Shown: piece after piece, positions 1 to 43,332 of the stretch
Numbering within the stretch: position 1 is the stretch's first letter
How the letters are laid out: each line of letters opens with the position of its first letter
NCBI GenBank assembly: GCA_003231975.1
Contig: QIKW01000195.1
Location: 1 to 43,332, forward strand
From: Acidimicrobiia bacterium
GTDB lineage: Bacteria > Actinomycetota > Acidimicrobiia > Acidimicrobiales > SZUA-35
Length of the DNA: 43,332 bases
Reading direction: 5' to 3'
Position numbers and translations under genes: made by a program
Notes under the pieces: model-generated
The model's input: only the letters and a program-made list of their open reading frames with translations
What the model was told of the DNA's origin: nothing
The model's database searches: none

Positions 1-1
1 G

Positions 2-160
2 GTCGTCGACCTCTTTGAGGTCTTCCAACCGTGTCTCGCCTACTACGAACATGTGTTGCAGTATAGAGGCCCGTTAGATGCGAGACAACTCGTTTCAAGT
101 TCTTTTACAGTATTTAATCGCAAATCATCAATGTCGAATGTTCTTCGCGAGTGTTGTTGA
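2..160 (+). CDS. possible C-terminal end of a CDS truncated by the window edge
   Basis: Frame 2 is open from the window edge to TGA at 158-160 (VVDLFEVFQPCLAYYEHVLQYRGPLDARQLVSSSFTVFNRKSSMSNVLRECC*). No start in window and no recognised domain. Confidence 0.25.
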   Translation, partial: VVDLFEVFQPCLAYYEHVLQYRGPLDARQLVSSSFTVFNRKSSMSNVLRECC

Positions 161-231
161 ATCGCCACAAGCCACCCCCGCCTGCGGGTGACCCCGTTCA
201 AGAGGGGTCAGGCCCGGGTCGATACCGACTG

Positions 232-537
232 ATGGCTTCAACCAGGTTCCGTGACCGCACTGTGACCTTTGCGCTCGGCGCGACAATCGCTTTGGTCGTG
301 GCGGCATGCAGCCCTCAGGCGACAACAATCACCGCGGAGGCAACGCCTTCTGAGCGCGGTGTCGACATCGAGGACGATCCGGGGCCGGCGCCGGAGCGGC
401 CGAGCACAACTACCGCTGACCAACTAATTGGCGTGCGCGCAGGCTGCGAAGCCTTGCACAGCTTCTTCCACAATTTCCAAGAACCTACCTTCGGCACCCA
501 GGAGGATGCCGAACGGCCTACGGATCGAGCGTGCTGA
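232..537 (+). CDS. small predicted lipoprotein
   Basis: In-frame ATG at 232; signal-like helix ending in a lipobox (ALVVAAC), then a Thr/Pro/acidic linker. Confidence 0.5.
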   Translation: MASTRFRDRTVTFALGATIALVVAACSPQATTITAEATPSERGVDIEDDPGPAPERPSTTTADQLIGVRAGCEALHSFFHNFQEPTFGTQEDAERPTDRAC

Positions 538-573
538 TATTGGGAACTCAGTGGCGGTGCCGAGATCTACTCG

Positions 574-1086
574 TCACTTCGGGAGAGCATCACACGCGGT
601 TGAGGCGTCGAAGAACTTCTCGAAGAACTGGTCGGTCATTGGTTGGCCCGAGATCAGGATCTCAAGGTCGGCATCATCCAAGGTCCGGCTCAGTTCGCTG
701 CCGACACAACCCGCCTGGTCCGGCTCCAAACCGTTCGCCTCCAATGTGGCGACCAGTTGGTTCTGAATGTCGCCTGTCAGCCCGCATCCGAACATGGCTC
801 GAAACTGGTCAAGCACAAACTCTTGGTCGAGAGGGCTGGCCAATAACTGCTGTTCCAGATTGGCCAGATCTGCCTCGTCGACAGGTTCGGTCTCGTACTG
901 CTGGATCAGAGCATCCACAACGCAGGCCGCCTCGATGGTTGAAGCCTCAGGGTTCGACTGAAGAAATGCGGCCGCCGCCTCTTCTCTCGAAAACCCCTCG
1001 CTGCACGCCGTCATGAAAAGCGCAGCCGCGATGAGGGAAAGAAGGAGGCGGTGGCCACTAACTACTGATCGACTGGTTGGAGGCAC
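574..1086 (-). CDS. predicted lipoprotein, unknown function
   Basis: N-terminal hydrophobic segment with lipobox-like LFMTAC; 170 aa, globular acidic composition. Confidence 0.65.
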   Translation of the reverse strand: MPPTSRSVVSGHRLLLSLIAAALFMTACSEGFSREEAAAAFLQSNPEASTIEAACVVDALIQQYETEPVDEADLANLEQQLLASPLDQEFVLDQFRAMFGCGLTGDIQNQLVATLEANGLEPDQAGCVGSELSRTLDDADLEILISGQPMTDQFFEKFFDASTACDALPK

Positions 1087-1154
1087 AGGTCGATCGTAGT
1101 CATCGCCCCGGCCACGGCTGCCCTCAGAAGGTGCCGCGCCCGGCCGCGACTCCC

Positions 1155-2405
1155 TTATGGCTCGGCCACCGAGGTGGTTGCGTCGTCGTCAAGAACGTAA
1201 ACATTCACCTCTACCGCAAGACCAAAGTTCTCGGCCAGGCTTGCTGCGAGAGCAGCTGGAGACGGCGTAGTGGTGCCGCCACCCGCAACCATCACATGCA
1301 CGGTTGCAGTGTCGTCGTCGATTGTGGCACTGGCATCTACCAGGTCCCCCAAAATCCCAGCATCGTCGAAGAAGACCCGGATGGCCCCTGTGACGTCTTC
1401 GGCATCGCCAACGGGCAGCACCTGCTGCCTGCTGAGGTGAAGCGGAATGATCATCAGCAACGCGGCCAGCAGCGCCAAACGCAGGCCAGGAGCAACCATG
1501 TTCTTTCCGAGGCGGGCGGCAGGCACAAGGCCGCAGGCAACAAAGGTGACAGACGCAGCCAGGATGATTCCAACCACGTTTGCCAGGAACAACAAGAACG
1601 AGCCGAGGGCCAGCTTCCACTCGCCAAGCTGAAGCGTGATTCCGACAACGGCAAGGGGCGGCACCAGCGCAACAGCCACCGCAACCCCGGTGATGGCATC
1701 AGCGGCCTGACGCCTGGCTTGGGAGTAGGCACCCGCGGCCCCGGCAACCAGTGCAACTCCCAAGTCCAACAGGTTGGGCGACGTTCGGGCCATCAGCTCC
1801 GCAGGCAGCGGGTTTGGGCTGCCGGGGAACACCAACGAAGTGAGGCTGGCCAGCGCTATGGCTCCCGTGGCGCCCGTGGCAGCAATAGCAGATTGCCGCA
1901 GGGCTCTTCTGGGCCAGCCCATCACGACCGCAACCGACAAGCCAAGAATTGGGCTCATCAAGGGCGCAACCAGCATTGCCCCGATCACCACCGCGGTTGA
2001 GTCGGCCAGGATGCCAAGCACGGCAATGAGGGTTGACAACATCATCAGGGCGGTGAATCGGCGCACAAACGGAGCGAACTCGTCCCCTTCTGGGAACAAG
2101 GTGCTAACCGTTACCTGGCGGGCCCGTTGGTTCACCAGAGCCCGGCTTGACTGTTGCAGGTAGCGAAGCACACCAAGGCCACCGGGGCTCGGAGGTTGCT
2201 GCGGCTGCGCCGGGTCCTCACCCGGTGGCGGCTCGGTGGGCTCTGGCACGCGCACCAACGCAGGGTCTGGCTCAACCAATTCGTTGCTGGTTTGAGATGC
2301 CTCCACGTAAGCGTCTGAGTAGGCCTGCACCTCGGCTGGGGCCAATACCCCGGCACCCTCATTTGTCGCTTGCACACCCTCACGTGACGAAGCTGATTCA
2401 CTCAC
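1155..2405 (-). CDS. DUF389-family membrane protein
   Basis: Multiple TM segments with the DUF389-type core (LADSTAVVIGAMLVAPLMSPILGLSVAVVMGW, ITGVAVAVALVPPLAVVG); Pro-rich N-terminus. Confidence 0.85.
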   Translation of the reverse strand: MSESASSREGVQATNEGAGVLAPAEVQAYSDAYVEASQTSNELVEPDPALVRVPEPTEPPPGEDPAQPQQPPSPGGLGVLRYLQQSSRALVNQRARQVTVSTLFPEGDEFAPFVRRFTALMMLSTLIAVLGILADSTAVVIGAMLVAPLMSPILGLSVAVVMGWPRRALRQSAIAATGATGAIALASLTSLVFPGSPNPLPAELMARTSPNLLDLGVALVAGAAGAYSQARRQAADAITGVAVAVALVPPLAVVGITLQLGEWKLALGSFLLFLANVVGIILAASVTFVACGLVPAARLGKNMVAPGLRLALLAALLMIIPLHLSRQQVLPVGDAEDVTGAIRVFFDDAGILGDLVDASATIDDDTATVHVMVAGGGTTTPSPAALAASLAENFGLAVEVNVYVLDDDATTSVAEP

Positions 2406-2908
2406 AATTGCTCCCGTTGTCCCGACAACTAAGCGTCATGAACGTAACACAATCGAAATGTTTGTAAAGCTTTTGTTTTGCTCAATGGCCGCTATCCGAA
2501 GCGAGTCGGCACAACTCTTAGCGAGGTTTGATCCTCACTTTCTGTGGTTTCCGCTCACTGAATCGGCCGCAAGCAACAGCTACTCTTGATGAAGCAACAG
2601 TAGAAAGTGTCAGTTAGAAGGCGCCGATTCACATCATCGCCGAACCGGAGGCTGAATGGATGAAATCCGCTTAAAACAGCGAAAACGGTGTGGTTTCGAA
2701 ATGACACAATTGAGTCAGTAACGGCGGCCCGGCAGCCGATTCGACCGCCGCCGCCGGCGTGGCGGTCGCCCGGCGCGCCAACATCCCGCCAAGGCCATCT
2801 CCGGTCTCAGGCTTTGCGATGTAGCCGCCACCAATGGCGAACACAGGCGCGCCACACGGCAAACGGGGTATGTGACGAAAGAATGACGCTCGTTTTGTGG
2901 TGACGGCA

Positions 2909-4444
2909 CTAGTTCACCAGCTTCTGGCGACCCTCCCAGAACTGGGAACGGAGCTTGTACTTCTGGAGCTTGCCAGTAGCGGTCCTGGCCAGGTCGCCGC
3001 GAAACTCAACCCTGGTTGGGCACTTGTAATGGGTTAGATGCTCTCGGCAGAACTGGATCAATCCTTCTTCGGTTAGATCCGAACCGTCAACCCGCACGAT
3101 CAGTGCCATGACCGTTTCGCCCCACTTGTCGTGGGGCACACCGATTACGGCAACCTCGCTTACCTCAGGATGGGAGAACAGCACGTCTTCAACCTCGATG
3201 GAGCTGACGTTTTCACCCCCCGAAATAATCACGTCCTTCTTCCGATCGGTTATTGAGTAGTAGCCCTCGTCGTCCATGTAGCCCCCATCGCCCGTGTGGA
3301 ACCAGCCACCTTCTAGCGCGTCGGCTGTTGCTTCGGGATTAGCCCAGTACGAGGCAAGGATGTGATTCCCCCTGGCCAAGAGTTCACCGTCGGGCGCCAC
3401 GTCCATCTTGATGCCAATGGCAGGTGCGCCAGCACGGCTGAGCTTCTTGGCCCGCTCAGCAGATGGCAGGTTGTCCCATTCCTGGCGGCTGCGACTCATC
3501 GTTAACAGCGGGGCCGTTTCAGTGAGGCCGTAGATCTGGATGAACTCCCAGCCGAGCTCAGCCTCGATGGCCTCAATCATCGTGGTTGGCGGCGGAGCCC
3601 CGGCCACAATCATTCGCACTTTGCCCCGCCCTGGGATCTCGCCATTCCAGGTTTTGGCCGCCTCCAAAACCGCGGCGCACACAGCCGGAGCGCAGCACAT
3701 GAACGTTACGCCGTGCTCTTCGATACGACGAAGAATTTCCGCCCCGTCGATCTTGCGCAGCACAACCTGCTTCACACCCATGGCGCAAACGCTGTAGAGC
3801 ATCCCCCAGCCGTCGCAGTGAAACATCGGAAGCGTGTGCAGGTAAACATCACGATCGGTTACCCCTGCCTGCCAGCCAAAGGTTACGGCGTTGGTCCATC
3901 GGGCCCGGTGGGTTTGCTCAACTCCCTTTGGCCTGGCGGTTGTGCCAGAGGTGTAGTTGATGGATGCAGTGGTGTCTTCATCTGGGGCCCACAGCTTCGG
4001 AGTGCCCTCGTTGCCATACCAGTCTGCATCGCTTTCCTCACCCATGATCCAGGTGCGGCCAACCGGAATGCCTTCCAGGTCTTCTGCCAATTCCGGATCG
4101 ACCAGCAGCACCTCGGCCCCCGAGTGCTCAACGATGTAGGAAACATCATCACGGCTCAGGCGAAAGTTGATTGGCACAAACACCCGACCGTTGCCGCTGA
4201 CTCCGTACAGCGACGTGAGCAGCCGAGCCGAGTTGTGGCTGACCATTGCCACCCTGGCGCCCATCTCGATTCCCATCTGGTCCATCGCAACACCCATCTG
4301 CCTACGAATGTCGCCCAACTGGGCGTAGGTGATGTTGGCCAGCGGGCCGGCCGGTTGGTCAGGCTCGTCAACAATCGCCACTCGATCGGGGTAAACGGCC
4401 ACCCCTCGATCCAAAAAGTCGTTGATCGTCAAGGGAACTTTCAT
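2909..4444 (-). CDS. AMP-dependent acyl-CoA synthetase / ligase
   Basis: ANL motifs YTSGTTARPKGVEQTH, IYGLTETAP, GWFHTGDGGYMDDEGYYSITDRKKDVIISGGENVSS, TATGKLQKYKLR. Confidence 0.92.
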   Translation of the reverse strand: MKVPLTINDFLDRGVAVYPDRVAIVDEPDQPAGPLANITYAQLGDIRRQMGVAMDQMGIEMGARVAMVSHNSARLLTSLYGVSGNGRVFVPINFRLSRDDVSYIVEHSGAEVLLVDPELAEDLEGIPVGRTWIMGEESDADWYGNEGTPKLWAPDEDTTASINYTSGTTARPKGVEQTHRARWTNAVTFGWQAGVTDRDVYLHTLPMFHCDGWGMLYSVCAMGVKQVVLRKIDGAEILRRIEEHGVTFMCCAPAVCAAVLEAAKTWNGEIPGRGKVRMIVAGAPPPTTMIEAIEAELGWEFIQIYGLTETAPLLTMSRSRQEWDNLPSAERAKKLSRAGAPAIGIKMDVAPDGELLARGNHILASYWANPEATADALEGGWFHTGDGGYMDDEGYYSITDRKKDVIISGGENVSSIEVEDVLFSHPEVSEVAVIGVPHDKWGETVMALIVRVDGSDLTEEGLIQFCREHLTHYKCPTRVEFRGDLARTATGKLQKYKLRSQFWEGRQKLVN

Positions 4445-4529
4445 TTGTCTCTCCGTGAAATCGCTTCCAATTGGATCTGCCTGCTGAACTTACTTGACTG
4501 AACTTACTTGGCCCGGTGGCCGATAGGAA

Positions 4530-6254
4530 TTGGTGAGACCAAAGGCTCCACCAATCGGCGGTAATCGCTGGCTGAACTGCGAACCAATTCCATTTCGGGA
4601 TCTGCGGGGCCGCGCGGTTGTGGTTCTGTTCTGGGCCGCTAGCTGTCAGGCATCCTGGGTGCGCCTGCGGGAGCTGGAAACTCTGCATCGGCGCCTGGGG
4701 GCAAGAGCAGCAGTAATTGCGGTTCACAGCCCCAGATTCGTTCACGAGATCGATGAAGCTGTCGTGAAGAGCGCATTGACTCGCAACCGGGTGAGCGTGC
4801 CCGTGCTGCATGACCCAGAGCTCTTGAATTGGGCCAACTACGGGCTGGAGGGCCGCCCAACAGCGGTGGTTATTGACCATCGGGGCCGGGTAATCGGCGC
4901 TGTTTCCGGCCTCGACGACCTGTCTCTGGTTGACGAGGCGGCTGAGTTGGCAGACCTGGTTGCAGTTGATGCCCGAGAACGTTCGGGAAAAACAGCGGTC
5001 GCGCTGCCCGCGCTAACAACCACGACTCCATGGTTGCCCCGCCTTGACCGTCTGGCCTGGCCTTCCGGTATAGCCGCTTTGCCAGACGGGCTAGTTGTGG
5101 TTGTGGACAGCGGCAACCACCGGCTCCTCACCCTTGCACTTGCGCCAGGACGGGCTAGCGCGAAAGTAGTAGGCGAGTTGGGCGACATGGCCGGGGCTCG
5201 GATGGTGTGCGCCATTGACGAAGACACGGTTGCCATCACGTTCCCCGACAGCGGCCGGGTTGAACGTGTCGACCTCACAACCGGCGACAGGCAGGTACTG
5301 GTTGACAAGTTGGTGAGGCCCCAAGGTTTGCTTTTGGACAAAGACGGCGCCCTTGTTGTTGCCGACGCTGGGGCCGATCAGCTGATCCGAGTGCTGCCAG
5401 ACGGCCATTGGGGGGCAGTGGCCGGAACCGGCTTCACTGGAATCAAGGATGGGCGAGCGGGGCGGGCCGACCTGGCCCAACCCATGGGAGTGACCAGGAC
5501 CGACCGTGGCATTCTGTTCACCGAAGCTGGGTCCAGCGCGTTGCGGTTGCTAACCGATGAGAGAACGTCCGGCGCCAGAGTGTTCACCGTTACCGCCAGA
5601 GACCCGAGTTGGGAGAAATTCGCCGAGCCCGGGTTGGTTGACGGGCCCGCCCATGGCGCCAGGCTAGAAAATCCGGGAGGGGCTGCAACGTTGGACGACG
5701 GCTCAATAGTTGTTGCCGACACCGGCAACAACCGACTACGACTGCTTACTGAACGCAAGATGCGAACCGTGCCGCTTTCGGGGTTGATCACCCCAGAAGA
5801 CGTTGAGACGGTTGGCCCAAATCACGTTCTTGTTGCCGATACCGGCAATCACAGGCTTGTTGTTGTTGACCTGTTGGGGCAAGACTCTTGGCCCCTCGAT
5901 CTGACCGGGCTGCTGCCCGAGGACCCTGAGATGCCAACACCAGTTGGCCAGGGCCTGAACGCAGCGGCAATCCCGGCCACCAACGAGAAGCCATCCGCCC
6001 TGCACGGCGTCGTTGGCGGCACCGTTGTGTTCCATTACCCAACGCCAGGCGAGAGCCCATGGACCATCAGTGTCAGCAGCCACCCAACCTGGCTGCTGCC
6101 AAGGCCAATTACGGTGAGCCGCAGCCAGCCAGACGAGGCGATAGTAGTTAGCCTTTCGGGTGCAGGCGAGGGCGAACTGGTGCTTCGGGTAAGCGGGGCC
6201 AACGCCGCAGGCCCAGAGGTCGTACGGCTCCCCATCACCGTGATCACAGACTGA
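4530..6254 (+). CDS. thioredoxin-like domain plus NHL beta-propeller protein (NHLRC2-like architecture)
   Basis: N-terminal thioredoxin-like fold (VVVLFWAASCQASWVRLRELE...GRPTAVVIDHRGRV) followed by repeated VVADTGNHRLxxL NHL motifs. Confidence 0.85.
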   Translation: MVRPKAPPIGGNRWLNCEPIPFRDLRGRAVVVLFWAASCQASWVRLRELETLHRRLGARAAVIAVHSPRFVHEIDEAVVKSALTRNRVSVPVLHDPELLNWANYGLEGRPTAVVIDHRGRVIGAVSGLDDLSLVDEAAELADLVAVDARERSGKTAVALPALTTTTPWLPRLDRLAWPSGIAALPDGLVVVVDSGNHRLLTLALAPGRASAKVVGELGDMAGARMVCAIDEDTVAITFPDSGRVERVDLTTGDRQVLVDKLVRPQGLLLDKDGALVVADAGADQLIRVLPDGHWGAVAGTGFTGIKDGRAGRADLAQPMGVTRTDRGILFTEAGSSALRLLTDERTSGARVFTVTARDPSWEKFAEPGLVDGPAHGARLENPGGAATLDDGSIVVADTGNNRLRLLTERKMRTVPLSGLITPEDVETVGPNHVLVADTGNHRLVVVDLLGQDSWPLDLTGLLPEDPEMPTPVGQGLNAAAIPATNEKPSALHGVVGGTVVFHYPTPGESPWTISVSSHPTWLLPRPITVSRSQPDEAIVVSLSGAGEGELVLRVSGANAAGPEVVRLPITVITD

Positions 6255-6389
6255 CTCTCATATTGGGTCAGCTATCGCTTCCCGGCCTCCGACCATCCAC
6301 CTCATCCGCTCGCTGCGCGCCGACGCGGTCGGCAACGCGAAACATAGTGGGGCTACTCTTGCCAGCATTCGAGGCTCGAAGCGAAAGGC

Positions 6390-7700
6390 TTGCGGGTGAT
6401 AGTTGCAACTAGTGGAACAAAAGTCGAGCAATCGTTGCAGAAACTTGGCGACGAGCTGTTCGTGAAGATCTTCTTCAGCCCTGAGGGCTTCGCCGACCCG
6501 GCGCCTTTCTATCGACGCTTCTTGGACGAGGTTCCCGTTCACCTGCCAAGCAGCGGTGGTGCAGTGTTCAGTTACTACGATCATTGCCGAGAGCTACTCC
6601 GAGACAATCGTTTCGGAAAAGGCGATCCGGCGGCGAGTGCGAGGCTAGGGGTTGGAGTTGGTGGAGACGAAGAGCTTCAGCGCTACCGGGCGAAGATCGT
6701 GGAAGAGCAGGCGTCTCAACCGCTTTCGATGCTTGGGCTGGACCCTCCCGACCACACCAGGCAACGCAGCCTGGTTAGCCGCGCCTTCACCCCACGCACC
6801 ATTGACAAGCTTCGGCCCCAGATTGCCGCCCTAGTCGATAGCTGCCTAGACCAATTGGCCGAGGCCGAAACCGGTGACGCCATGGAGTACCTTGCAAAAC
6901 CCTTGCCGGTCACCGTTATCAGCCGAATGCTTGGCGTTCCTGCGTCTGACTGGCCCGAGATCCGCGAACCGGTTACCGACCTGGTTGCTGCACTGGAGCC
7001 CTCGGCAACGGTGGCCGAGCTTGAGCTTGCCATGGAGGCTCGGGCCCTGCTGCGAAGCTACTTTGCTGCCCTCATTGAAAAGCGAAGAGACCAGCCAGAA
7101 GACGATCTGCTTACCGGGCTTATTGCCGCCAGAGACCAGCACGACAAGCTCTCAGAAGGCGAGATCGTTGCGGTTGCGGTGCTGCTGTTCGCAGCAGGCG
7201 CCGAGACAACAACAAACCTAATCGGCAACGGAATCAACCAACTGCTGAACCATCCCGACGAGATGGCGAAGCTCTGGCAGTCTCCCGAGCTGGTGCCGTC
7301 GCTGGTTGACGAAGTCCTGCGTTTCGACTCACCGGTTCAGCTTGATGCTCGCACCTGCCTGGAACCAGCCGAAATCGCGGGTCTTTCCTTCGAGCCTGGC
7401 GACCAGGCCATCACCCTGCTTGGAGCCGCCAACAGAGACGCCAGCCACTTTCAAAACCCAGATGTGTTTGACGTTGCCCGCTACCGCGCCGGCCAGGCCA
7501 CCGAACCAGTGATGAGCTTTGGCTCTGGAATCCACTATTGCCTTGGAGCGAACCTGGCAAGGGTTGAGGGACAAGAGGTGTTCGCGGGGCTGATTCGTCG
7601 TTTTGGCTCAATCGAAGCCGCAGGCACCCGTTCGTTTCGACCCAGAATGGTGCTGCGAGGCTTGGAGACCTGCCCCATTTCTGTAACGATGCGGGAATGA
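6390..7700 (+). CDS. cytochrome P450
   Basis: I-helix AGAETTTNLI, ExxR region VDEVLRFDSPVQ, heme-binding FGSGIHYCLGANLAR. Confidence 0.95.
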   Translation: MRVIVATSGTKVEQSLQKLGDELFVKIFFSPEGFADPAPFYRRFLDEVPVHLPSSGGAVFSYYDHCRELLRDNRFGKGDPAASARLGVGVGGDEELQRYRAKIVEEQASQPLSMLGLDPPDHTRQRSLVSRAFTPRTIDKLRPQIAALVDSCLDQLAEAETGDAMEYLAKPLPVTVISRMLGVPASDWPEIREPVTDLVAALEPSATVAELELAMEARALLRSYFAALIEKRRDQPEDDLLTGLIAARDQHDKLSEGEIVAVAVLLFAAGAETTTNLIGNGINQLLNHPDEMAKLWQSPELVPSLVDEVLRFDSPVQLDARTCLEPAEIAGLSFEPGDQAITLLGAANRDASHFQNPDVFDVARYRAGQATEPVMSFGSGIHYCLGANLARVEGQEVFAGLIRRFGSIEAAGTRSFRPRMVLRGLETCPISVTMRE

Positions 7701-8581
7701 AATTCGGACTCGCATTCGCAAACACCGGCCCGTTTACATCAATCGACGGGCTGGTTGAGTTGGCCCAAGCGGCTGAGGCCAACGGGATTGAAAGCGTTTG
7801 GACCGTTGAACACGTGATCTGGCCAAGCACCTACGCCTCTGAGTATCCCTACGGTCCGGGCGGCAAGATGCAGGGCACGTTCGCCGTTCCGATTCCTGAT
7901 CCGCTGATCTGGCTCAGCTTCGTTGCTGCCAACACCAAAACCCTGATTCTGGGCACCGGCATCGTGATTCTCCCGCAGAGGAACCCACTGGTGCTGGCCA
8001 AGGAGGCGGCCACGCTCAGCCATCTCAGCGAAGGTCGCCTGCACCTTGGAATCGGCGTTGGCTGGCTGCGGGAGGAATTCGACGCCCTTGGGGTGCCCTG
8101 GGAAAAGCGGGGCAAGCGCACCGATGAATACATAGGAGCCATGCGGGCTCTGTGGGCTGAAGACGAGGCAAGCTTCGACGGCGAATTTGCATCATTCGAA
8201 AGCGTCTCCACCAATCCGAAGCCACCAGGCGGGGAGATACCGATTGTGGTAGGCGGCCACTCTGCTGCCGCCGCCCGTCGGGCCGGCAGGCTTGGCGACG
8301 GCTTCTTTCCTGGCAAAGGCTCGCTGGCAGAAGTTAGCGAGCTGATAGACATCGCCCGCCAAACCGCAGCCGACAGCGGCAGAGACGGCGCTGCCATTGA
8401 GGTAACCGCGGCTCACCCCGGCCTCTTTGGCGAAGACCCCGTTGGAGCCGCTCAAGAGCTGCGGGCCATGGGGGTTGAAAGAACGATGCTCCCCGCCTTT
8501 GGCCTCCTCGGCCCAGAAGGCGTGGCAGCCAAGATGGAGGCCGTCTGTGCCGCAATCGTTGCCCCCTGCGCCTCAATCTGA
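7697..8581 (+). CDS. LLM-class (F420-dependent type) oxidoreductase
   Basis: Luciferase-like fold sequence (MKFGLAFANTGPF..., GTGIVILPQRNPLVLAKEAATLSHLSEGRLHLGIGVGWLREEFDALG). Start overlaps the P450 stop (ATGA). Confidence 0.9.
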   Translation: MKFGLAFANTGPFTSIDGLVELAQAAEANGIESVWTVEHVIWPSTYASEYPYGPGGKMQGTFAVPIPDPLIWLSFVAANTKTLILGTGIVILPQRNPLVLAKEAATLSHLSEGRLHLGIGVGWLREEFDALGVPWEKRGKRTDEYIGAMRALWAEDEASFDGEFASFESVSTNPKPPGGEIPIVVGGHSAAAARRAGRLGDGFFPGKGSLAEVSELIDIARQTAADSGRDGAAIEVTAAHPGLFGEDPVGAAQELRAMGVERTMLPAFGLLGPEGVAAKMEAVCAAIVAPCASI

Positions 8582-9938
8582 ACGCGGCGCAACCAGCCTG
8601 CCCGGCATCTGGGCTCTAACGCCGGGGCCAGGCATCGGCCGGGTTGGCTTTGAGAGCAGCGGCGAGGTGCCGCGCTGTTCTGCCTTCGAGGCCCCGCTGG
8701 CGGCCGAGCTTTCAACCTTCGCGGCCCACCTCGCAATGGCCGAGTTTGGCAAATCAAGAGGCCTCGACCCTGGCTCGCTGATTCTCAACCGGCGCCACGC
8801 CATCGACTCTTTCACCGGCCACGTCACAATCGACCAGCAGCCGCTGCCCGCATGGGCTGACCGGTCTGGCGCGTACCGAACCGCGGATGACCGGTGGGTA
8901 CAGCTCCATTGCAACTTCCCTCACCACGCTGCGGGAGCCGCGGCCATTCTGGAGGTGGCCCAGAACCGGCCCGATTTCGAGGCCGCCATCCTGAAGCTGA
9001 ACGCGTTCGACCTGGAACGCCAATTCATAGACCATGGCATGATCGGTGCGGCCTACCGCACGCTGGAAGAATGGTCCGCTCACCCTCATGCTGTGGCCAC
9101 CAGGCTCCTTCCCCTGTTCACAGCCGCTCAGGTTGGCGATGCCGACCCGCTGCCTCTTGCGGCGCCCGTCGACCGACCTCTTGACGGCGTGCGGGTGATG
9201 GATTGCTCCCGGGTACTGGCTGGCCCGGTTGCCGGGCAGACCCTGGCCTCGGGAGGCGCCGAAGTTCTGCGCATCGGAGCCAGCCACCTACCAAGCGTTC
9301 AGGTTGGCGTGGTTTCCACCGGCTTCGGCAAACAGAACACCTTCACCGACCTCCGCACCAGCATCGGCAGAAGCCAATTCGAGTCGCTGGTTTCCAGCGC
9401 CAACGTGCTGATCGACGCGTTCCGGCCTGGGGCACTTGAGGCCTTCGGATACAGCGTCGAAAGGCTGGCCCAACTCCGCCCAGGGCTCGTGATCATCCAG
9501 ATTTGTGCCTTTGACTGGGTTGGTCCTTGGGCCAACCGTCGCGGGTTCGACTCGATCGTTCAGACAACCACCGGGATTGCTGCCGCAGGCTCGCACTTCG
9601 CGCAGGATCCCAAAGACGCCAAGCCCCGGCACCTGCCGGTTCAGGTGTTGGACTACGCCACCGGGTTCTTCGGCGCCCACGCAGCAGCCAGGCTGCTGGC
9701 CCGCCAGCACTCCGTCGGTGGTTCCTGGCTCTGCCGGCTCTCTCTGCTGAGAACCAGAAACTGGCTGCTTCGGCTTGGCGATCCGGTTCCGTTCACGCCT
9801 CGGCGGCCAGAAGTTGAAACCAGGTACCTGCACACAGTCGACTCAGACTTTGGCTCAGTAACCGCGGTGAAGCCAATGACCGGTCGCTGGGCGCGGCCCC
9901 CGTCCAAGTTGGGCTCAGCAGCCCCCCAGTGGCAATAG
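8547..9938 (+). CDS. family III (CaiB/BaiF) CoA-transferase with permuted domain order
   Basis: PLDGVRVMDCSRVLAGPVAGQTLASGGAEVLRI, ANVLIDAFRPGALEAFGYSVERLAQLRPGLVIIQICAFD. ORF track begins at 8427; the in-frame GTG at 8547 is a plausible start. Confidence 0.75.
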   Translation: MPQSLPPAPQSERGATSLPGIWALTPGPGIGRVGFESSGEVPRCSAFEAPLAAELSTFAAHLAMAEFGKSRGLDPGSLILNRRHAIDSFTGHVTIDQQPLPAWADRSGAYRTADDRWVQLHCNFPHHAAGAAAILEVAQNRPDFEAAILKLNAFDLERQFIDHGMIGAAYRTLEEWSAHPHAVATRLLPLFTAAQVGDADPLPLAAPVDRPLDGVRVMDCSRVLAGPVAGQTLASGGAEVLRIGASHLPSVQVGVVSTGFGKQNTFTDLRTSIGRSQFESLVSSANVLIDAFRPGALEAFGYSVERLAQLRPGLVIIQICAFDWVGPWANRRGFDSIVQTTTGIAAAGSHFAQDPKDAKPRHLPVQVLDYATGFFGAHAAARLLARQHSVGGSWLCRLSLLRTRNWLLRLGDPVPFTPRRPEVETRYLHTVDSDFGSVTAVKPMTGRWARPPSKLGSAAPQWQ

Positions 9939-9953
9939 CCTGACTGCGGGGGT

Positions 9954-11420
9954 TTAGATGCAACCCTCGATCAGAACAGCCTGACGGCCGTCTAGCTCAA
10001 TTTCGGCGACCGAGCGGTTGGCGGCATTGAGCCTGGCCCAGATCTCTGCGGCCTCACGGAATTCGGCCAGGTCGTCATCGCTGTCGGCCAGCACGTTTAC
10101 CGCAGTACAAACCAGTTGGTCCTGGCCGTTACCAGAGCCAGCCTCTCGCCACGTGACATAGCGGTCTCCGCCCCAGCCGTTGCCGACCCGGTCTCCAAGC
10201 CAAAGATCGAAAAGCAACTCGCCAATCACACCCTCTTCAACCACTTCGCCCCTGGCGGTTGGGGCCTGCACTATTGGGGTTGGGTCGCCGTTCGGGTAGA
10301 GCTCGGGATGCAGAACCTCTTCGGCCCAGGCCGGTGGTGTTGTGATTGCATCGTCTACAGCCTGCTCGCCCGCTTGGCCACCCCCAGCCTCGGCCACCAA
10401 CAGCTCAACCAGTTTCGGCCCATCCACATAAGGAGAGAACTGGAGTTCCAGAATGATGGACGGCACCGCCAGCAAGATCGACAAGTCCTGCGGACTCAGG
10501 AAAGTCAACTCCTGTCTGGACAGCTCAGCTTGCTCCTCACCAGTCAGAGAGTCCCGCCAGGCGTTTTCAATCCGCACCGCATTGCCCTCAACCACCGCGA
10601 TGAACCCAAAGCTGCTTTCGTCTGGCGCCTCTTCCAGCTCGGGACGGTCAAGGTCAAGCCATTGGTCGTCGTGGGCGTGCACCAACTCGTGAACAACAAC
10701 CGACTGGGCGTACAGGTTCAGTTCGGTGCCGCGAATTACCAGCTCACCGGTGTCTGACTGGTAGAAGCCAACTACACCGACCTCGAGGGTGTTTCTTATG
10801 GCCTCGACCAAGTCGGCATCGGCGTCAATCATCCCAAGCGAGCGGAACAGGTCTCCGCTGGCCACCAGATGGGGCCCTTCCTCCTCAAAGTCGGCCAGTA
10901 GGCGGGCGTTAAACTGGTCGTCGTTTTCGAATTCCACGTCTGGGAACTCCTTAAACGGACGGCCCCGGAATTCCTCGACGAAGTTTGCCGCATCGCACAC
11001 CTCGCCTGGCACGTCTGCGGGGCACACACTGGGCTGCACCGGTGCTTGGTCGGGCTGGGCCGAGGATCCATCTTCTGGCGGGTCGGTAGTTTCGGGGGCT
11101 GAGGTTTCGGGGGCCGGGCTTGGCTCAGCCTGGTTTTCTGACCCGCCCGCAACCTCTTCCTCAGCCGTTTCGTCTGGCGAACCCGCCTGGTCGGGTTCGC
11201 CGCCGGGCCGGACGAAAAGGAAGAGCGCGCCAATCATGGCCGCGGCGCCCAAAAGCACAGCAACCAGCACAACCGCACCTTCGAAGCGGCGCGGCCCACC
11301 CGGCACGGGCCCTCCACCCTGAACGGGCCCACCGAACTGACTGGGAGATTCCGGCCACGAAGGTGGCGGCGACGACGGCACGGTCATAGGGGAGGTAACG
11401 GTAGGCGAAACGGGCTCCAC
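9954..11420 (-). CDS. single-pass membrane protein with putative zinc-metallopeptidase (HExxH) domain
   Basis: TM segment (AVVLVAVLLGAAAMIGALFLFV), acidic Pro/Glu/Thr linker, then VVVHELVHAHDDQWLDL (HExxH) with downstream AVVEGNAVRIE. Confidence 0.65.
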   Translation of the reverse strand: MEPVSPTVTSPMTVPSSPPPSWPESPSQFGGPVQGGGPVPGGPRRFEGAVVLVAVLLGAAAMIGALFLFVRPGGEPDQAGSPDETAEEEVAGGSENQAEPSPAPETSAPETTDPPEDGSSAQPDQAPVQPSVCPADVPGEVCDAANFVEEFRGRPFKEFPDVEFENDDQFNARLLADFEEEGPHLVASGDLFRSLGMIDADADLVEAIRNTLEVGVVGFYQSDTGELVIRGTELNLYAQSVVVHELVHAHDDQWLDLDRPELEEAPDESSFGFIAVVEGNAVRIENAWRDSLTGEEQAELSRQELTFLSPQDLSILLAVPSIILELQFSPYVDGPKLVELLVAEAGGGQAGEQAVDDAITTPPAWAEEVLHPELYPNGDPTPIVQAPTARGEVVEEGVIGELLFDLWLGDRVGNGWGGDRYVTWREAGSGNGQDQLVCTAVNVLADSDDDLAEFREAAEIWARLNAANRSVAEIELDGRQAVLIEGCI

Positions 11421-11447
11421 TTACGGGTCAGTGACCGGTTCCAGCTA

Positions 11448-14021
11448 TTGCCTTCCCGGAGCCGCATCAAGGCGATATGTTTTCAGGCCATGACCAGCGA
11501 CAGCCTTGGCGACCTTGGCGAACGCATTCGCCAATTGGCCCGTGTTCCAAACCTCCTTGTGGCGTGCGACTACGACGGCACAGTTGCCCCACTGGTAGAC
11601 GACCCAATGCAGGCCGCCCCAAACCGAGACTCGGTGGCGGCCATGCGGTCGCTGGCCGAGCTGGCAAATACTCATGTTGCGGTAATCTCGGGCCGGAGCC
11701 TCAGGGACTTGGCCACTCTTTCCCGTTTCCCAGAAGAGATCCGCCTCGTCGGCTCTCATGGCAGCGAATTCGAGCTTGGTTTCGGTGCCCAACTGGCGCC
11801 ACAAGTAATACAGCGCCGAGCCGAACTCACTCTGGCCGTCCAGAAGCTGGGCCAGAAATACTCAGCGCTGGTTGAGGAGAAACCCACCGGGGTGACCTTT
11901 CACCTCAGGGGGATGGACAAGAACACCGCCGACCAAGCCCGAGACGAGCTGGTAAGGGGGCCGGCAGGGTGGGACGGAATCCAAACCCGCACCGGTCACG
12001 ACATCATTGAAATGTCTGTGATCGAAACCAACAAGGGCTGGGCCCTCGAGATCATCAGAGGCCAAGTTGGGGCAACGGCTGTGATTTTCCTGGGCGACGA
12101 CATAACCGACGAAGATGCCTTTCACACGCTCAAGGGCCCAGACGTTGGAGTCAAGGTTGGCGACGGCAACACCGCGGCCGCCAACCGGGTGAAGGACACC
12201 GTCACCGTTGCGAAGGTTCTGGCGCTGCTGTGCGAGCTGCGCTCGGAATGGCTGCGAGGCACTGGCCTCATCCCCATAGAAGACCACAGCATCCTGTCAG
12301 ACCTGCGGACAGTGGCCGTGCTAACCCCAGGGGCGCGCGTCACCTGGCTTTGTGCCCCCCGAATCGATTCGGCTGCTGTGTTCGCAGAGCTACTTGGCGG
12401 GCCCTCTGCCGGATTCTTCTCGGTCGCTCCAACCGACGGCGCCGAGCCTCTCGCTCAGCGTTACCTGCCAGAAACAATGCTGCTGGAAACCCGGTTCCCA
12501 ACCTTCACCGTGAACGACTATCTGGATGTTTCAAGTGGCCGCTTCCGCCGTCTGGCGGGGCGCTCTGACCTAATCCGCGTGCTTGAGGGCACCGGCGATG
12601 CCGCTATCGAGTTCGCCCCGCGGCTTGACTTTGGGAGAACCCCAACCCAGCTGGAAGTCAGGCCAGACGGCATAGCCGTTATGGGAACCGCCGACCTGAT
12701 GGTGCTGCGGGCCCCCGAGGTTGAGTGGGAGATCGTTCGGGACGGAATTCACCAAACCGCAAAAGGCAAAGTCAGCCTGTCAGGCGGTTCCATAGCCCTG
12801 GAAATGCGTTGCGGAACAGGCACTTTGCGGGCCGATGCCCGGCTCGAGACCGACCGACGCGAAGACAGTGTTCGATTCTGGCGCAACTGGGCGAGCCGTC
12901 TTGAGCTTCCATCAGTGGAACGAGAGCTTTCCCTGCGCAGCGCCCTGGCCCTGAAGGCGCTTTCGCACGGGCCAACCGGTGCCATCCTGGCGGCGGCAAC
13001 CACCAGCCTGCCAGAGCACATGGGGGGTGTCCGCAATTGGGACTACCGCTACTGCTGGCTCCGAGACGCCGCTCTCTCAGCTGCTTGCCTGGTTCGACTG
13101 AACTCTCACGGCGAGGCAATGGCCTACCTCGACTGGGTTCTGGGCATCCTGGAAACACGAACCGACCCCGAACGCCTGGCCCCGCTCTACAACGTAACCG
13201 GCCGCCACCTCCCCCCAGAGGCAGAGATTGCCGAGCTGCCTGGCTACGGAGGGTCTCGGCCGGTAAGGGTTGGAAATGCAGCAGACGGCCAGGTTCAGCT
13301 CGACGTGTTCGGCCCAATCGTTGACTTGGTCCACCTGCTCCTCAACCGTGGGGAGGCGCTGTCTTCTGAGCACTGGCGCCTGGTTGAGGCAATGGTTCTG
13401 GCTGTTTCTCGTCGCTGGCAAGAGCCAGATCACGGCATTTGGGAGATCCGCAAACCCCCTCGTCACCACGTTTACTCAAAGGTGATGTGTTGGGTAACCG
13501 TCGACCGGGCCATCAAGATCGCCGACCAGTTCCTGGATCGGGAGCCTGCGGCATGGGTTGATTTGCGAGACGAGATTGCCGAAGACGTGCTGGCCAAAGG
13601 CTGGAAGCCAGAGCGCGGTAGCTTCACCGCGGCCTACGACGGAGAAGACCTTGATGCGTCGGTGCTGGCGATAGGGCTATGGGGCCTGCTTGAACCCACT
13701 GACGAGCGTTTTGTTTCTACGGTCGGAATGGTTGACGCCGAACTGCGCAACGGCCCAACCGTCTACCGCTATTTCGAAGACGACGGGCTTCCCGGCCGCG
13801 AGGGCGGCTTCAATTTGATGACCTCCTGGCTGGTCGATTCGCTGGTTCTGGTTGGCCGAGACGACGAGGCGCTAAGCCTCTTTAAGGCCTTGACCGACTT
13901 GGTTGGCCAGACCGGGCTGATGACAGAAGAATTCGATCCGAACACCGGCAGAGGCCTGGGTAACTTTCCGCAGGCCTACAGTCACCTTGGTCTGATCAAC
14001 AATGCTCTGATGCTCTCTTGA
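11448..14021 (+). CDS. trehalose-phosphatase (OtsB) fused to GH15 glucoamylase/trehalase-type domain
   Basis: HAD phosphatase motif LLVACDYDGTVAPL, VISGRSLRDL, FLGDDITDEDAF; C-terminal GH15 motifs GGVRNWDYRYCWLRDAALS and HGIWEIRKPPRHHVYSKVMCWVTVDRAI. Confidence 0.9.
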   Translation: MPSRSRIKAICFQAMTSDSLGDLGERIRQLARVPNLLVACDYDGTVAPLVDDPMQAAPNRDSVAAMRSLAELANTHVAVISGRSLRDLATLSRFPEEIRLVGSHGSEFELGFGAQLAPQVIQRRAELTLAVQKLGQKYSALVEEKPTGVTFHLRGMDKNTADQARDELVRGPAGWDGIQTRTGHDIIEMSVIETNKGWALEIIRGQVGATAVIFLGDDITDEDAFHTLKGPDVGVKVGDGNTAAANRVKDTVTVAKVLALLCELRSEWLRGTGLIPIEDHSILSDLRTVAVLTPGARVTWLCAPRIDSAAVFAELLGGPSAGFFSVAPTDGAEPLAQRYLPETMLLETRFPTFTVNDYLDVSSGRFRRLAGRSDLIRVLEGTGDAAIEFAPRLDFGRTPTQLEVRPDGIAVMGTADLMVLRAPEVEWEIVRDGIHQTAKGKVSLSGGSIALEMRCGTGTLRADARLETDRREDSVRFWRNWASRLELPSVERELSLRSALALKALSHGPTGAILAAATTSLPEHMGGVRNWDYRYCWLRDAALSAACLVRLNSHGEAMAYLDWVLGILETRTDPERLAPLYNVTGRHLPPEAEIAELPGYGGSRPVRVGNAADGQVQLDVFGPIVDLVHLLLNRGEALSSEHWRLVEAMVLAVSRRWQEPDHGIWEIRKPPRHHVYSKVMCWVTVDRAIKIADQFLDREPAAWVDLRDEIAEDVLAKGWKPERGSFTAAYDGEDLDASVLAIGLWGLLEPTDERFVSTVGMVDAELRNGPTVYRYFEDDGLPGREGGFNLMTSWLVDSLVLVGRDDEALSLFKALTDLVGQTGLMTEEFDPNTGRGLGNFPQAYSHLGLINNALMLS

Positions 14022-14080
14022 CAATAAAGAGTCTTGACAATAGAGAGTTCATGACAGAGGCCGCTACCTGGGAGGGATAG

Positions 14081-16078
14081 GTGCCATACACCCTTGGCCT
14101 AGACCTGGGCACAACTTCGTCGGCTGCGGCGGTTAACGAAGCTGGCAAAATCCAGATGCTTACCGTTGACCACGCCGCGGTGGTGATTCCCTCGGTTGTG
14201 CACCTCGACTCTCTCGGCACCTGGCTGGTTGGCACAGCCGCGGTGCGAAAGGCAATCTCAGATCCTGCGGGCGTTGCCCGGGAGTTCAAGCGTCGCCTTG
14301 GCGACCCACAACCGCTGCTTCTCAGCGGCACACCCGTTGCCGCCAACGACCTGATGCTGAAGGTTGCCGAAGAGTTGGTGGCCATTGCGTCACGCCAGCA
14401 CGGTGGCCCGCCCGAGTCTCTGGTGGTGTGCCATCCCGCCAACTGGGGTAGCTACAAGGTGGGTTTGCTGGCCGACACTCTCGCCAACTCTTCGTTGCCT
14501 CGGCACACCTTCGTCACCGAGCCCGAAGCGGCAGCCATCCACTACGCCAGCCTCCGTCGGGTTGAACCAAACACCACCATTGGGGTATACGACCTGGGCG
14601 GAGGCACCTTCGACGTTGCGTTCCTGAAAAAGGTTGGCCGCCCCGACGGCCCCGGCTGGGAGGTGATCGGCGAGCCTCGCGGAATCGAACGACTGGGAGG
14701 CATCGACTTTGACACTGCTGTGCTGCATCACACCATTAGTTCCCTCGGCGTCGACCTAGCCCAGTTCGACGCCGACGACGACGGCAACCTCACCGCAATG
14801 TTGCGGCTGCGAGAAGAGTGCCAAGACGCCAAACATGCATTGTCGGCCGACGTTGCGGCCTCCATCCCGGTGCTGCTGCCGGGTCTGAGCGAAACGATTC
14901 GAATCACCCGGCGAGAGTTCGAGGCGCTCATAGATCCCGCGCTGGCTCGCACCTTGGAAACCGTTGACGTTGCGCTCACAACCACCGGGCTGGGGTTCGC
15001 CGACGTAGACCGCTTCTTGCTGGTTGGCGGCTCAACCATGGTGCCCCTGGTCAGCGAAAGGCTTGCCGCTCATACCGGAAGGCCAATCGTTACCGACGCC
15101 CACCCCAAACACGCCATGGCACTTGGAGCCGCGGTAGTAAGCGGCCAAACAGAAAGCGGTGAGCTGCCAGCGGTTCAAACAGTGGTGCCGGTGCCACCGG
15201 CCAAACCACCCGAGCCGCCGCCAGAGGTGAAGCCCCCAGGGGCAAAGCCCCCAGAGCCGCCACCCGAGGTGAAGCCGCCAGCTCATGCAACCCCACCGCT
15301 GCCTCCTTCTGGCGCGGCCCCAACTCCGTCCGAGCTGTATCAGCTCCCCCACATCGACGATGCCCCGCTGCCAGAGTTCATGCACTCACGCAAGCCGCCG
15401 AAACCTCCCGCCCGGCAGGCGCAGGCACGGCCCCCAGCAGCACCCGCGCGGCCTGCCCCGGCCAAGGGCAAGGAGCCACCGGCAACGAAATTGATTCCCA
15501 GCGAGGTAATTGCTCCAAAGAGCGCGTCGCTCCCCGTACCAGCGCGGGTTGGGCCCGTGATGCCATACAAGAAGAAGGAAGGAAGCGGAAAGAGCCGGGG
15601 CGTGTTCGTTTTTCTCGCTAGCTTTGTGGTTGTTGGGGTTGGCCTGGCTGCGCTGTTGATTTGGCAGTCCAGGGGAGGCAACGACGACGCCGCACCGCCA
15701 TCCACAACCGCGGCTCCAACATCAACCACGGCCGCTGGCACCCAGACAACCATTACGCCTGCACCCGCCACCACCCCAACCACCCTTGGGGGCACTTGCT
15801 CCAACGTCGATGTGCCGAACCCCGACCTCACATACCGGGTTACGTTGATTCCAGACACGTTTACCGAAAAAACCCTCAACGGCCGAAACGTGCCAAGCAC
15901 CAGAACCGTGAACGGTGTTGCCTCAAACCCGGTAACAACCTTCTTCGAGCTCAGCGAGCTTGACCTCACCTACCAAGACTGCGCCGTAGCCGAAAACGGG
16001 CGGGTTTGGTGGGGCGTGAACTTCGAGGGGCAAGTGGTATGGGCCTCCACCCGATTCATAGAACAGGTGCCCGGCTAA
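14081..16078 (+). CDS. Hsp70-family ATPase domain with Pro-rich linker, TM helix and predicted extracytoplasmic C-terminal domain
   Basis: LGLDLGTTSSAAAVN, GVYDLGGGTFDVAFL, FLLVGGSTMVPLV; then KPPEPPPEVKPP repeats, TM GVFVFLASFVVVGVGLAALLIW, Thr/Ala/Pro linker, and a ~95 aa tail ending WWGVNFEGQVVWASTRFIEQVPG. GTG start. Confidence 0.88.
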   Translation: MPYTLGLDLGTTSSAAAVNEAGKIQMLTVDHAAVVIPSVVHLDSLGTWLVGTAAVRKAISDPAGVAREFKRRLGDPQPLLLSGTPVAANDLMLKVAEELVAIASRQHGGPPESLVVCHPANWGSYKVGLLADTLANSSLPRHTFVTEPEAAAIHYASLRRVEPNTTIGVYDLGGGTFDVAFLKKVGRPDGPGWEVIGEPRGIERLGGIDFDTAVLHHTISSLGVDLAQFDADDDGNLTAMLRLREECQDAKHALSADVAASIPVLLPGLSETIRITRREFEALIDPALARTLETVDVALTTTGLGFADVDRFLLVGGSTMVPLVSERLAAHTGRPIVTDAHPKHAMALGAAVVSGQTESGELPAVQTVVPVPPAKPPEPPPEVKPPGAKPPEPPPEVKPPAHATPPLPPSGAAPTPSELYQLPHIDDAPLPEFMHSRKPPKPPARQAQARPPAAPARPAPAKGKEPPATKLIPSEVIAPKSASLPVPARVGPVMPYKKKEGSGKSRGVFVFLASFVVVGVGLAALLIWQSRGGNDDAAPPSTTAAPTSTTAAGTQTTITPAPATTPTTLGGTCSNVDVPNPDLTYRVTLIPDTFTEKTLNGRNVPSTRTVNGVASNPVTTFFELSELDLTYQDCAVAENGRVWWGVNFEGQVVWASTRFIEQVPG

Positions 16079-18024
16079 CCGAGGGCGGTTACTGCGGCCT
16101 CCCACTGCTTGTTCAGTTCCTCTGCCTTCGCCTTGGCCGAGTCGAACGTTTGCAACAGTCGCTTCATCTGATCGGGATCTTCATACACCGCCGGGTCGGC
16201 CAGCTGTTTCTGGAGCCCACCAACCACCTCTTCGGCTCTTAGCAACTGGCGCTCCAACCGTTCAACGGTTTTCCTGGCTTCGCGGGTGTCTCGGCTCTTT
16301 GCGTTCCTGGTTTCTGCCTGGGCCCGCTTCTGGGCCTTGCGCAGATCGCTCTTGCGCTTGCCACCCGGCGCCACTTGGCTGGCTGTGGAGCTGTTGGCCG
16401 AGCTGGTTGGGGTTGCCTTGTCTGGGCTTGGCGTAAGGATGTGTTCCTCAACGTCCAGGTGTTGGGTCAGCCTGCCTTCTCGAACCTCAACCAGCGCCTT
16501 CACAGTGTTTCGGATCAGGTAGCGGTCGTGGCTAACCAACAGAACTGTTCCCGGGTAGGCCTGAAGGGCGTCCTGCAACACGTCACAGCTTGGAATGTCG
16601 AGGTGGTTGGTTGGCTCGTCAAGAATCAGCAGGTTCACCGGGTTGCACATGGTTTCGGCCAGAGCCAGCCGGGTGCGTTCACCACCAGACAGATCAAGCA
16701 CCTTGCGATCTACCGCGTCGCCTGAGAACCCGAAAGAGCCAAGCACGGTGCGGGCTTGGCGGTTCTTTGGTTGCTCGCCAACCTTTGACAAGAACTCGGC
16801 ATAGACGGTTTTGGAAAGGTCAAGGGCGTCTACCTGGTGTTGGGCGAAGTAGGCGGTGTCAACATTTGAGCCGATCTTCACCGAGCCAGAGGTTGGGGTG
16901 AGCTGGCCAAGAATGGCTTTCAGCACCGTTGACTTGCCTGCTCCGTTCGGGCCAATCAGGGCCAGCTTGTCGCCCCGCTCAACCACAAGGTTGGCGCCTG
17001 TGACGACCGGGGCATCGCTGCCATAACCAATGTCGGCATCCTGAATCTCGATCACAACCCGTGAGGAGCGGCGAGGCTCTGGGAAGGCGAACTTCAGTTT
17101 CAGCTCTTCGATTTCGGGAACTTCGATCTCTTCCAGCTTCGCCAGGGTTTTCAGCCTGCTCTGCACCTGTTTGGCCTTGGTTGCCTTGTACCGAAAACGG
17201 TCGACGAATTTCTCGACGTGGGCCACTTTTCTGGCCTGGTTGGAGGCTGCGGCCTGGGCCATCCGCAGCCGTTCCTCACGCTGCACCACAAACTCGGCAA
17301 AACCGCCGATGTATTCGGTTGTTGTCTGGCGGGCCACCTCGATCACGCGCTCTGCCACAGCGTCTATGAAGTCCCTGTCGTGCGAAACGAACAGCAGCGC
17401 CCCTGGCCAAGCCGCCAGCTGTTGCTCTAGCCAAAGCACAGACTCAACGTCGAGGTGGTTGGTTGGCTCGTCCAGCACCAGAATGTCTGGCTTCTGAAGA
17501 AGCAGCCTGGCAAGGGCGGCCCGCATCTGCCAGCCACCAGACATTTCGGCCAACGGCCTGTCCATGTCTGGCGTTGTGAAACCAAGACCACCAAGAATGC
17601 GCCTGGCTTCGGCCTCCAGCTGGTAGCCACCAAGCTGTTCAAACTGGCTCTGGGCGATGCCGTAGGCCTCCATCACCTTGTCGTGTTCGGTGCCGGTGGT
17701 ATCGGCCATCCTGGCTTCCAGCGTGCGAAGCCTGCGTTCCAGCTCAAGCACATGGCTGGCGCCCTTCATTACTTCTTCCAGAACAGAGCTCTGCCACACG
17801 TCAAGCAATTCCTGGGGCAGGTAGCCAATGCGCAGGTCTTTCTGGCGGCTCACATCGCCAGAGTCGGCCTCTTGAGAGCCGACGATGATTTCCAGAATGG
17901 TGGTTTTACCAACCCCGTTTCCGCCAACCAGCGCAATGCGCCTGCCGTTCGTCAGACGGAAGGTTACGTCGCGGAACAGAGTGCGAGAACCGAACCCTTT
18001 TTCAAGACCAGACACCGAAAGCAC
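16075..18024 (-). CDS. ABC-F family ATPase
   Basis: Two ABC cassettes (GGNGVGKTT, LAEMSGGWQMRAALARLLLQKPDILVLDEPTNHLD; GPNGAGKST, LSGGERTRLALAETMCNPVNLLILDEPTNHLD), no TMDs, C-terminal coiled coil. Confidence 0.95.
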   Translation of the reverse strand: MLSVSGLEKGFGSRTLFRDVTFRLTNGRRIALVGGNGVGKTTILEIIVGSQEADSGDVSRQKDLRIGYLPQELLDVWQSSVLEEVMKGASHVLELERRLRTLEARMADTTGTEHDKVMEAYGIAQSQFEQLGGYQLEAEARRILGGLGFTTPDMDRPLAEMSGGWQMRAALARLLLQKPDILVLDEPTNHLDVESVLWLEQQLAAWPGALLFVSHDRDFIDAVAERVIEVARQTTTEYIGGFAEFVVQREERLRMAQAAASNQARKVAHVEKFVDRFRYKATKAKQVQSRLKTLAKLEEIEVPEIEELKLKFAFPEPRRSSRVVIEIQDADIGYGSDAPVVTGANLVVERGDKLALIGPNGAGKSTVLKAILGQLTPTSGSVKIGSNVDTAYFAQHQVDALDLSKTVYAEFLSKVGEQPKNRQARTVLGSFGFSGDAVDRKVLDLSGGERTRLALAETMCNPVNLLILDEPTNHLDIPSCDVLQDALQAYPGTVLLVSHDRYLIRNTVKALVEVREGRLTQHLDVEEHILTPSPDKATPTSSANSSTASQVAPGGKRKSDLRKAQKRAQAETRNAKSRDTREARKTVERLERQLLRAEEVVGGLQKQLADPAVYEDPDQMKRLLQTFDSAKAKAEELNKQWEAAVTALG

Positions 18025-18056
18025 CCTTCAGGCTACAGACCGGCGAACGGCTCGGG

Positions 18057-18074
18057 CCCTAGCGCCCACTAGGG
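18057..18074. promoter_or_regulatory. inverted repeat CCCTAG-N6-CTAGGG in the abcF/paaI divergent intergenic region
   Basis: Perfect 6-bp arms, ending 9 nt before the GTG start of the paaI-like gene. Confidence 0.4.
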
Positions 18075-18083
18075 TCCTCGTTC

Positions 18084-18473
18084 GTGGCAGATACAAGCGC
18101 CGAGATGTACAGCAAGGATCGGGCCAGCCAGTTTCTGGGAATTCAGGTAACGGAGGCAAACCCAGACCAGGCCGTTGCAACAATGACGGTCACGGCCAAT
18201 CATGCCAACGGCCTTGGTGTCTGTCACGGAGGCTTCATCTTCACCCTGGCCGATACCGCAATGGCCTTTGTTGCCAACTCGGGTGGCCCAACCGCGTTTG
18301 CAACCAACGCAGAAATCGACTTTGTGAACCCGGCGATGGTCGGAGACAAACTCACAGCCGTCTGCGCCAGAGTAGTTGAAAGAGGGCGCTTCGCCGTAAA
18401 CGACGTCTCGGTCAAAAACCAGGATGGCCTGGTGGTTGCCGTCTTTCGGGGCAGAACACTTGCAACGCAGTGA
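18084..18473 (+). CDS. paaI: hydroxyphenylacetyl-CoA thioesterase (PaaI-like hotdog)
   Basis: Hotdog thioesterase motif NGLGVCHGGFIFTLADTAMAFVANS; located in the paa cluster. Confidence 0.88.
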   Translation: MADTSAEMYSKDRASQFLGIQVTEANPDQAVATMTVTANHANGLGVCHGGFIFTLADTAMAFVANSGGPTAFATNAEIDFVNPAMVGDKLTAVCARVVERGRFAVNDVSVKNQDGLVVAVFRGRTLATQ

Positions 18474-18964
18474 CTAGCGACTTCCAGCAGCAGGCAGCAG
18501 CCAAGGTTGAGGGGTTGGGTGACGACCTAGATCTGGACACCTTCGCGGCTGCGTTCAACCTCTTTCGGGTTTCAACCAAGCTGATTCAGGATCTGGACAC
18601 AAACGTTCACCGCAAGCTTGGCCTGTCAATCGCGGGCTTCAGGGTGATGTTCACTGTGTGGGTCTTCGACACCCTGGAACCGCGCGAGATCGCCAAGCTT
18701 TCGGGCGTAACCAGAGCCGCCATCTCGGGGGTGCTGAACACCCTCGAGCGGAACAGCCTGATTCGGCGAACCCGAGAACAGACAGACAAACGACTGATCA
18801 GCGTGCGGCTCACCGCCATGGGAGAGGAACTAATCCAGACCGCCTACCGGGCCCAGAACAAACGAGAGCAACAGCAGTTTGCGTCACTGACTCGAGCCGA
18901 GATTCAGGCGTTCTCGGCCATCATGGCCAAACTGATCGATGCCAGACTCCCAGAGCAGAGTTAA
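18470..18964 (+). CDS. MarR-family transcriptional regulator
   Basis: wHTH EIAKLSGVTRAAISGVLNTLERNSLIRRTREQTDKRLISVRLTAMGEELI. Confidence 0.9.
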   Translation: MTSDFQQQAAAKVEGLGDDLDLDTFAAAFNLFRVSTKLIQDLDTNVHRKLGLSIAGFRVMFTVWVFDTLEPREIAKLSGVTRAAISGVLNTLERNSLIRRTREQTDKRLISVRLTAMGEELIQTAYRAQNKREQQQFASLTRAEIQAFSAIMAKLIDARLPEQS

Positions 18965-18999
18965 CATCGCCACGCCTGGCCCCCAACAGCATCGTTAAG

Positions 19000-19022
19000 G
19001 CCTTGACTATCTGGGCCAAGGC
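19000..19022. promoter_or_regulatory. inverted repeat GCCTTG-N11-CAAGGC upstream of paaK
   Basis: Perfect 6-bp arms in the 70-nt marR-paaK gap; also contains TTGACT. Confidence 0.3.
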
Positions 19023-19034
19023 GGCCAGACTGCG

Positions 19035-20432
19035 ATGATGGGGGACGCAGAAGTTCGGCCAGCAGCAACACAGCCAGCAACAGCACAGCCGGTTTCGCCT
19101 GGGTTCCACGCCAGGGATGTTGAGACAATGCCTCGGCCCCAGCTTGAGAAATTGCAGCTGGCCCGGCTGCAAACAACAGTGGGGGTGCTCAAGGAACGGG
19201 TGCCCGCAATGGCTGGCAGGCTTGCTGGCCTGGCGGTTCCGTCATCTTTGGAAGACCTTCGCAACTTTCCGTTCCTTCACAAGACGGACCTTCGAGACAA
19301 CTACCCGTTTGGTCTGCTGGCGGTCGACCGAGCCGAGCTGGCGCGGGTCCACGCCAGCTCGGGAACCACAGGTAAGCCAACCGTTGTTGGCTACACCTCA
19401 GAAGACCTGAACATCTGGGCCGAATGTGTTGCTCGCTGCCTTCGAGGTGCCGGGGTAGAGCCCGGTTGGATGCTGCACAACGCATACGGCTATGGCCTGT
19501 TCACCGGCGGGCTTGGGCTTCATGCCGGGGCCGAGGCGGCAGGCATCAACGTTGTGCCGGTAAGCGGCGGCAATACAGAGCGCCAGCTGATGCTGCTTTC
19601 AGACTTCGCGCCCGAGGCAATCTGCTGCACCCCTTCCTATGCGCTCACCTTGGCCGAGCTGCTTGGCAGCCGGGGGCCAACGTCTTCGGTTCGGGTTGCA
19701 ATTCTTGGCGCCGAGCCCTGGACTGAACACATGCGCACTGCCATCGAGGCCGGTCTGGGAGTAGCTGCTGTAAACATCTATGGCCTGTCTGAGGTGATCG
19801 GGCCCGGTGTGTCCTGCGAAACGGCCGACCGAAACGGCCTGGTGATCATGGAAGACCACTTCCTCCCCGAAATTGTTGACCCCAGCACGGGCGAACCGGT
19901 GCCGGACGGCGAGGTTGGCGTTCTGGTGATCACCAGCCTCACCAAACAGGCCTTCCCCGTTCTTCGCTACTGGACCGGAGACTTGTGCTCCATCACCAGA
20001 GAACCCGCACCGTGTGGGCGCACTCACGCCCGGATGTCTGGCATTGTTGGCCGAACCGACGACATGCTGGTGATCCGGGGGGTAAACGTTTACCCCAGCA
20101 ACGTAGAGCACACCCTGCTTCAGATTCCGGGGGTCAGCCCCCACTTTCAGCTGGTGGTTAAGCGCACCGGCACCCTTGACACCCTGCATGTGCGGGTCGA
20201 ACCAACCCAGCCAGCCCAGGACGAGACAGCCCAGAATGAGACAGCACAGAATGAGACAGCACAGGCAGCCAGGCCAGACGATCTGGAGCGCCAGGTTCTG
20301 GAGCGGCTGAAGTCTGCGCTTGGCATCACGGTTTCGGTCTCGGTGGAGGCCTGCGGTTCGGTGCCAAGAAGTGAGGGCGGCAAGCTAAGCCGCACCGTGG
20401 ATGAACGAGTGACCGAGGAGCCAACGCAATGA
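19035..20432 (+). CDS. paaK: phenylacetate-CoA ligase
   Basis: PaaK motifs HASSGTTGKPTVVGYT, NAYGYGLFTGGLGLH, IYGLSEVIGPGVSCE, VGRTDDMLVIRGVNVYPSNVE. Confidence 0.92.
   Translation: MMGDAEVRPAATQPATAQPVSPGFHARDVETMPRPQLEKLQLARLQTTVGVLKERVPAMAGRLAGLAVPSSLEDLRNFPFLHKTDLRDNYPFGLLAVDRAELARVHASSGTTGKPTVVGYTSEDLNIWAECVARCLRGAGVEPGWMLHNAYGYGLFTGGLGLHAGAEAAGINVVPVSGGNTERQLMLLSDFAPEAICCTPSYALTLAELLGSRGPTSSVRVAILGAEPWTEHMRTAIEAGLGVAAVNIYGLSEVIGPGVSCETADRNGLVIMEDHFLPEIVDPSTGEPVPDGEVGVLVITSLTKQAFPVLRYWTGDLCSITREPAPCGRTHARMSGIVGRTDDMLVIRGVNVYPSNVEHTLLQIPGVSPHFQLVVKRTGTLDTLHVRVEPTQPAQDETAQNETAQNETAQAARPDDLERQVLERLKSALGITVSVSVEACGSVPRSEGGKLSRTVDERVTEEPTQ
20223..20267 (+). repeat. 15-bp in-frame tandem repeat (ETAQN x3) within paaK
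   Basis: gagacagcccagaat / gagacagcacagaat / gagacagcacaggca. Confidence 0.9.
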
Positions 20433-21385
20433 CAGCTACAACCATGCCAGCAACTGTCTCAGGCCTGAACCACTGGGCGGGGCTTGATGAGTTCGAGGCC
20501 TTCATCGACGACGGCGGCATGGTTGAGCCCGGCGACGCCATGCCAGAGGTGTATCGCCAAGAGGTGTTCCGGTTCATCGAGTTCCACGCCAACTCTGAGC
20601 TGATGGGAGGCCTCACCGAAAGAGACTGGATTCCAAAGGCCCCGGGCTTGCGGCTGAAACAGATCTTCCTGGCAAAGACCCAAGACGAGATCGGCCACGC
20701 CCACCTCTTGTACATGGTGGCGGCAGACATGGGGGTAAAGGGTCGAACAGAAATGCTGGAAGACCTGTTCTCGGGCCGGTCTCGGTTCCACAACGTGTTT
20801 CACTATCAGGCGGTCACATGGGCCGACCAGATCGCCATTGCCTACTTGGTTGACGCCGCGGCATTCGCCAGCCAACGGGCCGTTTTCGCCCAATGTTCAT
20901 ACGGCCCCTATAAGAGAGTGCTGAAACGAATCGTTGCCGAAGAGGGATTCCACATGCGTCACGGCGAAGAGATGCTGCTGCGCATGGCCGAGGGCACCCC
21001 CGTCCAGCACCAAATGTTTCAGGAGGCGCTGAACCGCTGGTGGTGGCCTGCCGTGCAGCTGTTCGGCCCTGATTCCGCCCCAGACGACCCATTGCTGCGG
21101 TGGAAGATCAAGTCAGAACGCAACGAGGACCTACGGGATGCCTACATCCAAAAGTACGTGCCCCTACTTCAGGGCTACAGGTTCCAGATTCCAGACGACG
21201 GAGTTCACTTCAACGAAGAGGCGGGCAAATGGGTGGTCTCCGAAATCGACTGGGAACCGCTGAAAGCCACGATGAGACAAGGCGGCCCAGACTCCAAGCG
21301 CCGCATCACAAACGCCGCTAACAACTGGGCAGACACCGCATGGGTTCGAAGCGCCTTCAATCTTGAAGGGGCAGGGGCGCCATGA
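20429..21385 (+). CDS. paaA: 1,2-phenylacetyl-CoA epoxidase catalytic subunit PaaA
   Basis: PaaA-type diiron ligand regions (FIEFHANSELMGGLTERDWIPKAPGLRLKQIFLAKTQDEIGHAHLLY, IVAEEGFHMRHGEEML). Confidence 0.93.
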   Translation: MTATTMPATVSGLNHWAGLDEFEAFIDDGGMVEPGDAMPEVYRQEVFRFIEFHANSELMGGLTERDWIPKAPGLRLKQIFLAKTQDEIGHAHLLYMVAADMGVKGRTEMLEDLFSGRSRFHNVFHYQAVTWADQIAIAYLVDAAAFASQRAVFAQCSYGPYKRVLKRIVAEEGFHMRHGEEMLLRMAEGTPVQHQMFQEALNRWWWPAVQLFGPDSAPDDPLLRWKIKSERNEDLRDAYIQKYVPLLQGYRFQIPDDGVHFNEEAGKWVVSEIDWEPLKATMRQGGPDSKRRITNAANNWADTAWVRSAFNLEGAGAP

Positions 21386-21855
21386 CCGCGGCCACACAAA
21401 CCCAGAACACAGAGCTTGAAGCGGTGGAAGCGGCGGTTGCCTCGGTGTGTGACCCCGAGTATCCCGATGTCTCGATCCGAGACCTCGGCCTGGTTGAGTC
21501 GGTTGAGTTCGCCAAACAGGGCGTGTTGGTTGGCCTGATTCCAACGTTCTCGGGCTGCCCGGCCCTGGCCATGATTGCCGCCGACGTTCGCCACGCCGTC
21601 GAGGCGCTGCCCAGGGTTTCCACCTGCGAGGTGGTTTGGCTGACAAGCCCTGTGTGGTCGACCAGCCGGATCACGCCAGCGGCCAAGGATCAACTCGCCA
21701 GCTACACGGTGGTGCTGCGAGCCAAAGACGGGGGCCTGCGCTGCCCGGTGTGTGGCAGCAACTCTGTCTCTGACCAAAGCGAGGCCGGGCCAACCCGGTG
21801 TCGCTCGGTTGCGTGGTGTGAGAGCTGTCGCAACGTGGTTGAGGTGATGCGGTGA
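21382..21855 (+). CDS. paaD: phenylacetate degradation protein PaaD (DUF59/MIP18-like)
   Basis: VCDPEYPDVSIRDLGLVESVE, FSGCPALAMIAADV, C-terminal CPVCGS...CESCRN zinc-ribbon-like motif. Confidence 0.9.
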   Translation: MTAATQTQNTELEAVEAAVASVCDPEYPDVSIRDLGLVESVEFAKQGVLVGLIPTFSGCPALAMIAADVRHAVEALPRVSTCEVVWLTSPVWSTSRITPAAKDQLASYTVVLRAKDGGLRCPVCGSNSVSDQSEAGPTRCRSVAWCESCRNVVEVMR

Positions 21856-22145
21856 GGGTCTATGAGGTGTTCCTGAAACGGGCAGGCAAGGAAGAGTTTC
21901 GCCACGCAGGGGCCCTGGAGGCACCCGATGACCAGATGGCATTGACCTACGCCAGAGAGGCCTACGCCCGCCGGTCCGAGGGCGCCCAGATGTGGCTGGT
22001 GCAGCGCGCCAACATCGTGGCAGCAGACCCAGCCGATCTGGCAACAAACCAAACCAAGAGCCACCGCCACAACGACGGCTCTGTGATTGCCGCCAGACGC
22101 AAACAGAAGCGAGCAGAGGCAAAGGCTGGTGGCGGAAATGACTGA
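21852..22145 (+). CDS. paaB: phenylacetyl-CoA epoxidase subunit PaaB
   Basis: YEVFLKRAGKEEFRHAGALEAPDDQMALTYAREAYARRSEGAQMWLV matches the PaaB pattern. Confidence 0.9.
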   Translation: MRVYEVFLKRAGKEEFRHAGALEAPDDQMALTYAREAYARRSEGAQMWLVQRANIVAADPADLATNQTKSHRHNDGSVIAARRKQKRAEAKAGGGND

Positions 22146-22941
22146 TGGCGCCGCACTCTCAGGCAAGCCTGCTGGCCTTTCCCCGGCCGCAACCGAATAC
22201 ATTCTGGCCTTCGCCGACGACGAGCACATGGTTGGCGCCCGCCACACCACCTGGATCGGGCTTGGCCCGTTCCTGGAAGAAGACCTTGCCTTCTGCTCCA
22301 TCGCCCAGGACGAGCTTGGCCACGCCATTGCGCTCTACACAGTTGTTGCCGAGAGCGAAGGGGCGGCTGGCGAGGCAGGGGTGGACCAACTGGCCCTCTT
22401 GAGGGCCCCGGATGCCTACCGGTCTTCCTGGCTGGCCGAATGGCCGTGCAACGACTGGGCCCAGGCCGTTGTGAGGCACTGGCTTTACGACACAGCCGAA
22501 GCGCTTCGTTGGGACGCCGTTGCCGCCTCAACTGTTCCCCAACTGGCGGCCATCGTTCCCGGGGCGCAACGGGAAGAGCAGTTCCACACTCGTCACGCCG
22601 CCCAGTTCATGGCCCAGGTTTGCACCACTGCGGCAGCCCAAATTGGCACAGCAATCCAAGAACTTCTGCCGGTAGCCCACACCGTTTGGCTGCCGCCGGT
22701 TGACGAGGCTGCTGCGCTGGCCGAAGGAGTTGCCACCCGGTCCTTTGCCGAAATGGAGCAAGACTGGCAAGCATTGGTGGAAGCCGACCTGAGCAAGTGG
22801 GGTTTGCCCGCGGCGCTTCTAAGAGGCCAGTCAGCCTCAGAGCAGCGCCAAACCGACCGCACCGTTCGCAGCCCCGGTTTCACCCCGTTTCACCAAGATC
22901 TCGTCGAAGTATTCTCAATTGACCCGGCAGCGGTTTGGTGA
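22138..22941 (+). CDS. paaC: phenylacetyl-CoA epoxidase subunit PaaC
   Basis: FADDEHMVGARHTTWIGLGPFLEEDLAFCSIAQDELGHA. ORF track start 22087; ATG 22138 preferred. Confidence 0.9.
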   Translation: MTDGAALSGKPAGLSPAATEYILAFADDEHMVGARHTTWIGLGPFLEEDLAFCSIAQDELGHAIALYTVVAESEGAAGEAGVDQLALLRAPDAYRSSWLAEWPCNDWAQAVVRHWLYDTAEALRWDAVAASTVPQLAAIVPGAQREEQFHTRHAAQFMAQVCTTAAAQIGTAIQELLPVAHTVWLPPVDEAAALAEGVATRSFAEMEQDWQALVEADLSKWGLPAALLRGQSASEQRQTDRTVRSPGFTPFHQDLVEVFSIDPAAVW

Positions 22942-23020
22942 GTCACTGATCAATCGTTGTCATATCCACCCAGACCGGCGAATCAACACGTCCCACCAAA
23001 ACGAAAGCGAAGCAACCAAG

Positions 23021-23413
23021 ATGGCATCCCTAACCGAATTCTGTTCCCTCAAACTTACGCTCGACTTCCAGATGATTGGCAAGGTGCCAGCGGGGTTGCG
23101 CCTCGACGTTCCGTTCTCGGGAACTGCCACCTCCAGCCATTGGGAAGGCGAGCGAACCGTCGCTGGCGTGGATCACGTAACCATTGGCGCCGGCGGGGTG
23201 CAAAACCTTGATATCCAGGGCCGAATCGGCAGCGGAGACGATGTGGTTGCATACCGTGCGATCGGCCGGGGCAACGCAGACGGGCCAAAGGAACTGCTGG
23301 TTTTTGAAACAGCAAACGAAGAGCTTGGGTGGCTGAATGAGGCCGTTGCCGTCGCCGTTGGCGCCATCGACGGCAACCAACTGGCCCTAACGATCTCAGT
23401 GATTGAGACCTAG
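23021..23413 (+). CDS. DUF3237-like protein
   Basis: ATG at 23021 within the longer ORF; beta-rich with IGKVPAGLRLDVPFSGTAT...VDHVTIGAGGVQNLDIQGRIGSGDDVVAY...ELGWLNEAVAVAVGA. Confidence 0.55.
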   Translation: MASLTEFCSLKLTLDFQMIGKVPAGLRLDVPFSGTATSSHWEGERTVAGVDHVTIGAGGVQNLDIQGRIGSGDDVVAYRAIGRGNADGPKELLVFETANEELGWLNEAVAVAVGAIDGNQLALTISVIET

Positions 23414-23426
23414 GGCTGGCGAAAGA

Positions 23427-23447
23427 CCTCGCAACCCGGTTGTGAGG
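23427..23447 (+). terminator. putative hairpin terminator after the paa operon
   Basis: CCTCGCAA-CCCGG-TTGTGAGG (8 bp including one G.T wobble) 14 nt after the stop. No clear T-tract. Confidence 0.4.
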
Positions 23448-23613
23448 CGGTTGGCCAATCATTGCCACCGTGTTACGAGAACAAGACTGCGAGCGCGCAC
23501 CCGAGCCGAATCCCGTTAGTGTCTTCGGTCACGCTCACGAATTGTGGGTGGGGAGAAACAACGGCTGGCTCGATGTTGACTCAGCCGAGGTCCACACGTG
23601 GAGGTAAACACGA

Positions 23614-24795
23614 ATGACCGCAAACCTAAAGCGCTTAATCGCGCTTCTAGCTGTACTGACTTTGATCGCTGCTGCCTGTGGCAACGGCGACGATGATGAT
23701 GACAATGCCGGTGGGGTTGATAACGACACCACCACTACCGAGGGGGACTCGGGAGCCGAGACAACTGAAGAAGCGATGGAGGAAGAGCCAGCCGAGACCA
23801 CGGAGGCTCCAGACGTAACACTTGGACAAGGTGGAAGCCTTCTGGAGACCGTTATTGAACGTGGCACCCTTAAGTGTGGCGTGTCCGGCGCAGCAGTTGC
23901 GTTCTCGTTCACCCAGGCCGACGGTTCAGTAACCGGCATTGACGCCGACTACTGCCGGGCAGTGGCCGCCGCCGTTCTTGGCGACGCAGGCGCCGTTGAG
24001 TTCGTTCTGCTGACAGCAGCCGAGCGCTTCACCGCCATCCAGACCGGCGACGCCGATGTGCTGTTCCGCAGCTCAACCTGGACCCAAAGCCGTGACACCG
24101 ACGTTGGCATGGACTTCGGCCCAACCACCTACTACGACGGTCAGCAGCTCATGGCTCGCGCCAGCGACGGCTTCACCGGCACCTCTGAGGTAAGCGAAGT
24201 AGACGGCGCCATTGTTTGCACCAACGCAGGCACCACAACCGAGACCAACATCACAGAGCTTGCTGGAACCCTCGGAATCAGCATCACGCTGAACACCTTC
24301 GAAGACTTCAACCAGGTGGTCGATGCCTTCATCAGTGGAGCATGCGACGTAATCACAACCGATGGTTCTGGCCTCGTTGGCCGCAAGGCAGAGCAACAGC
24401 CAGACGATCAGGATTGGGTCATCTTCCCCCCAACGCCTATCTCCAAGGAGCCTCTTGGCCCGGTATACGGCCAGAACGACTCCAAGTGGGCTGACGCCAT
24501 CAACTGGGTTGTCTACGCCACAATCATTGCTGACGAGTACGGCGTTGGATCAGCTGATGTTGATGCCGCTCTCGCTGGCGACGCTCCCGAGATGGTTCGC
24601 CTTCTTGGCGGCGAGGGCGAGCTTCAGTCATCAATGGGCCTCCCGGCCGATGCCTTCTACCAGACAATCAGCCAGGTAGGTAACTACAGCGAGATATTCG
24701 AAGCGAACCTCGGCCCCGTTGGTCTGTTCCGTGAGGGATCAGCCAACGCTCCGTGGACCGAAGGGGGACTTATTTACTCCCCACCGGCTCGCTGA
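23614..24795 (+). CDS. general L-amino-acid ABC transporter substrate-binding lipoprotein (AapJ-like)
   Basis: Lipobox LTLIAAAC; acidic/Thr linker; SBP_bac_3 sequence LKCGVSGAAVAFSFTQADGSVTGIDADYCRAVAAAVLGD...ERFTAIQTGDADVLFRSSTWTQSRD. Confidence 0.9.
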   Translation: MTANLKRLIALLAVLTLIAAACGNGDDDDDNAGGVDNDTTTTEGDSGAETTEEAMEEEPAETTEAPDVTLGQGGSLLETVIERGTLKCGVSGAAVAFSFTQADGSVTGIDADYCRAVAAAVLGDAGAVEFVLLTAAERFTAIQTGDADVLFRSSTWTQSRDTDVGMDFGPTTYYDGQQLMARASDGFTGTSEVSEVDGAIVCTNAGTTTETNITELAGTLGISITLNTFEDFNQVVDAFISGACDVITTDGSGLVGRKAEQQPDDQDWVIFPPTPISKEPLGPVYGQNDSKWADAINWVVYATIIADEYGVGSADVDAALAGDAPEMVRLLGGEGELQSSMGLPADAFYQTISQVGNYSEIFEANLGPVGLFREGSANAPWTEGGLIYSPPAR

Positions 24796-24802
24796 TCTAG
24801 CC

Positions 24803-24921
24803 AGTTGAATGCTTCAACTAGCGGAAACTTTCCGTAGCAGTTGAAAAGTATCTGAGGGTGGGCCAGTCTCTGGTCCACCCTCAGTGCCGTATAGGGGACC
24901 GACGCCGCCTCGTTTGGCGGC
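24803..24921 (+). ncRNA. structured intergenic RNA region between aapJ-like and aapQ-like genes
   Basis: AGTTGAA-TGC-TTCAACT (24803-24819); alternative TTCAACT...AGTTGAA (24813-24845) enclosing CGGAA-ACT-TTCCG; 14-bp hairpin CTGAGGGTGGGCCA/TGGTCCACCCTCAG with one G.U (24852-24884); GCCGCC-N6-GGCGGC (24904-24921). Confidence 0.6.
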
Positions 24922-24944
24922 AAATCAAGGGGAACGAGAGACAC

Positions 24945-26513
24945 GTGGCAGCTGCTACACCATCAAGCCTGGTGCCCGACAGGGCAATGCATCACAAAAG
25001 GCCGCCCTTCTGGCGAAACGTAGGTGTTCTCAAGTGGGTGGTGCAAATAGTTGTGCTGCTCCTGGTAATCGGCGCCTTCTGGTTCCTTTCAACCCAGGCA
25101 CTCAGCAACCTCGACGACAAAGGCATCCCGGTTGACTACAACTGGATGTCTGGCCCGGCAAACATTCAGCTTGGCGAGGGAATCGACACTGTCCCCAATA
25201 GCGCAGGCCGGGCCCTGTGGTCTGGCATGGTTACAACGCTGCGGCTGGCAGGGGCTGGCATTGTGGCCTCAACCATCCTTGGGGTGCTGATCGGGCTGGC
25301 CAGGCTTTCAAACAACTGGCTTGCCAACCGGGCGGCCGGAACCTTCATAGAAACGCTTCGCAACATTCCCGTTCTGGTGCAAATGTTGCTGTGGTTTGCA
25401 ATCCTTACCTCGCTGGGAGACCTTGTAAACAACGACCCGGAAACCGCCGCCAACGAGGAATCGGGGCCAATACCGGGCTGGCTGTACATCTCGAAAAAGG
25501 GAATCTCGCTCCCCCGGTTCTTCTGGGCCGACGGCTTCTACCAATGGCTGGTGTTCCTGATTGTTGGCGGAGCAATCGCCATGTTTGTGCGAAGGCGCAT
25601 TCAGGCCAAACAGAACCTGGTTGGCGGCACCGCTCCAACAGCCAGTGTGCCGCTGGCCATCTTTGCAGCCTTTGCCGTTGTTGGCTGGTTCATCAACCCG
25701 GTGGTTGGCGGGATCGGCAACGTCTTTGACGCCATGGAAAGCGCCTGGGGCTCAATCCCCGAAAGCGGGATGAGAATCTTCCTCAGCGTGGCAGCAGTTG
25801 CTGCTGCTGCGCTCTGGATCAAGCGGTTCCTCGATTCCAAGCGCTCTCCCGCCGGCTTGGCCAAGCTGACAGACGACGACTACTTCCGCATGATCTTTGC
25901 CGGGGTGGCGGCCTTGGCGTTCATGGCCTTTGCTTGGCGAGTGTGGCCCGGCGGGGCCAGCTGGCTGATCAACTCTGGCAGTGACTTCTGGGGCTGGCTT
26001 GGAGACAAGTTCGGCAACGGCCGAAATGCCAGACCGCTAGACGGCATGCGGCCAACAATCAACGAGGGTCGGTTTTCGAACTACGGGCCAACGGGCTGGA
26101 CAATGACGGTGTTCTTCGGCTCACTGTTCCTGGGCCTGGTTCTCTACACTGCCAGCTTCATCGCCGAAATCGTTAGGGGCGGCATCCTGGCGGTTCCAAA
26201 GGGCCAAACCGAGGCCGCAATGGCCCTTGGCCTCAGCCGGGTTCAGGCCCTGCGCAAGGTGATTCTGCCCCAGGCTTTCCGGGTGATCATGCCCCCACTT
26301 GGCAACCAATACCTGAACATCACAAAGAACACGTCGCTGGCCATCGCAGTTGGCCTCAGCGACGTCGTGCAAGTGGGCCAAACCGTCTACAACAAGAACA
26401 ATCAAACCCTCGCGGTGTTCGGAATCTGGATGGCGTTCTACCTCATCTGTTCCTTAACAATCTCTGCAATTGTGAACTTCGTCAACGGCCGCCTAGCAAT
26501 CGTGGAGCGCTGA
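24945..26513 (+). CDS. amino-acid ABC transporter permease (AapQ-like, with internal expansion)
   Basis: BPD_transp motifs TLRLAGAGIVASTILGVLIGLARLS...FIETLRNIPVLVQMLLWFAI; FIAEIVRGGILAVPKGQTEAAMALGLSRVQALRKVILPQAFRVIMPP. GTG 24945 with an aaggggaacgag-type RBS preferred over ORF-track start 24858. Confidence 0.88.
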   Translation: MAAATPSSLVPDRAMHHKRPPFWRNVGVLKWVVQIVVLLLVIGAFWFLSTQALSNLDDKGIPVDYNWMSGPANIQLGEGIDTVPNSAGRALWSGMVTTLRLAGAGIVASTILGVLIGLARLSNNWLANRAAGTFIETLRNIPVLVQMLLWFAILTSLGDLVNNDPETAANEESGPIPGWLYISKKGISLPRFFWADGFYQWLVFLIVGGAIAMFVRRRIQAKQNLVGGTAPTASVPLAIFAAFAVVGWFINPVVGGIGNVFDAMESAWGSIPESGMRIFLSVAAVAAAALWIKRFLDSKRSPAGLAKLTDDDYFRMIFAGVAALAFMAFAWRVWPGGASWLINSGSDFWGWLGDKFGNGRNARPLDGMRPTINEGRFSNYGPTGWTMTVFFGSLFLGLVLYTASFIAEIVRGGILAVPKGQTEAAMALGLSRVQALRKVILPQAFRVIMPPLGNQYLNITKNTSLAIAVGLSDVVQVGQTVYNKNNQTLAVFGIWMAFYLICSLTISAIVNFVNGRLAIVER

Positions 26514-26514
26514 G

Positions 26515-28344
26515 ATGACAGACTCAATCAACACCGCACCAGCAACAGACAACCTCGATGCTCTGATTGCGGCGAATGCCCCGCCCGAAATACCAACCCA
26601 CGGCGCGGTCGACTGGATGAAGAAGAACCTCTTCTCGTCGATCTCAACAACCGTCCAGACCTTCTTGTTCATCACTCTGTTGGTGCTCATTCTCCGCTGG
26701 CTGCTTGGCCTGATCTTCGACCCGGAAGCCAGTTGGGACTCAGTCGCAACCAACATGCGGCTGCTGTTCACCTACAACTACCCAGCCGATCAATTCATCC
26801 GAATCTGGTTCACCGTTGGGGCCCTGCTCACCGCAGTTGGGCTCACCATTGCCGCCTGGGGGGTAGACCCGAAACTCTCGGTCAAGAAGCTGGGAGGCAA
26901 TCTGGTTGGCGTCGGGGCGCTAATTGCCATCATGGGGATAATCGCCCCAGCCTCGTCAACCATCAAGACCGGAATGATTGTTGTTGGCGTGCTGATTGCG
27001 GTGCTGGGCTACGGAATCAGCCGGGTATTAGGTGAGCAGAAAATCTCGTTCTTTCCGTTCCTCCTGGTGGTTGCTGGCTTTTGGTTGGCCGTGCTGTGGC
27101 TGGTGCCCTTTGGTCGCAACGAGTTCATAGACGGAGCCGTCTCGAACCTCCCAGGAACAATCAACCCAAGCACCAAGATCCCGTGGACCATTCTGATACT
27201 GCTGTTCCTTGGCTCGGTGCTGGCAGGCCGAGCGCTGGTAACAGTGATCAAACCCCAGGCCTTGCGGCTAACCATGATCGCCTGGTGGGTTGTTGGCCCG
27301 GCCTTCTTAATCTTCTTGGTACTGAGGGACCCTCAGTTCGACTACGACAAGGTGTTGCGCACCGACGTTCCCTGGGCCCTTGGTTTTGCCATCATCGGTG
27401 GCGCCATTCTGTATTGGTTGGCCAAGCCAGGGGTTGGCGAAATAGGTCGCCTTTTTGCCGCATCGGCCACCCTGTTCGCCCTCTTCAACTGGGTTGCGGC
27501 ATTCGCGGGCTGGTATTCGATGCTCCAGAAAGTCAGGCTGTCTTTCCTGGTGTTCGCTCTATTCGCCCTGGCTGCGCCCACCTTTGCCGGCGAGCGAAGC
27601 GTCAGGCTCAAGTTCGTTTACGCCTGGGTTGGAACCGTTGCCATCGGCCACTGGCTGATCACGGGAATCAACACCGTATCAACGCTAGACATTGCGGCTC
27701 CACCGTTCCTTGGCGGTTTCACTTTGTCTATGGTGATTGCCTACTACGTGATGTTGGCCTCGTTTCCGCTCGGCATCATTCTGGCTCTGGCCCGCACCTC
27801 GAAGCTGCCGATCTTTCGGCTGCTTTCAACGCTCTACATAGAGTTCGTTCGTGGCGTGCCCCTGATCACCATCCTGTTCTTCTTCTCAATCATGGTGAAC
27901 CTGTTCCTGCCAGGTGGAATGGAGCTGGCAGAGCTAGCTGCCATCTTCCTTGGTTACGCACTGTTCTCTGCCGCTTACATGGCCGAAAACGTCCGTGGCG
28001 GCCTCCAGTCCATCCGTGTCGGGCAGTACGAGGCCTCAGATGCTCTCGGTTTGACAACATCGCAGCGCACAATCTTCATAGTGTTACCCCAGGCGCTGCG
28101 AGTAACCATCCCCAACCTCGTTGGCCAGGCCATCGGCACCTTCAAAGAGACCTCCCTAATCGCAATCGTTGGCGGGTTCGACCTGCTGAACGTTGCCAAA
28201 CAATCAATCCCGAACCAGCCAGACTTCCTGGGCCAGAACAAGCCAGCGCTGTTGTTCATCTGTGCCATCTATTGGGCGGGTTCCTATTCAATGTCTCGAG
28301 CCTCGCGCAACCTCGAGACCAAGCTCGGGGTGGGCACTCGATGA
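26515..28344 (+). CDS. amino-acid ABC transporter permease (AapM-like, with long polytopic N-terminal extension)
   Basis: C-terminal permease core ([74 protein letters not shown]) preceded by ~390 aa with many hydrophobic segments. Confidence 0.9.
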
Positions 28345-28414
28345 TTCCTTCCCCGCCCATTCGCTACCGTTCAACTCCAACTACAATTTCGTCGTCCTTT
28401 CCTTGGGAGCCAAA

Positions 28415-29188
28415 ATGACAATGACCGACACTGCACTAAGCGAAGAGCTTGCCTCCCGCCGCGACATGATCGAATGCGTTGGGGTTAAGAAATGGTTTGG
28501 AGACTTCCAGGCGTTAGGAGGCATCGACCTAACGGTTAAAGAGCAAGAGGTGATGGTGGTTCTTGGCCCGTCGGGCTCTGGCAAGTCAACCTTGATTCGC
28601 TGCATCAACCGGCTTGAGGTGCACCAGGAAGGCACCATCGTTGTTGACGGAATAGAGCTCACCAACGACCTGCGCAACATCGACAAGATCCGTTCCGAAG
28701 TTGGGATGGTGTTCCAGCAGTTCAACCTGTTCCCCCACCTCACGGTGATCGACAACATCACCCTGGCCCCCATTTGGGTTCGCAAAAAGTCAAAGGTTGA
28801 GGCCCTACGCGTCGCCAGGGAACTGCTTGAGCGGGTTGGCATTCCCGAGCAGGCCGAGAAGTTCCCTGGGCAGCTTTCGGGTGGTCAGCAACAGCGGGTT
28901 GCCATTGCCCGGTCTTTGGCCATGGAACCAAACATCATGCTGTTCGACGAACCAACCTCGGCGCTCGACCCCGAAATGATCTCAGAGGTACTTGACGTCA
29001 TGAAGGGCCTGGCCGAGTCTGGCATGACCATGGTGGTTGTAACCCACGAGATGGGCTTCGCCCGAGAAGTGGCAGACCGCCTCGTGTTCATGGAAGACGG
29101 AATGGTTGTTGAGATCAACAACCCCGAGGACTTCTTCACCAACCCGAAGTCTGAACGCACCCAGCTGTTCCTCAGCCAGATCCTCTAG
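28415..29188 (+). CDS. amino-acid ABC transporter ATP-binding protein (AapP-like)
   Basis: [58 protein letters not shown] 28415 chosen over ORF start 28193, which overlaps the permease. Confidence 0.95.
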
Positions 29189-30009
29189 CCAACGTTGTCG
29201 GACAATTCGGTGCCGAGGTAGGCCGCAATCACGTCGGGGTTGGCCTGGATTTCATCTGGCAGGCCGGTGCCTATTGGCTTGCCGAAGTCGACAACCAGGA
29301 TGCGATCGGCGATGTCCATCACCAGGCCCATGTCGTGCTCTACCAGGATCATTGAGATCCCGAGCTCTTCACGAATGTCGAGGATGAACCGGGCCATGTC
29401 TTCGGTTTCTTCCAAGTTCATTCCGGCCACTGGCTCGTCTAGCAGCAGCAGTTCGGGGTCCATCGCCAGAGCCCTGCCCAGCTCAACTCGTTTCTGGATG
29501 CCGTATGGCAGTAGGGCAACCGGGAACTTGCGCCACTGCTGAATCTCGAGGAAGTCGATGATGTCTTCAACCCGTTCCCGATTCTCAAGCTCTTCCCGCT
29601 TGCCTGCCCCGAACCATTTCATTCCCTGAAACCAGTTGCCAGTCATGCGGATGTGGCGGCCGGTAAGGATGTTGTCGATCACCGTCATCTGGCCGAACAG
29701 GGCGATGTTTTGGAACGTGCGGGCAATGCCAAGCCCGGCAACAGCATCGGGGCGCTGGCCCATGATGCTTTCACCCTTCCAGCGGATGTCTCCCTCTTGG
29801 GGCCGGTAGACCTGGCTGATCGAATTGAACACTGAGGTTTTGCCTGCGCCGTTTGGGCCGATAACAGCGAAGAGTTCGCCTTCGGTCACATGGAAGCTCA
29901 CGCCGTCAATGGCTGTGACCCCACCGAAACGGAGCGTGACGTTGTCTACTTCGATCAGTGGGCCAACCAGGGGGCTAGCGGTAGCGTCTTGGTTGCTCAT
30001 GATGCCCAC
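29185..30009 (-). CDS. branched-chain-type ABC transporter ATP-binding protein (LivG-like)
   Basis: [62 protein letters not shown]. Confidence 0.94.
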
Positions 30010-30794
30010 TTCTTGCGTCGTTTGTAGTGTTTGACGTCTCGGAACGATTTGCGCTGGCCGCCCTCGTCCTGGTGGAGGCCAAGGTAGAACTCTTTAACGT
30101 CGTCGTCGGCCAACAGCTTGGAGCCGGTGCCTTCCATCACGATCTTGCCGTTCTCCATGATGTAGCCATGGTTCGCTATTGACAGCGCCATCATGGCGTT
30201 CTGCTCGATCAGGAGAACGCTCATACCTTCGCGGTTCAGCTCAACGATCACGTCTCGAACCTGTTGCACCAGCAAGGGCGCCAGGCCAAGCGACGGCTCG
30301 TCAAGAATCAGCATCTTCGGTTGGGCCATGAGGGCCCGGCCTATGGCAAGCATCTGCTGCTCGCCGCCAGACATGTAGCCCGCCAGTTGTTTGCGCCGCT
30401 CGGCCAGGATGGGGAACAGCTCCATCACCTTGTCGTACTGGGCGGCTACCGCTGCTTTGTTTCTGTTGGTGAAGGCCCCAGTTTGCAGGTTTTCATCAAC
30501 GTTCAGCTCGCCAAAGCAGCGACGGCCCTCCATCACCTGGGCAATGCCGCCCTTCACAATTGATGACGGGCTGGCGTTTGTGATGTCTCTGCCGTCGAAG
30601 GTGATTGAGCCTTTTGTGATGTTGCCGTTGTGGTTATCGAGCAGTGCCGTGACGGCCCTGGCCGTTGTGGTCTTGCCTGCGCCGTTGGAACCGAGCAGCG
30701 CAACGATCTCGCCGTCCGGCAGCTCGATGGAGAGCCCACGTAGCACCAGAATCACCTCGTTGTAGACCACTTCGAGGTTCGCAATTTCCAGCAA
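29997..30794 (-). CDS. branched-chain-type ABC transporter ATP-binding protein (LivF-like)
   Basis: GSNGAGKTTTARAVTAL, GIAQVMEGRRCFGELNVDENL, YMSGGEQQMLAIGRALMAQPKMLILDEPSLGLAPLLV. Confidence 0.94.
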   Translation of the reverse strand: MLEIANLEVVYNEVILVLRGLSIELPDGEIVALLGSNGAGKTTTARAVTALLDNHNGNITKGSITFDGRDITNASPSSIVKGGIAQVMEGRRCFGELNVDENLQTGAFTNRNKAAVAAQYDKVMELFPILAERRKQLAGYMSGGEQQMLAIGRALMAQPKMLILDEPSLGLAPLLVQQVRDVIVELNREGMSVLLIEQNAMMALSIANHGYIMENGKIVMEGTGSKLLADDDVKEFYLGLHQDEGGQRKSFRDVKHYKRRKKWAS

Positions 30795-30835
30795 CAGCAG
30801 GCTCCTGGTTAGTAGGAAACGATTAAGCCGATACT

Positions 30836-30863
30836 CCGGCTGGGGCAGTGATGCCCCAGCCGG
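30836..30863 (-). terminator. strong hairpin between the Liv-type SBP gene and livF-like gene
   Basis: Perfect 12-bp stem CCGGCTGGGGCA-GTGA-TGCCCCAGCCGG; two further hairpins (30866-30881, 30881-30896) lie between it and the SBP stop. Confidence 0.65.
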
Positions 30864-30892
30864 AAGATCAGCGAACTGATCTGATCAGATGA

Positions 30893-32365
30893 TCAGATGC
30901 AAGGACCGCCGAACTGGTAGTCGGCGGTGATGTCGGCAACAAACGGGCCCTCGATGAGGGTGAGACCGGACGAACCGGTCCCGGCGCTTACCGGCTGAAG
31001 ATCAAAGGTCGTTGCGTCTACATCGAAGATGTAGCTTTCACGAACAACGATCTCGTCGAAGGTGCCGTTGTAGCTCTGGTTGGGAGAGATGCCCTGGAAG
31101 TCAATGCTGACTTGCTGTGATGCAGCAACCACTCCGGCCCTTGTCATGTCGCCGTTCTCGGCGGCCTGAAGGAGGATGGTTTCAACCATGATGCCTTCGA
31201 TCCAACCCGTGATGTAAGAGTCGGAAAGAACGGCGTCTGGGCGACGCTCGACCATTGCGGCCACAAGGGTTTTCATGCCCTCACTGTCGTTGCCGTTCCA
31301 CGGCACCGCATAGCCCGACTGCCAGTAGTACTGGTCAAACAGTGGTGCGAGGTCAGACGAAAGCAGAGCCGGGTAGCTGAAGCTTGGGCCATTGCCAGAC
31401 CAGTCGGCTTCAAAGCCCTGGGCTACGGCGTTGCCGAACACGTCGGCCAGCTCACCTGGGGTGAGGGTGGTCCACACCATGGTGGCGCCAGAGGCAACCA
31501 GCTGGGCGATCACCGCGGTGCGATCGTCGCCTGCTACTTCGCCAATTCCGCTGTAGACAACTTCAATGTCTAGCAGTTCGGCAGCAATGACTGCGCCTGC
31601 GGCGCCGTCGGCCCCGTACTCACCAGGCCGGGAGATGATGGCCAACTTGGCTTCCTTGCCGTCGGCCTCAACCTTGCTCTTCAACCACGAAACGCCGTTC
31701 ATTGACTCAGCGCAGTACGTGGTTTGCTTCTCAAGGATGTTGGCGTTGGCAGGATCTGGCCACAGTGAGGCCCAGCTGAGCGGGATTACCAGCATGTTGT
31801 CTTCGGCTGCGTCTTCGGCGATGGCTGCGGTGATGGGTGACCCGGTGTTTTCCGAGATCATCACAACGCCCTCTTCAGACTCTTGAGCCAGTTCAAGATA
31901 GTTCTCGATGCCCTTGTCGGTGGCGTAGCCACTGTCGAGGATCACCGTTTCTACCTGGCGGCCGGCAATGCCGCCTGCGTCGTTGACCGCTTCCCAGTAA
32001 ACAACCTGGGCCTCAACAATTTCTGAGACCAAGGAGGCAAACGGGCCCGAGAGGTCGGCGTTCAGGCCGATCCGAATAGTGGTTTCTGTTACTCCGAAGT
32101 CGGTGAGGACCTCAGCAGCCTCTTCCATGGCGCCTTCGCCTTCGTCTTCCATGGCGTCTTCGTCTTCCATGGCCTCCATTTCCTCATCGGTCATGGCATC
32201 TTCGTCTTCCATGGCCTCCATTTCCTCATCGGTCATGGCATCTTCTTCATCTGGAGCCGCCGCCGTGGTGGCGGTTCCCGCGTCTACGTCGTCTCCGTCT
32301 CCTCCGCAGGCCGCGGCGATAAGGCCGAAAGCCATTAGGAGGGCGAACATTCGCTTTAGTTTCAT
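30893..32365 (-). CDS. branched-chain-type ABC transporter substrate-binding lipoprotein (LivK-like)
   Basis: Lipobox LIAAAC; repetitive acidic linker; periplasmic-binding core IRIGLNADLSGPFASLVSEIVEAQVVYWEAVNDAGGIAGRQVETVILDSGYATDK. Confidence 0.92.
   Translation of the reverse strand: MKLKRMFALLMAFGLIAAACGGDGDDVDAGTATTAAAPDEEDAMTDEEMEAMEDEDAMTDEEMEAMEDEDAMEDEGEGAMEEAAEVLTDFGVTETTIRIGLNADLSGPFASLVSEIVEAQVVYWEAVNDAGGIAGRQVETVILDSGYATDKGIENYLELAQESEEGVVMISENTGSPITAAIAEDAAEDNMLVIPLSWASLWPDPANANILEKQTTYCAESMNGVSWLKSKVEADGKEAKLAIISRPGEYGADGAAGAVIAAELLDIEVVYSGIGEVAGDDRTAVIAQLVASGATMVWTTLTPGELADVFGNAVAQGFEADWSGNGPSFSYPALLSSDLAPLFDQYYWQSGYAVPWNGNDSEGMKTLVAAMVERRPDAVLSDSYITGWIEGIMVETILLQAAENGDMTRAGVVAASQQVSIDFQGISPNQSYNGTFDEIVVRESYIFDVDATTFDLQPVSAGTGSSGLTLIEGPFVADITADYQFGGPCI
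32157..32240 (-). repeat. perfect 42-bp tandem duplication in the SBP linker
   Basis: tcttcgtcttccatggcctccatttcctcatcggtcatggca occurs twice head-to-tail (DAMTDEEMEAMEDE repeat), with shorter degenerate copies adjacent. Confidence 0.95.
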
Positions 32366-32438
32366 CAGTATTTCTCCCCTTTTTTGTCCGATAGCTCGGC
32401 GGGTGCCGAACCAGCGACCAGATTGGGCAGCCGCTCAG

Positions 32439-33749
32439 CTAGTAGCTGAAGGGCCAACCTTTCCAGTAGTTGCGAACCCTCAGCCATATTCCGAACAGGC
32501 CAAGTGGTTCAAAGATCAAGAACACAACAATAAGTACGCCATAGATTACGAGATTCCAGAGGAAGACACTCATCGGCCACCCAGGAGACGTGGTTGAGAT
32601 CGAGATTGGGCCGAAATCTCCCTCTTGTCCGCTGGTTAGCAAGAAGTTGGCAATGGCGCTGATGGTGCCTTCTCCTTCCAGTTTCGAGGTCATCCAGGCT
32701 GTCAACTTCTCGACCATTCTTGGCAAGAGCTCAACGAACAACGTGCCAAGGATGGTGCCAGCGATGGTGCCAGCACCGCCAATCAGCAGGATGGCGATGA
32801 AGTCAACAGACAGAAGCAGCCCAAAGTCAACCGGAGAAACTCGGCCGTTCAAAGAGGCGAACAGAGCCCCGCCGATGCCAGCATAAAAAGAGCTGATGGC
32901 AAACCCCAACCGCTTGTAGTGGAACTCTGGCACTCCCATCACCTCGGCGGCAACGTCGCGGTCTCGGATGGCTTGAAGCGCCCGGCCGGTGCGGGTGCGC
33001 ACCAGGTTCTTGGCGAACCACATCATCAGCATGACCACGGCCAGCAGGAAGAAGAACTTCTTCTGCTCTTCGCTTAGATAGATGAGACCGAACCATTGGC
33101 CGTCTTCGTTCAGTGCAACCAGCGGGGTCTCTTCCTTCCACAGCCGTATGTCCATCTTTGGCCATTTGCGGCCAGATTCGAAATCTCCCGCGTACTCTGG
33201 CAGCATCCGGCCAAGGTGAAGCCCGATGAACACCAGGCCAACGGTAACAATGGCCAGATAGAGCCCTCTTACCTTCACTGCTGCTGGCGAGACTAAGATT
33301 CCGATCATGGCGGCTACCGCTCCCGATGCGGGCAGCCAGATCCACATTGGCAGACCAAGCCCACACTCACCCTGTTGTTCAAGCAAGCCAAGGTTGTCGT
33401 GGAACGGGATGCAGGCTCTCCAGCCGTCGTCGCTGGCGCCGCCAAGCACAACGGCGGTGTAGGCCCCACTGCCCATGAAGAAGGCATGGCCAAGCGACAC
33501 CTGCCCGGTAACCCCAACCAGAATGTTGATGCCAAGGGCGGCAACGGCGAACGTGAGGGTTTTTGAGACCGGGTTGAGCCAGGTGTTGCCAAGCAGAAAC
33601 TTCGGTATGTCGCCAAACACCGGCGCACCAAGCGCCATCAGCACCAGGCTTAACAGCAGGAACGAGGCGGCTCCTTTTTGGAACCACGTTGGGAATATGG
33701 CTGTGTCCTCTGAATAGGACGTTCGGAGGAGCGGGCGGCCAAGGCTCAT
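32439..33749 (-). CDS. branched-chain-type ABC transporter permease (LivM-like)
   Basis: ALGINILVGVTGQVSLGHAFFMGSGAYTAVVL, YAGIGGALFASLNGRVSPVDFGLLLSVDFIAILLIGGAGTIAGTILG. Confidence 0.93.
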   Translation of the reverse strand: MSLGRPLLRTSYSEDTAIFPTWFQKGAASFLLLSLVLMALGAPVFGDIPKFLLGNTWLNPVSKTLTFAVAALGINILVGVTGQVSLGHAFFMGSGAYTAVVLGGASDDGWRACIPFHDNLGLLEQQGECGLGLPMWIWLPASGAVAAMIGILVSPAAVKVRGLYLAIVTVGLVFIGLHLGRMLPEYAGDFESGRKWPKMDIRLWKEETPLVALNEDGQWFGLIYLSEEQKKFFFLLAVVMLMMWFAKNLVRTRTGRALQAIRDRDVAAEVMGVPEFHYKRLGFAISSFYAGIGGALFASLNGRVSPVDFGLLLSVDFIAILLIGGAGTIAGTILGTLFVELLPRMVEKLTAWMTSKLEGEGTISAIANFLLTSGQEGDFGPISISTTSPGWPMSVFLWNLVIYGVLIVVFLIFEPLGLFGIWLRVRNYWKGWPFSY

Positions 33750-34718
33750 TTAGACCCTCCGGATTTCTTCGGTTCCGAACAGGCCGAACGGCTTTATCAG
33801 CAGCACCACCAGCATCACCAGGTAGGGCACAATGGTGGAGTAGCCGGGGCCAAGGATGCTGGTCCACTGGGCCAAGTATTGACCGGCGAAGATCTCGAAG
33901 AAGGCAATTATTAGGCCTCCGACCAGGGCGCCAACCACCGAGTCAAGCCCGCCAAGAACCACAACCGGTAGCACCCGGAATACCCAGAACGGATGAATTT
34001 CGAGGCTGACGTTTCCGGCTGGGGGCCAAGGCGCCATTGCGAAGAAGATGGCGGCCAGAGCGGCCAGGGCGGCGCCGAGAGCCCAAGCCATGGCGAATAC
34101 CCGGCCAACATTGATGCCCTGGGCCATTGCTGCTTCCTGGTCAAAGGCAACGGCCCGCATGGCAATCCCGAATCGGGATCTGTAGAACCAAAAAACGAAC
34201 ACAAAGGCCAGGGCGGCAGCAACCATTGCGGCTAGGTAGCTCTTTGGGAAGATGGCGCCGCCAACACTCCACGTTTCTGTTCCCCACGGAATGCCAACGC
34301 TGCGGCCGGTAATGGCCACCGCATCGAGGTTGAACGGCCGGATTGCGATTTCCAGGCCCAACGTGATTACCGCCATGGTGAACAGCGGCTGACCGATCAT
34401 TGGCCGAATGGCTATTCGTTCCAGCACCAACCCCAACAGGGCCGCCAGCATCAAGGCAATCACCAGATGAACCAGCCACATTGGAATGCTTGCTGTGTCT
34501 CCGGCATCAGGAGCCAGGGGGTTGCCCCACGGCAGAAACGGGATTCCCGCATCAGCAACCAGGATTGACATGAACATCGCACCGGCCATGGAAATGGCGC
34601 CAGCGGCAAAGTTCAGCACCTGCGTGCCCTTGAAGATCAGCACAAAGCTGAGGGCCAGGATGGCGTAGATGGAACCGAGGGCTATGGCCTTGGACAGCGT
34701 CTGGACAAAAATGATCAT
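33750..34718 (-). CDS. branched-chain-type ABC transporter permease (LivH-like)
   Basis: GSIYAILALSFVLIFKGTQVLNFAAGAISMAGAMF, FWVFRVLPVVVLGGLDSVVGALVGGLIIAFFE. Confidence 0.93.
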   Translation of the reverse strand: MIIFVQTLSKAIALGSIYAILALSFVLIFKGTQVLNFAAGAISMAGAMFMSILVADAGIPFLPWGNPLAPDAGDTASIPMWLVHLVIALMLAALLGLVLERIAIRPMIGQPLFTMAVITLGLEIAIRPFNLDAVAITGRSVGIPWGTETWSVGGAIFPKSYLAAMVAAALAFVFVFWFYRSRFGIAMRAVAFDQEAAMAQGINVGRVFAMAWALGAALAALAAIFFAMAPWPPAGNVSLEIHPFWVFRVLPVVVLGGLDSVVGALVGGLIIAFFEIFAGQYLAQWTSILGPGYSTIVPYLVMLVVLLIKPFGLFGTEEIRRV

Positions 34719-36595
34719 GTGTACATGTCTTCGATCAGATCAGCGAATGCATCCTCAACCGATGACCGCTTCAGTTTCTGGGTTGCTGTCAGCTCGCCAT
34801 CTTCATGGTCAAGCTCTTTGGGGATCAGCCTGAACTCTCGAATGTTTTCCACCCGGGCATACCGTTCGTTCGTCTTCGCAACCTCGGACTTGATGAGTTC
34901 AAGCACCTCGGGTTTTTCGGTGAGGTCTCGGTAGGTGGTGTATGGGATGTTCTTGCGGTTGGCCCAGTTGCCAACGGTGTCGAGTTCAATGGCGATTAGG
35001 GCGGCCAGGAACTTGCGGCGGTCTCCAATCACCATTGCCTCGTTGATGAACGGAGAGGTCTTGAGGGCGTTCTCGATCTCGGAAGGCGAAATGTTCTTGC
35101 CGCCGGCAGTGATAATGATGTGCTTGATCCGGTCGATGATCTTCAGGTGGGTGCCGTCAACCCACTCGCCAACGTCGCCCGTTTTCAGCCAGCCGTCTTC
35201 GGTGAACGTTTCTTTGGTTTGCTCGGGTTTGCCCCAGTAGCCAACAAAGTTTCCAAGGTGTTTGGTTTGCACCTCCCCGGTTTCTTCATCAATCCGAACG
35301 CTGCCCTTAATGGCCGGGTAGGCCTCGCCAACGGTGCCAACCTTCACCCGTCCGTGCAGGTTGCAGGTGGCAACAGCAGAGTTCTCGGTCATCCCGTAAA
35401 GCTCATACACGTTGAGGCCAAGGCCCATGAAGAACTCAAGTACCTCGGGCGCTATTGGGGCGGCGCCGGTGCCGGTCCAGCGGGCCCGACGAAGGCCAAG
35501 CCGTTCCCGAAGAGCCCGGTACACAAACACCCAACCAATGCCGTAGGCCAGCCGGGCGCCGATGGTCCAGCCGCCTCCGTTTGCCACCCGAGACCGGCCT
35601 ATCCAGGCGGCCAGCTTCAAGAAGCTGCCAAGGAACAGCTTCTTGATTGGGCTGGAGTCTGCCCCTCTGATTTGCACCCCGGCATACAGCTTCTCCCAAA
35701 CCCTGGGAACCGCGAAGAAGATGGTTGGCTGAACTTCCCTTAGGTCTTGGGCCACCGACTCAATGGATTCGCCGAAGTTCAGCATCACGCTCTGGGAGAC
35801 CAACTGCCAGGTTGAGAAGATCCGCTCGGCAACGTGGCACAGCGGCAGGTAGGTGAGCACCGAGTCGTCTGGGCCCGGCAACTTACCGCCCTGCACCCGC
35901 TCTTTGGTGCGAAGGATCACCTCCATGGCAAAGTCGGCGTTGGCGTTGGTAACCATTGCCCCCTTTGGCGGGCCCGTGGTGCCAGAGGTGTAGACGAAAG
36001 TCATCACGTCGTCGGCCTCAGCTTGGGCCATCAGGTTCTCTAATTCCGTTGGGTTGTTGCTGCGGTACTCCGCACCCATCGCCAGAAAGTCGTCCCAAAA
36101 GAGCAGCCGCTGGTCATCGCTGCGACGGATGCCGCGGGGTTCAACATAGATGATGCGCTCAACCGAGGGGAAGCTGGCAGCGGGGAGCTCTATCACCTTG
36201 TCTGCCTGCTCTTGGTCCTCGGCCAGGTGAATCTTCGAGGTGCTGTCGTTCAGCGTGTACTCAACCTCGGCGTGGGGGTTTGTTGGGTACAGGCCAACGG
36301 TGATTCCCCGCACCGCAACGGCAGCCAAATCCATGATCACCCACTCTGGGCGATCCTCAGAGTGGATGCTGACTCGGTCGCCAACATCAACCCCAAGAGA
36401 CAGCAGGCCGTTGGCGGCAAGGGACACCTGATCCCAAACCTGAGCCCACGTGAGCCCTTTCCAGATGCCGAGGTTCTTTTCTCGCATCACAACATGGTCT
36501 GGCGTTTTTATCGCCCAATCTCGGGCCCGGCTGGCAACGGTGGGATACCCCGTGCCAGGTTTGGCTGCGGCCGGCTTCTCGGCAACTGCGGTCAT
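34715..36595 (-). CDS. long-chain-type acyl-CoA synthetase (AMP-binding)
   Basis: FVYTSGTTGPPKGAMVTNAN, LYGMTENSAVATCNLHG, WLKTGDVGEWVDGTHLKIIDRIKHIIITAGGKNISPSEIEN. ATG at 36595 (MTAVAEKP...) preferred over ORF start 36631. Confidence 0.92.
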   Translation of the reverse strand: MTAVAEKPAAAKPGTGYPTVASRARDWAIKTPDHVVMREKNLGIWKGLTWAQVWDQVSLAANGLLSLGVDVGDRVSIHSEDRPEWVIMDLAAVAVRGITVGLYPTNPHAEVEYTLNDSTSKIHLAEDQEQADKVIELPAASFPSVERIIYVEPRGIRRSDDQRLLFWDDFLAMGAEYRSNNPTELENLMAQAEADDVMTFVYTSGTTGPPKGAMVTNANADFAMEVILRTKERVQGGKLPGPDDSVLTYLPLCHVAERIFSTWQLVSQSVMLNFGESIESVAQDLREVQPTIFFAVPRVWEKLYAGVQIRGADSSPIKKLFLGSFLKLAAWIGRSRVANGGGWTIGARLAYGIGWVFVYRALRERLGLRRARWTGTGAAPIAPEVLEFFMGLGLNVYELYGMTENSAVATCNLHGRVKVGTVGEAYPAIKGSVRIDEETGEVQTKHLGNFVGYWGKPEQTKETFTEDGWLKTGDVGEWVDGTHLKIIDRIKHIIITAGGKNISPSEIENALKTSPFINEAMVIGDRRKFLAALIAIELDTVGNWANRKNIPYTTYRDLTEKPEVLELIKSEVAKTNERYARVENIREFRLIPKELDHEDGELTATQKLKRSSVEDAFADLIEDMYT

Positions 36596-36699
36596 CGATT
36601 CTCCCCTTGTCGTGGCGGTCCTACGCGACACCTGGGCCGGTCAAAGCCCAGTTCTGGCAGCGTACTTTAGATGGTGCCATCCAACGCAAATGCCCACCT

Positions 36700-36923
36700 C
36701 TTGAAAATCTTCTTTCTGGCCAAGCCACGGTGGCGTTCTCATGGATCGCAATCCTGGCCTTCGTAAGGCTGTCATCAAAGCCGGGGTTGGCGGCAACCTT
36801 GTCAACGACGCCCACTTGGCTGCGCTTGCAATTGAGCACAAATGCCAGGTGGTTTCATACGACAACGACTTCTCGCGCTTTCCTGGCGTCAAGTGGGAGC
36901 AACCGCCGACGGCCCCAGCCTAA
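36700..36923 (+). pseudogene. decayed VapC-type PIN-domain toxin fragment
   Basis: One frame encodes LENLLSGQATVAFSWIAILAFVRLSS, the other AGVGGNLVNDAHLAALAIEHKCQVVSYDNDFSRFPGVKWEQP. Both are typical VapC segments joined by a frameshift plus missing middle; the N-terminus is absent. Confidence 0.7.
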
Positions 36924-36925
36924 GC

Positions 36926-36948
36926 TAAGACCCGTGTTGGGTCTTAGG
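36926..36948. terminator. hairpin after the vapC remnant
   Basis: Perfect 9-bp stem CTAAGACCC-GTGTT-GGGTCTTAG. No T-tract. Confidence 0.45.
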
Positions 36949-37069
36949 ACCTGGTCGGCGACGTGTAGATCTGCCTGATGCGTGGGAAACCCGCTCAGTG
37001 TTAGCTTCGAAGAGACCTCGCAAGGCGGAAATCAGCACGGGGAACAGCTAACTAGCAGAACGGACGGCA

Positions 37070-37636
37070 ATGAAAATTCGCGCCCACAAATGGCTCTTCT
37101 TGGCGCTGACTCTCTCACTGGTCGCGGCGGCTTGTGGTAACAGCACCGATGAGAGTTCGGTCGAGCAGGCGATCGGCTCGGAGCAAGAGATCGCTACCGA
37201 CGAGGTTCCTGACACTCCTGAGAACGACCAGGCTGAAGCCACCACCACAACCGCTGAAGCCACCACCACAACCGCTGAAGCCACCACCACAACCGCTGAA
37301 GCCACCACCACAACAATCCTTGGGGCAGATGCAACTCTATACTGCGTTGTTGTTCTCACGACCGAGCTAAGGTTTCTCGACCTCTCGGCGGACGACCTCG
37401 AAAACCCCGACACTCTCGAGGCGCTCTACACCGAGGTAGTTGACTTGTTTAACGCAGCAGTGCCGCCAGCTGAGATAGCTGAGGATTTTGAAGTAGTCAG
37501 AGATTGGCTTTCAGAAACGAACGATGCTTTGATCGCTGCTGACTACGACAGTGCTGCGGCTGCCGGTTTACCGGTCGTCCCTGACGAGGCCACCCAGACT
37601 CGGTTTACTTTGTTCAACAGACAGCTGTGTAGCTAA
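37070..37636 (+). CDS. predicted lipoprotein with Thr-rich tandem-repeat linker
   Basis: Lipobox LSLVAAAC; (AEATTTT)n linker; globular C-terminus. Confidence 0.75.
   Translation: MKIRAHKWLFLALTLSLVAAACGNSTDESSVEQAIGSEQEIATDEVPDTPENDQAEATTTTAEATTTTAEATTTTAEATTTTILGADATLYCVVVLTTELRFLDLSADDLENPDTLEALYTEVVDLFNAAVPPAEIAEDFEVVRDWLSETNDALIAADYDSAAAAGLPVVPDEATQTRFTLFNRQLCS
37232..37315 (+). repeat. four head-to-tail 21-bp repeats (AEATTTT)
   Basis: gctgaagccaccaccacaacc x4, with one mismatch at the last base. Confidence 0.95.
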
Positions 37637-38598
37637 TAGCCAGCCGTGGTGTCTACCAGGCCAAGCAGCGGTTGGCCTGAGATGAACCTCTGAACGTTGT
37701 CGGTGATGTGCGCGGCCAGCAGCGGAACTCCCATTGCTTGGGTGTTGCCAACGTGGGGCGAAATGATGGCTCGGGGCTCTGACCACAGCGGGTGGCCGTC
37801 GGGCAGCGGCTCTGGGTCTGTCACGTCAAGGGCCGCGCCGCCGATGGCGCCGCTCGCCAAGGCGTCAACCAGCGCGTCGGTTTGCACATGGCCACCGCGG
37901 GCCACGTTTACCAACCAGGCGTGCCGGGGCATTGCCGCCAACTCGGCCGCTCCGATTACACCGGCGGTTTCATCTGTAAGTGCCAGCGCCAGAACAACAA
38001 GGTCGGCCGACGCCAGCGCATCAAGATGGCTGCCAAGCCGAACGGTTGCGTTGGCCCCCGGAAACGGATCGGTCGAGCGACGAACCACCGTGATGTGGCA
38101 GCCCCAGGTTTCGATCAGTCGCAGCAACTCTGAGGTGATTCCGCCCCCACCAAAGACCACAACGTTGGCCCCAAACAGATTTCTGCCAACTTCGGCCGGC
38201 CAGGTCTTGGATCTGGCAAAGGTATGGATTCCGCGAAGCCCGGCAAGGCCAAGGGCCAGCGCGTGCTCGGCCACCGGCGTGGCGTAAACCCCTTTTGCAC
38301 AAGTCCAGATTCGCTTGTCGTCCAGATACCGAACAAACGGCTCAATACCCGCATACGGCAGCGCCACCCAGCGAATGTTTGGCCCCGCGGCCAGCACCGC
38401 TGGCAACGAGGCCACCTCGGCCGGGTCGGCCCACACCAACGCCGCCGCATCTTCTGGCACCGCGGGCACTCCCCCGCCAGCAACTACTGCCTCAACCAGG
38501 CTCTCGTACCGCCCAGACTTCGGAAGAATGGTTATTGAATTGGGTCGGCGATCGCCTCCCGGCCTTCGGGCCGTCCCGGTCTTGTCAGTTGATTGCAT
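37633..38598 (-). CDS. D-2-hydroxyacid dehydrogenase (NAD-binding)
   Basis: NLFGANVVVFGGGGITSELLRLIETWGCHITVVRRS, MPRHAWLVNVARGGHVQTDALVDAL, AALDVTDPEPLPDGHPLWSEPRAIISPHVGN. Start codon uncertain. Confidence 0.88.
   Translation of the reverse strand: MQSTDKTGTARRPGGDRRPNSITILPKSGRYESLVEAVVAGGGVPAVPEDAAALVWADPAEVASLPAVLAAGPNIRWVALPYAGIEPFVRYLDDKRIWTCAKGVYATPVAEHALALGLAGLRGIHTFARSKTWPAEVGRNLFGANVVVFGGGGITSELLRLIETWGCHITVVRRSTDPFPGANATVRLGSHLDALASADLVVLALALTDETAGVIGAAELAAMPRHAWLVNVARGGHVQTDALVDALASGAIGGAALDVTDPEPLPDGHPLWSEPRAIISPHVGNTQAMGVPLLAAHITDNVQRFISGQPLLGLVDTTAGY
38538..38573. repeat. dispersed ~33-nt repeat, copy 2
   Basis: ATTGGGTCGGCGATCGCCTCCCGGCCTTCGGGCC resembles 6271-6303 ATTGGGTCAGCTATCGCTTCCCGGCCTCCGACC; contains CGGCC-TTCG-GGCCG. 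Confidence 0.45.
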
Positions 38599-39784
38599 TC
38601 AGGGCCTGGGTTAGGTCGGCCAGGATGTCTGCCTCGTCTTCGATGCCAATCGAGAGCCGCACCAGATCATCTGGCACCTCAAAGGCAGACCCCTCTGCCG
38701 ATGCGTGGGTCATCACCCCGGGGTGCTCAATCAGGGACTCAACCGCCCCAAGAGACTCGGCCAGGATGAATAGCTTGGTGCTCTCGATCATCTTCATCGC
38801 GGCGTCACGACCGGCGGCGGCCCTGAAGCTAACCATGCCGCCAAAGCCCGACATCTGGCGAACGGCCGCCTCATGACCAGGATGACCTGGTAAGCCCGGG
38901 TAGAACACAGTCGACACCGCGGGATGGGCTTGCAGCAGCTGCACAACGGCGGCAGCATTTTCGTTGTGGCGGTCCATCCGAACTGCCAGGGTCTTGGCCC
39001 CCCTTAGCGTGAGGTAAACATCCCACGGCCCACGCACGGCGCCAACCGAGTTCTGGATGAAACGAAGCTGTGTGTCGAACTCGGCGTTGTTGGTTGCGGC
39101 GAAACCGCCGACGGTGTCGGAGTGGCCGCCCAGGTACTTCGTTGTGGAGTGCACAACAATGTCGGCGCCATGCGCCAGCGGCTGTTGGAGGTATGGCGTG
39201 GCAAAGGTGTTGTCGCAAATGAGGATGGCGTCGTTGGCGTGAGCCACAGCGGCCACCGCGGCTATGTCGATCACGGTGAGCAGCGGGTTCGTTGGCGTCT
39301 CGGCCCAAACCATCTTGGTGTTCTGCGGCCACGCGCCTGCCAGCGCTTGGGGATCAGTGAGATCGTGAGCCGACCAGGTGATGCCCATCGGAGCAAAGAC
39401 TTTCGAGATCAGCCGAAACGTTCCCCCGTATGCATCGTTGCCCATCACTATGTGATCACCGGGTCGCAGCATCCGGAGAATGGCATCTTCGGCTGCCATG
39501 CCCGACGCGAAGTCGACCCCGAAGGCTGCCTCTTCCATCGAGGCGAACGCCCTTTCAAGCGCAGTGCGGGTTGGGTTGCCGGTGCGGGCGTACTCGTAGC
39601 CGCTGTGCTTGCCAACCGCTTCCTGGGCGAAGGTTGAGGTTTGGAACACAGGAACAGTAACCGCCCCCGTGATTGGCTCGGGATCCTGGCCGACATGAAG
39701 AGCCCGCGTGCTGAACCCGTACGACGTCGGTTCTGACGGTGCTCGGTCTGGCGCTGGTTGGTCTGGCGCTGGTTGGTCTGACAT
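38585..39784 (-). CDS. cystathionine gamma-synthase / gamma-lyase family PLP enzyme
   Basis: [70 protein letters not shown] (PLP-lysine). Confidence 0.92.
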
Positions 39785-39808
39785 GAGCTCCTAGCTTTCG
39801 TGAGGGGT

Positions 39809-41197
39809 TTAGGCGTCGGCCGGGTCTAGCGACAGGAAGCCCAGCAGGTCTGCCCTGGCTAGAACTGTGCGGGGGCGGCCGCCGTCAAGCACTAGCAGCG
39901 CGGGCGCCATGTCAAGCAGATGCACTGCCATTTCAACGGGCTGGCCAATGCCGATGGTTGGCAGCTTTGGGCTCATCACGTCTTCGACCGAGCCTTCCAG
40001 AACCGCCATGTTGCCAAACGCCGACTCCATTATTCGCAGCTCGTCTATTGAGCCCATCACCTCGGCCGCGGCCAGGGGCATCTCGTTCTTGGCCACCGGC
40101 AGCTGCGAAACGTCGTGTTCGTGCATCAGCTCAACAACGTCTCGAACCGTGTCGGTTGGCCTGGCATACAGCAGCCGCGGAATGTCTCCCTCTTTGGCTT
40201 CCAAAACCTCGGCCACTACCGGCCCCGGGGAGCGCAGAAAACCGAAGCCTGCCATCCAGTCTTCGTTGAACACGGTGGACAGGTAGCCGCGGCCGGAATC
40301 TGGGGTAAGCACAACAACAAGATCGTCAGCCGTCAGGCCACGGGCCACTTCCAGGGCGGCAAACACCGCCGTGCCACAGGATCCACCAATCAGAAGGCCT
40401 TCTTTCTGGCTGACGTCTCGGGCCGTTATGAAGCTGTCGTGGTCAGACACCGGGATCACTCGGTCAACAACGTCGGCGTGATAGGTGGTAGGCCAGAAAT
40501 CTTCGCCAACTCCCTCAACCAGGTAGGGCCGTCCGGAGCCGCCGCCGTAAACAGATTGGTCGGGGTCGCCAACCACAATCTGCACAGCCGGGTTCTGTTC
40601 CTTCAGGAAGCGGCCAACTCCAGAAACCGTGCCGCCGGTGCCTGCCCCGCACACAAAGTGGGTGACCTTCCCGTCGGTCTGGCGCCAAATTTCGGGACCG
40701 GTTGTGTCGTAGTGAGACTGCGGGTTGGCGGGGTTGGCGTATTGGTTTGGCCGGAAGGCGTCTGGCGTTTCGTTCACCAACCGCTCTGCGGTTGAGTAGT
40801 AAGACGTTGGGTCTTCGGGAGCCACCGCAACCGGGCACACGATCACCTCGGCCCCGTAGGCCCGCAACAGGTCAACTTTCTCTTTGCCAACCTTGTTGGT
40901 TGTGACGAACTTGCACTTGTAGCCACGCTGGGCCGCAACAATGGCCAGGCCAACTCCGGTGTTGCCAGAGGTTGGTTCGATGATGGTGCCGCCCGGCTTC
41001 AGCAGCCCGTCTCGCTCGGCCGCGTCGATCATGGCCAGGGCGGGCCGATCTTTGGAGCTACCGCCCGGATTCGTTACCTCATACTTCACAACAACGGGGC
41101 AGTCGATCCCGTCAACTACCTGACGAAGCCGCACCATTGGCGTGTTGCCTATGAGGCCCAGAACCGAGTCTGCGATCTCCACTTCGTACCCTTCCAA
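39809..41197 (-). CDS. cystathionine beta-synthase (PLP domain plus C-terminal CBS pair)
   Basis: GNTPMVRL, GGSSKDRPALAMI, PTSGNTGVGLA, GAGTGGTVSGVGRFLKE; CBS-domain sequence at the C-terminus (RPTDTVRDVVELMHEHDVSQLPV). Confidence 0.92.
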   Translation of the reverse strand: MEGYEVEIADSVLGLIGNTPMVRLRQVVDGIDCPVVVKYEVTNPGGSSKDRPALAMIDAAERDGLLKPGGTIIEPTSGNTGVGLAIVAAQRGYKCKFVTTNKVGKEKVDLLRAYGAEVIVCPVAVAPEDPTSYYSTAERLVNETPDAFRPNQYANPANPQSHYDTTGPEIWRQTDGKVTHFVCGAGTGGTVSGVGRFLKEQNPAVQIVVGDPDQSVYGGGSGRPYLVEGVGEDFWPTTYHADVVDRVIPVSDHDSFITARDVSQKEGLLIGGSCGTAVFAALEVARGLTADDLVVVLTPDSGRGYLSTVFNEDWMAGFGFLRSPGPVVAEVLEAKEGDIPRLLYARPTDTVRDVVELMHEHDVSQLPVAKNEMPLAAAEVMGSIDELRIMESAFGNMAVLEGSVEDVMSPKLPTIGIGQPVEMAVHLLDMAPALLVLDGGRPRTVLARADLLGFLSLDPADA

Positions 41198-41330
41198 ACA
41201 CCCCGACGGCGGCTATCGCCTCGGTTCTGCGAAGCGTAGTGTTGCAACCGGCCAGCCGTGCCAATCAGGCAGCGGTTGCCAGGTTCTGGTTGCCAGGATC
41301 ATGGAGTGGTCTGGCCTAGGCCTACGTCGG

Positions 41331-42620
41331 TCAGAGAGTCAGGAACTGGATATGGAGGTCTCGGTGAACATCGAGCACGGCAGCTTCTGCTGCAAACTCA
41401 GGCCATCGAGCAGCGGCGGCTTGGACTTGGCCGATGATCTCGTCGACCTCGCGAGGTTTCATGTCTGCAACGCGACCGAGTTCCCAGATGTCGGCACGCA
41501 CGAACTCGCCTGCCTTGCCGTTAACGGTCATCTGATGACTGTGGAGCCAGCGGTTGCCAGGTTCGACGGCGTAGGTGACGTCGTAGGCCGGCGACAGAGC
41601 CCAGTCCCCTTCGGAATTCATCATGATGGTCATGTTCTTTGTGTGGTCATCTTGGTTGCGGGCCAGCAGGTTGAACACACAACGGTGAACCATTTGAGCG
41701 AAGTCAGGGCGTGGGCACGCAAGTTCACGCAGGGTTGACAGGGCGATCTCATACGAGGCAGAGCGCGGCTGGTTGTAGTCCCAGTGGCCGATGGCGCAGA
41801 GGGTTTGGGTGTGGACCTTGGTTCCGTCGTCCGGCCGGTCGAACCTTCGGGTCATGAAGTGAGCCCGGCCACCCTCCTCGAGCAGCCGACACTCGGTCAT
41901 TTCGACACCGGCAGCCAGTGCCATCAGGTAGTAGGCGTATTCGACCCGACCCCACCCATTCGGGTCAGAAAGCCCGCGGTCTCCGGACTTGTCGACCCCA
42001 TCGAACTTCAACAACCAGTGCTCGAATCCGGCTGGAAGATCGGTGAGCTGCCCGGATCTGACCTCGCCCGAGTCGCGGTTCCAGGCGATGACGGCCTTGG
42101 CCCGCGCACCGCCGGCGGACGTGCCGACGGAGAGGATGCGGTTAAGGTCCTCTCCGCCGAGACCCGAAGTGCTGAGTTGGCCCTTCGCGCTGAGCGCATC
42201 GTTGGCCAGCGCCACCAACTGCTCGACCTCAAGCGCCTCGGCTATCAGGTCGTGACGATCCAGCGCGGGACGGTATTCGAGAGCTCCCATCCCCCGGTTT
42301 CCGGTGTAGCAGAGCTGCTCGATGGCGCTGAAGTCATTCATCGATCGACCTTGGGAGGCGAGCCATTGGCCTATCAGATCTTGGCCGAACCTATCAGGGA
42401 GCGAATCAGCGAGGAGCCCGGGCAGGCCCTTGAAAGTAGCGACGTTGAGACGTGCGAAGCTGTCGGCATAGACGTCGGTGCTAAGCGGCAATGTCAGCGG
42501 AGCGACTTCGATGCCCTGGTCAACCGCCCTACGGGTGTACTCGAACGCTATTCTTCCGTTGATCTCGGCGACGGTTGCGATGTGGAGGCCCCACAGGTGA
42601 ACTTCTGCGACGGCACTCAC
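41331..42620 (-). CDS. hipA: HipA-family kinase toxin
   Basis: GTSAGGARAKAVIAW, FNLLARNQDDHTKNMTIMMNSEGDWALSPAYDVTYA. Confidence 0.93.
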   Translation of the reverse strand: MSAVAEVHLWGLHIATVAEINGRIAFEYTRRAVDQGIEVAPLTLPLSTDVYADSFARLNVATFKGLPGLLADSLPDRFGQDLIGQWLASQGRSMNDFSAIEQLCYTGNRGMGALEYRPALDRHDLIAEALEVEQLVALANDALSAKGQLSTSGLGGEDLNRILSVGTSAGGARAKAVIAWNRDSGEVRSGQLTDLPAGFEHWLLKFDGVDKSGDRGLSDPNGWGRVEYAYYLMALAAGVEMTECRLLEEGGRAHFMTRRFDRPDDGTKVHTQTLCAIGHWDYNQPRSASYEIALSTLRELACPRPDFAQMVHRCVFNLLARNQDDHTKNMTIMMNSEGDWALSPAYDVTYAVEPGNRWLHSHQMTVNGKAGEFVRADIWELGRVADMKPREVDEIIGQVQAAAARWPEFAAEAAVLDVHRDLHIQFLTL

Positions 42621-42949
42621 TGCTCAGACCCCCAGGATCGAGAAGTACCGCGGGGCCGGGCCCGCTGCCGGGGTGGGGTGGCGCTGCCGCGTAGCAGGTC
42701 GCTTGGGCGGATTTCGGGTTGGGGGAGGATTGCTTCGAGCCCGTCCAGCGCTCGAAGTTGACGGAGTACCGCAACGAAGTGCTCCAGAGACGCTCCGCGG
42801 CCGGTCTCGATGCGGGTGAGGGTGGACCGGCTGACCCCAGCTCGTTCAGCGAGCTGTTGCTGGGTGATGTTGCGCCCTGTGCGGGTTCTGGCGACGCGCC
42901 GACCGAGTTCGTGAAGGAGAGCGGCGTCGGCCATACCTCGAAGACTCAT
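42617..42949 (-). CDS. hipB: HipB-like XRE-family antitoxin
   Basis: HTH RTGRNITQQQLAERAGVSRSTLTRIETGRGASLEHFVAVLRQL; overlaps the hipA start (ATGA). Confidence 0.88.
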   Translation of the reverse strand: MSLRGMADAALLHELGRRVARTRTGRNITQQQLAERAGVSRSTLTRIETGRGASLEHFVAVLRQLRALDGLEAILPQPEIRPSDLLRGSATPPRQRARPRGTSRSWGSEQ

Positions 42950-42976
42950 GAGTACACTTTATCAAGGATGTTCTTC

Positions 42977-43042
42977 TTAGTGCGCTAATTATCGGCCACT
43001 ACAGAAATATTCACACCTTAGTGCCGGATATACGCTGCACTA
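42977..43042 (-). promoter_or_regulatory. putative hipBA operator region
   Basis: TTAGTGCGCTAA at 42977-42988 and inverted pair TAGTGC (43019-43024) / GCACTA (43037-43042), upstream of the hipB start. Confidence 0.4.
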
Positions 43043-43130
43043 TTCCGATCAGGCCGTCGAGCCTATTCAGTTGTCAAGTGGCTGCCGTATTGCCCCGGGT
43101 GGTGTGGCTTCGGGGGTGCGGTATTCGCGT

Positions 43131-43172
43131 GCTGCTACTGCTGCTACTGCTACTGCTGCTACTGCTACTGCT
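43131..43172. repeat. GCT/ACT trinucleotide-type low-complexity repeat
   Basis: gctgctactgctgctactgctactgctgctactgctactgct. Confidence 0.9.
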
Positions 43173-43197
43173 GAGCGCGGTTGGTTGGGGTTTGGGG

Positions 43198-43332
43198 TTA
43201 GGCGGCTGCGGATTCTTGGTGTTCGGGTTCGGGCCGGTCGGGTTGGCGGCTGGTTTGGTGGTGACCGGATTTCGACTGGCCGGATTCCGGTTGTTCGGAT
43301 TCTGGCTGCCCGGATTCTGGGGTTCGGTGTTT
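43198..43332 (-). CDS. C-terminal end of a truncated CDS with PESGQ-type repeats
   Basis: Minus-strand frame open from the window edge to TAA: KHRTPESGQPESEQPESGQSKSGHHQTSRQPDRPEPEHQESAAA*. Confidence 0.6.
   Translation of the reverse strand, partial: KHRTPESGQPESEQPESGQSKSGHHQTSRQPDRPEPEHQESAAA

Follow-up and report, generated by a model that had tools for sequence, protein, structure and literature searches.

The window, a stretch of 43,332 nucleotides from an Acidimicrobiales genome, carries on its plus strand an operon in which a gene for a substrate-binding protein (SBP) is followed by two permease genes and an ATPase gene. A literature search found no paper on the operon of these genes in the Acidimicrobiales lineage. 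The SBP reading frame stops at 24795 and the first permease starts with a GTG at 24945, leaving a gap of 149 nt (24796-24944) flanked by an SBP_bac_3 gene and a BPD_transp_1 permease gene. The genes and the hairpins of the gap are as follows.

23614..24795, + strand: SBP gene, SBP_bac_3, amino-acid-type lipoprotein, 393 aa (open reading frame; Pfam PF00497, E 5.9e-14)
24803..24819, + strand: alternative hairpin A, AGTTGAA-TGC-TTCAACT (from the sequence; -5.0 kcal/mol)
24813..24845, + strand: hairpin P1, outer stem TTCAACT/AGTTGAA around GCGGAA/TTCCGT (fold, -13.0 kcal/mol)
24852..24884, + strand: hairpin P2, GC-rich, 15 bp including one G-U, UCU loop (hairpin scan)
24904..24921, + strand: hairpin P3, 6 bp, GCCGCC/GGCGGC, upstream of the ribosome-binding region (fold)
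24945..26513, + strand: first permease gene of the operon, GTG start, BPD_transp_1, 522 aa (open reading frame, in frame to 26513; Pfam PF00528)
26515..28344, + strand: second permease gene, 609 aa (open reading frame; PF00528, E 2.5e-18)
28415..29188, + strand: ATPase gene, GlnQ/AapP type (PF00005, E 8.8e-38)

Against the GlnQ model the ATPase (28415..29188) scores 324 bits, under that model's cut-off of 379. In both long permeases the Pfam permease domain accounts for the C-terminal part only, and much of the remaining sequence is unexplained; the start context of the first permease, GTGGC, is common to many relatives. The DNA for the N-terminus of the SBP (23641-23696) matches two other places in the same genome, C169:4852-4907 (79%, directly upstream of an SBP_bac_5 domain) and C35:9331-9373 (84%), and this repeated segment is perhaps a shared lipoprotein signal segment. 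A leader peptide was looked for among the open reading frames of at least 100 aa: the sole one starting in the gap (24858) merely lengthens the permease frame in phase.

The gap region as a whole folds at -70.5 kcal/mol, compared with -51.4 kcal/mol in shuffled sequences (z -4.62), and surpasses all 200 dinucleotide shuffles. Its minimum-energy fold lengthens P1 to 24809-24851 (-14.7 kcal/mol). P2 ranks first by strength among the 30 hairpins that a simple scan picks out in the window, and the sequence right after it is TGCCGTAT, with three T in eight positions. The repeats reported by the sequence-only reading lie exactly where it placed them (AGTTGAA at 24803 and 24839, TTCAACT at 24813, CGGAA at 24822, TTCCG at 24830), as does the 6-bp GCCGCC/GGCGGC hairpin ahead of the ribosome-binding site (24904-24921). 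The terminator-like hairpin at 24852-24884 is likewise present, but its stem has 15 bp including one G-U, not the 14 bp first counted.

We then compared the gap among relatives. Permease relatives were gathered from 148 related genomes and from GTDB contigs, followed by SBP-permease DNA from the family and the order; the named relatives are Acidimicrobiales. The resulting set holds 99 distinct SBP-permease gaps, the window's own included, and takes in more distant, paralogous operons whose SBPs are about 40% identical (e.g., L029, L085-L098). A hairpin of -20 kcal/mol or lower occurs in 95 of these gaps (median -32.0 kcal/mol), many of which are closely related and hence are not 99 independent observations. 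Median gap length is 151 nt, with the hairpin starting a median 48 nt past the SBP stop and having a median stem of 14 bp. Most of the distant paralogous operons also have the hairpin. We also examined 74 loci with the same gene pair, of about 3-7.5 kb and with a mean of four such hairpins each; in 70 of them no hairpin is stronger than that of the SBP-permease gap. P2 thus shares two features of SBP 3' stem-loops: it stands between the SBP gene and a translocator gene on one strand, and orthologues retain a stable GC-rich stem. The P2 arms GTGGGCC/GGTCCAC become GCGGGCC/GGCCCGC in near relatives of the window, with pairing kept.

Compensatory change was counted in an alignment of 18 marine-clade sequences. 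For P2, 98.6% of cells are paired, and three of its 16 pairs carry changes on both sides while 10 are invariant; in the inner part of P1, compensatory change is seen in five of seven pairs. Taking P1 outer, P1 inner, and P2 together, 86.8% of cells are paired (83.1% in shuffles, 38-58% in slid versions; above all 500 shuffles), 32 cells are changed on both sides (11.5 in shuffles), and the covariation score is 0.213 (0.158 in shuffles), with none of 500 shuffles as high for either of the latter two. Every slid control is beaten on all three measures. Two further counts from this alignment are not clearly above shuffles, namely pairs with both-side change (9, a count reached by 46 of 500 shuffles) and further pair types (23, reached by 495 of 500). 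Because the alignment around P1 appears poor for several marine sequences (L040, L046, L048, L050, L052, L054, and L068), the P1 pair counts probably underestimate P1 conservation. P1 was also misaligned in a MAFFT alignment of the window with its marine relatives, and near relatives were therefore compared hairpin by hairpin. A P1-type hairpin of -5 kcal/mol or lower precedes P2 in 70 of the 99 gaps, and the stretch upstream of P2 in relatives is on the whole more stably folded than its shuffles (median z -1.83). Structure downstream of P2 in relatives is at the shuffle level (median z -0.09), and P3 is therefore not a conserved part. Judged by this comparison, P2 is the real feature of the gap, and P1 is also kept as structure, to a lesser degree.

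ABC importers need the SBP in excess. Very probably, the gap acts as a constitutive 3'-end element of the SBP message, a leaky terminator and/or a barrier to exonucleases, that raises SBP mRNA over permease mRNA. A short transcript of the SBP gene alone would end at P2, and it could arise by two routes: RNA polymerase may terminate in part at P2, or 3'-5' exonucleases may halt at its stem once the downstream message has been cut, and the two may combine. SBP mRNA would then exceed or outlive the permease-ATPase mRNA and give an excess of SBP, with P1 serving as a second barrier or as an aid to P2 folding. Either route would yield more SBP than permease, and the sequence appears compatible with both. 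Whereas the position, conservation, and compensatory changes of these hairpins are computed, their effects on RNA ends and on RNA and protein levels are what we infer. In Escherichia coli, the stabilized mRNA in five ABC operons is always that of the SBP gene, and a protective 3' structure has been described for malE (PMC5927463). The malE-malF region resembles the present gap in having strong RNA structure between the SBP and permease genes of one operon, with the SBP favored (here by prediction). The organism and sequence differ, the decay effect was measured in E. coli and is predicted here, and in the present case the P2 sequence varies among relatives while the stem is kept.

A narrower form of this explanation holds that P2 acts purely as a leaky transcription terminator and not as a decay barrier. 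T is mildly enriched in the eight nucleotides past P2 (0.306, compared with 0.206 gap-wide); 48 of the 99 gaps have at least three T in these eight positions, and some relatives have a true T-run (L020, TTTTTTGG). However, at least five T are found in only seven of the 99 gaps, and the window has three. By the usual rule, a hairpin without a U-tract is a poor terminator. P2 is followed directly by TGCCGTAT and not by a canonical U-rich tract, so termination is not predicted under that rule, and a terminator scan did not report the window P2. In cellulolytic clostridia, stem-loops 3' of SBP genes have long GC-rich stems and low-U tails and act as internal terminators of partial effect (PMC9045158). 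Structured transcript 3' ends lacking U are common in Streptomyces (PMC8269248). Like P2, the clostridial stem-loops follow a 5' SBP gene, have a long GC-rich stem and low U, and involve no anti-terminator; unlike P2, which is known from sequence, they were shown to terminate in a reporter, and here P1 is often added upstream. The Streptomyces ends share with P2 a high-GC actinobacterial stem without a clear U-tract, but they form a genome-wide class that is not bound to SBP-permease gaps. We regard pure termination as a tentative reading that is somewhat doubtful in this restricted form.

An internal promoter in the gap would offer a different arrangement, in which the permease genes have transcription of their own and P2 closes the SBP unit. 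In favor of this idea, all 18 aligned marine-clade gaps (e.g., L037:2831-2980) carry an unchanged TCTAGGCT downstream of P2 and ahead of the permease gene, and the 12-mer CCTCTAGGCTGA recurs exactly in an intergenic region of five of the seven marine-clade genomes tested. This second site has a dnaA-like gene on one side and a yidC-type gene cluster on the other, and the region was read as dnaA-rpmH. A -10 element (TAGGCT) could recur in this way, and CCTCTAGGCTGA is possibly a promoter -10 of this kind. The motif is, however, absent from the window, where the nearest sequence is TATAGG at about 24890, and it was not seen in the window's near relatives. A promoter scan found none in the gap, and a good -35 is absent at the right distance. 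Separate transcription of the permease genes thus seems unlikely. For the marine clade, a pairing of CCTCT with AGAGG that would sequester the ribosome-binding site was also rejected: in L040, L046, L048, L054, and L068, TCTAGG is retained but CATCT stands in place of CCTCT, and the pairing is lost.

The mutually exclusive folds around TTCAACT had suggested a possible switch or attenuator to the sequence-only reading. In such a device A and P1 would answer an amino acid or a protein and alter permease termination or translation. The triple AGTTGAA-TTCAACT-AGTTGAA is exact, and it appears in nine of 20,000 gap shuffles, a rarity to be read with the fact that the motif was picked after being noticed. 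During transcription A would fold first (probability over 0.99 for transcripts ending before about 24840) and would be displaced once the second AGTTGAA emerges, P1 being in charge by 24846. In the full gap, however, P1 has a probability of 0.995, so the two folds are very unequal and A would be a short-lived intermediate at most.

In 70 P1-bearing gaps, the window's included, we asked how well the 5' arm of P1 can pair at best with upstream sequence, relative to 500 shuffles of that sequence. The window itself is weakly unusual (p 0.044), and its near relative L010 has an upstream 6-bp competitor (p 0.026); L039 (0.048) and L089 (0.008) also fall below 0.05. These four are close to the 3.5 gaps expected among 70, and the median p is 0.506. 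As the upstream competitor is at the shuffle level, a switch is not a conserved property of the gap. Moreover, no base of A (24803-24819) or P1 (at most 24809-24851) belongs to P2, which starts at 24852, or to the ribosome-binding region, and the alternative folds therefore have no visible output. P1 of near relatives has no conserved primary sequence fit for a ligand core, and Rfam, proposed as a source of a known family, matched neither the window nor any of 20 loci. Amino-acid riboswitches and attenuators resemble this gap in that two mutually exclusive helices can be drawn; here, unlike in those systems, the competing arm is unconserved, no output overlaps, and Rfam is silent.

We consider a switch highly improbable, and hairpin A, specific to the window, is probably a local coincidence. 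A lineage-only kinetic timer, in which the extra AGTTGAA arm delays P1 and thereby delays or tunes P2-dependent termination or processing, whether or not a regulator takes part, would escape a comparison whose closest relatives share about 80% DNA identity at most across the SBP gene; its chance nevertheless appears very slight. Of the earlier proposals, both pairings of TTCAACT can indeed be drawn, but the upstream arm is not conserved in the 70 gaps; the stem conservation and covariation put forward as a test are absent for the alternative stem and present for P1 and P2. The switch or attenuator reading is not supported, given the unconserved arm, the lack of overlap with P2 or the ribosome-binding region, the empty Rfam search, and the unconserved structure after P2. 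The simpler proposal, a stability element setting the SBP:permease ratio, gains support: P2, and less so P1, is kept across the order, and experiments in other bacteria have established this kind of arrangement (PMC5927463; PMC9045158).

The constitutive 3'-end element was also considered against the other SBP genes of this genome. Among 17 SBP genes of three families, six, including that of P2, have a hairpin of 14-20 bp within 120 nt after the stop; SBP genes that run straight into the next gene mostly have none. Since several SBP operons of this genome are without such a hairpin, it is not obligatory here. One of the six lies in this window: its second strongest hairpin (30835-30864, minus strand) stands 3' of a Peripla_BP_6 gene (domain 31016-32080); in a strand-aware scan it has 20 bp at +21 to +66 past the SBP stop, ahead of the next same-strand open reading frame.

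P2, together with P1, most likely joins an already known kind of device, that of malE-malF and the clostridial ABC importers. The comparison of relatives illustrates how a conserved element can be told apart from a conspicuous alternative pairing, and a stem that is kept while its sequence turns over is what would be predicted of a ratio-setting structure. Acidimicrobiales, a largely uncultured order, would thus join the groups in which ABC importer operons almost always carry a hairpin 3' of the SBP gene.
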